From the NCBI RefSeq assembly GCF_000178955.2, contig NC_016631.1:5270001-5334000 (forward strand): a stretch of DNA of 64,000 nucleotides. Direction: 5' to 3'. The notes under the pieces are model-generated. The model did no database searches, had not been told where the DNA came from, and saw nothing but the letters and a program-made list of their open reading frames with translations. Below are positions 1 through 64,000 of this stretch, piece by piece; position 1 is the first letter of the stretch, and every line of letters begins with the position of its first letter. A program made the position numbers and the translations under genes. The stretch is from Granulicella mallensis MP5ACTX8. GTDB taxonomy: Bacteria; Acidobacteriota; Terriglobia; Terriglobales; Acidobacteriaceae.

Positions 1-14
1 CTCGTTGGGCCGAT

Positions 15-104
15 AGAACGCCCTTCCAGGGCTCACCTTCTTTTCGCTGCGGACCCAGGGTTTCACCCTGGGCTGTGATGATGTCGCCCCTTCGGGGCTT
101 AGTT
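15..104. repeat. Dispersed palindromic repeat, copy at left edge
   Basis: This stretch resembles the right arm of the longer inverted repeat at 6281-6472. Both contain CGCCCTTYCAGGGCTC-like and CCCAGGGTTTCACCCTGGGC palindromes followed by CCCCTTCGGGGCTT. It lies directly downstream of the GH28-like gene, which is on the minus strand, so its hairpins could also help end that transcript. Only one arm is visible because the window begins here. Confidence 0.6.
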
Positions 105-109
105 CGATA

Positions 110-1783
110 TCAGAGCGTCTGGCTCTCCACGTTCGCGAGGGTCGTATCTTTCGCCGCGCGGCTCCAGAGAATGCGTAGATCCGTAACTTTGCGCAGGTTA
201 AAGTTCGCAGCACCCGGCGCAGTAACCGCAAAGAAGTCCGCACGATGCACGTCTTCCAGCCAGAAGGCCGGACGCGGATCGGGATTCTGAGGAGCGACTT
301 CGACATGCGACATCTCAAGATTTTTGAGGTGGCGGATGAAGAAGCCATTCGACGGCGTAGGTCCGAAGCGCAGCAACTCAGGGTAGGCATCTTCAATCTC
401 AGGAACCTGCAGGCCGTGCCAGTCAGGCATAGGCTTGGAAGTATCGCCCCAACCCGTAAGCGCGTCGGTGGGCAGGCCCTTGTGACCGAAGTAACAGTTC
501 GAGAGCTTCACATCTTCAATGAGATTTTCGGGAATACCGGAGAGAATCGACGCCGTGGACGCCAGCGAGTTATGCGAGACGAGATTGGAGATCGCTACGC
601 GCCGCAGCGTGCCAGGACGCATCGTATCCTTCGGCCCGCGATTGCGGCGGTTGAGGCGAAGGAAGAGCGGCGCATCGACCGTATCGCGCAGCGTGATATT
701 CGAGATCGCAATGTCTTCGAGCAGCGCACCGTCAGAGGTCTCCAACGAAATGCCCTTGGAGCCTTCGCAGACGCAGTTCGAAATGGTGATATTGCGGAAG
801 CCGCCGTTGGACTCCGTACCGCACTTGATGCGGCCGTTGCGCGAGACCTTCATCTCCGCCGCAAACTTCTTCCACGTACCGGCGACGACAGAGCCGAGTT
901 CGTACGTCCCGCTGACAAAACAGTTCGCGATGGTCACGTTGTCCGTAGAGCGGGCGTAGCCGAGCGCGTAGCTGGACTTCGGACAGATCGCGTCGTCCCA
1001 CGGCGAGTTGACCGTGCAGTTGCTGACTCGCACATTCCTGCAGCAGTCGATGTCGAAGCCGTCGCGATCGGTATCGATCAGCAGGTTGTCGAGCGTGAGG
1101 TTATCGACACCCGTAGCGAGCAGAGCGAAGTGGCCACCCTTGAGGACCGAGAAATCGCGCAGGAGAACGTTGTGGCAGTTCTTGAGCGCGATCGCCTTGT
1201 TGCCGACACCAGCCTGTTCAGCGTCGAAGAGAAGGCCACGGCCACGCGGCGAGTTCTGGTCGAGCTGGGCCTGGCGTGAGCGCGTGCCGCAAGAGAGACC
1301 AGAGCCGTGAATCAACCCTGGGCCCAGGATGGAGAAGTTGTCAATGTTCTCGCCGTAGAAGAGCGAGTTGCGCCAATGGTTGTGGCCATAGTCCTGGAAG
1401 TCCTCCCAGGGCTTGTTGGGCTCGGCAGGATCATAGGTGCCGCCGTTATAGCCGGTGGTCTCGCCGGGCTTGGGAGAATCGGCGGCGAGGATAGTGCAGC
1501 CGCGCGAGAGATACAGGTCGACCCTGCTACGCAGATGGATCGTGAAGCACATGTAAGTTCCTGCGGGAAAGAGCAGCGTGCCTCCACCGGCCGCGGCCAC
1601 GGCTTCAATGGCCTTGTTGATCGCCGGGGTGTCGACGGTCTTGCCGTCGCCCGTCGCGCCATAGGTGCGAACGTTGAAGACCGCCTCTGCAGCAGCAGGT
1701 GCGGGCGATTCGGCCAAAGCGATATGGCCGATGGTGGAGGCGAGGGCGAGCGGCGAGAGCTTGAGTAAATCGCGACGATCCAT
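110..1783 (-). CDS. Exported GH28-like glycoside hydrolase (atypical polygalacturonase family)
   Basis: Probable secreted right-handed beta-helix enzyme of the GH28 (polygalacturonase/rhamnogalacturonase) superfamily, acting on pectic polysaccharide outside the cytoplasm. The N-terminus carries the twin-arginine-like motif MDRRDLLKLS and a hydrophobic stretch, and the mature part opens with the pectate-lyase-like FNVRTYGATGDGKTVDTPAI. Repeated short beta-helix rungs follow. The acid residues DGFDID and WDDAI sit where GH28 has NTDGID and GDDA, but the usual GHG motif is not evident and RIKCGTES replaces RIK. It is therefore a divergent member whose linkage specificity cannot be called. I chose the ATG at 1783 rather than an upstream start because the Tat-like motif begins exactly there. 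A second, canonical GH28 is at 26229-27491. Confidence 0.82.
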   Translation of the reverse strand: MDRRDLLKLSPLALASTIGHIALAESPAPAAAEAVFNVRTYGATGDGKTVDTPAINKAIEAVAAAGGGTLLFPAGTYMCFTIHLRSRVDLYLSRGCTILAADSPKPGETTGYNGGTYDPAEPNKPWEDFQDYGHNHWRNSLFYGENIDNFSILGPGLIHGSGLSCGTRSRQAQLDQNSPRGRGLLFDAEQAGVGNKAIALKNCHNVLLRDFSVLKGGHFALLATGVDNLTLDNLLIDTDRDGFDIDCCRNVRVSNCTVNSPWDDAICPKSSYALGYARSTDNVTIANCFVSGTYELGSVVAGTWKKFAAEMKVSRNGRIKCGTESNGGFRNITISNCVCEGSKGISLETSDGALLEDIAISNITLRDTVDAPLFLRLNRRNRGPKDTMRPGTLRRVAISNLVSHNSLASTASILSGIPENLIEDVKLSNCYFGHKGLPTDALTGWGDTSKPMPDWHGLQVPEIEDAYPELLRFGPTPSNGFFIRHLKNLEMSHVEVAPQNPDPRPAFWLEDVHRADFFAVTAPGAANFNLRKVTDLRILWSRAAKDTTLANVESQTL

Positions 1784-2158
1784 GATGCAGAGAATGGTAC
1801 CGCATTCGAGACACAATCTGTCAGACAGCATGTGTGTGGGGTAATTTGAGCTCAGAGAGTATCTGTGATCGCGAACGCATGGCAGAGGACATGATCATGC
1901 GTGAAATGGGCGGCTAACACGACATCGGCAGCATTGCCTGCCCCGTGCAGCTCGACCACAAGAGGGCATCCTGGGACTCGCCAGAAAAAACTGTTTCAGC
2001 GCGTACAAGATGACACGCTCCAGGTAGATGCTCGAACTCCGCATTGCACAACACAAGACAACACGATTGAGATAATCCGGTGACAAAGGAATGACAGATA
2101 GGGAGACACGAGAACGGTAAGCTAAGCGGTGTCGAAAATGTTGTTCCCTGGAGATACG
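1784..2158. other. Intergenic region between divergent genes
   Basis: About 375 bases between the minus-strand GH28-like gene and the plus-strand dioxygenase gene. It must hold promoters for both. I see no clear -35/-10 pair, operator palindrome or RNA structure, and the short open frames here look like chance. Confidence 0.4.
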
Positions 2159-3109
2159 ATGAAATCATTTCGCACGCTCTTCGCCAGAGATCTGGATTCC
2201 ATCTCTCTCAAGAGTGAAATGGAGACTTACGGATATGTCTTCATCCGAGACCTGATACCGAAAGGTGAGCTGGAGCTTCTACTCAGCGATATGATCAGCA
2301 TTGCATCGGACGAGGGCTGGATGATCGAGGGGTCCGCTCCATCGGAGCGCATCGCGAATCCCGCCATGGCGTGCTACGATCCGGAGCCGAAATATAAGCA
2401 GGCCGCAAATCGCGCGTTCAGCCTGGAGCGGCTCCACGCGTTGATGCATCATCCGGTATTGACCGATGTGATGAAGCGGCTTGTAGGGCCGCGCCTTTTG
2501 GTTCATCCCAAGCCGATTGCACGGATGATTTTCCCCAACTACGCAGGTGCCCTTTTGCAGGCGCATCAGGACCACTCGGGAATTGCAGGAAGCTCCGAAA
2601 GCTACACAGTGTGGACGCCGATGCACGATTGCCTGCAGGGACAGGGAACGCTCGAGATCATGGAAGGTTCGCACCTTTTTGGGCTTCAACACACCGAGGG
2701 ATACATCAACCGGGAAACAGCCCAGGGAGACGATTGGGTAGGGGGGCAGATCAATGCAGGAGATGTAGCGATCTTTCACAGCTTGACGGTGCATAGCTCC
2801 ACGCTGAGTACCTCCAACCAGCTCCGTTTTTCGGTGGATTGCCGATTTCAAAGCTATGACGAAGCTGTCTCACCGCTCGAGATCGTGTTTCGCAACCAGG
2901 CTAAAGGCGGACGAAACTGGGAATCCACCTATGCGGACTGGAAGCGTGACGATTTGAGATATTATTGGCGCGATTTGCCTTTGCGTCTAAAGCCTTCGGT
3001 GGCCGAGCTAACCGCACAGGCCGAGAAGGCTGACAGTCCTGAAAAGCGACTCCGCTACACGACGTTGGTGGAAATGATTGAGCGAGAGATTCCCATGCTG
3101 GTGCACTGA
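2159..3109 (+). CDS. Phytanoyl-CoA dioxygenase (PhyH) family protein
   Basis: Predicted cytoplasmic Fe(II)/2-oxoglutarate-dependent oxygenase of the PhyH family; substrate unknown. The double-stranded beta-helix metal site is visible: His-x-Asp in LLQAHQDHSG and the distal His in HSLTVHSS, followed by an Arg (NQLRFSVDCRF) in the position that usually binds 2-oxoglutarate. WTPMHDC and GTLEIMEGSH between them are also typical. The start was placed at the ATG at 2159, which has GGAG five bases upstream; a GTG at 2129 would add ten residues without such a site. It stands alone, with no partner gene in the same direction, so the pathway cannot be inferred from context. Confidence 0.8.
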   Translation: MKSFRTLFARDLDSISLKSEMETYGYVFIRDLIPKGELELLLSDMISIASDEGWMIEGSAPSERIANPAMACYDPEPKYKQAANRAFSLERLHALMHHPVLTDVMKRLVGPRLLVHPKPIARMIFPNYAGALLQAHQDHSGIAGSSESYTVWTPMHDCLQGQGTLEIMEGSHLFGLQHTEGYINRETAQGDDWVGGQINAGDVAIFHSLTVHSSTLSTSNQLRFSVDCRFQSYDEAVSPLEIVFRNQAKGGRNWESTYADWKRDDLRYYWRDLPLRLKPSVAELTAQAEKADSPEKRLRYTTLVEMIEREIPMLVH

Positions 3110-3472
3110 GCGGACCTGGACGAGTGGGAAGTCCGGAAAATCGCCATAACATACAAATACACTCATTCTCAATTGGCGTGACAGGACAACACACTGATTG
3201 AGGTGCGAAACCGGAATCTATTTCGGGTTCCGTAACGGGTCGTCGGCCCGACCGTAGAAGTTAAGCGCGGGATCCGCCACACGCCCCTTTGGTTTCATAG
3301 CCCGAAGGGCGGAGCAGATGATCGTTCGGCGTCGAACTACCAATAAGTACTGTTGCAGAAGAGATTTCCTCTCAAAGACTCTGATGCAAATCAATTACAC
3401 AATCGCATGCAAACGCCTATAGCGGCAAAGCCGCCCCCAGGGGAGCGGCCTCGTGAACGTCGATGTTGTTAC
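3110..3472. other. Intergenic region, no gene recognised
   Basis: About 360 bases between convergent genes. A small GCGGC-AAA-GCCGC hairpin at 3422-3434 lies 40 bases past the end of the minus-strand secreted-protein gene and could be a weak terminator, but it lacks a T run. Nothing else is supported. Confidence 0.4.
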
Positions 3473-3757
3473 TTAGTAGCGGCGATAGTCGTGGCGATAA
3501 CCATAGCGTCCGCGGTAGAAGTCCTCATGGCCGTGCCAGCCGTAGTAACGGGGGCCAACGTAGACGGGGTAACCGTAAGCAGGTCGCGCCACTACATAGC
3601 GCGGGCCACCGAACCGCACGCCAACGACGACACGCTGGGCCTGGGCGGCAGGAGCTGCCGCGATGAGAACCGCACCCGCCAGAGCTGTTGCGGCAAGGAC
3701 TTTGACTGCGCTCGACTTCATGGACGAAAGCTTCGAGGTAACGTTGGATAACTTCAT
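3473..3757 (-). CDS. Small secreted Tyr/Arg/Gly-rich protein
   Basis: A 94-residue exported protein of unknown function. The N-terminal half is basic then hydrophobic and ends in APAAQAQ, a convincing Sec signal peptide with an AxA cleavage site. The mature 50 residues are dominated by Tyr, Arg, Gly and Pro (for example YGYPVYVGPRYYGWHGHEDF), a composition seen in small surface proteins of many Gram-negative soil bacteria. The start is well supported by AGGAGG six to seven bases upstream of the ATG. No catalytic motif is present, so I propose only a cell-envelope or surface location. Confidence 0.78.
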   Translation of the reverse strand: MKLSNVTSKLSSMKSSAVKVLAATALAGAVLIAAAPAAQAQRVVVGVRFGGPRYVVARPAYGYPVYVGPRYYGWHGHEDFYRGRYGYRHDYRRY

Positions 3758-3903
3758 AACCTGCCTCCTGTACTGCGTTTACAACCGCCGTGCATTTAGA
3801 TAAACGCAGGTCTGTGTGCCGGGTTGCGCGCAACTTTTCGGGATGGCTGGGTTGAGCCTGCCTTTGTTTGTTTTTGTCTTTCTAGTTTTTGCTTTTCTGG
3901 TTT

Positions 3904-4068
3904 GTCATTCCGAGCGCAGCGAGTGAATCTGCTTCCTCCCGTTTTTTGTTCGTAGTGCCCAGAAGGCCTGCCAATCGTTACTGGATAGGATCGTTTGCCA
4001 CATAGCGTTTGTAGCGACACAACCGAAGAACGGGAGGAAGCAGATTCGCTCGCTGCGCTCGGAATGAC
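3904..4068. repeat. Inverted-repeat element with 40-bp arms
   Basis: The arms 3904-3943 and 4029-4068 are reverse complements over 40 bases with one mismatch, beginning GTCATTCCGAGCGCAGCGAG. The 85-base centre is not conserved with the arms. It lies downstream of two genes that both end toward it. It looks like a REP/MITE-type dispersed repeat rather than a simple terminator. Confidence 0.75.
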
Positions 4069-4112
4069 AGACAAGAAATGCAAAGGCAAAGACAGTACCG
4101 TTGCCGGCTCGA

Positions 4113-6167
4113 CTAACGGCTGAAGTTATAGCGCAACCCAGCCTGCACCAATCGCGGAGCAGCCAACGTCAGGATCGGTGTACGGCCCGCGTCAATGCTG
4201 CGGTTCAAAAGATTCTGCGCGCCCGCAAAGATCGACAGACCATGCGAAAGCGAGCGGTCTGCAGAGAGATCGAAACGAGCCTCGGGATGCAGCAGAAACT
4301 GGTTCTCCGCGTCGTCGAACTCCTGCCCCGTATAGCTGGCGATGAGGTGGAAATTAGCTATGTGAGGCACGGCATAGTTCGCAGTTGCGGTAACGGATTC
4401 GCGTGGGACCTCCGGAATCCATTTGCCGGTGAGGTTGTTCTGTTCAGGGCTGTTGGAATTGAAAGCAGTCACCGTCGCGACTGCGAGCTGATAACCGAAG
4501 GTAGCGTCAAAGCCATGCCAGTGCTCAGACTGCGCTTCAAGCATCAGGCCACGGCTGCGAATCTGGCCGAGGTTCTGGCGCTGCAGGGTCTGTGTCGTTG
4601 CGGTCTGGCTCAGTTGAACCGCCGAGATCGGCCGATTGACCTCGGTCCAGAAGTACGTGGAGCGCAGGGTCCCGAGGTGTCCCAGCGTGAGATTACCGCC
4701 GAACTCAAAACCGGTAGCCCGCTCGGCAAGCAGTGACGAGTTCGCCAGGGTTGTCTGCTGACCGACCTGGCTGGTGCGATAGAGCTCGTTCAGAGTCGGC
4801 CCACGAAACGCGCGGAAGGCCGTCGCCGTCAACGCGATGCCATGCGGAAGCTGCCGCACCAGCCCGAGGCGCGGGCTCGCGACCAGCTCGTCGATCTCCG
4901 GCAGCGGTGTGGTCACCGGAGAGTTTGAGACTCTCTGCTGTGCGTCGAAGGTACGAAACGAGTCGACGCGCACCGAACCGGAGAGCGACCAGTTGCGAGG
5001 CTGCCAGACAGCATCCACATAACCGCCCGTCTCGCGCTGGCGAGCGCTGGTGCTGGTGGTGGTCGTAGGAAGGGAGTTTACTACGCCGGTTTCGTCGTCG
5101 GTTCCTCGAATGTCGCGCAGGTCGAGCCCCAGCGCCGCTGTCACTGCACGCGGCAACGCTCGCGAGCCCTGCAAGGCAAAGCCAAACTCGTCGGTAGGAA
5201 CCCGCTGCAGCTTAGTGAGCTTCTCAGAGTTGCGATCAGCGGCAACGGAGGAGAAGCCCTGGCGATAGCCCTCGCGCGAACCGTACAGGCGCAATACGCC
5301 ATGCCCCAGGCTGGAGTCGGCATCGGCACCGCCGACATAGCGCCACAGGCGAGCGGCATTGGTCTGCAGGGGTGTTCCGTTGATACGCGCTTCGTTCATC
5401 ACGTTCCCGCGCAGAAAGGCGCTGACACCATGCAACTCAGCAGGAGTTCGCAGTTCCAGACGGCCACTCTCGCTGATGACATTCGTAGGGGTATCGACAG
5501 AGCCGCGTAGCGCAGGAGCGGTCGTAATGTAGCCGCCGTTATCGACCATGCTAAAGGCGGCCAGTGTGTCGAGGAAGTGCGTCGCGCTGGTAAGCAGCGC
5601 GTCTCCTACTCCTGTGTTCTCAGTCGCGCCCGAAGCGTCTGCTGAGAAGTTGAAAACATGTCCCGGGAGCGGCTCCACAGGAACAACATCGATCACGCCG
5701 CCGATGGCGCTTGAGCCATACAGATCCGCAGAGCCTCCCCGCAACAACTGCACCTGCTGGATAGCCAGGACCGGAGTCTCGTTCCAATGCACCCAGCCAC
5801 CGAAGGGATCAGTGAGGGGAGTCTGGTCGCTGACGACCAGCGTGCGACTTGCGCCTGTGCTTCCAAGCCCTCTCAAGCTGAGTCCCTGCGAAGTAGGATT
5901 TGCAGTCCACGAACTTGTGCGGCGAAAGAGTTGGAAGCCTGCGACCGAATGCAGACTGTCATCGAGCGCGAGACCAGGAGCCTGTTCGAGCTGCTGCTGC
6001 GAGAGTAGCGCCGTACTGGTGGCGGAGTCGTTGATGCCCTCAAGCCCACGATCGGCGGTGACCGTGATCGACTGCGTGACCGGAGGTATTGTCTGAGGTG
6101 TGGTCGATTGCTGGGCTCCCGCATGGAGAGCGGTAAGGATAGACACAGCAACCAGTAGACGACGCAT
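4113..6167 (-). CDS. TonB-dependent outer-membrane receptor
   Basis: Outer-membrane gated channel for a siderophore, cobalamin or oligosaccharide-type ligand; the ligand cannot be identified. After the signal peptide (MRRLLVAVSILTALHAGAQ), a plug domain is visible with SITVTADRG, LSLRGLGSTGASRTLVVSDQ and QVQLLRGGSADLYGSSAIGG, all typical of the TonB plug. A long beta-barrel follows, ending in an aromatic residue (LRYNFSR). At 684 residues it is of usual length for a receptor without extra signalling domains. Start chosen at the ATG at 6167, with GGAG about nine bases upstream; two in-frame ATGs lie slightly further upstream. No riboswitch or transporter gene is adjacent. Confidence 0.9.
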   Translation of the reverse strand: MRRLLVAVSILTALHAGAQQSTTPQTIPPVTQSITVTADRGLEGINDSATSTALLSQQQLEQAPGLALDDSLHSVAGFQLFRRTSSWTANPTSQGLSLRGLGSTGASRTLVVSDQTPLTDPFGGWVHWNETPVLAIQQVQLLRGGSADLYGSSAIGGVIDVVPVEPLPGHVFNFSADASGATENTGVGDALLTSATHFLDTLAAFSMVDNGGYITTAPALRGSVDTPTNVISESGRLELRTPAELHGVSAFLRGNVMNEARINGTPLQTNAARLWRYVGGADADSSLGHGVLRLYGSREGYRQGFSSVAADRNSEKLTKLQRVPTDEFGFALQGSRALPRAVTAALGLDLRDIRGTDDETGVVNSLPTTTTSTSARQRETGGYVDAVWQPRNWSLSGSVRVDSFRTFDAQQRVSNSPVTTPLPEIDELVASPRLGLVRQLPHGIALTATAFRAFRGPTLNELYRTSQVGQQTTLANSSLLAERATGFEFGGNLTLGHLGTLRSTYFWTEVNRPISAVQLSQTATTQTLQRQNLGQIRSRGLMLEAQSEHWHGFDATFGYQLAVATVTAFNSNSPEQNNLTGKWIPEVPRESVTATANYAVPHIANFHLIASYTGQEFDDAENQFLLHPEARFDLSADRSLSHGLSIFAGAQNLLNRSIDAGRTPILTLAAPRLVQAGLRYNFSR

Positions 6168-6280
6168 ATTTACAGGCTCCATCACAAATCCACTTTGTTT
6201 GATTCACCACAATTTTGTCATCCTGCGTAGCCTGACTCACGATGTAAGTAGGGACACGAGTGACGGCTAGGACACAGGCC

Positions 6281-6472
6281 CAAGCCCCGAAGGGCCGTCC
6301 CATCACAGCCCAGGGTGAAACCCTGGGTTAGAGACCGGTAGAGATGCAAAGCCCTGAAAGGGCGATCTATCGGTGGCTGCACGATGGATCGCCCTTTCAG
6401 GGCTCCGCATTCTTTTCTTCCCATAACCCAGGGTTTCACCCTGGGCTATGATGGAGCGCCCCTTCGGGGCTT
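6281..6472. repeat. Long imperfect inverted repeat (same family as 15-104)
   Basis: From CAAGCCCCGAAGGG on the left to CCTTCGGGGCTTG on the right, the two halves are imperfect reverse complements over about 85 bases each. They share the internal palindromes CCCAGGGTGAAACCCTGGG and AGCCCTGAAAGGGCGAT. It fills most of the gap between gatA and the TonB receptor gene, and a single arm recurs at the start of the window. It is a dispersed palindromic element of the REP/MITE type. Confidence 0.8.
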
Positions 6473-6531
6473 GGATCCGTGCCGAATCAATACCCCTTCG
6501 ACTCCACGGCTCTATCGAGGGTGCTTACGCC

Positions 6532-7986
6532 CTACCGTCCCGACTGCGCCGCTTCCACGGCAGCGCCGACGCGCAGCATGGTTCCCTCATCGAAGTGACG
6601 GCCAAGGATCTGCACACCGATCGGCAGTCCAGCCTGTGTCGTCCCACACGGCACACTCATACCGCAGATCCCCGCCAGCGATGCCGCCACCGAGTAGATG
6701 TCCTCGAGGTACATCTGGATCGGATCGTCGGTCTTCTCACCTAGCTTGAATGCGGGGGTCGGCGTTACCGGGCAGACAATGGCATCGACCTGCGTGAAAG
6801 CGCTGAGGAAGTCACGCGTCAGCAAGGTGCGTACCTGCTGCGCCTTGCGATAGTAGGCATCGTAGTAGCCCGCCGAGAGTGCATAGGTGCCAAGCAGAAT
6901 GCGCCGTTTGACCTCGGCGCCGAAGCCCTCATCGCGCGACTTGCGGAACATCGCGGCGAGCGTATTGGCATCCTCCGCACGCAGACCGTAGCGAACGCCG
7001 TCGAAGCGCGACAGGTTGGAGCTGGCCTCCGCCGTCGCAATCACGTAGTAGGTCGGCACGGCATAGCGCGTGTGCGGCAGCGAGACCTTGTGGATGCTGC
7101 AACCGGCAGCGCGCAGATCGTCGAGAGACTTCTCGATGGCGGCACGAATCTCCGGATCGAGACCCTCGCCAAAGTACTCCTCGGGTACACCGATGCGCAG
7201 ACCCGCGACCGGCTTAGCAGCCTCGGCGGTATAGTTCGCGACAGGCTGGGGGGAGGACGTAGCATCCAGCGGATCGGGGCCTGCCAGTACATCAAGCATC
7301 GTCGCAGCGTCCGCAACGGAGCGCGTGAAGGGGCCGACGCGATCGAGCGAGGAGGCAAAAGCAATAAGGCCGTAGCGCGAGACGCGGCCATACGTCGGCA
7401 GCACGCCAACGACACCGCAGAAGGCCGCCGGCTGACGAATGGAGCCGCCCGTATCCGTCCCCAGAGAAGCGACACACAGACCTGCGGCAACCGCTGCCGC
7501 AGAGCCGCCCGACGATCCGCCGGGAACGCGGTCGAGAGCGCGCGGATTGTGAACCGGCCCATAGGCCGAGTTCTCGTTCGATGAGCCCATCGCGAACTCG
7601 TCGCAGTTCAGCTTGCCAAGCAGCACAGCGCCCGCCGCTTCAAGCTTGGCGACGCAGGTGGCGTCGTAGGGGGGATGATAGCCCTTCAGGATGAGTGACC
7701 CGGCTGTCGCCGGAGCGCCGCGCATCGTCAGCACATCCTTGATGCCGATGGGAACACCGGCCAGAGGGCCAAGAGCCGTCCCGGCCTTCGCCGCGGCGTC
7801 TACGCGCTCGGCCTGGGCCATCGCCCGTTCGCGGCTCAGCGCGAGATAGCTGTTGATCGCTGGGTCGACGGTGGCGATACGCTCATAGTGCTCGGCGGCC
7901 AGCGATGCGGCGGAGACGCGGCCCTCGACGACAGCCGTGCGGGCCGCGGAGAGCGAAAGGGTTTCGAGTTGCAGTATTTCAGCCAT
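6532..7986 (-). CDS. gatA: Asp-tRNA(Asn)/Glu-tRNA(Gln) amidotransferase subunit A
   Basis: Amidase subunit of GatCAB, which releases ammonia from glutamine and amidates mischarged Glu-tRNA(Gln) or Asp-tRNA(Asn). The amidase-signature triad is in place: Lys83 (GIKDVL), Ser158 (VPGGSSGGSA) and Ser182 (GTDTGGSIRQPA), at the same spacing as characterised GatA enzymes. Full length at 484 residues. One deviation is GVVGVLPTYGRVSRYG, where most GatA proteins have a Lys before Pro (LKPTYG). It follows gatC by 70 bases at the end of a long minus-strand run. gatB is not in the window, so the operon is split. Confidence 0.95.
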   Translation of the reverse strand: MAEILQLETLSLSAARTAVVEGRVSAASLAAEHYERIATVDPAINSYLALSRERAMAQAERVDAAAKAGTALGPLAGVPIGIKDVLTMRGAPATAGSLILKGYHPPYDATCVAKLEAAGAVLLGKLNCDEFAMGSSNENSAYGPVHNPRALDRVPGGSSGGSAAAVAAGLCVASLGTDTGGSIRQPAAFCGVVGVLPTYGRVSRYGLIAFASSLDRVGPFTRSVADAATMLDVLAGPDPLDATSSPQPVANYTAEAAKPVAGLRIGVPEEYFGEGLDPEIRAAIEKSLDDLRAAGCSIHKVSLPHTRYAVPTYYVIATAEASSNLSRFDGVRYGLRAEDANTLAAMFRKSRDEGFGAEVKRRILLGTYALSAGYYDAYYRKAQQVRTLLTRDFLSAFTQVDAIVCPVTPTPAFKLGEKTDDPIQMYLEDIYSVAASLAGICGMSVPCGTTQAGLPIGVQILGRHFDEGTMLRVGAAVEAAQSGR

Positions 7987-8056
7987 GTTGTGCGTGGCTC
8001 TCCTTGGTGCTTTGGGAACTGTTGATGCGTTGGAAGCTGTCTAATTTTTACTGCAG

Positions 8057-8398
8057 TTAGCGCTCAATGACCTTCGGAACCTTGAAGAAACGGCCGTCGG
8101 TCTCAGGAGCCTCAGCCATGACGAGGGCGCGGTCGATCGAAGGCTTCACCACATCGGGCCGCAACGATTCACCGTTCATCGCCGGGAGCGCGCCGAGCAT
8201 CTCGGCCACCTGCGCCATCGGCGGAACGTCGTGGGTATCAAGCTCATTCAACTCCGCAATATGCCCAAGGATCGCGTTCAGATCGCGCGCCATGCGCGGA
8301 AGCTCCTCGGCGGTGAGTTCTAGATTGGCAAGGTCGGCGACGTGCCGCACTTCGTCCAGTGTTACTCCTGCAACCTCGGGGGTCGCTGCCTGGCTCAT
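8057..8398 (-). CDS. gatC: Asp-tRNA(Asn)/Glu-tRNA(Gln) amidotransferase subunit C
   Basis: Small belt-like subunit that wraps GatA and GatB and stabilises the GatCAB complex. The family pattern is clear: VTLDEVRHVADLANLELTAEE near the N-terminus, then LNAILGHIAELNELDT, a PMAQV-type segment and the C-terminal FFKVPKVIE. At 113 residues it is a normal length with a short N-terminal extension. Its start overlaps the stop of the upstream dciA-like gene (ATGA-type overlap), and gatA follows, which indicates translational coupling in one transcript. Confidence 0.93.
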   Translation of the reverse strand: MSQAATPEVAGVTLDEVRHVADLANLELTAEELPRMARDLNAILGHIAELNELDTHDVPPMAQVAEMLGALPAMNGESLRPDVVKPSIDRALVMAEAPETDGRFFKVPKVIER

Positions 8399-8730
8399 CG
8401 TTTACTCCTTCGGGGATTTTGGGGGTGCCGTGCGAGGCCATGGCCGCACACTTCCCTCTCTTCGAAGTGTATCCCGTTGAAGCGTACTGCGGCGATGCGG
8501 GCCAGGTCGTTGGCCAGCGCCGAGCGCATATGCAGGAACTGCTTCATCCACTCGGAGCCCGCCACCCGCACATGCAGAACGCGCTCCGCGTCGAGATGCA
8601 GGACCTCGCCATGACCGGCCAGCGCAGCACCACAGGCCACAGGCCACGCCGCGGCGAGACGGTCTTCATCCGGCAGCTCCCGCAGGCTGCGGCCCAGCGA
8701 TCCACGCAGGATATCGCGCATATTCTGCAT
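8395..8730 (-). CDS. dciA: DUF721 / DciA-like protein
   Basis: Small basic protein of the DUF721 family, which includes DciA, the ancestral bacterial loader/operator of the replicative helicase DnaB. Visible features are an N-terminal LGRSLRELPDEDRLAAAWP segment and the central core GHGEVLHLDAERVLHVRVAG plus SEWMKQFLHMRSALANDL, matching the family pattern of a Trp, then beta strands, then a helix with conserved Leu. I chose the ATG at 8730 because it overlaps the upstream stop (TGATG), a longer frame having no better signal. Family assignment is fairly firm. The helicase role is inferred from the family. Confidence 0.72.
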   Translation of the reverse strand: MQNMRDILRGSLGRSLRELPDEDRLAAAWPVACGAALAGHGEVLHLDAERVLHVRVAGSEWMKQFLHMRSALANDLARIAAVRFNGIHFEEREVCGHGLARHPQNPRRSKR

Positions 8731-9866
8731 CAGCGAGCCTCCACTGTGACACCGCCGCAACGAGCGGTAAGGGCCTCGCAGGCTGCGGCGACCTGATCCA
8801 CCGTAATGCGCTCGATGACGTCCGTAGGCTGGCCCTTGAACTCGAAGCCAAGGTGCAGATAGCCACCGCTTCCATCAGCAGGCTGAACGTTGGCGCAGCA
8901 GCGTCCTCGTGCTCCCCAGCGATGTTCGGCTGTCGGTCCGTTCAGAGACACCGTCGGCGCACCCGCAATTGCGGCCAGGTGCATGACACCTGTGTTCACG
9001 CTCACAACCAGCCGGGAACGGCGCAGCAGACGTGTCAGCGAAAGAAAACCATCGGGGCTGACAAACGGCACAGCGCGCAGACCGGCAGCCTCTAAACGCT
9101 CAAGAAGCGGCGTCATGCGCGGTTTGTCGGAGGGAGCTCCGGTTATAACGAACAAGGTTTCCGGCCGCACCAGACGCCGGGCAAGCTCAACCCAGCGGTC
9201 CTCCGGCCACTCGCGCAGCGCGGAGTTCTGCCCCGAAGCCCAGGGATGAAACACCACGAGGTCGCGCTCCTCTGCCAACGGCGCAGGACCCACTTCAGGA
9301 ATCACGACAGCAGGAGCATGCGGATCAAGTACCGGCGGGACGACACCACTCCCCGCTAATAAAGCCCGAAGATTGTCGACCTCATGGCGATCCGCTGTAT
9401 GGCTGACGACACGGTCATATCCACGGCTGCGATACTGCCCCGGCGAGTGGAAGCCGACTGTAAACTGTGCTCCCGAGAGCATGGTGTAAAACGCCGTCAG
9501 GCGCTGCCAGCTAGTGAAGTCCAGCAGCACGTCGAACCGCTGCGCGCGAATGCGGCGGATGGTCTCAGGCGGCTTGGTGAGATCGATGAGGACGCGCTTG
9601 TCCGCTCCTGGAATGATCTCAGCGGCAGCAAGGTTCTGCTGCATGCAAAGATGCACGATGTGCGCCTCCGGCAAAGCTGCCCGAAGGTCCTGCAGGGGGC
9701 CGGAGAAGAGCAGCGTATCGCCCAGCGCAGGCGAACAAATTACGCCAATACGCTGGGGATTGGCAGGCCGCTGGGTGCGACGGCGGCGAAAGCTGGCCAG
9801 GAGATTCAGCAGCGGTGTGCCGACCCAGAGGTCGAGTTGGCGATTTCGCTGGTTGCCACGCTGCAT
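8730..9866 (-). CDS. Glycosyltransferase family 9 (heptosyltransferase-like)
   Basis: Probable cytoplasmic GT-B enzyme of family GT9, which adds heptose or another sugar to lipopolysaccharide core or surface glycans. Recognisable pieces are RIGVICSPALGDTLLFSGPL near the N-terminus (the GDxL acceptor-side motif) and the C-terminal donor-site run LLRRSRLVVSVNTGVMHLAAIAGAPTVSLNGPT (key SVNTGVMHLAAI then PT). An Arg/Gln-rich 40-residue N-terminal extension precedes the domain. It shares the minus-strand run with a second GT9 gene and gmhB, which supports heptose chemistry, but the exact acceptor is unknown. Confidence 0.85.
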   Translation of the reverse strand: MQRGNQRNRQLDLWVGTPLLNLLASFRRRRTQRPANPQRIGVICSPALGDTLLFSGPLQDLRAALPEAHIVHLCMQQNLAAAEIIPGADKRVLIDLTKPPETIRRIRAQRFDVLLDFTSWQRLTAFYTMLSGAQFTVGFHSPGQYRSRGYDRVVSHTADRHEVDNLRALLAGSGVVPPVLDPHAPAVVIPEVGPAPLAEERDLVVFHPWASGQNSALREWPEDRWVELARRLVRPETLFVITGAPSDKPRMTPLLERLEAAGLRAVPFVSPDGFLSLTRLLRRSRLVVSVNTGVMHLAAIAGAPTVSLNGPTAEHRWGARGRCCANVQPADGSGGYLHLGFEFKGQPTDVIERITVDQVAAACEALTARCGGVTVEAR

Positions 9867-9922
9867 AGCTTGATTCTAGTGGGTGATGCGGAGAGGGGTT
9901 CACTCTTGCGGTGAACCCGCTT

Positions 9923-10666
9923 CTAATAAGCGCCGTCCTGCTTCAGGACCGTGGAGAACGTCTTGAAGAGAATCTTGATATCTCCCAAGAAGGTCCAATC
10001 GTGAACATAGCGGCTGTCGAGTTGAAGCCGCTGCTGATAGGTCGTGCTGCTGCGTCCGGACACCTGCCACAGTCCTGTAATGCCGGGTTTAACGAGGCAG
10101 TAGTCGACAAAGTGCTTGCCGTATTTTTCGACCTCGGCTGCAACGATGGGACGAGGTCCCACCAGACTCATGCTTCCGGTGAAAACGTTCCACAACTGTG
10201 GAATCTCGTCCAGGCTGGTGCGGCGCAGAAAATTGCCGATCTGGGTGACGCGAGGATCGTTCTGGAGCTTGCGGGCCTTGAGCCACTCCTCGCGGGCGTC
10301 AGGATTCTCCTGAAGATAGGCTTCCAACACCTCTGCCGAGTCGACGCACATCGTGCGGAACTTCCACATGGAGAAGAAGCCGCCCTGGGCGCGGATACGG
10401 CGATGCGAGAAGAAGATCGGTCCTGGCGAGGTAAACCTGACGATGCTGGCAACGATACCGACGATCAGCAGCAGAATAGGCGAGAAAAGCAGCACCAGAA
10501 AGATGTCCAACCCACGCTTGAGCACACTATAGCGGAAGGTGCCCTGTGGCCCTTGCTCGAACCTAGAGACCCTGCCGGTCGTGCCGGAGCTGATGTCCGG
10601 GAATGAGAATATCCGGCCATTCATGGCGGAGGTTTCGGATTTGTAGGAATACATCTCTAACGCCAT
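9923..10666 (-). CDS. Undecaprenyl-phosphate sugar-phosphate transferase (initiating glycosyltransferase)
   Basis: Monotopic phosphoglycosyl transferase that moves a hexose-1-phosphate from a nucleotide sugar to undecaprenyl phosphate, the first step in building a polysaccharide repeat unit. Seen in order: [20 protein letters not shown] (membrane re-entrant helix), [26 protein letters not shown], the catalytic Asp-Glu in [24 protein letters not shown] and [13 protein letters not shown]. At 247 residues it corresponds to the catalytic half only, without the four-helix N-terminal part of WcaJ/WbaP. It lies 56 bases upstream of the GT9 gene. Confidence 0.92.
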
Positions 10667-11102
10667 ACGCTTCTTCTTCTCCCGGGGCCCTGTCCGGCTC
10701 TATCGCCGAACTTCAGACCAAATCTTTCAACGGCGGCTGCGATCTTTACGTCGCTCTCGTGCTTGAAGCTCCGTTGGTACGGCTTTGCAAATCTATCGGC
10801 CACGTCCACGACGATAATCGCCCGAAGAGGCTTATCCAATTGGACTGCGCTTTGTGTAAATGGTTGCACTTTGACATCTGCTGGCCATAAAGCCGAGCAA
10901 AATGCGGTACATCCATTCACAACCTGTAGCTTTTGTATTCAATACGAGGCTACAGCAAAGAAGGTTGCAGGCAACCTCTACGGGCCGCTTTCTTTGGGAT
11001 AGGATGCGCGTTGGTAAGAGAGGGCTGTATGGAGCCCATGAATGACCGTTTAAAGAGTATCCGCTGTTTGAAGGTTAAAAGCGCTTGAACACCGGTGTGC
11101 GA
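10667..11102. other. Intergenic region, no gene recognised
   Basis: About 435 bases between gmhB and the sugar-phosphate transferase, all neighbours on the minus strand. A frame covering most of it on the minus strand gives a short Arg-rich product with no family resemblance, so I did not call it. The region probably contains the promoter for the downstream sugar-transferase/GT9/dciA/gat run. It could equally be the remains of a lost gene. Confidence 0.35.
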
Positions 11103-11663
11103 CTACGCCTGATCGATTAGCCACTGCTCTACTTCGGCAAGTGATTCCACTACCTGATGCAGCCCATCACACGGTGCATTCTCCGTTCCGCGCAGCAGAA
11201 ACGCCTGTTTCAGCCCCGCGGCATTCGCCGCCGCGATGTCCGAGCAACGATCGCCGACCAGAACCGACTGCGAAAGATCGACCCACTCTTCACTGGACGC
11301 GCGCCGCAACATTCCGGCGCCGGGTTTACGGTCTTCGTGCTCGCGCTTGTACTCCCCGACACCGTGGACCGGGTGATAGGGGCAGTGATATACCGCGTTG
11401 AGCGTAATGCCGTCGCGGGCAAGTTCTGCGCGCATCCACGTCATCAGGTCTTCGAACTGAAGAGGCGTATAGTAGCCGCGCGCAATGCCCGACTGGTTCG
11501 TCACCACAATCAACTTGTAGCCCAGCGTCTGCGCCGTGCGGCAGAGCGGGACGATGCCCTCGACCCAGCGAACATCCTCAGGACGATACAGGTAGCCGAC
11601 CTCATGGTTGATCACGCCATCGCGGTCGAGAAACAGCGCACGCACTTTGGCAGGTGAGGTCAT
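11103..11663 (-). CDS. gmhB: HAD-family D,D-heptose 1,7-bisphosphate phosphatase-like protein
   Basis: Predicted phosphatase of the GmhB/HisB-N group, which removes the 7-phosphate from D-glycero-D-manno-heptose 1,7-bisphosphate during ADP/GDP-heptose synthesis. HAD motifs are clear: FLDRDGVINHEVGY (nucleophile and acid Asp), VVTNQSGIARGYY (motif II), a Lys/Arg in DRKPGAGML and VGDRCSDIAAA (acidic motif). The loop that binds zinc in E. coli GmhB is changed: CPYHPVHGVGEYKREHEDRKP keeps one Cys but lacks the later Cys-x-Cys pair. It overlaps the following GT9 gene in the operon by four bases, so product and user enzymes are co-translated. Confidence 0.85.
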   Translation of the reverse strand: MTSPAKVRALFLDRDGVINHEVGYLYRPEDVRWVEGIVPLCRTAQTLGYKLIVVTNQSGIARGYYTPLQFEDLMTWMRAELARDGITLNAVYHCPYHPVHGVGEYKREHEDRKPGAGMLRRASSEEWVDLSQSVLVGDRCSDIAAANAAGLKQAFLLRGTENAPCDGLHQVVESLAEVEQWLIDQA

Positions 11664-12748
11664 GGGCGCGCTCCTTCAAGTTGAACCAGGGCTGGCACGG
11701 GCGTGTGTTTGGGAGTGCGAACGCGCGGTAGCAACTCGCGGCCTTCGCGTCTGGCAACGAGCAGCGCCTCCACCTCTCCGAGCGCCATCGCAGGCGTGAT
11801 CTGGCGGACGCAACCGTTGTGCTCGCAGGGAGCATAGTCGCGGCCGTCATAGCAGGGCCGGCAGGCAAAGCCTTCTCCACCCCACAGCGCGACACAGTTG
11901 GTACGCTGCGGCAGGCGTCCGCGCGGGTCGGTGGGACCGAAGATAGCAACCACCGCCGTGCTCGTGATGCCCGCAAGATGCAGCGGCCCTGTATCGTGCG
12001 TCACGGTGACATCAATCTCGTTGAAGGCCCCGATCTGCTGCACCAGAGACATCGTCGCAATGCAGTTGGTAACCTCAAGAGAGGTGAAGGCATCCGACAC
12101 CCAGCGATCATCCATGCCACCGCAGAGAACGACCTCGCATCCCTTTGCCAGCAGAAGCTTCGCGAGTTCGACGTAGCTTTCAAGCGGCCAGCGACGCAGG
12201 GCGTCATCGCGCATCATGTTGCGGGCTCCCCCGGGAACAAGCGCGATCCTGGGCTTGTCTCCCTTCGGTGGGAGAACGTTCTGCGCCGGACCGGAAACAA
12301 CAATCGGAGCCAGTTGACTTGGTGTCTCCCCGTCTTTGCGGCCCAGCAGAATGCGGGCGTACTCATCCGTATGATGGCGCCCTGGAAGAAGCTGTGTAGC
12401 GCGTTCGGTTCTCGAGAGCATCACCTTGCGCGGCGCACGCACCGGGAGTGTCAGCAACTTGTAGCGAGCGTCGTAATACAGCGTCGCGCAGACGTCATAC
12501 TTGCGTCCTGCAAGCAGCCGCCATACCGTCATCATCACCCGCAGCCCTTTGGTTTTGCCGCTGTGCAGCAGCGCCTTTTCATCAACGGGAATCACATGGA
12601 TCCACGGATAGAGCTGCAGAATGGGAGCGACTACCGTGTTGCAAACCCAATCGACGGCATAGCCCTCCCGGTGCATGGCATACGCACCCGGAATCGCCAT
12701 GACGACATCGCCAATCGCGCCGAGCTTAACGATCAGAAGGCGCGGCAT
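11660..12748 (-). CDS. Glycosyltransferase family 9 (heptosyltransferase-like)
   Basis: Second GT9 enzyme of the cluster. It starts MPRLLIVKLGAIGDVVMAIP, the classical heptosyltransferase N-terminus with the GxIGD motif. Its C-terminal donor domain contains IDVTVTHDTGPLHLAGI and FGPTDPRGRLP, plus a Cys-rich tail segment (GEGFACRPCYDGRDYAPCE) often seen in GT9 proteins. At 362 residues it is normal length. It sits four bases downstream of a GT-A-type glycosyltransferase gene and overlaps gmhB by four bases, a tight operon. It probably adds a heptose during synthesis of LPS core or an exopolysaccharide. Confidence 0.9.
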   Translation of the reverse strand: MPRLLIVKLGAIGDVVMAIPGAYAMHREGYAVDWVCNTVVAPILQLYPWIHVIPVDEKALLHSGKTKGLRVMMTVWRLLAGRKYDVCATLYYDARYKLLTLPVRAPRKVMLSRTERATQLLPGRHHTDEYARILLGRKDGETPSQLAPIVVSGPAQNVLPPKGDKPRIALVPGGARNMMRDDALRRWPLESYVELAKLLLAKGCEVVLCGGMDDRWVSDAFTSLEVTNCIATMSLVQQIGAFNEIDVTVTHDTGPLHLAGITSTAVVAIFGPTDPRGRLPQRTNCVALWGGEGFACRPCYDGRDYAPCEHNGCVRQITPAMALGEVEALLVARREGRELLPRVRTPKHTPVPALVQLEGARP

Positions 12749-12751
12749 CGG

Positions 12752-14017
12752 TTACTTCCCCGTCTCATCGGCCGGCCATTGCGGGTCGCGCAAAAAGACC
12801 GACTGGTTGCGCAACACCGTGATGTACGCGAGATAGCGCATGAACAGCTCATACTTATGCGGGCCGAGCACGCGCAAGGCAACCTTCAGCAGCTTGTGTA
12901 CAGCTTCAACGCGGCGATCGTGCGGATTGAACTCTTTCCACGTCGACTTCGCCTGAGCGACAGTGCCCTGCACCAGCTTCTGCTCTTTCGCAAACCCTGC
13001 AAACTTCGACTTCGCGTCAAAGGGATTTTCCGCAGGAAAACGTGCCTGGTGCTTCGCATACATGCGCCGCGCCAGCAGCGTAACCGTCGTCCCATCCGAG
13101 AAAGAGTCGAAGCCATAGGGGAGCGACTCCGCGGCACCATTTTTATTGGCGATCACCGCAGCCTTGTAGTCGGCAAAGAGCCGATGCAGATCGGGGCGCG
13201 AGGCCAGCGTAAAGCGGTCGGTATGTTTCGACAGCACCTCGGGGTCGCTCACCACGATGCCGCTGAAGTGGAAGAAGCGCAGAGGAACGCGTCCACTGAC
13301 GGAACTCGTGACGTGATACCCCTCCGGGCTCTCGTCCAACGTGCGTTCATGCAGGTTCCAGTAGGCCATGTTGCATCCGGAATCGCGCAGGATGCAGACG
13401 CCGCCGAACAGGCTGGGAGCGAGGTTCATCCACTTCTGGTCGACGAACAGACCTGTTCGGCCCTCGCTGTATCCAAGCTCCAGGCAGCGCTCTTCCCACC
13501 ACGTCAGCAGGTTCCAGCTCTCCTCGCAACGGCGCACGGCGATAAAGCCCAGGTTGTACGAACCATTGAAGAGCAGGTCCTGCTCGCTGGGTGAGCGTCC
13601 GTCGAAGACCGGCGTCGTAATATGCGGCGTCAGCACTGCGGACGCTCCGTTGGAGAGCGCGTCGAAGACCGGATCGAGGGCGGTATAGCAGAAGATATCC
13701 GGGTCAATGTAAGCCAGCGCGTCCAGGTCATAGCGCTCGATCAGGTGCTTCATAAACGTCGGCTTGACGTTCGTATTCAGCTCGAGAATCCCATACTTCA
13801 TGGCCTCGGCGTGGACATCCCGCAGACCGATCTCGTGGAGCATGACCGTGGTAAAGGCATCGCCCTGAAAGGGTGAAGGATCGTGGAGGTTCGCAACGAT
13901 CAACACGAAAAAACGCTGGCCCGGATGCTGCGCGAGGTACGACGCTGTAAGAGTTCGCGCATAGGCAAGATAATTCGGAGAGACAATCGTGCAGGCAGCA
14001 CGAGACGGCAGCATCAT
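12752..14017 (-). CDS. Glycosyltransferase with GT-A-type fold
   Basis: Putative nucleotide-sugar-dependent glycosyltransferase acting in the cytoplasm on a surface-glycan intermediate. The N-terminus (CTIVSPNYLAYARTLTASYL) resembles GT8-like proteins that handle a growing chain. A DxD-type metal motif is in LAYIDPDIFCY, and the acceptor side shows LFNGSYNLGFIAVRR and TGLFVDQKWMNLAP, typical of this uncharacterised clade common next to GT9 genes. The C-terminal third is less conserved and helical. It is separated from the next gene by only a few bases. The donor sugar cannot be deduced. Confidence 0.78.
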   Translation of the reverse strand: MMLPSRAACTIVSPNYLAYARTLTASYLAQHPGQRFFVLIVANLHDPSPFQGDAFTTVMLHEIGLRDVHAEAMKYGILELNTNVKPTFMKHLIERYDLDALAYIDPDIFCYTALDPVFDALSNGASAVLTPHITTPVFDGRSPSEQDLLFNGSYNLGFIAVRRCEESWNLLTWWEERCLELGYSEGRTGLFVDQKWMNLAPSLFGGVCILRDSGCNMAYWNLHERTLDESPEGYHVTSSVSGRVPLRFFHFSGIVVSDPEVLSKHTDRFTLASRPDLHRLFADYKAAVIANKNGAAESLPYGFDSFSDGTTVTLLARRMYAKHQARFPAENPFDAKSKFAGFAKEQKLVQGTVAQAKSTWKEFNPHDRRVEAVHKLLKVALRVLGPHKYELFMRYLAYITVLRNQSVFLRDPQWPADETGK

Positions 14018-14091
14018 GCGGTCAGTCTATCAAGCGTAACGGTTAGGAGAATGGGCGTGTTTATCTGCATGTGCTCATTGAGATGGTCTCG

Positions 14092-14142
14092 TAAGGGCAC
14101 GGGTTACCCGTGCCCTTAACGAGCCCCCTCCATGAGGGGCTC
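14092..14142. terminator. Two adjacent strong hairpins inside the polysaccharide gene run
   Basis: TAAGGGCACGGGTTACCCGTGCCCTTA is an almost perfect palindrome and is followed at once by GAGCCCCCTCCATGAGGGGCTC. They lie in the gap between the acetyltransferase gene and the next minus-strand glycosyltransferase gene. There is no T run, so a role as RNA-processing or attenuating stem-loops, or simply a REP-type repeat, is as likely as termination. Confidence 0.5.
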
Positions 14143-14157
14143 AGCACGTGAAACAAC

Positions 14158-14802
14158 TTACGTGATCGCTTCCCACGCACGGCTCGCCTCATTCCATCGT
14201 CGGACAGGCCGCGCTGGCGTTCCGACAACCACCGTCCCTGCAGGAACCATGCCGGTTACTACTGAATTCGCACCAATGATCGCGCCATCGCCGATCGTTG
14301 CTCCCGCAAGCACGGCTACCCCATCGCCGATCCAGACATTGCGGCCAATCGATACAACACCCGTCGAATGCAACCTGCGCTTTGACGGGACCGTATCCGG
14401 CCCAGACTGGCCTTCGCCCCTATAAACTCCATGCGAATGGTCCGTAACGATCACGCGGCTGCCGATCAGTGTTCCAGAGCCTATCGTGATGCTGTTGATG
14501 CAGGTAATGTGCACGTTGTCCGAAAAGCTCACCTCATCACCAAGAGTCAGCACCGGTGAAAGCCGTTCCCCCGCATACTCCACCACGGCCTCCAACCAGA
14601 GACCGTCCCCCGCATTGAAGTTCCGGCCGATGCGCATATGCGAGAGGCCGGACAGATGAGGATGGCGTCCATTGCGAAAACCCGGAGCCCGCAACTTGCG
14701 CGCGGTAAAGCTGTCGCGGAAACGATGGGCAGCCGCCCGCGCCAGACGGGGGAGAAGCTGCGCCCAGCCGTCCTCACGCGCAAGCTCGAACACGCGGCTC
14801 AA
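14158..14802 (-). CDS. Hexapeptide-repeat (left-handed beta-helix) acetyltransferase
   Basis: Probable O-acetyltransferase that decorates a surface polysaccharide, of the WcaF/maltose-acetyltransferase-like group. The second half consists of hexapeptide rungs, for example ITIGSGTLIGSRVIVTDHSH (with the catalytic-type His), VSIGRNVWIGDGVAVLAGAT and IGDGAIIGANSVVTGMVP, ending with GTPARPVRRW. The first 60 residues are basic and less conserved. Its start overlaps the stop of the VOC-family gene by four bases, so it belongs to the rmlA transcript. Confidence 0.88.
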   Translation of the reverse strand: MSRVFELAREDGWAQLLPRLARAAAHRFRDSFTARKLRAPGFRNGRHPHLSGLSHMRIGRNFNAGDGLWLEAVVEYAGERLSPVLTLGDEVSFSDNVHITCINSITIGSGTLIGSRVIVTDHSHGVYRGEGQSGPDTVPSKRRLHSTGVVSIGRNVWIGDGVAVLAGATIGDGAIIGANSVVTGMVPAGTVVVGTPARPVRRWNEASRAWEAIT

Positions 14803-15311
14803 AGAGAGGGCTCCTCGAATCTGTGGCGATGACCTGGCTTTTCGATGAGCTCAATCACAAAGCGCAGAGGAGACATCCAGAACTGGACCCTTCGGCCTTC
14901 ATAAGCCAGCGCCGGCTGCGGGTCGCCGGCCGGATAACAGCCCTGCTCGCGCAGATGTGCCGCCGAGGCTTCAAGATCGGGAGTCAGATAGGCCAGGTGA
15001 TTCAGAATGTGTTTGCCTGTGCGCAACGCGTTAGCAATCGGCGTGCTCTCTCCCAGCGGGGCAATGAGTTCATAGGTGAGTTGCCCCCGCGGTGCCGTGC
15101 CAAACTGCACCGAGACGCAAAGGCCGGGATCGTCGACGACCGGCGTCCAGCGGGTAATGCCCAGTGTCTGCTGCAGAAAGTTACGTCCCACCGGGATGTC
15201 CTGCACGATGAGACCGAGGTGATCGAGTTCGAGCACACTGCCGTTCACAACAGACTGTTCCCCCTCCGCGGCTTGCAGAGGGCTCTCGACGATGGAGGTC
15301 AACAGGGTCAT
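14799..15311 (-). CDS. VOC-superfamily (glyoxalase-like) protein in polysaccharide operon
   Basis: Single-domain vicinal-oxygen-chelate protein, 170 residues. LELDHLGLIVQDIPVGRNFL contains the first metal-ligand His, ILNHLAYLTPDLEAS a second, and FVIELIEK the terminal Glu, the pattern of methylmalonyl-CoA epimerase-like members. The enzyme function is unlikely to be epimerase in this setting. Its start overlaps rmlA's stop by one base and its stop overlaps the acetyltransferase gene, so it is firmly embedded in surface-glycan synthesis and may act on a sugar or acyl intermediate. Specificity is unknown. Confidence 0.78.
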   Translation of the reverse strand: MTLLTSIVESPLQAAEGEQSVVNGSVLELDHLGLIVQDIPVGRNFLQQTLGITRWTPVVDDPGLCVSVQFGTAPRGQLTYELIAPLGESTPIANALRTGKHILNHLAYLTPDLEASAAHLREQGCYPAGDPQPALAYEGRRVQFWMSPLRFVIELIEKPGHRHRFEEPSL

Positions 15312-16186
15312 CAGTAAACCGTCTCTGCGAGGATACGCTGCAGGTAGGTGGCATAGGTACTCTTGCCCAGCTTCGCCGCCAGCGATTCAAGCTCCGCAGC
15401 CGTAATATACCCGAGACGGTAAGCGATCTCCTCGGGACATGCAATTTTGAGCCCCTGGCGACGCTCGATGGTCTGAATAAAGTTAGCGGCATCCAGCAGT
15501 GAGTTGTGTGTCCCTGTATCGAGCCATGCCATGCCGCGTCCCAGAAGCTCGGTACGAAGCTGTCCGTTGCGGAGATACCACAGGTTCACGTCGGTAATCT
15601 CAAGCTCGCCACGAGGCGAGGGCTGCAGCGACTCCGCTACGCTGACTACCTGTGCATCGTAGAAGTAGATTCCCGTAACCGCATAACGCGACTTCGGCTT
15701 CAGGGGCTTTTCTTCCAGAGAGATTGCCTTGCCCTCCTTATCGAACTCCACCACGCCATAGCGTTCGGGATCGCCCACAGCATAGGCGAACACCGTCGCA
15801 CCGGAGGTCTGTGCAGCGGCCTTGCGCAGGCTCCGTGCAAAGTCGTGGCCGTAGAAGAGGTTATCTCCCAGAACCAGGCAGCAGCCTTCGCCGGCAAGAA
15901 ACTCCTTGCCGATCAGAAACGCCTGCGCCAGGCCGTCAGGCGAGGGTTGCACGGCATATTGCAGGTGAATCCCCCACTGTTCCCCCGTGCCCAGCAGCTG
16001 CTCGAAGCGCGGCGTGTCCTCGGGTGTCGAGATTATGAGAATGTCGCGAATCCCCGCCAGCAACAGCACTGAGAGAGGGTAGTAGATCATTGGCTTGTCA
16101 TAAACAGGAAGCAGTTGCTTACTGATGGCCTGTGTCACCGGATACAACCGCGTACCGGATCCACCGGCGAGAATCATTCCCTTCAT
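15311..16186 (-). CDS. rmlA: Glucose-1-phosphate thymidylyltransferase
   Basis: Makes dTDP-glucose from dTTP and glucose-1-phosphate, the entry to dTDP-rhamnose and other dTDP sugars. The start [19 protein letters not shown] shows the nucleotide-binding loop. [31 protein letters not shown] (metal Asp), [15 protein letters not shown] and [13 protein letters not shown] follow as in the family, and the 291-residue length is normal. The ATG at 16186 has GGAGG seven bases upstream, better than an in-frame start 24 bases earlier. No rmlB, rmlC or rmlD is in the window. It leads the minus-strand polysaccharide run. Confidence 0.95.
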
Positions 16187-16305
16187 CCATCTGCCTCCAC
16201 TGCAGAACACTCCCCCGTTAGACGCGCGGACGGCACAGTTATGCTGTACCCAGCAGCAATCTATCTGGCAGAAAAGAGAGATTAATTAAGGCAGAAACTC
16301 AGAGG

Positions 16306-16476
16306 TCAGCGCGAGCGAAAGCGCACGTAAAGCGCGGCTCCCGCAGCACCAACAAGGCCCAGCACCGCAGTCGGGCACTCCGGCGAATCCACACAGCCAC
16401 CTACACCCGAAGCATGCGCAAACGCTGGAAGGAGAAACAACAGACCGAAAGAGGCGAACCGTAGAGCTATCTTCAT
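16306..16476 (-). CDS. Mini-protein with signal peptide and PEP-CTERM-like tail
   Basis: Only 56 residues: a Sec-type signal peptide (MKIALRFASFGLLFLLPAFA, cleaved near HAS), about ten residues containing GGCVDSPECPT, then a hydrophobic helix (AVLGLVGAAGAALYV) and a basic end (RFRSR). The order Pro-Glu-x-Pro-Thr, transmembrane helix, Arg-rich tail is the layout of exosortase (PEP-CTERM-type) sorting signals. Almost nothing remains between leader and sorting tail. It lies just upstream of rmlA on the same strand, which suits the known link between exosortase targets and exopolysaccharide. No exosortase gene is in the window. No good ribosome-binding site is visible. Confidence 0.55.
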   Translation of the reverse strand: MKIALRFASFGLLFLLPAFAHASGVGGCVDSPECPTAVLGLVGAAGAALYVRFRSR

Positions 16477-16668
16477 AAGAATGGGACACCGATCAGAGAC
16501 AGATTTGCAAACGTTCTGCTCTGGCACAAAAGCATACGTGCCTTGGCGAGAGAGCACAAGCAAGGTGATTTTACCGAATCCCTCTCGCCTTCCCGATCAA
16601 ACCGCTATGAAAACAGAGAATGACCGCACAGCAACCGGCAAGGCCCCTGCTCCTAATAAGATAAGTCG

Positions 16669-18105
16669 ATGAAGCGCATTGCAATCGTCGGCGGAGGAAT
16701 CGCCGGCCTCACCGCCGCCTATGAGCTCGAACTCGCCCGCAAACGTGGGGCGGAGATCGACTGGCATCTCTATGAAGCCGGCGACCGTCTCGGCGGAATC
16801 GTCGAAACCACGCAGTCTCAGGGCTTCGTCCTTGAAGGCGGCCCCGATGGCTGGGTCTCGGAAAAGCCCTGGGCTCGCGAACTGGCCCTCGAACTCGGCC
16901 TCGGCTCAGAGCTGATCTCCAGCAACGACGCCACTCGCAAGACCTACATCCTGATCGACGGCAAGCTCCAACCGATGCCCGATGGCATGCGCATGATGGT
17001 TCCCGAAGACCTCAGCACGCTCGAAGGCTCGCCTCTCTTCTCGGATACGGCCCGCAAAGCCTATGCTGCCGAGTTGGAACGAGCTTCGGAACTCCGCGCC
17101 AAGACTCCGGAACAGGACGAGTCCGTTGCCAGCTTCATCCTCCGCCACTTCGGCGAGGAGGTCCTCACCAAAATCGGCGCTCCCCTGCTCAGCGGAGTCT
17201 TTGGCGGTGACGTAAAGACCCTGAGCGTCCGCGCCGTGATGCCCAACTTCGTCAGCATGGAACGCGAATACGGCTCCCTCATCGCAGCCCTGCAGGCCAA
17301 AGCAAAGACACGTGGCAGCCGTCCGGTGCCATCGCTCTTTACAACCCTCCGCAACGGCCTCGGCACTCTCATCGACGCCCTCGTCGCCCAGCTGCCGCCC
17401 GAACGGCTGAACCTTAGCCGCTCAGCTCTATCGATCAAGCGACAGGGCAAACGCTGGCTGCTCCGCACCTCCGCCTTCGCCACCGAGGGGCGCACCAGCA
17501 AGAAGCACTTTCATCACGTTCTCTTCGCCACCCCCATCGACGCAACCCGCGCCCTGCTCGCGCCGCTCGATGCTGAAGCCGCGGCACTCATCCCCACCGA
17601 TGCCAGCTCCGCCGTGCTCGCCGCGCTGTGTTGGCCTGCTGCCGCCGCGAGCACCTTCTCGATTCTGCAGGGCTTCGGCTTCCTCGTGCCCCAGGCACAC
17701 TCCACCGGCGAGCCACAACTCCTCGCCGGCACCTTCGTCGATCAGAAGTTCCCGGACCGTGCGCCAGCCGGAGCCCGCGTCATCCGCGTCTTCTTTGGAG
17801 GGCCGAGCGCCGATACGCTCTCCCCCCAATCCGACGAAACGATCGCCGCCGCAGCCTTCGCCCAGCTCGCCAAAATCCTCGGCCCACTCCCCGCATCGGA
17901 TGCGGCACTCACCACCGTGCGCCGCTGGCCGCGCAGCCTGCCGCAGTATGAGGTCGGCCACCTCGAACGCATGGTTCAACTCGACCAGCACATCGCGAAA
18001 CTCGGCGACCTGACACTGCTGGGCAACGGCTACCGGGGCGTAGGCCTGCCCGATCTCATCCGCGACGCCCGCGCTGCAGCTCGTGAGCTGATCCCAACAG
18101 CGTGA
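16669..18105 (+). CDS. hemY: Protoporphyrinogen/coproporphyrinogen oxidase (HemY type)
   Basis: FAD-dependent oxidase of late haem synthesis, converting protoporphyrinogen IX (or coproporphyrinogen III) to the aromatic porphyrin. The N-terminal dinucleotide-binding motif is clear (KRIAIVGGGIAGLTAAYEL), followed by LYEAGDRLGGIVET and the substrate-side GFVLEGGPDGWVSEKP. TRNGLGTL-like (FTTLRNGLGTLIDAL) and the C-terminal FAD segment LLGNGYRGVGLPDLIRDA are typical. Full length at 478 residues. It is a single plus-strand gene ending in a strong hairpin, with mqnC beyond. The choice between the two porphyrinogens cannot be made from sequence alone. Confidence 0.9.
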   Translation: MKRIAIVGGGIAGLTAAYELELARKRGAEIDWHLYEAGDRLGGIVETTQSQGFVLEGGPDGWVSEKPWARELALELGLGSELISSNDATRKTYILIDGKLQPMPDGMRMMVPEDLSTLEGSPLFSDTARKAYAAELERASELRAKTPEQDESVASFILRHFGEEVLTKIGAPLLSGVFGGDVKTLSVRAVMPNFVSMEREYGSLIAALQAKAKTRGSRPVPSLFTTLRNGLGTLIDALVAQLPPERLNLSRSALSIKRQGKRWLLRTSAFATEGRTSKKHFHHVLFATPIDATRALLAPLDAEAAALIPTDASSAVLAALCWPAAAASTFSILQGFGFLVPQAHSTGEPQLLAGTFVDQKFPDRAPAGARVIRVFFGGPSADTLSPQSDETIAAAAFAQLAKILGPLPASDAALTTVRRWPRSLPQYEVGHLERMVQLDQHIAKLGDLTLLGNGYRGVGLPDLIRDARAAARELIPTA

Positions 18106-18115
18106 GGGACCTCTA

Positions 18116-18182
18116 TCAGCAGAGAGCGACGAGGGTTTAGCTACGAATACCTCTTAGCTAAACCCTCGTGGCTCTCTGCTGA
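18116..18182. terminator. Long near-perfect hairpin between hemY and mqnC
   Basis: TCAGCAGAGAGCGACGAGGG... pairs with its complement ...CCCTCGTGGCTCTCTGCTGA over about 27 bases per arm with one bulge, and has a 13-base loop. It begins ten bases after the hemY stop codon. No T run follows, so it may be a terminator working with Rho, or a stabilising 3' stem. Confidence 0.65.
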
Positions 18183-18239
18183 ACCAACCCCGAACCACCA
18201 TAACTGCGAGGAAACACGCGACAGGCGTAAACTAACCCT

Positions 18240-19286
18240 ATGGGCATTACCCGCCAGCAAGCTCTCGACTGTTTCGCCTCCGACGATCTCATTGGCATCG
18301 GCATGGAGGCCGATGCGGTCCGCCGCCGCCTCCATCCGGAGGGCGTGGTCAGCTACATCATCGACCGCAACATCAACTACACCAACTTCTGCACCGAGTA
18401 CTGCACTTTCTGCGCCTTCTATCGGCCCCTGAAGGGCAAGCTCGCGGCTGAAGGCTACATCCTCGACTTCGACACGATCTATGACAAAATCCGCGAGACA
18501 GTCGAGATGGGCGGCACCGGGGTCTTGATGCAGGGGGGCATCCATCCCGACCTCAAGATCGACTGGTTCGAATCGCTCTTCACGGGCATCAAGCAGCGCT
18601 TCCCTTCCATCTGGCTGCACTGCCTCTCGGCCTCCGAGATCCTGGCGATCGCCGAGTACTCTGAGATCTCGCTGCGCGACACCATTGCGCGTCTTCGCGA
18701 CGCCGGGCTCGACAGCATTCCCGGTGGGGGCGCAGAGATTCTTGACGATGAGGTCCGCAAACGCATCGCGCGGCTGAAGTGCAGAACGGAAGATTGGGTT
18801 GCCGTTCACCGCACCGCACACTCGCTCGGCATGAGGACTACAGCAACCATGATGTTCGGCGTCGGCGAGACGATGGAGCATCGTGTCAATCACTTCGAAG
18901 TGGTTCGCCAGCTTCAGGAAGAGACCGGTGGCTTCACCGCATTCATCCCCTGGAGCTTTCAGCCCAACAACACCGCTCTCGGCGGCCGCGGCTGGGATGA
19001 GGCTACCTCGGTCGAATACCTCAAGACCCTCGCCATCAGCCGCATGTATCTCGACAACATCGAAAACGTGCAAAGCTCATGGGTCACCCAGGGCCTGAAG
19101 GTTCTGCAGATGGGTCTTCGCTTCGGCGGCAACGATGTCGGCTCCGTAATGCTTGAAGAGAACGTGGTTCGCGCTGCGGGCACCTCGAATTGCACGACGG
19201 AAGAGGAGCTTCGCCGCATCATTCGCGACGCAGGCTTCAAGCCCGTGCAGCGCGATACGCTCTATCGGACGATGTTTCTGAACTAG
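18240..19286 (+). CDS. mqnC: Cyclic dehypoxanthinyl futalosine synthase (radical SAM)
   Basis: Radical-SAM enzyme of the futalosine route to menaquinone; it cyclises dehypoxanthine futalosine. The [4Fe-4S] cluster motif Cys-x3-Cys-x2-Cys is in NFCTEYCTFCAFYR. The family markers LMQGGIHPDLKIDWF, SIPGGGAEILDDEVR, GVGETMEHRVNH and FIPWSFQPNNTAL are all present, and 348 residues is normal. The final part (GNDVGSVMLEENVV) also matches MqnC. No other mqn gene is in the window, so the pathway is dispersed. Its presence implies menaquinone-based respiration without the classical men pathway. Confidence 0.95.
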   Translation: MGITRQQALDCFASDDLIGIGMEADAVRRRLHPEGVVSYIIDRNINYTNFCTEYCTFCAFYRPLKGKLAAEGYILDFDTIYDKIRETVEMGGTGVLMQGGIHPDLKIDWFESLFTGIKQRFPSIWLHCLSASEILAIAEYSEISLRDTIARLRDAGLDSIPGGGAEILDDEVRKRIARLKCRTEDWVAVHRTAHSLGMRTTATMMFGVGETMEHRVNHFEVVRQLQEETGGFTAFIPWSFQPNNTALGGRGWDEATSVEYLKTLAISRMYLDNIENVQSSWVTQGLKVLQMGLRFGGNDVGSVMLEENVVRAAGTSNCTTEEELRRIIRDAGFKPVQRDTLYRTMFLN

Positions 19287-19296
19287 GAACATCGTC

Positions 19297-19593
19297 CTAA
19301 GCTGTCTTCAACCCCGCTTCAATAATCGCGGCTGAAATCTTCTCGTCCGCCACTCCTTGCTTTCGCAGACTCTCTGTCAGCGCCTGCACCTGCGATCCCT
19401 CAAGCCGTTCCAAGTCTTCTCGCAGTCCCTGCGAGATATACGCCTTGATCAATCCCTGATATCCAGAGAATCCGAGACTCGGCGCAATCTCTTTCAGCGA
19501 TTCGATCACGCTCTCCGGAATCCGGAGACTAATCGAAGTCATGACTCTCGGTGTCCGCATCCTTTCGTGCATACGCTCTTTAGCCGTCTTCAT
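19297..19593 (-). CDS. Antitoxin-like protein paired with BrnT-type toxin
   Basis: Small 98-residue protein whose middle part reads TSISLRIPESVIESLKEIAPSLGFSGYQGLIKAYISQGLRE in spirit of a ribbon-helix-helix DNA-binding domain (a beta strand with alternating residues, then two helices). Its start overlaps the end of the BrnT-like toxin gene by 14 bases, so toxin precedes antitoxin as in brnTA operons. By family logic it neutralises the toxin and represses the operon, probably at the AT-rich direct repeats just upstream of the toxin start. It differs from typical BrnA, so I use a generic name. Confidence 0.72.
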   Translation of the reverse strand: MKTAKERMHERMRTPRVMTSISLRIPESVIESLKEIAPSLGFSGYQGLIKAYISQGLREDLERLEGSQVQALTESLRKQGVADEKISAAIIEAGLKTA

Positions 19594-19876
19594 AAGCCTT
19601 CGTCTCCTGTTTGGTCGCTAAACGCGCCGACACAATCCGCACTTGATCTTCATCACGCTCAACGTGGACAACGTAGAGCAACTTCTTTGATTTGCTCAGG
19701 CCGATCACAGCAGTACGTCTTTCGTCATCGACCGTGGCATCAACATACATGGAGTAATCGTCAAAGAATGCTTCACACGCCGTCTCGAAACGGATTCCAT
19801 GTTTCGCGCGATTCTCGACCGCCTTCAGTCCATCCCAAATGAACGTCTGATCGCGATATAGGAAGAGAACGTCCAT
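19580..19876 (-). CDS. brnT: BrnT-family ribonuclease toxin
   Basis: Type II toxin of the BrnT family, a RelE-like ribonuclease that blocks translation. The family pattern is easy to read: FIWDGLKAVENRAKHGIRFE, then EAFFDD, a DDERRTAVIGLSKSKKLLYVVH strand region and VRIVSARLATKQET near the end (the catalytic-type Arg/His/Glu positions are kept). At 98 residues it is of normal length. The ATG at 19876 lies only four bases from a pair of AT-rich direct repeats. It is flanked by housekeeping genes, with no sign of a larger island. Confidence 0.85.
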   Translation of the reverse strand: MDVLFLYRDQTFIWDGLKAVENRAKHGIRFETACEAFFDDYSMYVDATVDDERRTAVIGLSKSKKLLYVVHVERDEDQVRIVSARLATKQETKAYEDG

Positions 19877-19880
19877 CGAG

Positions 19881-19900
19881 AAATGTATATCAAATGTATA
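19881..19900. promoter_or_regulatory. Direct-repeat operator candidate upstream of the brnT operon
   Basis: AAATGTATA occurs twice, 11 bases apart (19881-19889 and 19892-19900), immediately upstream of the toxin start on the minus strand. On the transcribed strand this reads TATACATTT-GA-TATACATTT. An 11-base period and closeness to the start are typical of ribbon-helix-helix autoregulation, and the same AT-rich bases could supply the -10 box. Confidence 0.55.
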
Positions 19901-19959
19901 TACTTAAATTCAAGCACACGTCCCAATAGCGGTTATGCGGTGCCCTTAGGAAAGACCTC

Positions 19960-20337
19960 ATGAAGATAGAGCGGCTGGACCACCTCGTCCTCACGGTTGC
20001 CAGCATCCCCGCGACTACCGCCTTCTACACTCGCGTCCTCGGATTTGAAGCCGTCGAAGCTAACGGTCGTTGGAGCCTCAAGTTCGGCCAACAAAAGATC
20101 AACCTCCACCAGGTAGAGCATACCTTCGACCCCAAGGCGGCGAACCCCACACCCGGCTCCGGAGATCTCTGCTTCATCACTGGCGATCAGCCAGAACAGA
20201 CCCTCCACCACCTGAAATCGCTTGGCGTGACCATCGAGGAAGGCCCCATAGAGCGTCATGGAGCCCTCGGCAGGATGATCTCCCTCTACTTCCGTGATCC
20301 CGACGGCAACCTCCTCGAGATTGCGAGGTATCTCTAA
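19960..20337 (+). CDS. VOC-family protein (glyoxalase/dioxygenase fold)
   Basis: Short cytoplasmic VOC protein, 125 residues. The fold landmarks are RLDHLVLTVASIPATTAFYT with the first metal His, the paired-motif strand KINLHQVEH, and the terminal FRDPDGNLLEIARYL with the metal Glu. This matches the stand-alone VOC clade related to glyoxalase I and fosfomycin-modifying proteins. Neither GSH-binding nor fosfomycin-specific residues can be assigned with confidence, so no substrate is proposed. It stands between the toxin-antitoxin pair and a glycosyltransferase gene, with an AGGAAAG-like ribosome site. Confidence 0.82.
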   Translation: MKIERLDHLVLTVASIPATTAFYTRVLGFEAVEANGRWSLKFGQQKINLHQVEHTFDPKAANPTPGSGDLCFITGDQPEQTLHHLKSLGVTIEEGPIERHGALGRMISLYFRDPDGNLLEIARYL

Positions 20338-20381
20338 GCCTCCTCGCGTAAAATCAATGCGATACCCTGACGCAGAGCGCG

Positions 20382-22097
<1,716 letters not shown>

Positions 22098-22142
22098 ACC
22101 ATAAGCACGGACTATGATTCGGACTAGAGCGGCTACAAGTTC

Positions 22143-22440
22143 AGGTAGTGTTTAACGAACCGGCGACACGGCTAATCACCTATTTTGTTCCCCACGGAAT
22201 CGTCATCCTGAGCGGAGCGCCTCGCGTTTTTTGCGAGGTGCGAAGTCGAAGGACCCCGAGGGACTTGGTCTCACCCGAGATGCTAAGACCTTTTCCAGCA
22301 CAAAAGTCCAGGCTCGAGCGCTCGAAGTAGAAAGGGGCAAAGGACATAGACAAGATGGTAAGCCTCGGGGTCCTTCGACTCCGCGTCCCAAAGGCAGGCA
22401 CGCTCCGTTCAGGATGACGATTCTGTGGGAGTTCAGGTGA
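22143..22440. repeat. Dispersed repeat with GTCATCCTGAGCGGAGCG-type ends (uninterrupted copy)
   Basis: The core runs from CCCACGGAATCGTCATCCTG at 22192 to its imperfect reverse complement ending about 22430, arms of roughly 30 bases. Homology with the element at 51.9-53.5 kb extends left to AGGTAGTGTTTAACGAACCGG. The interior includes GGCTCGAGCGCTCG and GGGGTCCTTCGACTCCGCGT, also shared. It sits between the glycosyltransferase gene and an outer-membrane protein gene. It preserves the sequence that an IS110 element has interrupted in the other copy. Confidence 0.8.
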
Positions 22441-22490
22441 TCTCTCTAACCTTCTACAAAGGACCACTTAGGTAGTGGCCACACGCAAGC

Positions 22491-22514
22491 AAAAGGCCCG
22501 CTTTCGAGGGCCTT
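22491..22514 (-). terminator. Rho-independent terminator of the outer-membrane protein gene
   Basis: AAAGGCCCGCTTTCGAGGGCCTTT forms a six-to-seven-base stem with AAAG/CTTT flanks and is 25 bases past the stop codon of the minus-strand gene. On that strand the hairpin GGCCCTCGAAAGCGGGCC is followed by TTTTG. Confidence 0.75.
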
Positions 22515-22538
22515 TCTAGCTCATCAACTCAGTATCCG

Positions 22539-23612
22539 TTAGAAGCGGACGCCGAACTTGATCGGGAAATAGCTCGTGTGGTTGCTGTTCGCCGGATAAT
22601 CGTTCGCTACATCGACATTGGCTGCGGAGACGGTATTGACCGTCACACCAGCACGCTGCGAGTTATCAACGAACACATACCGAACCTCGCCGTAGAACCG
22701 TTCATTCGAAAAACGCGAGAACTTGTAAGTTACTCCCAGGCCAGCATTGAAGCCGGGTGCGTTCGAGGTGTAGTGGTCGATGGTCTGGTTCGCGGAGTAG
22801 GCATAGCAACCATAGAACGGATCGCAGTACTCGCCGATCGCCGGGATCGTGAAGTCGGCGGTCTTATGGTAGAAACCAACACCGGCAACGGCATAAGCGC
22901 CTAAGCCCTCACCCGAGTAGAACGTATAGGTGGGATCGATCGAGAAAGACCACACATGGCTGCTGCCATCCAGGTTGGTAAGAGGTGCAATGGGGCCAAC
23001 CGAGGGGTCCGGGTTCTGGTTGTAGAGATTGATATAGGTGTTATAGATCGTCGTCTGATTGGCGAGCGTACGACCCTGGAAGCCGAAGTTATCCCAATCG
23101 AACTCGATCGGAAGCGCAAAATGCTTGCTGAACTGGGGACCGCCGCCGACCTGGAAGCTGTAGCTCGGGGTCAGGTAGGTATGAGTATTGCCAGTCGGCA
23201 CAGTAAGACCGGCGCCGCCGTAGAAAGTGAACTTATTCGAGCCATCCGCGTTCGTATTGCCGCCACGATAGCGAGGACGGCCATAGCGCTGGTGTCCGCC
23301 ACCATATTGGGGATCGACAAAGTTGAAGGGAGCAGTGGAGTTATCCGCCACTTCATTGATCTCCGCGCTGCTGCTCGAAAACAGCGCGTCACTGCTGGTT
23401 CCGGCTACCGGAACGTCCAGATTTAATGTTGGCTTCGCCTGAAGATTGTTTTGCACAGGGGCCACGTTGGACTGGGTGGCAGTCCGGGCGACTGAAGAAT
23501 CGCTGGACTGGCTGGTCTGCGCGCTCATCACGGCAACACTTGCGCCGAGAATCGCCGACAGCGCCACAGTGCGGCGCACAAAACCTGAGGGTCTAGTAAA
23601 GGTAAACAACAT
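22539..23612 (-). CDS. Outer-membrane beta-barrel protein
   Basis: Predicted small porin-like barrel, 357 residues. The N-terminus LFTFTRPSGFVRRTVALSAI leads to ASVAVMSAQT, a signal peptide with AxA-type cleavage. A low-complexity Ser/Thr/Gln/Asn linker follows, then alternating-residue strands rich in Tyr, Gly and Asn (YGGAGLTVPTGNTHTYLTPS, YTFYSGEGLGAYAVAGVGFY), finishing in Phe (FPIKFGVRF), the typical terminal residue for outer-membrane insertion. I chose the ATG at 23612 because AAGGAG lies seven bases upstream and the signal peptide starts there. Function within the envelope is unknown. Confidence 0.8.
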   Translation of the reverse strand: MLFTFTRPSGFVRRTVALSAILGASVAVMSAQTSQSSDSSVARTATQSNVAPVQNNLQAKPTLNLDVPVAGTSSDALFSSSSAEINEVADNSTAPFNFVDPQYGGGHQRYGRPRYRGGNTNADGSNKFTFYGGAGLTVPTGNTHTYLTPSYSFQVGGGPQFSKHFALPIEFDWDNFGFQGRTLANQTTIYNTYINLYNQNPDPSVGPIAPLTNLDGSSHVWSFSIDPTYTFYSGEGLGAYAVAGVGFYHKTADFTIPAIGEYCDPFYGCYAYSANQTIDHYTSNAPGFNAGLGVTYKFSRFSNERFYGEVRYVFVDNSQRAGVTVNTVSAANVDVANDYPANSNHTSYFPIKFGVRF

Positions 23613-23944
23613 CTTTTGAACTCCTTGCCGTAAAACGGGAACCGAATGCTGGATCAAACCCAAGCCTTCGCGAATTGTTGCGAACGCCGCATCCCTTTCG
23701 ATTCCATTTCCACGTAGGACGATCATAATGCCGAATAGGATGCAGGATATTTAGGAATCAATCCGTATGTGCCTGCCTCGATAAGGGGACAAATCATGGG
23801 CATTCCTTCAAATTTGCGCAACTCTATGCGAAAAATGCCGTCTAATACAGTAAGTCTTCGTGTGTCCAAATTCCGCTGCTCAGTAAGCGCGAGTAACTTC
23901 GTCAGGATGGTGTCTGCTTGTCTTTTTCCCCGCATGTCTGGTCT

Positions 23945-24952
23945 ATGCCACGGGCTTTTTGCGCCTGTGCTTTTGGTTTAGCCGGACTCGCCCTCCTACC
24001 CCTGACTTCCTCCGCCCAGCAAACTCCCTCCAATGTGCTGATTGCGACCCTTACGCCAGTGACTCATCCTGCGCTTCCGAATGCGCCCTCCGCGTTGCTG
24101 TTTTCGCCCACCGCAACAGGCATCTCTCCGGATACATTGGATACCGACGACTCCTCTTCCAACAACGATCCAGATTCCGCGGACAATCAGGATCTGAAAG
24201 ATCCGCACCAACGGACACAGGACAACTCGCCCGACACCAAGAAAAAACCTGTTCCCCCAGTCGAACTCGACGCCAATGGCAATCCGATCCCGCTCAATCT
24301 CCGCCAACCGCAGCGCATTCTCGGGTTCATGCCGAACTTTCGTTCTGTTTCAGGCGGCGCCGTAGCCCATCCTCCCGGTTGGAAGTACAACTTCCAGGTG
24401 GCCACCCATCAGTCGTTCGATTACTCCTCCTTTATCTTCCTCGGCATCACATCCCTTTCAGCCGAAGGCCTGAACTCTCATCCTGTCCTGGGCAAAGGTG
24501 TCGATGGCTTCTATGCCTACACCTGGCGCGGCTTGCTAGACAAGACGGACGGCACCTATCTCTCCGCCTGGTTTCTTCCCAGCCTGCTGCATGAGGACAC
24601 GCGCTACTATGCGATGGGCCGTGGCCACAGTATTCCCATCCGTGCCCTCTACGTCATCAGCCGGCAGGCCGTAGCCCAGACATACGGAGGCAAGCAGACC
24701 CCCAATATCGCCGGCCTCGGCGGCAAGGTGCTCACCCAGGTCATCTCGCGCGAGTACTATCCTGCGGGAGCTACCAGCTTCGGCGTTCTCGCCACGAAGT
24801 TCGCCTACGCCTCCATGCGTGACATCGCCTTCACCTCCATCCGCGAGTTCTATCCCGACATCGCCGCCCACTACGTTCGCACGCACAATGAAAAGGTCGC
24901 ACGCCAGGCCGCGCGCGATGCCCAGGCAGCAGGCGTCCATGGAAATCCGTAA
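23945..24952 (+). CDS. Acidobacteria-type secreted protein of unknown function
   Basis: 335-residue exported protein. The chosen ATG at 23945 begins a good signal peptide (PRAFCACAFGLAGLALLPLT, cleaved near SSAQQ); an upstream TTG would add nine residues. A disordered Asp/Ser/Asn/Pro-rich stretch of about 80 residues follows (DTDDSSSNNDPDSADNQ). The C-terminal 190 residues look folded, with FMPNFRSVSGG, SAWFLPSLLHEDTRYYAMGRG and SREYYPAGATSFGVLATKF. The HEDTRYY segment resembles conserved secreted proteins frequent in Acidobacteria, but I know of no function. No neighbour is co-oriented closely enough to imply an operon. Confidence 0.7.
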   Translation: MPRAFCACAFGLAGLALLPLTSSAQQTPSNVLIATLTPVTHPALPNAPSALLFSPTATGISPDTLDTDDSSSNNDPDSADNQDLKDPHQRTQDNSPDTKKKPVPPVELDANGNPIPLNLRQPQRILGFMPNFRSVSGGAVAHPPGWKYNFQVATHQSFDYSSFIFLGITSLSAEGLNSHPVLGKGVDGFYAYTWRGLLDKTDGTYLSAWFLPSLLHEDTRYYAMGRGHSIPIRALYVISRQAVAQTYGGKQTPNIAGLGGKVLTQVISREYYPAGATSFGVLATKFAYASMRDIAFTSIREFYPDIAAHYVRTHNEKVARQAARDAQAAGVHGNP

Positions 24953-25011
24953 TCATGCGTCTGGCTAGTAAGAATCCTTGCCACAAGCCGCGCGTCTAAA
25001 CTGGACACAAT

Positions 25012-25701
25012 ATGTCCATAGCCTCAAACATCGAACGGCTCCGTAACGAAGTAGCGGACGCCTGCGCCCGTGCGAATCGTCGTGCAGAAGACGTCGCCCT
25101 GATGGCCGTCAGCAAGATGCACCCCGCCGAGGCCATCCTCGAAGCCCACGCCGCAGGTCAGCGCCTGTTTGGCGAAAACCGCGTGCAGGAAGCCCAAGCC
25201 AAGTCTGCGCAAATTGCGCAGCTCGAAGGTCTCGACCTACACCTCATCGGTCCCCTGCAGAACAACAAGACAGCTAAGGCCGCCGAGATCTTCCACGCTA
25301 TCGACGCGGTCGACTCGCTGAAGACCGCGGAGCGCCTCAACTCCGCCGCGCAGGCCCTCGGCAAGACCTTGCCGCTGCTCATCGAGGTCAAGCTCTCCCA
25401 CGAAGAGACCAAACATGGTCTCGCTCCTGAAGAACTCCCAGCGTTTCTGGACGGGCTGCAACCATTCAGCTTTCTAAAACCCCAGGGATTGATGACCGTT
25501 CCCCCGTGGAGCGACGATCCCGAAACGGCACGCCCCTATTTCCAGCATCTGCGCAGGCTGCGCGACGAGAACGTTGCCCAGCATCCAAACCTCACACAGC
25601 TCTCCATGGGGATGTCCCACGATTTTCGCGTAGCTATTGAAGAGGGTTCCACCACAGTGCGCATCGGCACCGCGATCTTCGGCAAACGGAGCTACGTGTG
25701 A
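25012..25701 (+). CDS. yggS: YggS-family pyridoxal-5'-phosphate homeostasis protein
   Basis: PLP-binding TIM-barrel protein (PLPBP/YggS) that buffers free pyridoxal phosphate and affects amino-acid metabolism; no enzymatic activity is established for the family. The PLP Lys is in LMAVSKMHP (usual VAVSK). FGENRVQEAQAK, LHLIGPLQNNK, IDAVDSLKTAERL, the phosphate-binding SMGMSHDFRVAIEEGST and TVRIGTAIFGKR follow in family order. At 229 residues it is normal length. It overlaps the DUF167 gene by four bases (GTGA), a common pairing in bacteria. Confidence 0.93.
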   Translation: MSIASNIERLRNEVADACARANRRAEDVALMAVSKMHPAEAILEAHAAGQRLFGENRVQEAQAKSAQIAQLEGLDLHLIGPLQNNKTAKAAEIFHAIDAVDSLKTAERLNSAAQALGKTLPLLIEVKLSHEETKHGLAPEELPAFLDGLQPFSFLKPQGLMTVPPWSDDPETARPYFQHLRRLRDENVAQHPNLTQLSMGMSHDFRVAIEEGSTTVRIGTAIFGKRSYV

Positions 25702-25997
25702 TTCTCGCGCTGCGGGATACGCCCGGTGGCTGTTCCCTGCCGGTACGAGTTCATCCGGGGGCCAAACAGAATGCCGTTACCGGCACACACGACGGCTCCC
25801 TCAAGATCTCGCTGACCACACCGCCCACCGACGGACGCGCCAACACCGCACTGATCGCCTTCTTGAGCGACCGCCTCAACATCCCGCGAGCCCATATCGA
25901 ACTCCTCACCGGCGCAACCAGCCGGAGCAAGACGCTACGCATAGCGGGACTAACTTCCGCAGAGGTCGAAGCTCGTTTACTCACCGATCTCGCTTAG
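25698..25997 (+). CDS. yggU: DUF167 (YggU-like) protein
   Basis: Small 99-residue protein of the DUF167 family, function unknown. CSLPVRVHPGAKQNAVTG, LKISLTTPPTDGRANTALIAFLS, LNIPRAHIELLTGATSRSKT (the last part ending in KTLRI) correspond to the complete family signature, in which Asp-Gly-x-Ala-Asn and the S-x-x-K are highly conserved. It uses a GTG start inside the yggS stop codon, so translation is coupled. The gene ends convergent with a small membrane-protein gene, overlapping it by four bases. Confidence 0.88.
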   Translation: MILALRDTPGGCSLPVRVHPGAKQNAVTGTHDGSLKISLTTPPTDGRANTALIAFLSDRLNIPRAHIELLTGATSRSKTLRIAGLTSAEVEARLLTDLA

Positions 25998-26203
25998 CTT
26001 TTGCTCCGCTTCCAGAGCAGTGCAATCAGGACCAGGGTCGCTGCGATTCCCCCCGCAAAAAGTCCCGCCATCGCGCTGCCAAGCCGGACCTGCAGAGCAT
26101 AGATTCCACCCGGCGCTGAGTGGGCGATGACGGTCTTCGCCGTCAGCAATCCCACGCCAACGAAGACCGCCACCACGACCGATGCCTTCCATACATACTG
26201 CAT
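25994..26203 (-). CDS. Small two-helix membrane protein
   Basis: 69 residues with two predicted transmembrane helices, WKASVVVAVFVGVGLLTA and a second around LFAGGIAATLVLIALLW, and a basic C-terminus (KRSKS). No family is recognised. It sits head to tail with the GH28 gene upstream (26 bases) and convergent with DUF167. It is plausible as a real gene because of its membrane-like composition and position, but could be an artefact. Confidence 0.5.
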   Translation of the reverse strand: MQYVWKASVVVAVFVGVGLLTAKTVIAHSAPGGIYALQVRLGSAMAGLFAGGIAATLVLIALLWKRSKS

Positions 26204-26228
26204 AAGGCGAGTCTACCGCCTCCGCCTC

Positions 26229-27491
26229 TTACTTCCCGACGACCGTCGCCGTCGGTGCCACGGTCAGGTTCTCACCCTCGTCCGCTTTGACCTTCACGTT
26301 GTCGAACGCAACCTTCGCATAGGCGATCTTCAGCCCAGTCTTCGCTTGCAGATCGACATTCTTCAACGACAGCCCTTCCACAGGCGACTCCGGCAAACCT
26401 ACGATCGTTCCCGCAGACCCGCTCCCGGTCGCATGCACATTCTCGATCGCGATATCGTGAAAGCGCGGCGTCAGGCGTCCCATCGGCATAGACGGAACCT
26501 CACCGTCCGGTGCTGCCTTCGGGTAATACTCCGTGATCAGGATCGCTGTCTTCACGTCGACCATGTCGATGTCCTTGAATGAGATATTGCTCACATCGTT
26601 GCCCCGGTCGCGATTGGCCTTGATACGAATTCCCTGGTCCGTGCCCTTGAAATGGATCCGCTCGGCGTGAACGTTCTGCACGCCGCCTGCGATCTCACTG
26701 CCGATAGAGAGCCCGTGGCCGTTCTCGAACGTGCAGTCGGTGATCGTAATGTTCTTCGATGGGGCATCCGGTCCGGGCGAGTTGATAGCACCAGACTTGA
26801 TCGCGACGTTGTCATCGCCAACCGAGGAGAACACATGATCGATCACAATATTGCTCGAGCTGAAGGGATCAATCGCGTCGGTGTTTGGCGAATGCGGAGC
26901 GAGGATCTTGAGGTTGCGGAAGACAAGATCGTCCGCGTAGTACGGCACGATCTGCCAGAAGCCCGCATTCTGCACGGTGATTCCCTCGACTCGGATGTGC
27001 TTCGAGTGGTCGAAGACCAGGCCCATCGGCCGCGGATGATCGTTGCCCAGCACGCCGGCTTCCTTCACAGCATGCACATACTCCCACCAGATATGTCCGT
27101 TGCCGTCGATCGTTCCGCCGCCGGTGATGGTGATGTTCTCCGCGTTCACCGAGCCCACCAGGGGCTGCACCGTCGGTTGCCGCGCAAACGTCACCTTGGG
27201 ATAGTCTTCACGGTCGGGCGAGCCAAGCAGTGTCGCACCCTCAGCGATGTCCAGCGTAATATTCGACTTCAGTGAGATGGGTCCGCTCAAAAAAATACCG
27301 CCGCTGAGCTTCACCACGCCACCCTTTTTATAGCCTGCACAGGTATCGATAGCCTTTTGGATGGCCACCGTATCCTTAGTCGTGCCATCGCCCTTAGCAC
27401 CAAACGCACGTACATCGCAGGTCTTCGCCACGCCCCATGCCTGCGGCACAACCGCCAGTGCCACCACTCCCATCAATGCTGCAAAACGCAT
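26229..27491 (-). CDS. Secreted polygalacturonase (GH28)
   Basis: Extracellular or periplasmic pectin-degrading hydrolase that cleaves alpha-1,4-galacturonosyl linkages by inversion. A signal peptide (RFAALMGVVALAVVPQAWG) is followed by CDVRAFGAKGDGTTKDTVAI and the four GH28 signatures: NTDAIDPFSS (catalytic Asp), SSVGDDNVAIKSG (two Asp), GHGLSIGSE (His) and GIRIKANRDRG (Arg-Ile-Lys). At 420 residues it is normal for the bacterial enzymes. Unlike the 0.1-1.8 kb relative, every catalytic motif is intact. It is a single-gene unit. With GH127 at 30-32 kb it points to use of pectin and arabinan-type plant polymers. Confidence 0.93.
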   Translation of the reverse strand: MRFAALMGVVALAVVPQAWGVAKTCDVRAFGAKGDGTTKDTVAIQKAIDTCAGYKKGGVVKLSGGIFLSGPISLKSNITLDIAEGATLLGSPDREDYPKVTFARQPTVQPLVGSVNAENITITGGGTIDGNGHIWWEYVHAVKEAGVLGNDHPRPMGLVFDHSKHIRVEGITVQNAGFWQIVPYYADDLVFRNLKILAPHSPNTDAIDPFSSSNIVIDHVFSSVGDDNVAIKSGAINSPGPDAPSKNITITDCTFENGHGLSIGSEIAGGVQNVHAERIHFKGTDQGIRIKANRDRGNDVSNISFKDIDMVDVKTAILITEYYPKAAPDGEVPSMPMGRLTPRFHDIAIENVHATGSGSAGTIVGLPESPVEGLSLKNVDLQAKTGLKIAYAKVAFDNVKVKADEGENLTVAPTATVVGK

Positions 27492-27646
27492 TGCGCATTC
27501 CTCCGCAGAAACCTGTCAGACAGCCACGGAAGCCATCTTACACGTAGTCTCTGAACTTGGCTATTAGGAATCGTCACCTCAGCGTGAAACCATTTCGTTT
27601 AGATAGGACCTGCATGACGTACAATTGCGCCACGAATAGAGGACGC

Positions 27647-28735
27647 ATGCCCTACGAAATAGAAACAGAAGAACTCCCCCTGGAGTTTGAGGACGAGTCA
27701 GGCGACGAAGATGTCCCGATGTCGTACGACATAGCGACCTATCCATCGGACTTCACACTGTCTGGCATATCGCAGATGTGGAAAGACGGAGATATTTCGA
27801 TTCCAGATTTTCAACGAGAGTTCGTATGGAATATAAAACAGGCTTCACTTCTAATTGACTCTTTTTTACGAGGACTTCCAGTACCCCCTGTTTTCTTCTA
27901 TATCGGCGACGACAACAAAAATCTGGTGATCGATGGACAGCAGAGAATTCTGAGTGTTGTCTACTTCATTGAAGGTTATTTCGGTCCCGAAGGGATTCAA
28001 GGAAAGCGTCAGGTTTTCCGCTTAAAAGGCCTCGGGGAGAAGAGCCCTTTTTGGAATAGGAGGTTTGTCGACCTCGGTAGTACCGACCAGCGCAAGCTAA
28101 AACAAGCAGTTTTGCGTGCGGTAAACATCAAACAGCTCTCACCGGTAGGTAATAGCACTAGCGCTTATCACATATTCGAACGATTGAACACTGGCGGGAC
28201 GCCGCTTACATCGCAAGAGATTAGAAATTGCGTGTTCATGGGATTCTTTAGCAATCAATTAAAAGCTGCCAATAAGGATAAGAACTGGCGGCTTATCTTG
28301 GGTAAGGCTCAAATTGATCGTCACCAAAAGGACACCGAAATACTACTTCGAGTTTTCGCTTTGGTCGGAAATGTGGACTCCTATGAGAAGCCAATGAAGG
28401 AATTTCTCAACAAGGCGATGAAGGAAAACCAATCAGGGGATTCTGCCAGAGTTAAACGGTTCATGAATCGCCTACCAGATGTTCTCGAAATGATAATAAA
28501 AGCACATGGCCCTAAGCCTTTCCACATTAGAGGTCCCCTAAATGCTTCAGCCCTTGATTCCGTTTTGTGTGTCTTATTTGAAAACTACGGAAAGATCACC
28601 CAAAACCATTTCAAGACAGGCTACTTGCAGTTATTAAAGGACAAGACCTTTCAACGCTACACGCAGAAGGGCACAACCGACGCGAAGACCGTCCAAGACC
28701 GAGTCGCACTTGTGCGCAAATACCTAATGCCATAA
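27647..28735 (+). CDS. DUF262 (GmrSD N-terminal/ParB-like) domain protein
   Basis: Protein of the DUF262 family, whose ParB-like nucleotidase fold occurs in defence systems such as the type IV restriction enzyme GmrSD and in several newer defence loci. The family marks are IPDFQREFVW (about residue 52), the Asp-Gly-Gln-Gln-Arg motif in VIDGQQRILS (about residue 95) and FERLNTGGTPLTSQEIRN. The HNH-type C-terminal DUF1524 nuclease of GmrSD is absent; instead a separate HEPN gene follows, overlapping its stop codon by one base. It is clearly AT-richer than its neighbours and preceded by an acidic N-terminus (EEFELPLEFEDE-like). The ATG at 27647 was preferred; in-frame starts lie up to 90 bases upstream. 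Confidence 0.85.
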   Translation: MPYEIETEELPLEFEDESGDEDVPMSYDIATYPSDFTLSGISQMWKDGDISIPDFQREFVWNIKQASLLIDSFLRGLPVPPVFFYIGDDNKNLVIDGQQRILSVVYFIEGYFGPEGIQGKRQVFRLKGLGEKSPFWNRRFVDLGSTDQRKLKQAVLRAVNIKQLSPVGNSTSAYHIFERLNTGGTPLTSQEIRNCVFMGFFSNQLKAANKDKNWRLILGKAQIDRHQKDTEILLRVFALVGNVDSYEKPMKEFLNKAMKENQSGDSARVKRFMNRLPDVLEMIIKAHGPKPFHIRGPLNASALDSVLCVLFENYGKITQNHFKTGYLQLLKDKTFQRYTQKGTTDAKTVQDRVALVRKYLMP

Positions 28736-29241
28736 TGCCGATTATCATTCGATTTGATCATGCAGATGAGATTATCGCGCATTTTGCTGCGCTAGTAACA
28801 CCCACACTTGATCCGTTACTCAGCATAAAATACGCTGGTTTTGTCGCAGTAGCAGCCGTTACAGTTTATGAAATGGCGATTAAAGATATCTTTATGGATT
28901 TCGCCACCAAAAAGCATCCCGTTTTAGGATCTATTACCCGCGAAACATTTGATAGGATCAATGGCCGCGTGAAGTACAAGGTGATTAAAGAGGAGTATGT
29001 ACCCTTATTTGGAAATAAATATTCGACCAAGTTTGCAAAGAAAATTCAACAACGCTCAAGTGAGTTTTTAAGATTGAACAGGCGAGATATTATCTCGTCG
29101 TATAACAATATCGTAGTGTGGCGGAATGAATTTGCACATGCAGGACGAGTCCCGGTTACTGCCACTTTCCAAGAAGTGGTTAGATCGTATGAAGATGGCA
29201 AAGAAGTCATCAAGTGTTTGAATTCAACGATGGTTCGATGA
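28735..29241 (+). CDS. HEPN-domain putative ribonuclease
   Basis: 168-residue mostly helical protein with the R-x4-H signature of HEPN ribonucleases in NIVVWRNEFAHAG (Arg130, His135). The overall pattern (VAAVTVYEMAIKDIF early, IISSYNNIVVWRNEFAHAG later) resembles the MAE_28990/RiboL-PSP HEPN groups described in comparative surveys of toxin and defence proteins. Its start overlaps the end of the DUF262 gene by one base, so the two are co-translated. The likely model is an abortive-infection-type RNase controlled by the DUF262 partner; this is inference from family and neighbourhood. It shares the low GC of its partner. Confidence 0.75.
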   Translation: MPIIIRFDHADEIIAHFAALVTPTLDPLLSIKYAGFVAVAAVTVYEMAIKDIFMDFATKKHPVLGSITRETFDRINGRVKYKVIKEEYVPLFGNKYSTKFAKKIQQRSSEFLRLNRRDIISSYNNIVVWRNEFAHAGRVPVTATFQEVVRSYEDGKEVIKCLNSTMVR

Positions 29242-29375
29242 CTACTATTCCAAACCGAGTTCCAAAAGAAAACAAATTCAATGCCGCTTACAGATATAAA
29301 AGAGCAACTTCCTCGTTATGGTCGAAAAGAAATCAGAAAAGCACACATCGTCTTAGGAAGGTCCAACTTTATCCC

Positions 29376-29788
29376 TACTTAATCGTCCCTGGCGGCTTGG
29401 ACGTGATGTCTTAGACCACTCGATTGATTCCCCGCACCTCACTCACGATGCGGCGGGAGATAGCTCGTAGCACCTCATACGGCAGCGCAGCCCAGTCGGC
29501 GGTCATGCCGTCTTCGCTTTCCACCGCGCGGATCGCGCAGGTGTAAGCATTGGTACGCTGATCGCCCATGACGCCAACCAACTTCACCGGCAGAAGCACT
29601 GCGAAGCTCTGCCATACCTTGCGGTAGAGTTCCGCTCGTTTGATCTCTTAGACACAGATTGCGTCTGCTTCCTGCAGGATGGCCACTCGCTTCGGCGCGA
29701 TCTCGCCCAAAATACGCACCGCGAGGCGAGGGCCGGAAAGGGCTGGCGTTCGAGGATCTCCTCCGGCATATCCAGATCACGGTCGTGG
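29376..29788 (-). pseudogene. Decayed 3' fragment of guaA
   Basis: About 410 bases align with the last 410 bases of intact guaA (32834 onward) in the same orientation, encoding pieces such as [20 protein letters not shown] and [15 protein letters not shown]. The copy carries in-frame stops (for example TAA in place of Glu in the VEEIKR segment and TAA in place of Tyr in VVYDIT) and several frame-disturbing changes. It ends abruptly near 29788, where a truncated repeat follows. It is clearly a remnant. The 3' end of guaA is a known integration site for genomic islands, which is the favoured explanation. Confidence 0.88.
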
Positions 29789-29819
29789 CGAAATCGCCCA
29801 CCTTAGCCACAAACACATC

Positions 29820-30027
29820 ACTGGCAAGCCCTGCACAGTTTTGGCAGCACCGAAAAAGCAATTCAGTCGCTCCGGCTACGCCTTCGCTCCAGCCTTCGGC
29901 AGACTGGAAAGAACCTGCACCCTGCTTTTACGGCCTGGCTGAAGCCAGGCCCTTCAGGTTCTTGCCACGAGAAGCTATTTACACAGCCCAAGCTTCTACC
30001 CGAAATAACGATTAGATGACACGCCCC
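29820..30027. repeat. Truncated copy of the 51.3-51.7 kb MITE-like repeat
   Basis: The sequence from GGCAAGCCCTGCACAG to the end ATGACACGCCCC is an inverted homologue of the left half of the element at 51284-51710. Shared tracts include AAGCAATTCAGTCGCTCCGG and GCCTTCGCTCCAGCCTTCGG, and the terminal GGGCGTGTCATCTAATCG. The other half is missing, and the break abuts the guaA fragment. Confidence 0.75.
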
Positions 30028-30142
30028 AGCTATCTCAGGCACATGTAGTTCGGGAAGTGCGACGACACGACTCTTATGCTGATGCAGAAATGGACACTTT
30101 TAATTATACTATTTTGTATTTTCAAGTATCACGCGAGGTTGC

Positions 30143-32539
30143 ATGCGAAAGTTCGCTACTCCGATATTCTTTCTCTGCTCTTTTCTGCAAGCGTTTCCAT
30201 TGGCTCATGCTGCGGCTGCTCCGCAAAAGGTTCAGCTCAAGGCTGTCCCTCTGCCATTCAGTAGTGTGCGGCTGACAGGCGGCCCACTGAAGAGGGCGCA
30301 AGACCTCGACGCCCAGTACCTCCTCGATCTTCAGCCCGAGCGCATGCTTGCCCGTCTGCGCCAGCGCGCCAATCTCGCCCCGAAGGCGGAAGGGTACGGT
30401 GGCTGGGACGGTGACGGCCGGCAGCTCACCGGACATATCGCAGGGCACTATCTCTCCGCTATCAGCATGATGTATGCGACCACAGGGGATGTGCGCTTCA
30501 AGAACCGCGCTGACGATTTCGTTACGGAGTTGCAGAACATCCAGAACGCGCAGGGAGACGGCTACATCGGCGCGCTGCTGGATGCAAAGGGTGTAGATGG
30601 CAAGGTTCGGTTTCAGGATCTGAGCAAGGGTGAGATCCACTCCGGAGGCTTCGATCTGAATGGCTTGTGGTCCCCCTGGTACGTCGAGCACAAACTCTTT
30701 GCCGGATTGCGCGATGCGTACCACCTCACGGGGAACCGCAAAGCGCTCGATGTCGAAATCAAGTTCGCCGGATGGGCAGAGACCATCGTGGGCCACCTCA
30801 GCGACGAGCAGCTTCAGCGCATGCTGGCAACCGAGTTCGGCGGCATGAACGAGGTGCTCGCGGATCTTTACGCCGACACCAACGATCCGCGCTGGCTTAA
30901 GCTTTCCGACAAGTTCGAACATCACGCCATCGTCGATCCTCTGTCGAGAGGGCAGGACATCCTTGCCGGCAAGCACGCCAACACGCAGATCCCGAAGATG
31001 ATCGGAGAACTCGCGCGCTACGTCTACACAGGGGATGAAACCGACGGGAAGGCAGCGATGTTCTTCTTCGACGAGGTGTCCGAGCACCACAGCTTCGCCA
31101 CCGGCGGAGATGGCAAGAATGAATATTTCGGACAGCCCGACAAGATGAATGACATGATCGACGGGCGCACCGCCGAGAGCTGCGCCGCCTACAACATGAT
31201 CAAGATGGCGCGGGATCTTTTCTCGCTTGATCCTCAGGCCCGTTATGCAGACTTTATCGAACGCGCGGATCTCAACGCGATTCTCGGCGGACAGGATCCC
31301 GAAGACGGACGCGTCAGTTACATGGTTCCGGTCGGACGCGGCGTGCAGCACGAATATCAGGACAAGTTCGAAAGCTTTACCTGCTGTGTCGGATCGCAGA
31401 TGGAGACCCACGCCTTTCATGCCTACGGGATTTACAGCGAATCCGGCAACAAGCTCTGGGTCAGCCAGTATGATCCGACCACGGTCGATTGGGCATCGCA
31501 AGGCATGAAGCTCGAGATGGTGACAAACCTGCCGATGGGCGATTCGGCGGCCTTGAAGATTACCTCCGGTAAGACAAAGGTGTTCACGATTGCGCTGCGG
31601 CGTCCGTACTGGGTCGGTGCCGGCTTTTCGGTGAAGGTGAACGGTGAGACATTGCAGAACACCTCCACGCCCGATACGTACATCGAGATCAACCGCAAAT
31701 GGAAAGTGGGCGATACGGTCGAAATTGTGCTGCCCAAAACTCTGCGGAAAGAAGCTCTGCCAGACAATCCGAACCGTATGGCGATCATGTGGGGACCGCT
31801 GGTGCTGGCAGGCGACCTTGGGCCGGAGGTGAGCCGCAGACATTCCGGCGGCCAGGGCGGAGTTGCTCCCGAGCCTGCTCCCGCGCTCATCACAGCGGAG
31901 CAAAATGTCGATGGCTGGTTGAAGCCGGTTGCCGGCAAGGATGGAGTCTTCCGCACCGCCAACGTCGGGCTGAAGCAGAATATCGAATTTGCCCCGTTCT
32001 ACGAGATGCCGCGCCGCCGGTACGCGATCTATTGGGACGTGTTTACACCTACCGATTGGGCCAATAAATCCGCCGCCTATCAAGCCGAAGAGGCGAGTGA
32101 GAAAAAGTTGACGGCGGCAACCATCGGCTTTGCTCAGCCTGGGCAAATGCAGTCAGAACGCGATTTTGCGGAAAAAGACGAAGAGAGCTCACCGGTACAG
32201 TTGCAGGGCCGTTACGGACGTCAAGGGAACAACTGGTTCTCGTACGACTTGCCGGTCGATCCCGCTTCTCCTGCGACCCTGGTCGTAACCTACAGCAACG
32301 ATGCGCGAGGGCGCAAAGGCGGCTTCGACGTCCTGGTGGATGGCACGAAGGTCGGTGAGCAGTCGATGGAAAGACGAACCCCGGAGCAGGATATTCGCTT
32401 TTTTGACGTAAAGTATCCACTTCCGCTGAACATCGTGAAGGGCAAGCAGAAGATCACAGTGCGCTTCCAGGCGAAAGAAGGAGAGGCGATTCCCGGCGTC
32501 TTCGGCATCCGCACCGTGCGCGTTGAGGGTGCGCAATAG
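30143..32539 (+). CDS. Secreted GH127 beta-L-arabinofuranosidase-like enzyme
   Basis: Large exported glycoside hydrolase (798 residues) of family GH127, typified by the bifidobacterial beta-L-arabinofuranosidase HypBA1, acting on arabinose-containing side chains. Signal peptide MRKFATPIFFLCSFLQAF to AHA. The (alpha/alpha)6 part shows AEGYGGWDGDGRQLTGHIAG, DGYIGALLD, GGMNEVLADLYADT and the catalytic region RTAESCAAYNMIKMARDLF. The paired metal-ligand cysteines follow in FTCCVGSQMETHAFHAYGIY. C-terminal beta-sandwich domains complete it, the last (from about residue 640) extra to the minimal family. It lies alone between guaA-derived sequence and a palindromic repeat, so it may be part of an inserted segment, though its GC content matches the host. 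Confidence 0.9.
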   Translation: MRKFATPIFFLCSFLQAFPLAHAAAAPQKVQLKAVPLPFSSVRLTGGPLKRAQDLDAQYLLDLQPERMLARLRQRANLAPKAEGYGGWDGDGRQLTGHIAGHYLSAISMMYATTGDVRFKNRADDFVTELQNIQNAQGDGYIGALLDAKGVDGKVRFQDLSKGEIHSGGFDLNGLWSPWYVEHKLFAGLRDAYHLTGNRKALDVEIKFAGWAETIVGHLSDEQLQRMLATEFGGMNEVLADLYADTNDPRWLKLSDKFEHHAIVDPLSRGQDILAGKHANTQIPKMIGELARYVYTGDETDGKAAMFFFDEVSEHHSFATGGDGKNEYFGQPDKMNDMIDGRTAESCAAYNMIKMARDLFSLDPQARYADFIERADLNAILGGQDPEDGRVSYMVPVGRGVQHEYQDKFESFTCCVGSQMETHAFHAYGIYSESGNKLWVSQYDPTTVDWASQGMKLEMVTNLPMGDSAALKITSGKTKVFTIALRRPYWVGAGFSVKVNGETLQNTSTPDTYIEINRKWKVGDTVEIVLPKTLRKEALPDNPNRMAIMWGPLVLAGDLGPEVSRRHSGGQGGVAPEPAPALITAEQNVDGWLKPVAGKDGVFRTANVGLKQNIEFAPFYEMPRRRYAIYWDVFTPTDWANKSAAYQAEEASEKKLTAATIGFAQPGQMQSERDFAEKDEESSPVQLQGRYGRQGNNWFSYDLPVDPASPATLVVTYSNDARGRKGGFDVLVDGTKVGEQSMERRTPEQDIRFFDVKYPLPLNIVKGKQKITVRFQAKEGEAIPGVFGIRTVRVEGAQ

Positions 32540-32546
32540 GGCGGTC

Positions 32547-32818
32547 TCCCCATAGGTATAGAGGGGGCAAAGTTACCCATACCTTGTCATCTCGACCGAA
32601 GTGCGGGGTCCCAGAGAACGTTCTTTGTTCTCTGGGGTGCAAGCATGATGGCTTTATGTCATGCGCAGTGGAGAGACCTGCAGTTTGCTCGCGCAGGCAA
32701 TATCGTTCGTACGAGCAAACTGCAGGTCTCTCCACTCCGGCGGCAAAGAACGCCGCCTCCGGTCGAGATGACAATTTTGCAGGAAATCCGAAAAATAAAC
32801 CCTCTACACCTATGGGGG
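32547..32818. repeat. Large nested inverted repeat between GH127 gene and guaA
   Basis: The outer ends CCCCATAGGTATAGAGGG and CCCTCTACACCTATGGGG pair imperfectly. Next come TTGTCATCTCGACCG and its complement. Inside, 32667-32691 and 32712-32736 are perfect 25-base reverse complements (AGTGGAGAGACCTGCAGTTT...). The element exactly fills the space between the two convergent genes, so in RNA it could act as a bidirectional terminator. Its nested design looks like a MITE/REP-type repeat. Confidence 0.8.
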
Positions 32819-32833
32819 AACGGCTCTAACCGA

Positions 32834-34405
32834 TTACTCCCACTCAATCGTCCCTGGCGGCTTCGACGTAATGTCATAGACCACGCGGTTAATCCCCCGC
32901 ACCTCGCTCACGATGCGGCTGGAGATGGCACGCAGCACCTCATACGGCAGAGCGGCCCAATCGGCGGTCATGCCGTCCTCGCTCTCCACCGCGCGGATCG
33001 CGCAGGTGGAGGCGTAGGTGCGTTGGTCGCCCATAACGCCAACCGATTTCACCGGCAGCAGCACCGCAAAGCTCTGCCATACCTTACGGTAGAGTCCCGC
33101 TCGCTTGATCTCCTCAACACAGATTGCGTCTGCTTCCTGCAGGATGGCCACACGCTCCGGCGTGACCTCGCCAAGAATGCGCACCGCGAGGCCGGGGCCC
33201 GGGAAGGGTTGGCGCTCGAGGATCTCCTCCGGCATATCAAGATCGCGGCCGATGCGGCGGACCTCATCCTTGAAGAGATCGCGCAGCGGCTCGATCAGCT
33301 TGAGCTTCATGTCTTCCGGCAGGCCACCAACGTTGTGGTGGCTCTTGATCACGTGCGAAGGCCCATGAACACTGGCCGATTCGATCACGTCAGGATAGAG
33401 CGTCCCCTGCACCAACCAGGCAATCTCCTCGCCCGAGGACTTCTCCGCTTCAAATATCTTCTTGGCTTCATCGTCGAACACCGAGATGAACTCGTTGCCG
33501 ATGATCTTGCGCTTCTTCTCGGGGTCAGTCACACCCGCCAACTTGCCAAGGAACCGCTCGCTCGCATCGACCGCAACGACGTTCAGCTTCAGCTCCTCGC
33601 GCATGGTCTTCTGTACCTTCGCAAACTCGTCCTTGCGCAGCACGCCGTTGTTCACAAAGATGCATGTCAGTCTGTCGCCAATCGCGCGCGCCACCAGAAC
33701 CGCCGCAACGCTCGAATCCACACCGCCGCTGAGACCGCAGATAGCATGCCCTGTCTCGCCGACCTGCTCGCGAATCTTCGCGACAGTGGTGGCGATGAAG
33801 TGCTCGGGGGTCCAGTCCTGCTTCGCGCCGCAGATGTCTACGGCGAAGTTCTTCAGCAGAGCCATGCCCTGTTTGGTGTGTGCGACCTCGGGATGGAACT
33901 GTACCGCCCACATCTTGCGCGACTCATCGGCGATGCTCGCTACGGCGTTGGCTGTACGCGCTGTCACGCGAAAGCCCGGCGCAAGCGTCTCGGCGTGATC
34001 GCCATGCGACATCCAGACTTCCAGCTTCTCCGGCAGGCCATGAAATAACGCCGTGGGATCGACAAGTTCGACCTCGGCGTGGCCATACTCGCGGGCCGCA
34101 GCAGGAACGACCTTGCCGCCGAGATGATGGGTCATGAACTGGAGTCCGTAGCAGATGCCCAGCACCGGCAGGCCGGTTTCGAGCACCTTGGGATCGGCCT
34201 TGGGGGCGGTGTCGTCGTACACGCTCGACGGGCCACCGGAGAGCACGATGCCCTTCGGCTGGAGAGCCAGCACCTTGTCGAGAGGCGTTGTGCAGGGCAG
34301 CACGACGGAGAAGACGTTGAACTCGCGGATGCGACGCGCGATCAGTTGGGTGTATTGCGATCCAAAATCGAGGATGACGATGGTTGAAGTTTGAGGAGTG
34401 TCCAC
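32834..34405 (-). CDS. guaA: GMP synthase (glutamine-hydrolysing)
   Basis: Converts XMP to GMP with glutamine and ATP. The N-terminal class I glutaminase shows [19 protein letters not shown], the nucleophile in [11 protein letters not shown] and the His-x-Glu pair in [10 protein letters not shown]. The PP-loop ATPase half contains [20 protein letters not shown]. The C-terminal dimerisation part has [18 protein letters not shown] and [20 protein letters not shown], ending GTIEWE. Full length at 523 residues. Its last 410 bases have a decayed duplicate at 29376-29788. It is transcribed after no close partner; the next minus-strand gene upstream is the membrane protein at 34437. Confidence 0.97.
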
Positions 34406-34436
34406 AGATCTAGTCTAAATCTATGGGTCTGCCCCC

Positions 34437-35354
34437 TTAGAGCACTTCATACACCCGGCAAAGCGAAATATAAGCCGCCGTACGCACCACATGGAAGTAG
34501 TCTGACGCCAGCAGATAGAGCACGCCGACGCCCATGCTCCAGTGCACCAGGAAATCCTGTGTCGCCACGCTCTCAAACGGCAGCGGACATGCCGAAAAGA
34601 CCAGCGCCAGCACCAGCAGCGCGATCCTGATGATCCCCATCACCAGGTTGATCTCGACCAGCTTGCCCCGCAGAGGCCCCAGCTTCCATGCCTGCCGCAG
34701 GCTCTCCATCGCACCGATACCACGAATCATCGCAAGCACCGGCGCAATATCGAGCAGCCATCCGGTAGCGGCCCAGGCGACAAACAGCGCCAGGCTCCCG
34801 CAGATCAACATCGCAGCGTAGAGCACCAGGTTCGGCTCGCCTCCGTGGGTTACCGGCCCCGTGACCGCCGTCTGTCCCGCAAACTGAACGCCCCAGTACC
34901 AGACTCCATACACCGCCAGCAGCACAACGATGCGCAGGCTGCCCAGGATCAGCAGCGTTCCCGGCTTCGGCACCAGTTGCGGATCAAGGCGACGCAGCAC
35001 ATGCGTTCTTCCGAACGCAGCCACCACCGCCCAGGCTATCAACGCGAGCGGCACGAGCCAGAGTGCGACATGCAGAATAGCCGGCAGCAGAGCGCTCGCT
35101 ACCAGGCTCAGGGTCTGCGCCGCGTCCACCGGCTTGAAGACCGTCATCGCCTCAAGTGCGCGGGTATCCACCGGCACAACGCGCTCGATGCGCATAGCCT
35201 CCCAGGCCACCAGCGCAACGACCGGAATCCCGACAAGCCAGCGCCAAAGCACTTCAAAGCCCGTGAGCGATGGCCGCTTCCACACTGCGGCCATCACGCC
35301 AACGAACGACTGCGTTCCCCGTACCGGTACGTGATGACCTGCAGTTTCCCGCAC
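34437..35354 (-). CDS. Multi-pass membrane protein of unknown function
   Basis: 305 residues with about six hydrophobic helices, for example WRWLVGIPVVALVAWEAM, ILHVALWLVPLALIAWAVVA, ILGSLRIVVLLAVYGVWYWG, LVLYAAMLICGSLALFVAWA and IRIALLVLALVFSAC. No transporter or enzyme signature is visible. It begins with a GTG overlapping the last base of the leuS stop (TAGTG), so it is translationally coupled to leuS, and it ends 32 bases before guaA starts. It resembles conserved membrane proteins found after leuS in Acidobacteria, an impression I cannot verify here. Confidence 0.65.
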   Translation of the reverse strand: MRETAGHHVPVRGTQSFVGVMAAVWKRPSLTGFEVLWRWLVGIPVVALVAWEAMRIERVVPVDTRALEAMTVFKPVDAAQTLSLVASALLPAILHVALWLVPLALIAWAVVAAFGRTHVLRRLDPQLVPKPGTLLILGSLRIVVLLAVYGVWYWGVQFAGQTAVTGPVTHGGEPNLVLYAAMLICGSLALFVAWAATGWLLDIAPVLAMIRGIGAMESLRQAWKLGPLRGKLVEINLVMGIIRIALLVLALVFSACPLPFESVATQDFLVHWSMGVGVLYLLASDYFHVVRTAAYISLCRVYEVL

Positions 35355-37921
35355 TACTTCACCACCAGGTTCACCATGCGGCCCTTGACCACAATGGTCT
35401 TGACCACCGTCTTACCCACGAGACGCGCGGCAACCTTTTCGTCCGCCAGGGCAGCCGCTTTGATCGTCTCTTCGTCGCTCTCCGCGGCGACCTTCACCAC
35501 GTTCGCGAGCTTGCCGTTGATCTGCACGGGAATCTCAATCTCGCTCTCGCGTGCGAGTTCCGCGTCAGCCTCCGGCCAGGGCTGCCGGAACAGCACGCCT
35601 TCGCCGCCCATCTGCTCCCACAGCTCCGCCGCCATGAAGGGCGCGAACGGGGCGAGCATCAACACCAGCTTATGGAAGACCTCCGCAATCGTACCCACAG
35701 AGATATCGCCCGCATCCATCGCCGCTTCAGCGGTGGAGATCTCGTTGACCAGGATCATGATCGCGGCGATGCAGGTGTTGAAGTGCCAGCGCCCACTGAA
35801 GTCCTCGGTGATCTTGGCGATCGTCTGATGCAGCGTGCGCAGCAGCGCAGCGCCGGCAGGCGTCTGGGCCGCGAGCGCCGAAGGGGCAATCTCATCGCCG
35901 TGGGCGTTCTTCTCCAGCTCGCGCACCACAGGCGCGAACTTAGAAGTCAGCCTGTAGACACGCGCCAGAAAGCGGCTGATGCCTGCAACGCCCTCTTCCT
36001 GCCACTCCAGATCGCGGTCCGGCGGCGCGGCGAAGAGCGCGTACATGCGCGTCGCATCGGCGCCATAGCGCGAAATCATCTCGTCGGGCGAAACCACGTT
36101 GCCCTTCGACTTGGACATCTTCGCGCCGTCCTTGATCACCATGCCCTGCGTAAACAGGCGCTCCGCTGGCTCGGCATTCTTGATCAGTCCGAGATCGCGC
36201 ATCACCTTCGTCCAGAAGCGCGAGTAGATCAGGTGCAGAATGGCGTGCTCCACACCGCCAATGTATTGGTCGATCGGAAACCAGTAGTTCGCCTTGTCGG
36301 AGTCGAAGGGCGCGTTCGAGTTCCGTGCATCGGTGTAGCGATAGAAGTACCAGCTCGAATCGACGAAGGTATCCATCGTGTCGGTCTCACGCCGCGCAGG
36401 ACCACCGCACACCGGGCAGGTGGTGTTGACGAACTCCGGCACCTTCGCGAGCGGCGAGCCGCCCTCCTGCGTGATCTCGATCTTCTCCGGCAGCAGCACC
36501 GGCAACGCGCTCTCCGGCAGAGCAACGACACCCTGGGGCTTCACGCCCTCATGTCCGTTGATGCAATACACCATCGGGATCGGCGTGCCCCAGTAGCGCT
36601 GACGGCTGACACCCCAATCCTTCAGGCGGAACGTCGTGGTCTTCTGGCCGAAACCATGCTCCTCGGCGTAGCGAGCCATCTTGTCCTGAGCCTCGAGCGA
36701 AGCCTCACCGGTCCACTCGCCGGAGTCGACCAGCACGGCCTCTTCCTTACCGGTATAGGGCAACGCAATCTCTTCGGTGCCGGAAACACTCGGCGCGACG
36801 ACACGCTTGATCGGCAGGCCGTACTTCTGCGCGAACTCAAAGTCGCGCTCGTCGTGGCCCGGAACGCTCATGATCGCGCCCGTGCCGTAGTCCGCAAGAA
36901 TATAGTTCGCCACCCAGATCGGCAGCGTCTCGCCGTTGAACGGATTGATCGCATGCCTGCCCGTAGAGACGCCGTGCTTCTCGATGTTGCCGATATCACC
37001 GGTCTCGCGCGCGATCTTCTGCTGCGCAATCATCTCCTCGACAGACTGCTGCAATGCAGCATCATTCAGCGCCCATTGCTTGACCAGCGGGTGCTCCGGC
37101 GCAAGCTGGATCGATGTCGCGCCGAAAATGGTATCCACACGGGTCGTAAACACTCGAATCTTTCCTGCTGACTCGCTGACCGCAAAGTCGACGTGCGTGC
37201 CTTCGCTCCGCCCGATCCAGTTGCGCTGCATGGTGCGCACCTTCTCGGGCCAGCCGGGCAGCTTGTCCAGGCCGTCCAGCAGCTCATCGGCATACTTCGT
37301 GATCCGCAGAAACCACTGCTCCAGCTCGCGCTGTTCCACGAGCGTGTCCTCGTGACGCCAGCAGCAACCGCCGATAACCTGCTCGTTCGCCAGCACGGTC
37401 GCGCACTTAGGGCACCAGTTCACCTTGCTCGACTTTCGGTAGGCGAGGTCGTTTTCGACCATCTTCAGGAAGATCCACTGATTCCAGCGATAGTACTCGG
37501 GCAGGCAGGTGGCGACCTCGGTACCGGCCCAGTCGTAGCTGAGGCCGATGCGGCGCATCTGCACCTTCATCTGCTCGATGTTCTTGAGGGTCCACTCGCG
37601 CGGCGGCGTGTTGTTCTTGAGCGCAGCGTTCTCTGCCGGCAGGCCGAAGGCGTCCCAGCCCATTGGGTGCAGCACGTTGTAGCCGCGCATCCACATAAAG
37701 CGCGCGAGCGCATCGCCGATGGAGTAGTTGCGCACATGCCCCATGTGCAGTTGGCCGCTGGGGTAGGGCAGCATCTCGAGGCAATAAAACTTGGGCTTGC
37801 CGCTGGAGTGCGGCTCCGCTGCGTAAAGCGAAGGATCGGCGTCCCACCGCGCCTGCCACCTGGGTTCGATCTCTGCGGGATTGTACCGGTTCTGGTTCTC
37901 GTTCTTCTCAATCTCTGGCAT
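35354..37921 (-). CDS. leuS: Leucyl-tRNA synthetase
   Basis: Class I aminoacyl-tRNA synthetase charging tRNA(Leu), 855 residues, the usual bacterial length. The ATP-binding HIGH motif appears as QLHMGHVRNYSIGD, the zinc-type knob as VNWCPKCATVLANEQV, the editing domain holds TRVDTIFGATSIQLAPEHP and TGAIMSVPGHDERDFEFAQK, and KMSKS is present in KDGAKMSKSKGNVVSP. The C-terminal anticodon-binding and leucyl-specific regions are intact. It is the upstream member of a pair with the membrane-protein gene whose start overlaps its stop. Confidence 0.97.
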   Translation of the reverse strand: MPEIEKNENQNRYNPAEIEPRWQARWDADPSLYAAEPHSSGKPKFYCLEMLPYPSGQLHMGHVRNYSIGDALARFMWMRGYNVLHPMGWDAFGLPAENAALKNNTPPREWTLKNIEQMKVQMRRIGLSYDWAGTEVATCLPEYYRWNQWIFLKMVENDLAYRKSSKVNWCPKCATVLANEQVIGGCCWRHEDTLVEQRELEQWFLRITKYADELLDGLDKLPGWPEKVRTMQRNWIGRSEGTHVDFAVSESAGKIRVFTTRVDTIFGATSIQLAPEHPLVKQWALNDAALQQSVEEMIAQQKIARETGDIGNIEKHGVSTGRHAINPFNGETLPIWVANYILADYGTGAIMSVPGHDERDFEFAQKYGLPIKRVVAPSVSGTEEIALPYTGKEEAVLVDSGEWTGEASLEAQDKMARYAEEHGFGQKTTTFRLKDWGVSRQRYWGTPIPMVYCINGHEGVKPQGVVALPESALPVLLPEKIEITQEGGSPLAKVPEFVNTTCPVCGGPARRETDTMDTFVDSSWYFYRYTDARNSNAPFDSDKANYWFPIDQYIGGVEHAILHLIYSRFWTKVMRDLGLIKNAEPAERLFTQGMVIKDGAKMSKSKGNVVSPDEMISRYGADATRMYALFAAPPDRDLEWQEEGVAGISRFLARVYRLTSKFAPVVRELEKNAHGDEIAPSALAAQTPAGAALLRTLHQTIAKITEDFSGRWHFNTCIAAIMILVNEISTAEAAMDAGDISVGTIAEVFHKLVLMLAPFAPFMAAELWEQMGGEGVLFRQPWPEADAELARESEIEIPVQINGKLANVVKVAAESDEETIKAAALADEKVAARLVGKTVVKTIVVKGRMVNLVVK

Positions 37922-37949
37922 ACACCTTTGATTGTAAAGAACCGGAGCA

Positions 37950-38753
37950 CTACTGAGCTGTAGAAGCAGTTATAACGTCAGCCGGGTGGTCTTCTATCTT
38001 GTATCCCTCGGGAGGAGCGAATACAGCAGGGTTCGGCTCGTTCTGGTCCAGTTCTTCTATCTCGTAAGTCGTCTTTCCGTGTCTTGGATCGTCACTGACA
38101 GTCATCATCACAAGTCCGAGCTTGTTCGACCGCCAGATTTCGTTTGTCGTCACCAGTTGAAGCTGATTGCCTTCCTCTCCTGGAGGAATCGTCCGCGTCG
38201 TCCGCGATCCATGTACTTCCACACCTGCAATGATTTTGGAGCCCAAATCCTCCGTTTTGTACTCGTTTCTTGGAGGTTGCTGCCTCTCAGCAGCTTTACG
38301 TTGAGCGGCAAGCTCTTCCGGTGTTAACGGCTTGCGTGGCGTTGTTGACGCATGGAATACCTTAACAACCTTAGGCATATCATCTGTTCCAACGTTCCAG
38401 TTCATCGTGGTCTTCATCGCAGGATCGAAAACGCTCACATAAAGCTGAGCACGCGGCTCTCCATTCTCATCCCGCACGCAGCGTTGTCCCATTTCGGACA
38501 TCCATTTCCCTGCCCCATCACGCGCCAAGTGGGTCCGCATGAAACCACCAACGATGTTGCCATCTGGAAGTCGCTGTTCAAATGTCGTCTTTGCAGTTGC
38601 GGTGTAGGCAACTCTACCCCAAGGGCCGTAGCCGCTCGCACTGCCAACACCCATAGAGCATGCAGGTTCCGAACTCTGCGCTTTCGCCGCCACGCCCAGA
38701 GCCATCCCAACAGCCGCTGCGGCCATCGTCCAACGACAAAGCTTCATGCGCAT
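37950..38753 (-). CDS. Secreted protein of unknown function
   Basis: 267 residues with a signal peptide (RMKLCRWTMAAAAVGMALGV, cleaved after AKA). The mature region is soluble and rich in charged and polar residues, with YTATAKTTFEQRLPDGNIVG, a Pro/Glu/Ala linker (LTPEELAAQRKAAERQQPPR) and ADVITAS at the end. The repeated pattern of DG..V.G and T..Y.IEEL resembles Acidobacteria-specific exported proteins. I recognise no enzyme. The third in-frame codon ATG (38753) was chosen, because AGGGA lies seven bases upstream. It starts the minus-strand group before nfo and is separated from leuS by 28 bases. Confidence 0.65.
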   Translation of the reverse strand: MRMKLCRWTMAAAAVGMALGVAAKAQSSEPACSMGVGSASGYGPWGRVAYTATAKTTFEQRLPDGNIVGGFMRTHLARDGAGKWMSEMGQRCVRDENGEPRAQLYVSVFDPAMKTTMNWNVGTDDMPKVVKVFHASTTPRKPLTPEELAAQRKAAERQQPPRNEYKTEDLGSKIIAGVEVHGSRTTRTIPPGEEGNQLQLVTTNEIWRSNKLGLVMMTVSDDPRHGKTTYEIEELDQNEPNPAVFAPPEGYKIEDHPADVITASTAQ

Positions 38754-38904
38754 CGTCATTCCCTCTCGGCTGGATCCTTAGCTAATTCCTCAACGGTCAA
38801 GCGCAATCAAGGTAATCAATCCGATACGAGAGAATCAATCAATCTTCTGAAGTCTTTTAAATTTCCATGCGGCAGGGCCTAGTTCTTCATCAAACGACGT
38901 CCCC

Positions 38905-39765
38905 TTACCCCGCCGACAATGCCCGTAATGCCATCACATTGCGCGTCTCATCACCGGGTTCGTCCACGGGTGTCTCCGCGATAAACGCCGCATGTGCGAA
39001 ACGCTCATCATGCAATAGCCGCCGAAACGCCGCTGCCCCAATCGTGCCTTCGCCAATATGCTCATGCCGGTCGAGCTTTGAGCCCATCGCCGCCTTCGCG
39101 TCGTTGCAGTGCCAGACCCGCACTGCGTCGAAGCCGACGGTCTCGCCGATCTGCTGCATCGTTGCGTCGTAGCCCTCGGGAGACACAATGTCATAGCCAG
39201 CGACGTGCACGTGGCATGTATCAAGGCACACCGCGACCGGAGCACACGCCTTGAGCCGCTCCACCAACTCGGCGACCTGCTCCAGGCTGCCGCCCAGCGA
39301 AAACTCCGCGCCGGCCGTGTTCTCGATCAGGATGCGGAAGTTCTTGTCCTGCCAGGCCAGCCCCTCGATAGCCTGCTCGATCGACTGCGCGGCCAGCCGC
39401 AAGCCCTCGTCGCGAGTCAGCCCCTTCCAGCTTCCCGGATGCAGCACCAGGAACTCCGCTCCCAGCGCCAGCGCACGCTCCACTTCGCCGCGAAAACCAC
39501 CGATGGAGTTCGTCCGCACGCTTTCGGTCTGCGAGCACAGGTTGATCAGGTAGCTGGCGTGGATCGCCACCGGGTTTACGTCGAGCTTTGCACGCAGCTC
39601 CTGCATCTTCAGCGCGTCTTCAGGCTTTACAGGCGCGGACTTCCACTGCCTGGGACTCGCGCTGAAGATCTGAAATGTGTTCGCGCCCGCCGCAGCCGCG
39701 CGCTCTACCGCCGTCCATACCCCGCCCGAGGTCCCTACATGCACACCAATTCGCTTCTTTGCCAT
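38905..39765 (-). CDS. nfo: Endonuclease IV (apurinic/apyrimidinic endonuclease)
   Basis: Metal-dependent TIM-barrel AP endonuclease of base-excision repair, cutting 5' to abasic sites. The N-terminus is KRIGVHVGTSGGVWTAVERA, followed by NTFQIFSASPRQW. Zinc-site motifs are present as AIHASYLINLCS, LVLHPGSWKG, LIENTAGAEFSLGG, VCLDTCHVHVAGYD, VRVWHCNDAKAAMGSKLDRHEHIGEG (ligand His/Asp residues) and FIAETPVDEPG. At 286 residues it is full length. It lies about 150 bases from the secreted-protein gene and divergent from the flavoprotein gene at 39888. Confidence 0.95.
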   Translation of the reverse strand: MAKKRIGVHVGTSGGVWTAVERAAAAGANTFQIFSASPRQWKSAPVKPEDALKMQELRAKLDVNPVAIHASYLINLCSQTESVRTNSIGGFRGEVERALALGAEFLVLHPGSWKGLTRDEGLRLAAQSIEQAIEGLAWQDKNFRILIENTAGAEFSLGGSLEQVAELVERLKACAPVAVCLDTCHVHVAGYDIVSPEGYDATMQQIGETVGFDAVRVWHCNDAKAAMGSKLDRHEHIGEGTIGAAAFRRLLHDERFAHAAFIAETPVDEPGDETRNVMALRALSAG

Positions 39766-39887
39766 GTAAGAAAGCCTAGAGCAAATCTCCTGTTAGTGGG
39801 TAGTTGAATCGGGCTTGCGGTTTCCATCCGGAAAGCCTGCTCCATCCCCTGACCTATGGGTTTCTGGCCGTTTACAATAAAAGGAAC

Positions 39888-41036
39888 ATGAGTGAACATG
39901 CTTCGAAGTACACACGCAACCAGCCTTACACCTCTAAAGTCCTGGTAAACGATCGGCTGACCGGCCCCGAGTCGGAAAAAGAGACCATCCACATTGAACT
40001 GGCCCTCGAAGAGGGCATGACCTACACGCCGGGCGACGCCGTCGGAATTATCCCGACGAACCGCGAACAGGCTGTAGAAGGCGTCCTGAAGGCGCTTGGC
40101 TTCGACGGCACGGAGCGCGTACTGGACCACTACAAGGTCGAGATTTCACTGCATGACGCGCTGACAACGCGCCTCGGCATCGGCAAACTGGGCCGCGGAA
40201 ACCTGAACCAGTACGCCAAGCTGTGTGGCGAGAATGTTCCTGCCGGCCTGAAGGCCCTGATGGGCCAGGAAAACAAGGCCATCGCCGAGGAGTACGTCTG
40301 GGGACGCGAGTTCATCGACCTCGCAACCGAGTTTCCGGGCATCGTAAAGCAGCCCCAGGAGCTGTTCAATGTTCTGCAGCGCCTGACGCCGCGCATGTAT
40401 TCGATTGCCTCCAGCCAGGCAGCGCATCCCGACCAGGTGCACACGACCGTGCGCGTCGTCCGCTACAACGCCCACCATGCCGACCGGCAGGGCGTGTGCT
40501 CGGGCCACCTGGGCGAGCGCGCTCCCGTAAACAGCACCATGCCGATCTTCCTGCACGAGAACAACGCCTTCCGCCTGCCCGAAGACACCAACGCTCCGGT
40601 CATCATGATCGGTCCGGGCACAGGCATCGCGCCGTTCCGCGCGTTCCTGGAGCATCGCCAGGCCCTCGGCGAAAAGGGCGATATGTGGCTCTTCTTCGGC
40701 GAGCAGCGGTCGGTATCGGACTACCTGTATAAGGAGCAGTTCCTCGGCATGCAGAAGGACGGCCTGCTGACGCGGCTCGACACGGCCTTCTCGCGCGATC
40801 AGGGCAAGAAAGTCTACGTGCAGGACCGCATGCAGGAGAAGGCTGCGGAACTCTACGCCTGGCTGGAACGCGGCGCCTACTTCTATGTCTGCGGCGATGC
40901 GAGCCGCATGGCCAAGGATGTCGAGAACGCACTGCTGGATGTAATCGCGAAGGGCTCGAACGGAACCCTGGAGCACGCGACGGAGTATCTCGGGGAGATG
41001 AAGAAGGCGAAGCGGTATCAGCGCGACGTCTACTAA
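39888..41036 (+). CDS. CysJ-type FAD/NADPH flavoprotein reductase domain protein
   Basis: Diflavin-reductase-type electron-transfer protein without the flavodoxin domain: FAD-binding then NADP-binding half of a CysJ/cytochrome P450 reductase-like module, 382 residues. Evidence: YTPGDAVGIIPTNREQAVEGV, LTPRMYSIASSQA (FAD motif RxYS), GVCSGHLGER, IMIGPGTGIAPFRAFLEHR (NADP GxGTGIAPFR), LFFGEQRS and YFYVCGDASRMAKDVENALL. Such stand-alone forms pass electrons from NADPH to a partner such as sulfite reductase. No cysI-type gene is in this window. Start at ATG 39888 because the upstream in-frame codons do not resemble the family. A terminator hairpin follows. Confidence 0.85.
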   Translation: MSEHASKYTRNQPYTSKVLVNDRLTGPESEKETIHIELALEEGMTYTPGDAVGIIPTNREQAVEGVLKALGFDGTERVLDHYKVEISLHDALTTRLGIGKLGRGNLNQYAKLCGENVPAGLKALMGQENKAIAEEYVWGREFIDLATEFPGIVKQPQELFNVLQRLTPRMYSIASSQAAHPDQVHTTVRVVRYNAHHADRQGVCSGHLGERAPVNSTMPIFLHENNAFRLPEDTNAPVIMIGPGTGIAPFRAFLEHRQALGEKGDMWLFFGEQRSVSDYLYKEQFLGMQKDGLLTRLDTAFSRDQGKKVYVQDRMQEKAAELYAWLERGAYFYVCGDASRMAKDVENALLDVIAKGSNGTLEHATEYLGEMKKAKRYQRDVY

Positions 41037-41059
41037 ATCGTTCTTTGCACAAAGTAAAC

Positions 41060-41089
41060 AAAGGCCGCCAGGAGATTCTGGCGGCCTTT
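41060..41089. terminator. Bidirectional terminator hairpin
   Basis: AAAGGCCGCCAGGAGATTCTGGCGGCCTTT is an almost perfect inverted repeat with a ten-base-plus GC-rich stem and A/T flanks on both sides. It sits between the convergent flavoprotein and phospholipase genes, 24 bases from each, and can end both transcripts. Confidence 0.85.
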
Positions 41090-41112
41090 GTGTCGTGGAT
41101 GATGTTCGAAAA

Positions 41113-42603
41113 CTAGCCCCGCCTGCTCATCGAAGTCCGTTTGCGAGTGCCCTTCTCCTGCTCCGGCTCCTGCTGGTCCGCACCCGGAATCGGCGGTGCA
41201 GGCAGATGAGTCGCAGAGTACCGGGCCTTCGTCAGATCGTCCTTCGTATCGGGCAGCACAGGAGACTTTGCGCTGGCCTGGTCGAAACGGAAGGCTGAGG
41301 TCATATCGCCAAAGGTCTCCCTGCGCCAGTCGGAGATGTTCGGCTCTCTTACGCCGGTGAACTTCTCCAGGAACTGAACGACCGAGGTGTGATCGAAGTT
41401 CTGGCTGCACACCCAGCCTCCGGTCGTCCACGGCGAAACGATGATGCAGGGAACGCGGAAGCCGCCGCCGATGGGCAGGCCGTTTACGAACTCGTTCGCA
41501 GTGCCCTTGGGTGGGATCGGGGGCTGCACATGATCGAACTGGCCGTCGTTCTCGTCGTAATTCAGAATGAAGGCCGTCTTCGCCCACACATCAGGATTAG
41601 CAGCGATGGCATCGATGATGCTGGCAACAAATGCCGCACCCTCTGCAGGCAGATGGTCCGGGTGCTCCGACGCGATATGCGGCGGGCAGACCCAGGAGAC
41701 CGCAGGCAGTTGGTCGTGCAGGCAGTCATACTCGAACTCGCCCGGCGTAACAGCCACCAATCCCTTGGTGTAGAGCGGCGAATCCTTGTGCGCGTCCTGG
41801 AACTTTCTGAAGTTGTGCAGCATGTTGAAGCCGACACCGTGGGTCGCATCTTCATTCGCATACTGATAGACCTTCCAGCTCACGCCGGCCTCTTCCAACC
41901 GCTCGGCATAGGTCGTCCAGGTAAAGCCGCCCTCGGGAGCCTTGTTCATGATGATCGGTCCGCCATGACGGCCATCGGGATCGATTGTGCCCGTATACCA
42001 GTACATCCGGTTCGGCCACGTGGGGCCCATCACGGAGCAGTGATAGGAGTCGCAGATCGTGAAGGCTTCCGCCAGCGCGTATTGGAACGGAATGTCTTCC
42101 CGCTTGTAGTACCCCATGCAGTACGGGCCATGCGCTCCATCGGCAGCGCGATGAGCGGGCAGCCATTGGTTCATTCTTCCGCCGTTCCAGGCCTGGTGCT
42201 GCACAACCCAGCCGTGATTGGTCGAAGGAACCTTCTGCGCATTGGTCGACTGCGTGTCGAGATGGAAGGGCAGCATATAACCCTTGGGATTGACGGTGTC
42301 CGGCTGATAGAACACAGACTTCCCGGTAGACAACTGGAGCGCATGGGGATCGTTGAATCCGCGAACACCGGCCAGCATGCCGAAGTAATGGTCGAAGGAG
42401 CGGTTCTCCTGCATCAGCACAACAACGTGCTTGATGTCCTTCATCGATCCGTTCTTCGGAGGCCCCTGGGCGAGCAACTTCTGCACATTGGGCGGCATGA
42501 GAGACGAAGCAGCAGCCACAGACGCAAGCTGGGCTGCGCCTTTCAGCAAGCGGCGCCGGGTTACTTTCGAGGGTACGGAGTTGGACGGAAGATTTGTATC
42601 CAT
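41113..42603 (-). CDS. Tat-exported phospholipase C / phosphoesterase family protein
   Basis: Periplasmic or secreted phosphoesterase of the non-haemolytic phospholipase C/AcpA superfamily, releasing phosphate headgroups from phospholipids or phosphate esters. The N-terminus holds a twin-arginine motif in VTRRRLLKGAAQLASVAAAS. Active-site signatures are IKHVVVLMQENRSFDHYFGM (with metal Glu/Asn), MGPTWPNRMYWYTG, ILNYDENDGQFDHVQPP and FRVPCIIVSPWT. It has only the catalytic domain (496 residues), without the C-terminal DUF756 repeats of Pseudomonas PlcH. The tail is basic (EQEKGTRKRTSMSRRG). It is convergent to the flavoprotein gene and has a long upstream non-coding leader. Confidence 0.88.
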   Translation of the reverse strand: MDTNLPSNSVPSKVTRRRLLKGAAQLASVAAASSLMPPNVQKLLAQGPPKNGSMKDIKHVVVLMQENRSFDHYFGMLAGVRGFNDPHALQLSTGKSVFYQPDTVNPKGYMLPFHLDTQSTNAQKVPSTNHGWVVQHQAWNGGRMNQWLPAHRAADGAHGPYCMGYYKREDIPFQYALAEAFTICDSYHCSVMGPTWPNRMYWYTGTIDPDGRHGGPIIMNKAPEGGFTWTTYAERLEEAGVSWKVYQYANEDATHGVGFNMLHNFRKFQDAHKDSPLYTKGLVAVTPGEFEYDCLHDQLPAVSWVCPPHIASEHPDHLPAEGAAFVASIIDAIAANPDVWAKTAFILNYDENDGQFDHVQPPIPPKGTANEFVNGLPIGGGFRVPCIIVSPWTTGGWVCSQNFDHTSVVQFLEKFTGVREPNISDWRRETFGDMTSAFRFDQASAKSPVLPDTKDDLTKARYSATHLPAPPIPGADQQEPEQEKGTRKRTSMSRRG

Positions 42604-42913
42604 AACGATGTGCTCTTGGAGCTCCTTTTTGAACGCTAAAAAACGTTGACGTCGTTGGCCCGGGACAACAGGAAACCAATCTTTTTACGCCGTTTGTGGA
42701 AGGTTTTTATCAGGCCATGCTTCTCTCATAGTTGAGCAAGAGCCTGTATTTTTCTCAGATTGCCAGGTCAGCACCCTGGCGATGTCGCCTATGAAGAGAC
42801 GACGCTGAGGGATTATTTTTCCCTTGAACGTCAGCTTGTTTACTGAAAATTCATGCGCTTTGAAGTTCCAGAGAACGGCGCAAACTATTGCGGCACTTCT
42901 CGCCATAGTTTGT
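42604..42913. other. Upstream region of phospholipase gene, nothing specific seen
   Basis: About 310 bases of AT-richer sequence between the phospholipase start and the next repeat. It probably includes that gene's promoter. A Pho-box search is not convincing by eye: no repeated CTGTCAT-like units are visible. No gene is recognised. Confidence 0.35.
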
Positions 42914-43194
42914 TTTGAAGGGGAGGGGCTTCAGCCCCTCCGTTAGAAGTCTCTGTGTGCAGTGGCTTTAGCCACTGAGGGAACGATGCGAGAGCAAGCC
43001 TGTGCTCTTCCGCGTGCACGAGTCTTGCCTAACACCTGCGAGGATCTCCCTGTGTTGGAAGAGGGCAAGCTTCGATTTGCAGGCCTAAGGGATTCCAGTG
43101 GAGGGATTGCTAGCTGGATAGGCAGCATTCCCTCTGCGGCTAAAGCCGCTTTAGATGTGTTCCTAACGGCGGGGCTGAAGCCCGCCCCTTCAAA
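42914..43194. repeat. MITE-like element with about 35-bp terminal inverted repeats
   Basis: The left end TTTGAAGGGGAGGGGCTTCAGCCCCTCCGTTAG and the right end CTAACGGCGGGGCTGAAGCCCGCCCCTTCAAA are imperfect reverse complements. Each arm itself contains a hairpin (GGGGCTTCAGCCCC; GGGCTGAAGCCC). Next inside are GTGGCTTTAGCCAC and GCGGCTAAAGCCGC, again paired. It is a 281-base palindromic element of the same general style as others in the window but a different sequence family. Confidence 0.78.
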
Positions 43195-43243
43195 GCAAGA
43201 AGCTGGCTAGACCTGGAACAAGGTTGGATAACAGCCCCTGACA

Positions 43244-44680
43244 TCACCACGTATACGTCGCGGCCGCGTTCGCTCCGAGGCTGGTACTAACGGCTTTGCC
43301 CTCAAAACGGATATTGAAGGTTTTGGCCTCCGCTCCCGGATTGGCAACGATCAACACATGCTTCCCCGCCGGAGTACGAAAGGCAACATGCGGAGGAACC
43401 TCGGCAGAAGCAGGACTGGAAGCGATCCGAGTAGAACCCACCGGAATAAACTTCGACGCCTGCCCGACCGTATAGAAAGCCAGATTTCTCGTCACCTTGT
43501 CGCCATCGAGGGTGATAGCGCCTTCGCAGACCGGGCAACCGCCATTGCTGGTGTGTGGACCAAACTGCGGATCGGCCGCTAGGTTCCAGAGCAGGACATT
43601 GCGGCTCCAGTTTTCAGTCGCGCCGATCACAACACGTGACACAGGCTTGGCAATCTGGAGAGTTGGGTCAGACTTCTGATCGATGATCATCTGCTCTGTA
43701 AAGTAGAGGTTCTTTTGCGGAGCCGCGTCGTGGACCGTCGTCATCGCATCGATGGTGCCGCCATAAAGATGAAAGCCCGAACCATCGACGTACTGGCTGG
43801 CCTCCGGGTCCTTGAGGATCGAGGTGGCGTACTCCGGCTTGTCGCAGTTGTGGTCATAGAGCACGATCTTCGTGGCTAGGTTGCTTTTGCGAAGCTGCGG
43901 ACCGAAGGCCTGCCGGATGAACTGCGCCTGCTCTTCAGACGACATGTACATACTCGGCGTGTTCTTTGGATTCAACGGTTCATTCTGGATCGTGATCGCA
44001 GCGATCGTAATTCCCTGGGAGCGCATCGCCTCGATGTACTTCACCAGGTAGCGGCTATAAACCTCATAGTACTCCGGCTTGAGAGAGCCGCCTTTCGGAT
44101 CGTCATTCGTCTTCATCCAGGAAGGAGCGCTCCAGGGCGAAGCAAGGATAGAGATCCTGGGGTTGATCGCGAGAATCTCCTTCAGAACGGGGATGACGTC
44201 CTTCAAGTCGGGCCCCAGATTGAAGTGCTCCAGGGACAGATCCTTCTCCCCCTGCGGCAGATCGTCATACGTAAAGACGTGGTCGTTCATGTCGGAGGAT
44301 CCGATGCTCACCCGGAGATAACTCACTCCAATCGCATTCCCCTTCACGCCAAAGAGTTCATGGAGAAGGCTGGTGCGCGCCTTCGGGGTCATGCGCATGA
44401 TCAACTCGGCGCTTCCTCCCGTCAGAGCGAAACCAAAACCATCCATCGTCTGAAAGGTCTTTGCATCGTCCACCTCAATGGTGGGTCCCGCTCCGGAGGC
44501 ATCTTTGAAACGGAGTTGCCCTGGCTGTTTCGCCAGCAGAGAGGTGCGATCCGGCGTCGTCAGCCATTGCGTGACCTTTGGATTGGAGGCATAAGCAGGC
44601 AGAGCAAGCGCTCCCAACAAAAGGACCGAACTGGCCGCAATCCGGGGAAAAGAGGGGGAAATAGCTTGAAAGATGCGCAT
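43244..44680 (-). CDS. Secreted GH30 glycoside hydrolase (glucosylceramidase-like)
   Basis: Exported retaining glycoside hydrolase of family GH30 (beta-glucosidase, beta-xylanase or beta-1,6-glucanase types), 478 residues from the ATG at 44680. A signal peptide (AASSVLLLGALALPAYAS) follows a short N-terminus. MDGFGFALTGGSAELI is a family hallmark, the acid/base Glu is in AITIQNEPLNPKNTP, the nucleophile in LYFTEQMI, and the C-terminal beta domain is present. The ATG at 44680 has AGGAG upstream and starts the signal peptide, so a frame beginning 243 bases earlier (into the divergent lacI-like gene) was rejected. Probably regulated by the divergent LacI-type gene. Confidence 0.88.
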   Translation of the reverse strand: MRIFQAISPSFPRIAASSVLLLGALALPAYASNPKVTQWLTTPDRTSLLAKQPGQLRFKDASGAGPTIEVDDAKTFQTMDGFGFALTGGSAELIMRMTPKARTSLLHELFGVKGNAIGVSYLRVSIGSSDMNDHVFTYDDLPQGEKDLSLEHFNLGPDLKDVIPVLKEILAINPRISILASPWSAPSWMKTNDDPKGGSLKPEYYEVYSRYLVKYIEAMRSQGITIAAITIQNEPLNPKNTPSMYMSSEEQAQFIRQAFGPQLRKSNLATKIVLYDHNCDKPEYATSILKDPEASQYVDGSGFHLYGGTIDAMTTVHDAAPQKNLYFTEQMIIDQKSDPTLQIAKPVSRVVIGATENWSRNVLLWNLAADPQFGPHTSNGGCPVCEGAITLDGDKVTRNLAFYTVGQASKFIPVGSTRIASSPASAEVPPHVAFRTPAGKHVLIVANPGAEAKTFNIRFEGKAVSTSLGANAAATYTW

Positions 44681-44723
44681 GATGAATTGCTCCTGATTTC
44701 GCCGAACACTTTCGATTATTGAA

Positions 44724-44737
44724 GATAAACGCTTGTC
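44724..44737. promoter_or_regulatory. Possible LacI-family operator
   Basis: GATAAACGCTTGTC in the GH30-lacI divergent region is an imperfect palindrome centred on CG with AA...TT at the expected positions, as LacI-family sites often have. Four of six base pairs match. It lies 44 bases upstream of the GH30 start codon. Evidence is weak without a second site. Confidence 0.3.
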
Positions 44738-44898
44738 TAAACGAGATCCATCGCTGGTCGCGTTGCCGGAGAAGAATAACGAGTTGCAGGAAGGATGCGC
44801 AAGTCGCCCTGAAGGAGAAGGGCCCCCGCAAAAGAACCACGCTAAGAACCTGTCCGAACCCGCTACAACCGCCCTGACAGGGTTTAGACTGGGCGGTA

Positions 44899-45966
44899 AT
44901 GCCACGTTCAACCAAATCACCAAGCATCCCGGCTCGTGTAAGCCTCAAGACGCTTGCCGATTTCCTGGATCTAAGCCCCGCAACCATCTCCTTCGTCCTG
45001 AACAATGTTCCGGGGCGTTCCATTCCGCAGATCACGCGCAATCGCGTTCACGCCGCCGCCAAGAAGTTCGGATACCAGCCGAGTTTTGTGGCCCGGTCCC
45101 TGCAGGGAATGAAGAGCCAGACCATCGGCGTGCTGCTGCCGGTCTTCGGCGAGGGTTATCACACGCAGGTGCTGGCAGGCGCTGGAGACTCCCTGATCGA
45201 CAAGGGCTACTTCTTCTTCACGGCGCATCATCGCCATCGGGAAGACCTGGTGCTGGAGTATCCCAACCTGATGGCGGCGCGAGGCATCGAAGGCATCCTG
45301 GCCATCGATACCCATCTCAAGAAATCACCGCAATGCCCGACCGTGGCCATTGCGAGCCATCATGCCCTGCCCGGTGTCACGAATGTCGTCCTGAACCACC
45401 AGCGTGCGGCGGAGCTGGCGCTGCAACACCTTTATCAACTCGGTCACCGCAAGATCGCCTTCATGCGTGGTCAAAACGTCAGCTCAGACTCGGATGCCCG
45501 CTGGAAGGCAACGGTCAAAGTAGCACGCAGCATGGGACTGACCGTCTCGTCCGACCTGACCGTCAAACTGGATCAGGACCTCGACACACCGGAGCTGGGT
45601 TATCCGGGCATTCGGAACCTGTTGCGCCACACCAGCAACTTCACCGCCATGCTCTGCTTCAACGACGTCGCCGCCATTGGAACACTGCGAGCCCTCTTCG
45701 ATACGGGTTTGCGCGTTCCGCACGATGTCTCCATCCTGGGCTTCGACGATATCCCCGCCGCGGCATTCAACGTACCCAGCATCTCGACGATTCGGCAACC
45801 GCTACAGGAGTTCGGCCGCACAGCCGCGCAGTTGCTCTTGAGAAAGATCGCCGGCGAACGGGTTCCTTCCATTGTCACGATTGAGCCTGAACTGATCGTT
45901 CGTGAGTCGACAGGACCGGCTCCAAAGAAATCAGCTGCGGCGCGATCTCATCCCGGGAAGAAATGA
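44899..45966 (+). CDS. LacI-family transcriptional regulator
   Basis: Sugar-responsive DNA-binding repressor. The N-terminal helix-turn-helix is VSLKTLADFLDLSPATISFV followed by LNNVPGRSIPQITRNRV (recognition and hinge helices) and AAAKKFGYQPSFVARSL. The periplasmic-binding-protein-like effector domain follows, with ALQHLYQLGHRKIAFMRG and SILGFDDIPAAAFNVPSIST. At 355 residues it is normal. It is divergent from the GH30 gene and overlaps an MFS transporter gene by four bases, so regulator, importer and secreted hydrolase form one carbohydrate-use locus. The inducer is unknown. Confidence 0.93.
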   Translation: MPRSTKSPSIPARVSLKTLADFLDLSPATISFVLNNVPGRSIPQITRNRVHAAAKKFGYQPSFVARSLQGMKSQTIGVLLPVFGEGYHTQVLAGAGDSLIDKGYFFFTAHHRHREDLVLEYPNLMAARGIEGILAIDTHLKKSPQCPTVAIASHHALPGVTNVVLNHQRAAELALQHLYQLGHRKIAFMRGQNVSSDSDARWKATVKVARSMGLTVSSDLTVKLDQDLDTPELGYPGIRNLLRHTSNFTAMLCFNDVAAIGTLRALFDTGLRVPHDVSILGFDDIPAAAFNVPSISTIRQPLQEFGRTAAQLLLRKIAGERVPSIVTIEPELIVRESTGPAPKKSAAARSHPGKK

Positions 45967-47129
45967 ACTCGTCTCCTGAGCCGAAGCTCCTTAGCTGGCT
46001 TTCGATCCGCAAGCGGTTGCCTCTGTACCTTGCCTTCGCGGCAACAGGGTTTTCCTGCGCCCTTCCCGGCGCGCTCATGCCGTGGCTGCTTGCCCGCTGG
46101 TCGCTTCAAGACTCTCAAGTGGGACTACTGCTGGGCCTTTTCTTCGTAGGAGGAACCAGCGGTGCCCTGCTCTCACGCGGGTCGCTGCGCTGGTCGATCT
46201 TTCGCGGAACCCTCTGCACCTCGATCGGAGCAGCCCTTCTGCCCTTTGCCTCCGGCAGGACTGCCAATGGAGCGATCCTGCTCTTCGGCCTGGGCCTGGG
46301 AATCACCATGACCTCCATCAGCCTCCTTCAGGCGAGGCGATGGACCGAGACGCTCCCGGCTGAGATGACCCGGCTGAACCTGCTGTGGGCTATCGGAGCC
46401 TGCACCGCCCCTTGGATCATCCTGCACGAGGGCATTCGCAATACAGCCAATGCAAAAAACGTCTTGCTGCTTCTGGCCGCCGCGTTCGCCGCCTTCGGGG
46501 TCTGGGTAGCCGCCTTCGAACGAGATGAGCCTCGTCCCACGCCATCGCAGGCCGCGGCTGGATCTCTAAAACTGGCAGGGTTTGCAGCACCTCTGTCCCT
46601 GCTGGTGCTCGTGCTCTGCGCAACAGGCGTGGAGGCTTCGTCGGCTGGCTGGCTGGCGACCTACTCGCAACGCAGCGGGGACAGCCTTCGCGTCACGATA
46701 GGCGCACCTACCTGCTTTTGGATCGGCCTGCTGACAAGCCGGCTGGTCCATTCGAGCGCCGCTATTGGACGGGCCACAAAACGGTTTCTGCTGACATGGA
46801 ACCTGCTGGCGATGGCCACGGCCCTCGCAGCCTTGATTCTCTTCCGCAACGGTCCGGTACTGTTGTCGGCAGCTTTCGCGATCGGCTTCGCCGCCGGCCC
46901 CATCTATCCTCTGCTGCTCGCCCTGGTGTTTGAGCACGACAGTGGCAATACCGTCTACGTCATCGGAGGCATCGGTTCCGCTTTACTGCCATTGTTGACG
47001 GGGGCAGTCTCCAGCAGAACGGGATCGTTGCGCCTGGGAATTGCAGTGCCCTGCGTTGCTGCCGTGATCATGGCGACGACAGGTTGGAGTATTGTCCAAA
47101 GAACTTACGGCGCAACACAGAGAGATTGA
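45963..47129 (+). CDS. MFS transporter (sugar-type)
   Basis: Inner-membrane major facilitator superfamily permease with about twelve hydrophobic segments in 388 residues, for example YLAFAATGFSCALPGALMPW, GLLLGLFFVGGTSGALLSRG and ILLFGLGLGITMTSISLLQA. The compact glucose/FucP-like pattern (short termini, GFAAGPIYPLLLALVFEH late) supports a sugar importer. Its ATG overlaps the lacI-type stop (ATGA), so it is translated with its regulator. It probably imports the sugar released by the divergent GH30 enzyme. Confidence 0.85.
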   Translation: MNSSPEPKLLSWLSIRKRLPLYLAFAATGFSCALPGALMPWLLARWSLQDSQVGLLLGLFFVGGTSGALLSRGSLRWSIFRGTLCTSIGAALLPFASGRTANGAILLFGLGLGITMTSISLLQARRWTETLPAEMTRLNLLWAIGACTAPWIILHEGIRNTANAKNVLLLLAAAFAAFGVWVAAFERDEPRPTPSQAAAGSLKLAGFAAPLSLLVLVLCATGVEASSAGWLATYSQRSGDSLRVTIGAPTCFWIGLLTSRLVHSSAAIGRATKRFLLTWNLLAMATALAALILFRNGPVLLSAAFAIGFAAGPIYPLLLALVFEHDSGNTVYVIGGIGSALLPLLTGAVSSRTGSLRLGIAVPCVAAVIMATTGWSIVQRTYGATQRD

Positions 47130-47242
47130 CCTACCTACGTGTCCCACACGACTCCTCCCTTAAGCTTCTTCATCGACCGTTTAAGCAAATCTAATATCAT
47201 CACCAATAGCAATAAAAGCCGTAGTCTGCGCCTCCTTAAGAA

Positions 47243-48544
47243 ATGACAAAACCCACCGAAGAGACAAGTGCAACATCCTTGCTGCGCAATCACTATCCTG
47301 CACTCGATGGGTTCCGCGGGCTTGCGGTACTGATGGTATTCCTCATCCACTTTGGATCCATGGTGCTTCCTTATAGCTGGCTTTCATTCGGCTGGGTAGG
47401 CGTGGATTTTTTCTTTGTACTCTCTGGCTTTCTCATCACTGGAGGTCTCGTCGATACGCTTGGAAGTCCAGGAGCTCTGAAGCGTTTCTACATCAAGCGC
47501 GTGCTGCGTATCTTTCCTCTGTACTATGCGCTATGGATCGTTGTCTTCCTACTCCACTGGCCGCTGAATCTCATCCAGTTCCAGCCTCGGCTATGGCACT
47601 GGCCCATCTACCTGGGCAACCTCGTCTCACCTCGCCATGCAGCCTCTCTCTGGTCCATATCTACTCTGACGCTTACCCGCTTGCCCCATTGGCAATTCGA
47701 GATCCTCCACTTCTGGTCACTTTGCGTGGAAGAGCAGTTCTATATGGTATGGCCTCTTACTTTACTTATTCTGCGCGACAAAAATTTACGGATGGCCGCC
47801 TGTGTATTAGGGGTAACAGCATCGCTGGCAAGCCGCATATTTTTCTGGCATTTCGACCCTGTCGGTATCGCACAAAACGAGTGGGCTTACCATCAGACCG
47901 CCACACATATTGATGGCCTTTTGATCGGCTCTTTCATCGCCATGTTAATCCGCAACGCAGAGATCTCTCGTATTGCGATTCTGCGATTGAATGCCGCACT
48001 GCTCATCGGGCCAGGTCTGATCATCACTTGGTATACCGTGCGTTGCTGGCGCATTGCCACAATCAATCATGAACAGCTTTCAGCTAATCTAGGCTCGCAT
48101 TGGACCGCCGTCCCAGCTTTGACGATTATTCCCTTATTTGCAACCGGCATCCTGCTCTCGTGCCTGAGGGATAATCATCCCATCAGCCGCATCCTGATGT
48201 TTCGCCCTCTCCAAGCTCTCGGCGAGATCAGCTATGGGTTTTACATCATTCACGATCTGCCGCAGTTGATCCTCGCCAGGGCATATCCAAGGCTGCGCAC
48301 TTGGCATGTAGCTAATCTCGCCGTCATTGCATGGTTCTTCATTGCATACGGACTGGCATGGCTCAGCTTTCGCTATTTCGAAACTCCATTCCTTCGACTC
48401 AAGAATAGATTTGGCCTGCATACCGTCCCGTTTCCCAGAGATCAAAGCTCAGCGGCAATATCTGACTCGACGAGGCGGCTCCCCGGGGAGAAGCTATCGC
48501 AGTCGACATACGACGCCGAATGCACTCCTCCGGCTGCTAAATGA
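47243..48544 (+). CDS. Acyltransferase family 3 (OafA/YrhL-like)
   Basis: Polytopic inner-membrane O-acyltransferase, presumed to acetylate cell-surface glycans. YPALDGFRGLAVLMVFLIHF has the family's N-terminal Asp/Arg and His. WVGVDFFFVLSGFLITGGLV, then FYIKRVLRIFPLYYALW and HFWSLCVEEQFYMVWP are classical. About ten helices; 433 residues; no extracellular SGNH domain. A close paralogue with the same order of motifs is at 53535-54815. Upstream is a short AT-rich stretch. Confidence 0.92.
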   Translation: MTKPTEETSATSLLRNHYPALDGFRGLAVLMVFLIHFGSMVLPYSWLSFGWVGVDFFFVLSGFLITGGLVDTLGSPGALKRFYIKRVLRIFPLYYALWIVVFLLHWPLNLIQFQPRLWHWPIYLGNLVSPRHAASLWSISTLTLTRLPHWQFEILHFWSLCVEEQFYMVWPLTLLILRDKNLRMAACVLGVTASLASRIFFWHFDPVGIAQNEWAYHQTATHIDGLLIGSFIAMLIRNAEISRIAILRLNAALLIGPGLIITWYTVRCWRIATINHEQLSANLGSHWTAVPALTIIPLFATGILLSCLRDNHPISRILMFRPLQALGEISYGFYIIHDLPQLILARAYPRLRTWHVANLAVIAWFFIAYGLAWLSFRYFETPFLRLKNRFGLHTVPFPRDQSSAAISDSTRRLPGEKLSQSTYDAECTPPAAK

Positions 48545-48578
48545 TGGTGCAGACGGCACCATCGACTCAATCATTGAG

Positions 48579-49613
48579 CTAGAAATTTGGTATCTCACGA
48601 TAGCGGTTCGCCTCCCGCTGCTCATACTTCTTCTCAGCACGAGCAGCGAGTCGAGAACCAAGGCGCATCATCGGGTGCTCGATTACATGATAGGCAATGA
48701 ACGGTAGCACCACTAACGGAACAAGCTCGCCCAGTAAACGCACTGGCAGACTGCATCCACGCAATAGATATAACCCTATGACAATCGCGAATGGGTGCGT
48801 TATGTAGATGCCATAGGAGTATCGTGCAATGATCCGGCTTGGCGCTAACACAACCTCTGACTTCATTTGCTTAAAGAGAGGCAAAGCTAACGCAATCACA
48901 AGACAGAAGTACCATCCTTTATGAAAGTTGCAATGGTATAGAAACAACAGCCATATCGTCAGCAGGAAAAACGGCAAAAGCCAACCTGGCGCACTCGGCT
49001 TCCAACGCCCAAACGCAACATAGGACATGATGCCTGGAAGGAAGTATCCAATCGCAACGGCAAAGTTATTCTGGTCAGCCGGCACATAGCGACACTGCAG
49101 CAGCACCAGGCCCCAGATCAATAGCAGCGGCCATAAAGAGAAGTTGCGTCTTACAAAAAAATAGAGCGGTGGAAGAAGGAGATACATCTGCACTTCATAG
49201 GGCAGGGTCCACAGTACAGAGAGCACAGAAGGGGCATGAATAACATTCTGCAGCAGTGCCATCTGCACCAGAATGCCGATAGCTCCTCCCGGATGTGTAT
49301 ACAGAAAAAAGTTGGCTGGCGTACCGCCGACAGGCGCATGTAAAAGCACCGTCACCAAGATAGCTGCTATCGCTAAAGGGTAGATGCGAAACCAACGACG
49401 TATGTAGAAATCCAACGTGTGCGGCTTTCGTTCCAAAGACCACATCAACACCAGCGCAGTCAGCACGAAGAAGACAAAAACACCAAGCACCCCCATGTAC
49501 GCTACCGGAAACGGACCAATCTGTTTGATCCCAAGCGCGAGCAAGGTGTGCTCTACAACCACTGAAATCACCGCGACAGATCGGACAAAATCCAGGTTGG
49601 GCAGGTCTCGCAT
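48579..49613 (-). CDS. Acyltransferase family 3 protein, shorter divergent member
   Basis: 344-residue membrane acyltransferase. NLDFVRSVAVISVVVEHTLL gives the N-terminal motif with the catalytic-type His. LGVFVFFVLTALVLMWSLER and FYIRRWFRIYPLAIAAILVT correspond to the second and third motifs. The SxGFL loop is altered (VLTALVL), marking a different subfamily from its neighbours. About ten helices; a basic Lys/Arg tail. It is convergent with the preceding acyltransferase gene, ending 34 bases away, so both lie in an envelope-modification cluster. Confidence 0.85.
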   Translation of the reverse strand: MRDLPNLDFVRSVAVISVVVEHTLLALGIKQIGPFPVAYMGVLGVFVFFVLTALVLMWSLERKPHTLDFYIRRWFRIYPLAIAAILVTVLLHAPVGGTPANFFLYTHPGGAIGILVQMALLQNVIHAPSVLSVLWTLPYEVQMYLLLPPLYFFVRRNFSLWPLLLIWGLVLLQCRYVPADQNNFAVAIGYFLPGIMSYVAFGRWKPSAPGWLLPFFLLTIWLLFLYHCNFHKGWYFCLVIALALPLFKQMKSEVVLAPSRIIARYSYGIYITHPFAIVIGLYLLRGCSLPVRLLGELVPLVVLPFIAYHVIEHPMMRLGSRLAARAEKKYEQREANRYREIPNF

Positions 49614-49782
49614 TTTTTCAATTATAGGGGCTGTAACCTCCTACATCATCGATCTCCTTCAATCACAACACCGCTATACTACGGACGAGCTATCGCTAGA
49701 CATTCGTCCACTCCCACTACGCAAGAGGAACCTCTGAGCGCTGATTCGATGATCGTAACCGGCAACCCCACTCACACACGAC

Positions 49783-49935
49783 TGGAGAACCGCGCTTACT
49801 GTTCTTGTCCTTGCTTCACTTGGCATCAATGCCATGTTGCTCGGCATCATCGGAGAGTATCTGGGTCGGATGTATCTCCAGATGAAGAATCGATCGCTGA
49901 GCATTGTGGAGCGGGAACTACACAATGAGATCTGA
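49783..49935 (+). pseudogene. 3' remnant of a GT2 (bactoprenol-glycosyltransferase-like) gene
   Basis: An open frame running to TGA at 49933-49935 encodes LTVLVLASLGINAMLLGIIG followed by EYLGRMYLQMKNR and a short tail. This is the characteristic C-terminal membrane end of GtrB/DPM1-like GT2 enzymes (GIxGEYLGR). No start codon or catalytic domain precedes it; sequence before 49783 is unrelated. The stop overlaps the start of the next gene in the way expected of an intact operon, so the 5' part has been deleted. It supports the earlier presence of a GT2-GT87 gene pair. Confidence 0.75.
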
Positions 49936-51244
49936 AGCCGGAGAGGCCTTGCATTCGATGGATGAGGCCGGAGTGAAACGGCAGAGCGCGTGGCAGGGTA
50001 TACCGCCGATAGTGCTTCGCTGCCTGTTACTGATGGTTGTTGCAGTGGCGGTCTGCGTGGCTACGGAGGCCGTGTGCCGATACGTGCTGCATCTTGGAGA
50101 TCCTGTCTATAGGTGGCCATTACGCAGAGAGAACGTGCGCTTTCCAGACTTGGTGAACTTTTACCCGCGTTTTAAGTATCTACATACGGAGGCTTTTTTT
50201 ACATGGACGGGAGCGACCCCCTTCATGTATCCGGCTACGGCGACAATACCGTACGAATGCTTCTATGCCTTCGCTCCACACATTGTCGCGGCATACCTAA
50301 GCTTTGCGTTTGGATCACTAACAGTAGCAGCAGCATTATTCACGCGGGCGCTCTTTCGACGCGGTGTGCGGTTGTCCGCTGCAGCAGCATTGGTCCTCTT
50401 GGGTTTGCTGTGTTGTTATCCTGTATGGTTTGCGCTGGGCCAGGCTAACCTTGAAATCGTCGTATGGGCATTAATTGCAGGCGGCATCGCATTCTTTTTA
50501 ACTGGCAAAGGCTATGGGGCTGCGGTGTGTTTTGGGCTCACAGCATCCTTGAAGATTTACCCGGTGCTGTTTCTTGTCCTGCTTCTGGTTCGGCGGCAAT
50601 ATCGGCAAGCGATTGCCGGTGTAGTGGCTGCCGCTGTTTTTTCAGCAGGCGCGCTGATATTTGTAGGCCCTACCTTCGCAGCAGCTTCAAAGGGCATTCA
50701 ACACGGCCTGGATCTATTTCGACAGCTTTACATGCTAACCGTGCGAAACGAGACAGGCGTCGATCACTCCTTATTCGCGCTATTTAAGCGGATATTCTGG
50801 CGGCATGCCATCGATCTACACTGGGCAAGCGGAACTCTGACGCTCTATCTTGGCCTGATGGCGCTGCTAACGCTGGGACTGCTGGTTGGCAGAGTATGGC
50901 GGCAACCAGTACTCAATCAGATCGTATTCTGCACGGTGGTCTGCGTTCTGTTTCCGCCAACCTCCTTTGAATACACCCTGTTGCATGTATTGACAGTGTT
51001 CGGAGCTTTGATTCTGCTGGCAGTCGACACGTATCGGACTGGGCAGCGGATTCCGGGATTAACGGCGATGTTACTTTGCTGTGCCGCGACTCTGGTATTT
51101 CTTCCTGAGGTCATCCACCACGGAAAACAGTGGGACGGACAGTTGAAGTGCCTGCTGCTCGTCGCCCTGCTGGTGCTGACATTGCGTTACCCGTTGCAGG
51201 CGAGGCCGACCGCTGAGCCCTCCGGCATGGTTACAAGAGGGTAA
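49925..51244 (+). CDS. GT87-like (DUF2029) membrane glycosyltransferase
   Basis: Polytopic membrane protein, about 439 residues, resembling GT-C polyprenyl-phosphate-dependent mannosyl/glycosyltransferases (GT87). After a short cytoplasmic start, a helix (LLLMVVAVAVCVATEAVCRY) leads to an extracytoplasmic loop with PDLVNFYPRFKYLHTEAFFT. Numerous helices follow, including ALGQANLEIVVWALIAGGIA (the QxN-like family spot) and LKIYPVLFLVLLLVRRQYR. The ATG at 49925 lies inside the 3' end of the degraded GT2 gene. It would have worked with that partner, which supplied the lipid-linked sugar; it may now depend on another donor synthase. Confidence 0.75.
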   Translation: MRSEAGEALHSMDEAGVKRQSAWQGIPPIVLRCLLLMVVAVAVCVATEAVCRYVLHLGDPVYRWPLRRENVRFPDLVNFYPRFKYLHTEAFFTWTGATPFMYPATATIPYECFYAFAPHIVAAYLSFAFGSLTVAAALFTRALFRRGVRLSAAAALVLLGLLCCYPVWFALGQANLEIVVWALIAGGIAFFLTGKGYGAAVCFGLTASLKIYPVLFLVLLLVRRQYRQAIAGVVAAAVFSAGALIFVGPTFAAASKGIQHGLDLFRQLYMLTVRNETGVDHSLFALFKRIFWRHAIDLHWASGTLTLYLGLMALLTLGLLVGRVWRQPVLNQIVFCTVVCVLFPPTSFEYTLLHVLTVFGALILLAVDTYRTGQRIPGLTAMLLCCAATLVFLPEVIHHGKQWDGQLKCLLLVALLVLTLRYPLQARPTAEPSGMVTRG

Positions 51245-51283
51245 GAGACAAAGAGCTAAGAGAAAGAGTTTCAGTACGATGGC

Positions 51284-51710
51284 TAGGGCCTGTCATCAAA
51301 TTGTTATTTCGGGTTGAAAATTGAGCTGTGCAAATTGCATCATGAGGCAAGAGCCGGAAGGGCCCGGCTTCAGCCGGGCCGAACAAGTAAGTGGTCAGAT
51401 CCCTTCCACTCTGCCGAAGGCTGGAGCGAAGGCGTAGCCGGAGCGACTAAATTGCTTTCCTTGATGTTGCCAAGACTGTACAGGGCTCACCGGGGATGCC
51501 TTCGTGGCGTGGTCGGCCTGTTTCGCCACGACCAAAGAAAGCAATTCAGTCGTTGCGGCTACGCCTTCACTCCGGCCTTCGGCAGAGCGGTAGGCTCCTT
51601 CGGAGCGACTTTTACGGCATAGCTGAAGCTATGCCCTTCCGATTCAGTGCCTCAACAAGCTGGTTACACAGTTCGATTTCGTACCAGAAGCAATTTGATG
51701 ACACGCCCTA
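51284..51710. repeat. 427-bp MITE-like element with 20-bp terminal inverted repeats
   Basis: The left end TAGGGCCTGTCATCAAATTG and the reverse complement of the right end, TAGGGCGTGTCATCAAATTG, match at 19 of 20 positions. Both ends start with TA, consistent with a TA target duplication. The interior is itself partly palindromic: GACTAAATTGCTTTCC and AAAGCAATTCAGTCG, plus CTCCGGCTACGCCTTCGCTC-type tracts. It carries no gene. A truncated homologue is at 29820-30027. Confidence 0.82.
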
Positions 51711-52180
51711 GGCGTATGGCAAAACCAGAGGAAACGGCAGGAACCCATCCGAGGAAAGGAATCGAATTCGTCCCCTCCAGATTGCCGGGTTGCTCTGTCG
51801 TGCAATTTCCAGTAGTGCATGACCATCGAGGCATACATGTCACATAAAACTTAAGAGAGCAGGCGAACGGGGACCAGGTAGTGTCTGATGAATCGGGGAC
51901 AACAACGCATCACCTATTTTGTTCCCCCACAGAGACGTCATCCTGAGCGTAGCGCCTCGCGTTTTTTGCGAGGCGCGTCCGTTCGACTACGCTCAGGACC
52001 GAAGGACCCCGAAGAACTTGATCTCGCTTAGGATGTCGGACCCTTTTCCAGCACGAGAGTCAGGCTCGAGCGCTCGGGGTAGAAAAGCTCCAAAGGGCAT
52101 AGGCAAGAGGTCAACCCTCGGGGTCCTTCGACTCCGCGTCCCCAAAAGCTGGGACGCTCCGCTCAGCGACTGTCTTGTTT

Positions 52181-52186
52181 TGTCAA
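52181..52186 (-). promoter_or_regulatory. -35-like TTGACA in the IS110 right end
   Basis: On the transposase strand the 3' non-coding end contains a consensus TTGACA. In a circular intermediate it would join the other end, placing TATCTATAAG 18 bases or so downstream to form a junction promoter reading into the bridge-RNA region and the transposase gene, as known for IS110-family circles. Confidence 0.6.
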
Positions 52187-52198
52187 GAGCTGAGTATT

Positions 52199-53161
52199 TT
52201 ATGCGGTGATGGATTGTTGGGAAGAGGGGTTCCGTTGAGAGTGGAGGAACTGGGATCGAACTTCGCGGGCTTTTGCGTTGAGTCGAACGAGCAGTTTATG
52301 AGCTAAGGCGATGCGTATGACTTTGGGAGGCTTTCCCGCGTTGGCGAGCCGTTCTCGGAAGGCGATGAAGTCGGGTTCGTAGCGGCCAACGACGCTGGCA
52401 ACGATGAACAGGATCTCGCGGATAGAGGAACGACCTCCGCGCACCCTGCGTTTGCCCTGGTGCTTACCGCTGTCGTTGGCCAGCGGGGCAACACCGGCCA
52501 GCTTGGAGATGGTTTTGTTAGACAGGGTTCCGATCTCGGGCATCTCGGCCATGAGGCGCGCTACGGTGCGGTCGGCCACGCCCTTGATGGTGCGGAAGGC
52601 CTGATCGAGTTGGCTCCAGAGCGGGTCGGCAGCTAGTAACGCCGCGATGGCTGCGGCCAGTTCACGGATCTGGCGGTTGATTACGGCCAGCAGTTCGGTG
52701 AACGAGGCCTGCACGGCAGGGTCGGTGATCAGGCGCTGCTGGTTGCGCTGAGCGGTGTGAACCTCGGTGAGCTGGCGCAGGCGTGTCACCAGCGCGCGCA
52801 GGTGATGCTGGCTGGCCGGCGACAGGCACATCGGCTGGGAGTTCTTCACTTCCGCGAACCAGGCGATCATACCTGCGTCGATCGCATCGGTCTTCTCGGC
52901 TCTCCCCATGCTGAGCGCGAACTGACGGACCGCGCGCGGGTTGAGGATGGTCACAGCCAGCCCCTGTTCTGAGAGCAACGCGAAGCTCTGCTTTTCGTAG
53001 CCCCCGGTGGCCTCCATCGCCACCAGATCTACCTGGTGCAACCGGCAGAACGCAACCAACTCACTGATGCCTTCCACCGTATTGGCAAAACTGGCTGCTG
53101 CACCCTCTCGGCCTATCCGTACCGCCAAAGAGGCTGAGGATATATCCACTCCACAAATCAT
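52199..53161 (-). CDS. IS110-family transposase (DEDD recombinase)
   Basis: RNA-guided serine/DEDD recombinase of IS110. The start MICGVDISSASLAVRIGREG is the RuvC-like beginning with the first Asp. VAMEATGGYEKQ gives the Glu, and GRAEKTDAIDAGMIAWFAEV the paired Asp. The C-terminal Transposase_20 part contains IKGVADRTVARLMAEMPEIG and KLAGVAPLANDSGKHQGKRR with a candidate Ser. I chose the ATG at 53161 since IS110 proteins begin close to the first RuvC Asp; upstream in-frame starts would run into the non-coding end. Full length at 320 residues, without stops. Confidence 0.92.
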   Translation of the reverse strand: MICGVDISSASLAVRIGREGAAASFANTVEGISELVAFCRLHQVDLVAMEATGGYEKQSFALLSEQGLAVTILNPRAVRQFALSMGRAEKTDAIDAGMIAWFAEVKNSQPMCLSPASQHHLRALVTRLRQLTEVHTAQRNQQRLITDPAVQASFTELLAVINRQIRELAAAIAALLAADPLWSQLDQAFRTIKGVADRTVARLMAEMPEIGTLSNKTISKLAGVAPLANDSGKHQGKRRVRGGRSSIREILFIVASVVGRYEPDFIAFRERLANAGKPPKVIRIALAHKLLVRLNAKAREVRSQFLHSQRNPSSQQSITA

Positions 53162-53174
53162 GCGTGTCACGGTA

Positions 53175-53368
53175 ACCTGCCTTGTATGTGCGACTGAAAT
53201 CATGCGACTGTTCGGTCGTGCGCGACTTGGGCAGCGGTCCCGGGGCTGAGCGTCGGTCAATAGACCACAGGATGAACGGGTGCCGTCCGCCCGTGGGGGA
53301 ACCAATACATCGGTTCCCCCCTCTACGACAGTCTCCTACAAACACTGTCGCTCACTTATAGATACAAG
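53175..53368 (-). ncRNA. Candidate IS110 bridge RNA
   Basis: Non-coding end upstream of the transposase, about 190 bases, read on the minus strand. In order it has a stem CGACAGT/ACTGTCG, a stem GGGGGAACC/GGTTCCCCC, then TCATCCTG (53268-53275), a small hairpin GGTC-TATT-GACC, and CGCTCAG (53246-53252). These match the left (TCATCCT) and right (complement of CTGAGCG) halves of the insertion site. Further on are ACAGTCGC (53204-53211) and ATACAAG (53181-53187), which match the element's own ends. This is the layout of target-binding and donor-binding loops of the IS621 bridge RNA. Exact transcript ends are not determined. Confidence 0.82.
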
Positions 53369-53534
53369 GATGACGCTTCTGTGGAGAGACATAAAACAAA
53401 AACTATGAATGCAGCGATCTTGGTTTCGCTCGAAACCACGATCTCCTATTCTCCGATTCGTCAGACACTACCTAGTACGATGACTGGCAAACTAACAGTT
53501 TGCTAATAGGCACAGCAGTAGAGACAATAAGCCA

Positions 53535-54815
53535 ATGCCTAACATTGAAGATTTGGCTGCCTTAAAACCTGATTCCACGGCAGTCATTCCGTTACAGGAC
53601 GTCGGCAATGAGGGATTGTCCCCTATAGTGAATCGGAGCCCTGTAACAGGCAATACCGTGCACACCAGGCCAGAGAATCGCGCTTACTTCCCAGCGCTTG
53701 ACGGCATACGCGCGCTTGCCTTTGTCATGGTTCTCGGCCAGCATTATGCCGCCACCCCCTGGGGCTGGACCGGTGTCGATATCTTTTTCGTGCTCTCCGG
53801 ATTTTTGATCACCGGCATCCTCTTCGACTCGCGTGACGATCCCCATCGCGTGCGGAACTTCTATATTCGACGCACACTCCGCATCTTTCCCCTCTACTAT
53901 GGCATCTTCCTTGTGCTGCTTCTTTCAACACCACTCATCCACTGGAGCTGGTCGCGAAGCTGGATCGCCTGGCCGCTCTATCTTGGAAACTATCTGCGCT
54001 TCCTGCATCCCTATATCCTCGGAACACCCTGGCAGCGCATCGCCGATGCCCAGATCTCCGGAACAAATGCGCACGGTATCACCGTATACATGGGGCACTT
54101 CTGGTCTTTGTGCGTGGAAGAACAGTTTTATCTCTTCTGGCCGTGGGTGATCTTTTTCGTCCGTAGCCGACGCACCCTGCTCTGGATCTGCGGCTGCAGT
54201 GTCCTGCTGATGCCGCTTGTGCGCATCTGGGCAAATACGGTACTACCTCAGAACATGCTCGATGTAGAGATCCTTTATCGGGCCACTCCGTTTCGCATCG
54301 ACGCCCTGCTGCTTGGCGGACTCGTCGCCCTCTGGTATCGCGGCACGCAGCGCGATGCCATGCTAAAGATCTCTCACTGGCTCTTCTGGCTATGCGCGGC
54401 AATCTCCGCAGTATATTTAGCACTCACCCTTCACCGTCACGGGGACTACATTTACCCGGCGTGGAAGTTCACCTGGGGCCTCAGCTTTATCGACCTCTTC
54501 GCCGCGTCCGCTCTTGTCGTCGCATTGCAACCAGGTTCTGTGCTCTATCGCCTGTTCAAGTTGCGTCCTTTGCGTTGGCTGGGCCGCATCAGTTATGGCG
54601 CTTATGTGTTTCACGATCTATTCCATGGAGCACTCCTGGAATTACTCAACCGCATCCATCTCTTCCAGTACCTATACGGCGCACAGGAGCATCCGAGATC
54701 CGCTACCGCGCTCATCGCCCTCGCTCTTACCTGCGTACTCGCATGGCTCAGCTTCCGGTTCTTTGAAACGCCCTTCCTGAATCTCAAGGAACGCTGGACG
54801 ATACGAACATCCTGA
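53535..54815 (+). CDS. Acyltransferase family 3 (OafA/YrhL-like)
   Basis: Polytopic O-acyltransferase, 426 residues, paralogous to the protein at 47243-48544. After a 50-residue hydrophilic N-terminus come YFPALDGIRALAFVMVLGQH (catalytic-type His), WTGVDIFFVLSGFLITGILF, NFYIRRTLRIFPLYYGIFLV and MGHFWSLCVEEQFYLFWPWV. The C-terminus again matches its paralogue (ALTCVLAWLSFRFFETPFLN). It begins shortly after the repeat and IS110 element, so the insertion spared it; its promoter may be within the repeat's right side. Confidence 0.92.
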   Translation: MPNIEDLAALKPDSTAVIPLQDVGNEGLSPIVNRSPVTGNTVHTRPENRAYFPALDGIRALAFVMVLGQHYAATPWGWTGVDIFFVLSGFLITGILFDSRDDPHRVRNFYIRRTLRIFPLYYGIFLVLLLSTPLIHWSWSRSWIAWPLYLGNYLRFLHPYILGTPWQRIADAQISGTNAHGITVYMGHFWSLCVEEQFYLFWPWVIFFVRSRRTLLWICGCSVLLMPLVRIWANTVLPQNMLDVEILYRATPFRIDALLLGGLVALWYRGTQRDAMLKISHWLFWLCAAISAVYLALTLHRHGDYIYPAWKFTWGLSFIDLFAASALVVALQPGSVLYRLFKLRPLRWLGRISYGAYVFHDLFHGALLELLNRIHLFQYLYGAQEHPRSATALIALALTCVLAWLSFRFFETPFLNLKERWTIRTS

Positions 54816-54994
54816 CTACCGTGCCATACCCAGGTCTTCTGTTCGGCATCTATCTATTTCATGCCGTCCTCTTCTCCGCAAAACGAACATTTTAAAGAAC
54901 CAATCGAGGACATCGTCCTCGTGCATGCCGAATGCCATATTCTCTACTTTCTGCGGAACAGCTCACTATCCCACAGGAGGTCGCAAACATTTAG

Positions 54995-56965
54995 ATGAGC
55001 CGAACCTATTCGCTATCTTTGCCTGCTCTGGGGCTTGTCCTGTTTTCCGCCTTCACCCTTCACGCTCAAACTCCCGCAACAGGAGAAGGCTGGCCCACCT
55101 ATGGCGGCGATCCGGGCGGTCAGCGCTACTCCAGTGCGGCCCAGATCACGCGGAAGAATGTCGCAAAGCTGCATCCCGTCTGGACGTATCACACCCACGC
55201 GCTCGAGACCTCCAATCTTTCGGGAAGCAAAAGCAACTTTGAAGCCACACCGATCCTCTTCAACGAGACCCTGTACCTCACCACGGCCTTCGATCGCATC
55301 ATCGCGCTCGACCCGGCAACAGGCGCGGAACGCTGGACCTACGATCCTCATATTCCTGACGATCTCGTCACAGGCAACTACACCTCGCGCGGCGTTGCTG
55401 CCTGGCAGAGTCCCGTAAGCAACGACTCTTCCTGCGCCGGTCGAATCTTCGTGGCCACACTCGACGCACGCCTGATCGCCGTCGATGCTGCCACCGGCAA
55501 ACCTTGCGCCGATTTCGGCGACAACGGCGTGGTCAATCTCAAGACCAACATCCCCACCCTGACGAATTACAGGTCCTTCGGGAATACCTCGCCACCCACC
55601 GTCATCGGCGATGTCGTGGTCGTGGGCTCAGCCGTTCCTGATAACCAGGCGGTTGAGGTCGAGCCCGGTGTCGTTCGCGGCTACGATGTGCGCACGGGCC
55701 GCCTGCTCTGGGGCTGGGACCCGCTTCCCTGGGCGACGCAGCAGCATCCACGCACAGGCGCCGGCAATGCCTGGGCCGTCATCGCTGCCGATCCGGCGCA
55801 CAATCTCGTCTTCGTCCCCACCGGCGCTCCCTCGCCCGACTTCTACGGAGGTCTGCGCCCCGGCGACAATAAAGACGCCAACTCCATCGTCGCGCTCGAC
55901 GCCCGCACCGGCAAAAAGGTCTGGGCCTTCCAGTTGGTGCATCACGATATCTGGGACTACGACGTCGCCGCCGAACCTCTGCTCTTCGACTTCCAGGGCC
56001 ACATCCCCGCCCTCGCCGTCTCGGCCAAGATCGGCAGCGTCTTCGTTCTCAACCGCCTCACCGGCGAGCCGCTCTACCCTGTCGAAGAACGCCCTGTTCC
56101 CGCCAGCGATATTCCCGACGAACGGATCTCCCCGACCCAGCCTTTCTCTTCGCTGCCCCCGATGAACCCGCTCACCATCGACCCTAAAAAGCTCAAAGGC
56201 CATAATGCGCAGAGCAAAGCAGTCTGTTCCGCCAAACTTCGTAGCCTGCGTTATGACGGCATCTTTACGCCACCTAGCATAGGCGGCACTTTGCAGTATC
56301 CCGGCAGCCTCGGCGGCATCAACTGGGCTTCCATGTCCTTCGATCCGGAGACGGGGATACTCTACGCCAACACCAATGGGTCGGCCTACGAGATTCGGCT
56401 CATCGACCGCCTGCACTATCCTCCCGATAGCCATGCCAATCCGGCACAGTCCGCTGAGGCCAATCCCAAGGGATCTACGAATTACAGCTATCAGCGCAGC
56501 CATAATATGGTGAACAGTCCCGACGCTGTTGGCGAAATCTCAGCCAATGCCGGGGCTCCCTATCTCATCTACCGCCGGGTGCTGCAGGACAACGACGGCC
56601 GCCCCTGCACACCGACTCCCTGGGGCGCCACCAGCGCGCTAAATCTCAATACTGGTAAGTTCCTCTGGCGCAAACCGCTCGGCACGCTCGATCCTGGCCG
56701 GCATACCGGCACCGTCAACTTCGGAGCCCCCATCGTTACCGCCGGAGGGCTGCTCTTCACCGCAGGCACATCCGAGCCGCTTCTCCGCGCAATCGATAAA
56801 GCCACGGGCAAAGAGGTCTGGACCGGCAAGCTGCCGGTTCCTGCGCAATCCACGCCGATGACCTACATGTTCCACGGACGCCAGTATGTCGTGATCTCAG
56901 CCGGAGGGCATGGGGGACTGGGAACTCCGCTGGGCGATTCGGTGGTCGCTTTCGCTCTGCAATAA
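54995..56965 (+). CDS. PQQ-dependent dehydrogenase (glucose/quinate type)
   Basis: Periplasmic quinoprotein, 656 residues, with a signal peptide (LPALGLVLFSAFTLHAQ). The eight-bladed propeller begins with WPTYGGDPGGQRYSSAAQIT. PQQ- and metal-site family markers follow, such as FEATPILFNETLYLTTAFDR, RGVAAWQ, GNTSPPTVIGDVVVVGSAVP, HHDIWDYDVAAEPLL and a terminal GHGGLGTPLGDSVVAF. It lacks the five-helix membrane anchor of E. coli glucose dehydrogenase and the cytochrome domain of alcohol dehydrogenases, so electrons probably go to quinone through another partner. Substrate is a sugar or polyol by family resemblance. It is convergent with the kinase gene, 19 bases apart. Confidence 0.9.
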   Translation: MSRTYSLSLPALGLVLFSAFTLHAQTPATGEGWPTYGGDPGGQRYSSAAQITRKNVAKLHPVWTYHTHALETSNLSGSKSNFEATPILFNETLYLTTAFDRIIALDPATGAERWTYDPHIPDDLVTGNYTSRGVAAWQSPVSNDSSCAGRIFVATLDARLIAVDAATGKPCADFGDNGVVNLKTNIPTLTNYRSFGNTSPPTVIGDVVVVGSAVPDNQAVEVEPGVVRGYDVRTGRLLWGWDPLPWATQQHPRTGAGNAWAVIAADPAHNLVFVPTGAPSPDFYGGLRPGDNKDANSIVALDARTGKKVWAFQLVHHDIWDYDVAAEPLLFDFQGHIPALAVSAKIGSVFVLNRLTGEPLYPVEERPVPASDIPDERISPTQPFSSLPPMNPLTIDPKKLKGHNAQSKAVCSAKLRSLRYDGIFTPPSIGGTLQYPGSLGGINWASMSFDPETGILYANTNGSAYEIRLIDRLHYPPDSHANPAQSAEANPKGSTNYSYQRSHNMVNSPDAVGEISANAGAPYLIYRRVLQDNDGRPCTPTPWGATSALNLNTGKFLWRKPLGTLDPGRHTGTVNFGAPIVTAGGLLFTAGTSEPLLRAIDKATGKEVWTGKLPVPAQSTPMTYMFHGRQYVVISAGGHGGLGTPLGDSVVAFALQ

Positions 56966-56984
56966 GTGAGCTAAGGAATCGCAA

Positions 56985-57962
56985 TCACTCGGCGCTCAGG
57001 CGAGCACGGCGAACGGTCTTGATCGGCGCCTTGGCTGTGGCAGGGATCGCCAGGCGCTCGCGGAACTCGGGCCGTGAAAATCCGAGTCCTGCCAATGCTC
57101 CCGAGACCTCAAAGGCACTTTGAAAGCGATCCTCTCGCTTGGTTGCCAGCAGTTTTTCGAGCAGGTGCTTGATGGCTTTGTCCTGTGTCACGGCAGGAGG
57201 GAGCTTCCAGTCTCCCTTAAGATGCTTTCGATCAATCTCATCCAGCGTTTCCGCATGGAACAGTGGTAGCCCCGTGAGCATCTCCGCCAGGATGGCTCCG
57301 AGCGAGTAGAGGTCGCTGCGAAAGTCCGGGGTTTCGCCGCGCAATTGTTCGGGGCTGGTGTACAGCGGAGTGCCACCGCGAAAAGAGCGCTCGCGGCCAC
57401 AGGCCTCCGAGTGCGAGATTCCGAAATCGAGCAGGCGGTAGAGTCCGAAGATATCGAGCCGGATATTGGCAGGAGTCAGGTCGCAGTGGACGATGCCCTC
57501 GGTCTCCGCAAAGCTGAGCAAACTACTGATTTGTGCGGCAAAATCGAGAGTCTCTGCACGCGACAGAGGACCGTTTCGCTGCAGCAGCTTATCGACGTCC
57601 TCGCCTTCGATATAAGGCATGGTCATGAAGAACAGACCGTCCAGTTCCCCGAAATCAAAGACCGGCACAGCGTTCGGATGGCCTCCGAGCCGCGCGGCAT
57701 GAGCGGCCTCCGCACGAAAGCTGCGGATGATGCCCGGCTTGCCGGCAAGGCGCGGATGCAGCACCTTCGCGACGAACAGGCCTTTATGCAAACGATGGCG
57801 CAGCTGGAAGATCGTTGCCATTCCGCCGATGGCGAGGGGGCGCAGCACCTCGAAGCGGCCGCCAAAGATGATCTGCAGCCGAGACGCAATATCGGTAAGG
57901 TCAGCGCCGTTATCCACGTTCAATGGCGCAGCCTTTGCCTGGCTTATCCCTAAGGCGATCAC
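56985..57962 (-). CDS. Cytoplasmic Ser/Thr protein kinase (last gene of Ubl operon)
   Basis: Hanks-type kinase, 325 residues, without membrane helix or sensor domain. IGGMATIFQLRHR is a Gly-rich loop, Lys66 is in LFVAKVL, Glu85 in the C-helix, the catalytic loop reads HCDLTPANIRLD (159-170), DFG is in LLDFGISH and the activation segment ends GGTPLYTSPEQLRG. The HRD Arg and the usual Lys after Asp are replaced by Cys and Thr, so activity may be altered though the catalytic Asp, Asn and DFG remain. The GTG start overlaps the stop of the E2-like gene (GTGA). An FHA protein and a TssB-like gene lie close by, suggesting that it phosphorylates one of them. Confidence 0.88.
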   Translation of the reverse strand: MIALGISQAKAAPLNVDNGADLTDIASRLQIIFGGRFEVLRPLAIGGMATIFQLRHRLHKGLFVAKVLHPRLAGKPGIIRSFRAEAAHAARLGGHPNAVPVFDFGELDGLFFMTMPYIEGEDVDKLLQRNGPLSRAETLDFAAQISSLLSFAETEGIVHCDLTPANIRLDIFGLYRLLDFGISHSEACGRERSFRGGTPLYTSPEQLRGETPDFRSDLYSLGAILAEMLTGLPLFHAETLDEIDRKHLKGDWKLPPAVTQDKAIKHLLEKLLATKREDRFQSAFEVSGALAGLGFSRPEFRERLAIPATAKAPIKTVRRARLSAE

Positions 57963-58489
57963 GACAGCCGGTGTCTCCTATTCTGCGTTTCTGGATTCAG
58001 CGCAAAGGTATCATGCGTGACTCCGAGAAGCGGCTTTACCTGGATCGGTGCGAATCCTTCGCTGTGCTGCTGCTCGATCCAGCCCAAGGCCTCCGGCTGC
58101 ATGATGTGCAGGGCTTCGCGGTTGTACAAACGTCCATCCATCATCGCAACGATCTTGTGCAGGGCATGCTCCACCGTGTTCTCGGCCCGATGCCGCTCCC
58201 AGAGACAAACAAAACCCGTTTCCGGATGAACATTAGGATGCTGAAAGGCAGTGTCCACGTAGAGCTCCAGCGGTACTGCGGGAAAGTATGACGGATAAAG
58301 CACCCGCAGGCGGTGCACGGTCGCCGGAGCCTCGTGTACGGCGCGAGCCAGACGGGCGGGAGTTTCGCGCAGCGTCACACGAAACAGTTTGTCCTCCGCC
58401 GAGATATCGGTAAGCCTGCCGGGGTTCAACTGCGCGAGCCCCTGCAGCAGATCCCACTCCGCCTGCAGTCTTCGCTCGGAACCGGTCAC
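57959..58489 (-). CDS. E2-like ubiquitin-conjugating protein (UBC fold)
   Basis: 176-residue protein with the UBC core: the E2 pattern YPSYFPAVPLELYV (65-78), FQHPNVHPETGFVCLWERHR with the HPN box (84-86) and the candidate thioester Cys95, then a helical C-terminal half. HPN placed nine residues before a Cys inside G-x-x-C-L is the E2 catalytic architecture. Its job would be to receive the neighbouring Ubl from the E1-like protein as a thioester and pass it to a target. It starts with GTG four bases after the Ubl stop codon and overlaps the kinase gene, so it is part of one transcript. E2 identity is based on motifs, not on a database search. Confidence 0.8.
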   Translation of the reverse strand: MTGSERRLQAEWDLLQGLAQLNPGRLTDISAEDKLFRVTLRETPARLARAVHEAPATVHRLRVLYPSYFPAVPLELYVDTAFQHPNVHPETGFVCLWERHRAENTVEHALHKIVAMMDGRLYNREALHIMQPEALGWIEQQHSEGFAPIQVKPLLGVTHDTFALNPETQNRRHRLS

Positions 58490-58492
58490 AGC

Positions 58493-58753
58493 TTACCCAT
58501 TGGTGGCTGCGGTCGAGACGCGCAGCACGTCGTTGGGACGCACTCCCTGCTGAGAAAGAGGCGCAGCAAAGTCGAGGCTCGATCCGTTCCAGATCACCTC
58601 GGGCTCACCATCGCCCTTCAGCACATTGCCGCGTTCGCGCAGGTCGAAGAGGATCTCCTCCAGCACCATGTTGAGGGTCTCTCCCTCGTCGATATCGACG
58701 TTGTACTTCGTCTCGCCGCTGATTGTTTCGAAGTAGATCTGATACTTGGGCAT
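58493..58753 (-). CDS. Ubiquitin-like protein
   Basis: 86 residues with a beta-grasp pattern: PKYQIYFETISGETKYNVDI (two strands), a helix in GETLNMVLEEILFDLRERG, then EPEVIWNGSSLDF and LSQQGVRPNDVLRVS, the usual ubiquitin-fold order in which a loop with Gly-Val and Asp-x-L-x-V precedes the last strand. The protein ends TNG with a single terminal Gly, not Gly-Gly, which would still permit adenylation by an E1. ATG at 58753 preferred; an in-frame TTG is 21 bases upstream. Similarity to YukD/EsaB of type VII secretion cannot be excluded, but its neighbours are an E1, an E2 and a RING-type protein. Confidence 0.72.
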   Translation of the reverse strand: MPKYQIYFETISGETKYNVDIDEGETLNMVLEEILFDLRERGNVLKGDGEPEVIWNGSSLDFAAPLSQQGVRPNDVLRVSTAATNG

Positions 58754-58793
58754 GGCCGACTTATTCACCTTCAAGGGATTAGGCGCAGCAGAC

Positions 58794-59513
58794 TTATACG
58801 CCGTGGGTTTTAGCAGCTTGTGTCACCGTCATGGTAAGCGATTCCGGTAAATCGGGGAGTGCTTTTCCGCAACGCTGGCACTCTCCGTTATTGAAGTCCC
58901 AGCACTCCCGGCACTGCGGACGCCGGCAGTGAGGGCAGATCCGCAGATCCACCTGCTCGGCGGAGCCGAGACACATCTGGCAGCGGCCATACGTAATACG
59001 AGGCCCCGCAGCCTTCGTCCACCACTTTTCACCCGTGGGCAGAACCGGGACGCGCTGTTCCAGGCACAAGGTGCAACGCCTGTGCTCGAAGCTCCAGCAG
59101 GTCTCCTCGCAGACCTTCAGGTGGCAGCGGGGGCACTGAAAGCTCAAGGCCTGCACGCCCATTCTGCGATTGCACAGCGCACAGCGTATCCGGGTGCGCA
59201 GCAGCACGAACATTGTCACGCCACTGCCTGCGCCGGCGAGCAGAAAGCTGAACCACTCGGCGAAGTCGCTGCGAAACGTGAACTCCGCCAGCAAAACACT
59301 GAGCAGTACAACGCCCGCGCACACCAGCGGAGGCAGCCAGGGACGGCCCGAAGGAAGATCGAAGTGCATCCACAGCAGCGTGATACCGGCGCTCAGAAGC
59401 AGTGCAGCTGGCAGCGCAACGGCGCCACCACCAAGGCAAGCGCCAAACTGGACCGAGCCAAGCAAAATCATCACACCGGCAAGCAGCGCAAAACGTTCAA
59501 GCGACCGGTTCAT
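58794..59513 (-). CDS. Membrane protein with two RING-like zinc modules (candidate E3)
   Basis: 239 residues: four membrane helices in the first 105, then two Cys-rich modules. Numbering from the in-frame TTG one codon upstream of the ATG used here, the first has Cys112, 115, 128, 131, 136, 140, 148, 151 (RCALCNRR...FQCPRCHLKVCEETC). The second has Cys179, 182, 194, 197, 202, 205, 213, 216 (GRCQMCLG...RICPHCRRPQCRECW). Each has eight Cys spaced C-x2-C...C-x2-C-x4-C-x2/3-C-x7-C-x2-C, the RING/treble-clef pattern. It would recruit the E2 at the inner membrane. The ATG at 59513 has AAGGAAGG six bases upstream and lies within the end of the E1-like gene (17-base overlap). Confidence 0.78.
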   Translation of the reverse strand: MNRSLERFALLAGVMILLGSVQFGACLGGGAVALPAALLLSAGITLLWMHFDLPSGRPWLPPLVCAGVVLLSVLLAEFTFRSDFAEWFSFLLAGAGSGVTMFVLLRTRIRCALCNRRMGVQALSFQCPRCHLKVCEETCWSFEHRRCTLCLEQRVPVLPTGEKWWTKAAGPRITYGRCQMCLGSAEQVDLRICPHCRRPQCRECWDFNNGECQRCGKALPDLPESLTMTVTQAAKTHGV

Positions 59514-60600
59514 CAACGTCCTTCCTTCTCATCATGGGAGCAAAAACACGGCGGAACAGGTATAGATGCTGTTTCGTTAATCCTAGCTGCCGCGGCGTAA
59601 AATCCGCCGCAAAATCTTCATCTCCCACACTATCGATGATCCTGGTGGGTTCATAGCTGCCGATGGTGCCGCACTGCGCGCAGACCGCTTTACGGCGAAG
59701 CCGGGCGACGCGCAGATTCGGCGTGCTCTGGTGGCCGCACACACGGCAGCGTGCCTCCAGGCAATGCGGCCAAAGTAACTGTACCCGCATATTGTTTCTA
59801 TGGAGCGAATCCCGAATAGGTTGATCGTAACCCAGTGGAAGCCACTCGCCCTCAGGCAGATCGTGCCAGGGACAGGCCACACTTCGGGGCAGCTTCAAAT
59901 CCTTCTGTATCCATGATTGTGCCGTAAGATCCCACTCGATACGCGAAGAGAAGGAAGTTTTTAAACAATGTTTATCTGCGGAGAAAGACTGAATTAACTC
60001 AAGCATGGCGGCGGCGGTCTCTCGCACGGCATCGGGCGCGCCAGTCATGGCAGGAGCTTCCGCAGGAAGGCCGCATCCCAAAGAGGTTGAGAGGGCATAG
60101 GATAGCAGCTCGGCGCGCCTGATTTCGGAGATTCCACAAAGATAACAGGCAGCATCGTGCGAGGGAGAAAACCAGGACACCCGTCCGGCAGGAATCCCCT
60201 CTCCCCTCACGCCGCCATCCAGCATCGGCAGGTTCAGCACACGGGCGGCAAGGGCAGTCTCGACTCGAGCCAAAGTACTGTCAGTACAGGAGATAACGAG
60301 ATCGCACAAAGCCAATCGGCCTAGACCGGTATCCGCAATCTCTGCCGCAAAACTCTCCCAGGTCAGGCTATACTTTTGCCGGGCCCAATCGACAAGTAAC
60401 TCTGTTTTGTAGTGGGTGAAGGCTTCATGCTCCTCTTCGGCAACGATGTCTCGATACAACGAACTAAGAGCCACATTGTGCGGCTCAAGCCGGTCTGGAT
60501 CGATGAGCAAAACGTTGGAGAAGGAGTTTTCAGCCAGCAGCCTGCTCAGCTCGGAGCCAAGTGTCCCTGCACCGACCACAGCAAGACGCAGGTCTTTCAA
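59497..60600 (-). CDS. E1-like ThiF-family adenylyltransferase
   Basis: 367-residue ThiF/MoeB/E1-superfamily protein that would adenylate the Ubl C-terminus and take it on a Cys. The Rossmann loop AVVGAGTLGSELSRLL, Asp34 and LLIDPDRLEPHNV, and CDLVISCTDSTLARV (nucleotide-binding) are visible. C152-x2-C155 (ACYLCG) is one zinc-knuckle half. Cys176 (STSLGCGLPAE) sits where many members carry the catalytic Cys. A C-terminal zinc ribbon follows (CRVCG, CAQCG). The start is TTG at 60600, supported by GGAG five bases upstream and no better ATG/GTG. It heads the operon E1-RING-Ubl-E2-kinase. Confidence 0.83.
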   Translation of the reverse strand: MKDLRLAVVGAGTLGSELSRLLAENSFSNVLLIDPDRLEPHNVALSSLYRDIVAEEEHEAFTHYKTELLVDWARQKYSLTWESFAAEIADTGLGRLALCDLVISCTDSTLARVETALAARVLNLPMLDGGVRGEGIPAGRVSWFSPSHDAACYLCGISEIRRAELLSYALSTSLGCGLPAEAPAMTGAPDAVRETAAAMLELIQSFSADKHCLKTSFSSRIEWDLTAQSWIQKDLKLPRSVACPWHDLPEGEWLPLGYDQPIRDSLHRNNMRVQLLWPHCLEARCRVCGHQSTPNLRVARLRRKAVCAQCGTIGSYEPTRIIDSVGDEDFAADFTPRQLGLTKQHLYLFRRVFAPMMRRKDVDEPVA

Positions 60601-60789
60601 GCGTTCTCCGATAGAAGTGCAGTAACGATGCTGCGGAAACTTTCCCCATTAATATTAATTGACATTTCTTGCATACAACTTCATGCCTTCTTGATTACTC
60701 CAATACACTTTACACACAACTCAGAACGGTACCGGCCAGGAGCCGTCTCGTATCTGCTGTTGAATTAATGCTATTTTCCGATTGGCAAG
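60601..60789. promoter_or_regulatory. Divergent promoter region between Ubl operon and FHA/secretion operon
   Basis: A 189-base AT-rich gap between two divergent operons. It contains TTGACATTTCTTGCATAC and AATTAATATTAATT-like tracts that could supply promoter elements. It is the only apparent control region for both gene sets, so they may be expressed together. I cannot call exact -35/-10 boxes. Confidence 0.55.
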
Positions 60790-61740
60790 ATGAGTATTTA
60801 TCGTGGGCTTTATTTCTCGACGTTGATCGGTACGCTGGGTGGGCTTCTGGCATCACTATGCGCTGTTCTGCTTTCGATCCCGATGGCAGATACAGGACTG
60901 CGCTGGTTGCCGGACACTGTGAGCCTCATGGCCTTCGGGCCTGTGGTTGGCGTGCTCCTCTATCTTCATTTTGACCGCGTTCTGCTGGGCAGGATTCGCG
61001 GCTCCTCTATCGGATTCGGACTACTCCTCGGCGTGCTCTCCGGCGCTGCCGCCTCGGCGCTTGCCTTTGAGCTGCGGAACGGCATCTCCTCTACCTCTCC
61101 CACGCTCTATCGTGTGACGGTCTGGGCCTTCTGCTTCTCTCTCATCGGTCTGGGCCTCGGCCTTCGCTGGATGCAGACGAATCGCGGACGCATCCTTCAC
61201 ACCTATGCGGGCAGCCTTGCCGGCGGCCTGCTGGGCGGGCTGGCCTTCATCCTCTTCACACCTCACCTGTCGGCCGGAATCTCCATGTGCAGCCTGATCC
61301 TCGCAGGTGCGGGAACGGGCTTCGGAAGCGGAATCGCCCCGGTCCTGGTGCGCGAAGGCATCATGCGCTTCATCAGCTCCGGCGACGCGCGGGCACAGAA
61401 CAAGCTCGGCAAGAACAAGACCCTGTGGGATCTCGCCATGGGTGAGTCCTACGTTCTCGGCAGTGCTCCAACAGCACAGAGCGGAAGCCGTTTTCAGCAG
61501 GGTGCCGATATCTGCATTCCCGATTCTTCCGTCGCTCCGCGCCATGCCGTTGTCTTTCATAAGGATGGCCGCTACTTCATCGCACGGCATCCAGATGCGT
61601 CCGGTCCCGAAGGCATAGCGAAGTACGTTCTGCGCATCAAAGGAAAGACGGTGGTCAGCTCACAGGAGCTGCATCCCACTGATGATCTTCTGATTGGCCG
61701 CACCGCTCTACGCTTCGAAAGCAGAAAGCAAGGGGAATAG
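60790..61740 (+). CDS. Membrane protein with C-terminal FHA domain
   Basis: 316 residues: about six membrane helices in the first 190 (for example LIGTLGGLLASLCAVLLS, SLAGGLLGGLAFILFT, CSLILAGAGTGFGSGIAPVL), then a cytoplasmic FHA domain from about 215 onwards. The FHA core is visible: YVLGSAPTAQSGS at the start, then PDSSVAPRHAVVFHKDGRYF with the pThr-contacting Ser/Arg-His region at about 251, and DDLLIGRTALRFE at the end. FHA domains bind phosphothreonine, which fits the kinase 3 kb away. T6SS loci often carry an FHA scaffold phosphorylated by a PpkA-type kinase; this one is membrane-bound. The next gene begins one base after its stop. Confidence 0.82.
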   Translation: MSIYRGLYFSTLIGTLGGLLASLCAVLLSIPMADTGLRWLPDTVSLMAFGPVVGVLLYLHFDRVLLGRIRGSSIGFGLLLGVLSGAAASALAFELRNGISSTSPTLYRVTVWAFCFSLIGLGLGLRWMQTNRGRILHTYAGSLAGGLLGGLAFILFTPHLSAGISMCSLILAGAGTGFGSGIAPVLVREGIMRFISSGDARAQNKLGKNKTLWDLAMGESYVLGSAPTAQSGSRFQQGADICIPDSSVAPRHAVVFHKDGRYFIARHPDASGPEGIAKYVLRIKGKTVVSSQELHPTDDLLIGRTALRFESRKQGE

Positions 61741-61741
61741 C

Positions 61742-63208
61742 GTGAAGATCATTCAACATCTTGCCGTTCTCACCTGCGCTGCCGCGGCCATCGCCTCTGC
61801 CCAGCAACCTGTGAAGCCGTCCCGGCTGCTGCTGACCTCCCAACCCAAGTTGGTGGACTGCGCTCCCGTCATGCAGTCTCCGTGCATGTCGGCCGCTGTT
61901 ACACCGGGCGATGCCGAGGGCAAGCCCGCTCCGGTCACCCTGCCTGCGGCGTCACAACTTGCGGGGGCTTTCACCATGCAAAGCGCCTCCGGTGAGGCTA
62001 AGCCGTTCTATGCCAGCGCTGGAAGCGGCCCCGATGCCGGCCAGCACACCAACGTCGTCCTGATGATCGTCGATATCAGCGGCAGCATGAACCAGCCGAT
62101 GGCCGGTGGCAGCACTCGATTCCAATCGCTTAAAAGCGCTATTGCGCAGTTCCTCGCAGGAATGCAGGAAGGCTCGGACCGCGTCGCCATCGTCCCCTTC
62201 GAGAGCCACAACGTCGTTTCAACGATTCGATCCGCAGTCTTCACAACGCATCGGGCCGATGCCCTGGCGCAGTTGAATGCGCTTCCCGCCCCCGGCCCCA
62301 AGAACAACACCGCGCTCTACCAGGCCGTCTTCTCCGGCGTTGATTCCATGAAGGGCGAGCTCGCTTCCCTGCAGCACGAGGGCGCTACCCTCGCGGAACT
62401 GCAGCCCCACCTGATCGTCATGACCGACGGCAAGAACGAAGTGGCCCCCGGCGACGATCCTCAACTCTTGAACGGCGACCTTGGCCTACAGCAGGCCGTG
62501 GCCCAGGTCCAGACTTCGAACCTGGACACCATCGGCATCGGTTTCGGCGATAAGAACGACATCGATGCAGGCGCCCTGCAGAAGCTCACCAAACGGTTCT
62601 TCTATGCCTCGGACGCCAATCAACTGCTCGCGGCGCTGCATGTCAGCCGTTCGGCGGTCAGCCATTCGATTCAGATCACCTGGCCGCTGTCCGAGGCCAA
62701 TCGCGTTGCCCTGATGGGCCGCGACCAGATCTGGACGCCGAGCATGCAGCTGGAAGACGGCTCGGTCCTGACCGGCGACCCGCTTCGCCTCATCGTCCCG
62801 GCTACCAACGCCCCCGCGTACGACCGTGCAGCCTCACCCCAGGAGCTGGAAGCGCTGATCGCCACCCATCCGCCAGCGAATTCCGGATGGTCGAGCGTTC
62901 TCGTCCACCTATTGCTCTATCTGGGTGCGTCAGCTATCTTGCTCATACTGTGGTTTTGGGTGCCGCGATTGATCTGGGGAGAACAATATTCTAGTTCTGT
63001 CCCTGACCGCTCACGGCGCTGGAGCAGCGATCGTTCAGGTGTCACCTCCGCCTCCGGCGTGCAGGTACGTTCGACCTCGAACCTTCCCGCAGGTTTCACC
63101 CCGGAGCTCGAATCTGCCAGCCCGCTACAACGTTCTGCTGCCCAGACGACGCAGGTTTTACCGCGTAGCGAAGCTTCCCGCACACGTCTTACTTTCGATC
63201 AGAATTAG
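61742..63208 (+). CDS. Von Willebrand factor A-domain protein, secreted/anchored
   Basis: 488 residues from a GTG at 61742; the GTG begins a signal peptide (KIIQHLAVLTCAAAAIASAQ) after a GGGGA-like site, and an upstream in-frame ATG inside the FHA gene was rejected. The vWA domain has an intact metal-ion-dependent adhesion site: Asp111-x-Ser-x-Ser in MIVDISGSMNQP and MTDG (about 227-230). A membrane helix (VHLLLYLGASAILLILWFW) near residue 390 and a basic, Ser-rich cytoplasmic tail follow. It presents a metal-dependent binding domain outside the cytoplasm. PpkA kinases of some T6SS loci have a vWA domain, so here kinase and vWA functions may be split. Confidence 0.83.
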   Translation: MKIIQHLAVLTCAAAAIASAQQPVKPSRLLLTSQPKLVDCAPVMQSPCMSAAVTPGDAEGKPAPVTLPAASQLAGAFTMQSASGEAKPFYASAGSGPDAGQHTNVVLMIVDISGSMNQPMAGGSTRFQSLKSAIAQFLAGMQEGSDRVAIVPFESHNVVSTIRSAVFTTHRADALAQLNALPAPGPKNNTALYQAVFSGVDSMKGELASLQHEGATLAELQPHLIVMTDGKNEVAPGDDPQLLNGDLGLQQAVAQVQTSNLDTIGIGFGDKNDIDAGALQKLTKRFFYASDANQLLAALHVSRSAVSHSIQITWPLSEANRVALMGRDQIWTPSMQLEDGSVLTGDPLRLIVPATNAPAYDRAASPQELEALIATHPPANSGWSSVLVHLLLYLGASAILLILWFWVPRLIWGEQYSSSVPDRSRRWSSDRSGVTSASGVQVRSTSNLPAGFTPELESASPLQRSAAQTTQVLPRSEASRTRLTFDQN

Positions 63209-63226
63209 CTGAAATAGGAGCCCTCT

Positions 63227-63727
63227 ATGCCTCTGGTAAAAGTTGTTCGTAAAGGAGTTACCCCCGCGGTTCGAAAGGTTCCCACCTCGACGGCCGCCGC
63301 GATGCTGCCGATGACGCTGAATCGCGTTGGTGGCGAAGCCGTCTCCGAGACGGAAGACCTGGTGAAGGTAGAGGACCTCGGCGATGCGTTCCGGAAGTTC
63401 GAGCCCAAGCTCAGCTTTCGTGGCTACGCCGGCCCCGAGGAGACAGAGTTCCGCTCCGAGTTAGAGTTCCGCTCCATCAAGGACTTCGATCCCGAGAACC
63501 TGCAGAAGCGGCAGGAGGTCAAGGATGCAGAGGGTAATTCTCACTTCCTGCGCAACGACCTGGCCGATCTGAAGCAGAACATCGACCTGCTCTACCGGTT
63601 GAAAGACCGCTGGAAGCTGCCGGCAGTACGCCGCGCCTGGAGCAATGCCGCCCAGCGCGAGGAGATCGTCAATGCTCTCGGCAAGCTGCGCTCCGAACTC
63701 GAACGTGTTGCGGAAGGGGAGAAGTAA
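63227..63727 (+). CDS. tssB: TssB/VipA-like contractile sheath small subunit
   Basis: 166-residue protein with the VipA core: LSFRGYAGPEETEFRSELEF then FRSIKDFDPENL, which matches the family's (S/L)(K/D)DFxPE motif, then a helical region LRNDLADLKQNIDLLYRLKD with RWKLPAVRRAWSN. In T6SS and related contractile systems VipA pairs with VipB/TssC to form the sheath. AGGAG lies six bases upstream of the ATG. It follows the vWA gene by 18 bases and is followed by another gene after three bases, as tssB normally precedes tssC. Divergence from the well-known proteins is considerable, so a different contractile injection system is possible. Confidence 0.72.
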   Translation: MPLVKVVRKGVTPAVRKVPTSTAAAMLPMTLNRVGGEAVSETEDLVKVEDLGDAFRKFEPKLSFRGYAGPEETEFRSELEFRSIKDFDPENLQKRQEVKDAEGNSHFLRNDLADLKQNIDLLYRLKDRWKLPAVRRAWSNAAQREEIVNALGKLRSELERVAEGEK

Positions 63728-63730
63728 ACC

Positions 63731-64000
63731 ATGGCTGAGACCACGACATTGAACCGCACCACCGAGCAGATCCTGGGCAACAGCCCCGCACGTGAGTTGC
63801 TTCAGGACATCTTCGCCGATCTTCATCCCGGCCTGACCAACGAAAAGCGCGACCTGGCCAGCATCTTCTCCGCCCAGTCGGCCAAGGAGTTCCTCGGCCA
63901 GCTCACGAACTTCGAGCAACTGATCAGCGCCGACGACAGCTACGAGCAGACCGTCAAGAAGCTGCAGGGCCAGATCGACAGCGCCGAAGGCATCCGCGAT
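63731..64000 (+). CDS. Partial gene at right edge, possible sheath partner
   Basis: Open from the ATG at 63731 to the end of the window (90 codons): AETTTLNRTTEQILGNSPAR, followed by mostly helical sequence including LTNFEQLISADDSYEQTVKK. It starts three bases after the tssB-like stop codon. Position suggests tssC/vipB, and N-terminal helices precede the sheath core in that family, but the visible part is not diagnostic. It could also be another small component of the system. Confidence 0.5.
   Translation, partial: MAETTTLNRTTEQILGNSPARELLQDIFADLHPGLTNEKRDLASIFSAQSAKEFLGQLTNFEQLISADDSYEQTVKKLQGQIDSAEGIRD

Follow-up and report, generated by a model that had tools for sequence, protein, structure and literature searches.

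Genes at the locus

The window, a stretch of 64,000 nucleotides from the soil bacterium Granulicella mallensis MP5ACTX8, carries a minus-strand operon of five genes and, starting 189 bases from its E1 side, a divergently transcribed T6SS cluster that runs from 60790 onward. The features are, in order of position:

56985..57962, minus strand: Ser/Thr protein kinase gene, the last gene of the operon (Pfam Pkinase, 7e-33)
57959..58489, minus strand: E2 gene, a putative UBC-fold conjugating enzyme with H84-P85-N86 and candidate catalytic Cys95
58493..58753, minus strand: ubiquitin-like (Ubl) gene, a predicted 86-residue beta-grasp modifier with C-terminal Asn-Gly
58794..59513, minus strand: E3 candidate gene; the ORF from 59516 gives the 240-residue form, one codon earlier
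59497..60600, minus strand: E1 gene, a ThiF/MoeB-type adenylating enzyme with GxGxxG, Lys65, Asp107, a CxxC/CPxH zinc site, candidate thioester Cys176 and a C-terminal zinc ribbon
60601..60789: intergenic region of 189 bases between the divergent modules
60790..61740, plus strand: membrane protein with a C-terminal FHA-like domain (FHA 0.0023, under the cut-off), the first gene of the T6SS side
61742..63208, plus strand: vWA-domain membrane protein (Pfam VWA, 1.5e-10), conserved
63227..63727, plus strand: TssB/VipA, the sheath small subunit (T6SS_VipA 9.5e-4, under the cut-off), conserved and followed by TssC
63731..64000, plus strand: start of TssC, which extends to 65071, past the window end

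The four cascade frames of the first-pass annotation are confirmed in place, at E1 59497-60600, RING-like 58794-59516, Ubl 58493-58753 and E2 57959-58489. The tight packing that it described is also found: the E1 and RING-like genes overlap by 17 bases if the ATG at 59513 is the start, gaps of 40 and 3 bases separate the RING-like gene from the Ubl and the Ubl from the E2, and one GTGA contains both the stop of the E2 gene and the start of the kinase gene. The claimed residues are all present: Cys176 in the E1, HPN and Cys95 in the E2, eight cysteines in each zinc module and Gly86 at the end of the Ubl. The ThiF and UQ_con matches exceed chance and the candidate residues are invariant. The reading of these genes as a eukaryote-like ubiquitination operon is supported. 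A mobile-element origin was considered and rejected: the Ubl has no plasmid match, no viral-contig relative of the E2 was confirmed, and the GC content of the five operon genes (0.56-0.61) resembles that of the window (0.58). A scan of the divergent region (60601..60789) for sigma-70 and terminator consensus sequences gave no match. At the kinase position, 7 of 20 loci have a metallophosphoesterase-like gene instead. On the T6SS side, the vWA gene has a candidate GTG start at 61742, in a frame open from 61694. The earlier annotation did not include the divergent T6SS cluster from 60790, the second copy in the genome or the fact that the two modules almost always occur together.

Candidate enzymes and modifier of the cascade

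By its sequence, the E1 belongs to the ThiF-MoeB superfamily, having an adenylation domain with nucleotide-binding residues. The window protein matches Pfam ThiF above the cut-off (E = 9e-13), and the E1 profile searched against the PDB returns UBA7 as its top row (3.6e-22) and MoeB (6.8e-21), with matches to Citrobacter BubCD (7.6e-18) and Cap2 (2.4e-12) as well. Gly10, Gly12, Gly15, Asp34, Asn42, Lys65 and Asp107 are invariant in all 22 aligned sequences, as is the candidate thioester Cys176. Where MoeB has Arg73, the aligned residue of the window protein is Leu, and only 12 of the 22 sequences have Arg or Lys (8 R, 4 K).

UQ_con matches the window E2 at E = 5.1e-5 (23.3 bits against a cut-off of 27) and all 20 E2 family members at E<=0.1 (best 1.4e-8), and the E2 profile reaches 8e-7 at best against E2s in the PDB. 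His84, Asn86 and Cys95 are invariant in 20 of 20 sequences, and Pro85 is present in 16. By sequence, the Ubl matches no Pfam family and has no significant hit in the PDB; its identity rests rather on its fold, as predicted from the model of a relative. Its C-terminal Gly is invariant in 21 of 21 aligned sequences and is a free terminus in 20. The relative (locus L034) is distant, and TssB was not detected in it; its Ubl and E2 are naturally fused at a GGG junction, with a JAMM (JAB) peptidase encoded next to them, an arrangement that a conjugating system would predict. In an AlphaFold2 model of this fusion, a relative of the window proteins rather than those proteins themselves, the Ubl part adopts a ubiquitin/NEDD8-like beta-grasp (Foldseek probability 1.00, TMt about 0.6-0.7) and the E2 part matches Ube2K in its UBC fold (VIA Z 11.9, rmsd 3.2, 138 aligned). 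Both folds, on which the first-pass annotation had made its reading depend, are established in silico on the modelled fusion protein of the relative. With a modelled fold, HPN and a candidate active-site Cys, the E2 qualifies as a UBC enzyme, and the Ubl, with a modelled beta-grasp and a C-terminal Gly, as a ubiquitin-like modifier. Foldseek's top rows for this model, to Bqt4, were judged spurious (rmsd 16-18).

The fold search also returns the ESX-5 pore complex (7b9f_X, probability 1.00, E 7.9e-4), in keeping with a reading in which the Ubl is a non-covalent assembly factor, like YukD/EsaB or the EccD Ubl domain of type VII secretion, and the E1 and E2 have degenerated or serve another function. 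YukD is reported as unconjugated in the relevant part of PMC1779556, and the E1 does not conserve the equivalent of MoeB Arg73. However, this reading leaves unexplained the free C-terminal Gly (20/21) and the invariant cysteines of E1 and E2, and a Ubl-E2 fusion with GGG and a JAB exists; we consider it unlikely. No WXG100 or EssC genes were recognised when the gene lists were read by eye.

In the E3 candidate, four membrane helices are predicted (residues 4-28, 31-51, 61-80 and 85-107), and C-terminal to them lie two eight-Cys zinc modules (112-151 and 179-216; all in 240-residue numbering). The 16 module cysteines are all invariant across 22 sequences, and the AlphaFold2 model of the protein has a mean pLDDT of 88.4. 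The first-pass reading of both modules as RING-like stands better for the second than for the first. RING- or E3-named proteins make up 17 of the 20 PDB rows at E<=1 for module 2 (best 0.0032, weak), which suggests that it may be RING-like, whereas module 1 resembles FYVE (VIA Z 6.0, rmsd 2.7, 49 aligned, in a list dominated by the helical membrane part) and has ribosomal aS34 (0.025) as its sole PDB match at E<=1. Prok-RING_1 and Prok-RING_2 match 9 and 10 of 22 members at E<=0.1, with the window protein under the Pfam cut-off, and Foldseek gave no match below E 0.2, with FYVE, PHD and RING-H2 among its rows. E3 activity is a candidate role.

The first-pass annotation had pointed to the lack of a JAB in the visible part, and none was found near the window copy with a one-sequence JAB HMM and a JAMM motif scan. 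Across 36 loci, the same searches gave a real match in L034 only, and no deconjugase near the T6SS-linked copies; a JAMM motif match in L032 was rejected as an 89-residue frame overlapping the RING gene. The genome has one Prok-JAB match at E<=1e-3, which is probably Mec of cysteine biosynthesis because the genes on either side of it resemble CysM and CysO by eye. We set it aside as the missing deconjugase, and it may have that as a second role.

The adjoining T6SS and its co-occurrence with the module

With sheath, tube/spike, baseplate and ClpV genes, the cluster is a T6SS, in which TssF, TssE and Hcp are assigned by position, with weak or no profile support. TssC is followed by two Hcp-like genes, the TssE- and TssF-position genes, TssG, TssK, ClpV, FHA, PP2C and VgrG. 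Profile matches were obtained for TssC (PF17541, 1.6e-16, measured on the second genomic copy), TssG (5.7e-15), TssK/VasE (3.7e-7), the ClpB/ClpV-type AAA_2 (3.2e-50), FHA (3.5e-14) and VgrG (Phage_base_V, 1.2e-26). For the proteins in the TssF and TssE positions, PDB profile searches were uninformative; Pfam Baseplate_J is matched in 3 of 8 TssF-position members (best 0.019), and a Pfam search of the TssE-position members gave nothing fitting. A family's absence from these and the fold-search lists does not count against it. The Hcp-like proteins match weakly, with PF17642 in 1 of 9 members (0.046) and a Bacteroidales TssD as the best PDB row (0.051). The FHA-like membrane protein is found in every locus with a contig covering its position. 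Neither Ubl-linked cluster contains a match to the TssJ, TssL or TssM families; genome-wide, the Pfam models IcmF_C and DotU are matched solely at 3.558 and 3.555 Mb, inside a third T6SS, and SciN (TssJ) has no match anywhere in the genome at E<=1e-3. The membrane complex may be shared with the third T6SS, or diverged versions of its proteins may be present.

The genome of the window has a second, diverged copy of both modules with an identical layout. Two of the 20 Ubl loci in the family lie on contigs that end early and were left out; in all 18 with a contig reaching both sides, T6SS genes adjoin the Ubl module, as they do in four further distinct loci (L058, L061-L063). A survey for conserved E1-RING-Ubl-E2 order had been proposed, and the order is kept in these 18 and 4 loci. 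Both modules are co-directional in Bryobacterales loci. The Ubl occurs in 19 of the 398 genomes of the family sample and the TssB of this T6SS in 20, including all 19; expressed by TssB, the Ubl is present in 19/20 strong-TssB genomes and 0/378 others, and in the twentieth (G617) the contig stops inside the FHA gene, short of the E1 side. Strong TssB matches (E<1e-80) occur in 6 of the 396 genomes of the phylum sample, and all 6 have the Ubl. The other TssB matches (16 phylum, 2 family) are weak and partial (E 2.5e-6 or weaker); we read them as ordinary T6SS TssB and scored them "no". Ubl matches in G030 and G068 (E 6-7e-4, 40 residues) were dropped before counting, and at the G030 locus the reading frames seem not to be coding. 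G242 entered the Fisher tables as Ubl without TssB (phylum) and G617 as TssB without Ubl (family), with p-values that overstate independence because the counted genomes are related. In G242 the module lies with FHA-TM, vWA and PP2C genes and TssB was not found; the module can therefore exist without a T6SS of this type. Over 18 loci, E1-E2-RING-Ubl and T6SS protein distances correlate (r with TssC 0.67-0.89), and the mean identity of the Ubl (75%) is near that of the sheath protein TssC (76%), with E1, E2 and RING at only 37-41%. Gene identities, the invariance of the candidate catalytic residues, and linkage and co-occurrence with the T6SS are established in silico.

A cargo-handling role would account for the linkage too: the cascade could tag secreted effectors or be delivered itself, acting on cargo or in the prey cell, and VgrG and more genes lie downstream in the same cluster. 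Against this stand the four predicted membrane helices of the E3 candidate and the cascade genes' single copy and single order per T6SS, which contrast with effector cassettes as usually described, and we give it little credence. We regard it as very improbable that the operon is an anti-phage defence of the Bil or CBASS kind, beside the T6SS by chance. Among bacterial Ubl systems, the passages that concern them describe Bil and CBASS Cap2 as anti-phage, MoeB and ThiF as biosynthetic and Bub as having an unproven role; the E1 matches PADLOC E1-E2 models (best 3.2e-10) and, far under its cut-off, the NCBIfam anti-phage model cap2_3 (32.5 of 320 bits), and the kinase matches PD-T4-6 models (8.9e-58), read as a generic kinase match. 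However, PADLOC has no model that matches the E2, Ubl, RING, FHA or vWA protein, every complete T6SS-linked locus has the same T6SS neighbours, the Ubl has no match among plasmids, and none of 17 pattern stretches for the E2 among viral contigs was confirmed as a relative. A sulfur-carrier or tailoring pathway (MoeB/ThiF-like) in place of a protein modifier is hardly credible: the E1 profile matches MoeB, ThiF and UBA5 over ~150 residues (E 1e-19 to 1e-21; top row UBA7) and the Ubl ends in NG instead of GG, but an E2-like protein has invariant His, Asn and Cys in 20/20 aligned loci and no biosynthetic genes were seen between the modules in the gene lists.

Proposed role and relation to known systems

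We favour a membrane-anchored Ubl conjugation cascade dedicated to a T6SS, which we judge probable with some reserve. Most likely, proteins that belong to this T6SS or are handled by it receive the Ubl from the E1-E2-RING cascade; here we infer conjugation, thioester chemistry, E3 activity, membrane topology, target and an effect on secretion. The E1 would adenylate the C-terminal Gly86 of the Ubl, keep it as a thioester on Cys176 and hand it to the E2 at Cys95. Through its four helices and paired zinc/RING modules, the membrane protein would then bring E2~Ubl to the inner membrane and promote Ubl transfer onto a lysine of a T6SS-associated protein, possibly in the sheath, in the baseplate, among the FHA/vWA membrane proteins or in effector loading. 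The cascade, with PP2C, FHA and the linked kinase or phosphoesterase, could form a second post-translational layer over T6SS assembly or firing. We advance more tentatively, as a possibility, that the secretion weapon is governed by a covalent Ubl modification of its own: a RING ligase embedded in the inner membrane would tag components of the T6SS and, jointly with the FHA and vWA membrane proteins, replace the missing TssJ/L/M anchor, so that firing or assembly needs both phosphorylation and Ubl conjugation.

Such loci suggest that bacteria may tag proteins to control a T6SS weapon. If an E1-E2-RING-Ubl set is inherited together with a secretion machine, bacterial ubiquitination would gain a new function and a defined place, the inner membrane; such a set would bear on the early evolution of E3 ligases as well as on the anchoring of T6SSs without recognisable TssJ/L/M genes in the cluster. 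It would also offer a short list of candidate substrates, making what such cascades modify directly testable in Granulicella, Terriglobus or Edaphobacter.

Bacterial E1/E2/Ubl operons are already a known kind. The first-pass annotation called a RING-type E3 candidate on a membrane protein unusual; RING genes in such operons are not new as such. Burroughs, Iyer and Aravind reportedly predicted prokaryotic RING/E1/E2/YukD-like Ubl operons in 2011, probably the same broad class, and Pfam Prok-RING_1/2 match weakly here; a type II Bil with a RING was reportedly described by Chambers in 2024. Like the present operon, Bil (BilABCD) encodes E1, E2 and Ubl, and the relevant passages of PMC11354881 describe a core that includes a JAB deubiquitinase, a Ubl of two domains and a CEHH motif in the E2. 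Here, in contrast, there are an HxN-Cys E2, a single-domain Ubl with a free NG end, a tandem-zinc membrane protein, a T6SS partner and no JAB. Caldiarchaeum subterraneum has a compact operon of ubiquitin, E1, E2 and a small RING acting as a sequential cascade; that system is archaeal and has an Rpn11/JAMM protease, and the relevant parts of PMC5654768 mention no secretion system. The relevant passages of PMC3482391 concern JAB toxins. Bub operons and CBASS Cap2 share bacterial E1 and E2 modules with this locus, but Cap2 fuses E1 to E2 and acts in phage defence, the Bub loci are putative immune operons for which phage protection is not demonstrated, and the passages on either mention no T6SS link. 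Titles and abstract openings in the open-licence literature gave no bacterial E1/E2/Ubl operon tied to a T6SS, though the link may be in print elsewhere. The T6SS itself is closest to the Bacteroidota type (T6SSiii); it resembles that type in its TssC PF17541, weak Hcp matches and lack of a TssJ/TssL/TssM family match, and differs from it in its ubiquitin-like module and its FHA-TM and vWA-TM proteins. That the operon is part of a T6SS locus is more surprising than the cascade itself.

The operon proteins and their folds

All four ORFs that the first-pass annotation had read as a candidate eukaryote-like ubiquitination operon on the minus strand (57959–60600) are present, as are the candidate residues claimed for their products. 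The overlaps and gaps between the genes, including the overlap of the following kinase gene with the E2 stop, are as it described.

59497–60600, minus strand: E1
58794–59516, minus strand: RING-like membrane zinc protein
58493–58753, minus strand: Ubl
57959–58489, minus strand: E2
56985–57962, minus strand: kinase

In Pfam, the E1 is recognized as ThiF (9e-13, over the cut-off) and the kinase as Pkinase (7e-33); the E2 scores just below the cut-off for UQ_con (5.1e-5), the zinc protein reaches 0.015 at most with Prok-RING_1, and the Ubl has no match. For the E1, NCBIfam returns names of distant ThiF/MoeB type plus a single Cap2-type model, all far below their own cut-offs; it returns nothing for the E2, Ubl or RING protein. 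With PADLOC, the E1 matches E1-E2 models (best 3.2e-10), the kinase matches PD-T4-6 (8.9e-58), and the remaining six submitted proteins have no match. Near the locus, an ORF at 52199–53305 (minus strand) is, by inspection, presumably an IS110-like transposase.

The E2 and Ubl folds were read from an AlphaFold2 model (28-row alignment, mean pLDDT 85.4) of a Ubl-E2 fusion from locus L034 of a distant relative, G242; this is the relative's protein, to which the window Ubl and E2 are 48% and 33% identical, respectively. The model contains a beta-grasp domain and a UBC domain. A VIA search with it returns Ube2K first (Z 11.9, RMSD 3.2, 138 aligned), as expected if the E2-like protein has a UBC fold, and the other 49 rows are by title E2 enzymes or E2-holding complexes, except for a Fts-Hook3 chain. 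The beta-grasp fold proposed for the Ubl is likewise supported, as Foldseek matches the Ubl part of this model to ubiquitin, NEDD8 and the ESX-5 pore complex (probability 1.00, E 4e-4 to 9e-4). The zinc protein of the window, modeled with AlphaFold2 (pLDDT 88.4), has four long N-terminal helices followed by two eight-cysteine zinc modules, both of which had been called RING-like. Sequence favors this for module 2, whose profile matches Arkadia, RLIM, NOT4, AMFR and EL5 (E 0.003–0.025) and has 20 PDB hits at E ≤ 1, 17 of them with RING/E3 names; module 1 aligns with FYVE domains (Z 6.0, RMSD 2.7, 49 aligned). We interpret the protein as two binuclear treble clefs in tandem, one of them RING-like.

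The candidate catalytic residues are highly conserved. Invariant in all 22 E1 sequences are Gly10/12/15, Lys65, Asp107, Cys152/155 with Cys243/His246, Cys176 and Cys285/288/307/310. One study names the MoeB residues Lys86 and Asp130 (PMC12355090), to which, in an equivalence drawn here, Lys65 and Asp107 correspond. At the position aligned with MoeB Arg73 the window E1 has Leu; of the 22 sequences, eight have Arg and four Lys there. His84, Asn86, Cys95, Trp97 and His128 are invariant in 20/20 E2 sequences, and the E2 of family locus L047, which was not part of that alignment, also has HPN and the Cys. The Ubl ends in Gly86 in 21/21.

Linkage of the module to a T6SS

The module is divergent from a T6SS cluster that starts 189 bases from the E1 start.

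From 60790, plus strand, within the window: FHA-like membrane protein (FHA-TM), vWA membrane protein, TssB
Beyond the window, in this order: TssC, two Hcp-like, TssE-position, TssF-position, TssG, TssK, ClpV, second FHA, PP2C, VgrG
G000:C1:3546210–3558760 (L064, same genome): third T6SS, of the ordinary kind; TssM and TssL match nowhere else in the genome

TssB scores 9.5e-4 with T6SS_VipA, below the cut-off. TssC matches PF17541 and Hcp weakly matches PF17642, which we take to be Bacteroidota-type families. TssF, TssE and Hcp were assigned by position, with weak or absent profile support, and PP2C by inspection. A whole-genome search found no Pfam-recognizable TssJ, TssL or TssM in either Ubl-linked cluster: SciN (TssJ) has no match in the genome, and the sole IcmF_C (TssM) and DotU (TssL) matches lie in the third T6SS at 3.546–3.559 Mb, beside which the gene list shows no ubiquitin-like genes. 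Genes past VgrG (window coordinates 78899–82580; L003:14899–18580 in locus coordinates) look like effector/immunity candidates, among them a related-looking pair near 80310–81980; one of these genes, searched against Pfam, has no match.

The second Ubl-linked cluster of this 6.24-Mb, single-contig genome lies at 2.28 Mb, where metallophosphoesterase-like, E2, Ubl, RING and E1 genes are divergent from FHA-TM, vWA, TssB, TssC and more T6SS genes. The two copies are 39% (E2), 69% (Ubl), 37% (RING) and 33% (E1) identical.

This arrangement is conserved. The Ubl profile matched 19/398 genomes of a family sample, in 20 loci, and 9/396 of a phylum sample (G242, six members of the window's family, and two marginal hits left out of the count). 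We examined the surroundings of all 20 family loci and the G242 locus. The contig spans both sides in 18 of the 20. All 18 share one gene order, kinase (or phosphoesterase)-E2-Ubl-RING-E1, with FHA-TM, vWA, TssB and TssC on the divergent side. At L042 and L043 the contigs end on the E1 side, and the T6SS genes of these genomes are on separate contigs, which stop at the FHA gene. L047 has its E2 and Ubl, and its RING and E1 genes are separated by two additional ones. The operon end gene is a kinase in 13/20 loci and metallophosphoesterase-like in 7/20.

L047:10901–12377: hydrolase-like gene and 187-residue protein (by inspection), between RING and E1
L029, L031, L037, L040, L041, L044 and the 2.28-Mb copy: metallophosphoesterase-like gene in place of the kinase (window 56985–57962)

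Module and T6SS also occur together. Strong matches to a profile of this T6SS's TssB (E below 1e-80) were found in 6/396 genomes of the phylum sample, the same six from the window's family that have the Ubl; a further 16 have weak partial TssB matches, none with a Ubl match. In the family sample, 20/398 genomes have strong TssB, 19 of them with Ubl, and the match in the remaining one (G617) is on a 4.3-kb contig ending inside the FHA gene. Fisher tests give 1.4e-12 (phylum) and 1.5e-31 (family), values that overstate independence because the sampled genomes are related. Across the 18 loci in which all eight proteins are present, module distances correlate with TssC distances (r = 0.67 for E1, 0.79 for RING, 0.89 for Ubl and 0.80 for E2), and 0/2000 permutations reached the observed r; the Bryobacterales loci L061–L063 were excluded because TssC was not found in their sequence examined.

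Distant relatives

An E2 profile scan of 84,980 species genomes yielded 15 loci, ten already known from the samples; because it looked for a single exact peptide pattern, it would miss relatives further away. Record titles assign the loci to Granulicella, Terriglobus, Edaphobacter, Acidobacteriaceae, Acidobacteria, Bryobacterales, Bryobacteraceae and one 'Arcobacter' bin (L062), which is probably mislabeled, as it has 66.6% GC and resembles a Bryobacteraceae locus. In L061–L063, E1-RING-Ubl-E2-kinase, three more genes, FHA-TM, vWA and TssB are all co-directional, which strengthens the case for a functional link between module and T6SS. The three genes between kinase and FHA-TM look, by inspection, like two secreted proteins and a caspase-like (metacaspase) gene.

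L061:12264–16092, L062:8832–12674, L063:12149–15997: stretch with two secreted-looking genes and a metacaspase gene
L034:4313–6194, minus strand: natural Ubl-E2 fusion with GGG junction, adjoining a JAMM peptidase

G242 belongs to another family than the window's and is the only one with a match among 18 genomes of its order examined. L034 holds co-directional PP2C, E1, RING, Ubl-E2 fusion, JAMM peptidase (HTHPDMGIFLSDTD), FHA-TM and vWA genes. TssB has no match in this 90%-complete genome (950 contigs), and therefore the vWA/FHA association may predate the T6SS link. The position of the peptidase suits the enzyme that would be needed for maturation or deconjugation, and the fusion is possibly a pro-form that it would cleave. 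The absence of a JAB peptidase noted for the window operon extends to the T6SS-linked loci scanned, where none was found and the Ubl ends directly in Gly. A PQQ-dehydrogenase-like gene (by inspection) adjoins the module at opposite ends in the window (54995–56965) and L034 (9271–11460), which may be coincidence.

Proposed role and comparison with known systems

We think it fairly probable that these genes encode a conjugation cascade in service of the linked T6SS. From their anatomy, the E1 would activate the Ubl, the E2 would accept it by transfer, and the four-helix zinc protein would recruit the cascade to the membrane; E3 activity, a target and a consequence are the inferred parts of this proposal. 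A switch acting together with the kinase, PP2C and FHA proteins would fit the conserved neighbors. We regard as less likely that the cascade tags cargo, or that the Ubl has a non-covalent role.

A 2011 survey (Burroughs) reportedly predicted RING genes within bacterial Ubl operons, and a 2024 study (Chambers) is said to have tested a RING-bearing Bil type. A 2006 survey describes E1/E2/JAB/Ubl operons with the JAB fused or adjacent to E1, a subset of one operon type in which another domain replaces JAB, and a type, 6d, with a small Ubl bearing a conserved terminal Gly (PMC1779556); unlike those operons, the present loci lack JAB and have a RING-like membrane protein and a T6SS. As far as excerpts of the respective papers describe them, Bil (PMC11354881), Bub (PMC13373217) and Cap2 (PMC12355090) also differ in architecture and context; among compact E1/E2/RING operons, that of an archaeal cascade (PMC5654768) is the closest precedent in function. 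Given these differences and the reported RING-bearing operons, bacterial E1/E2/RING/Ubl operons appear to be a known kind, and the coupling to a T6SS is apparently the new part.
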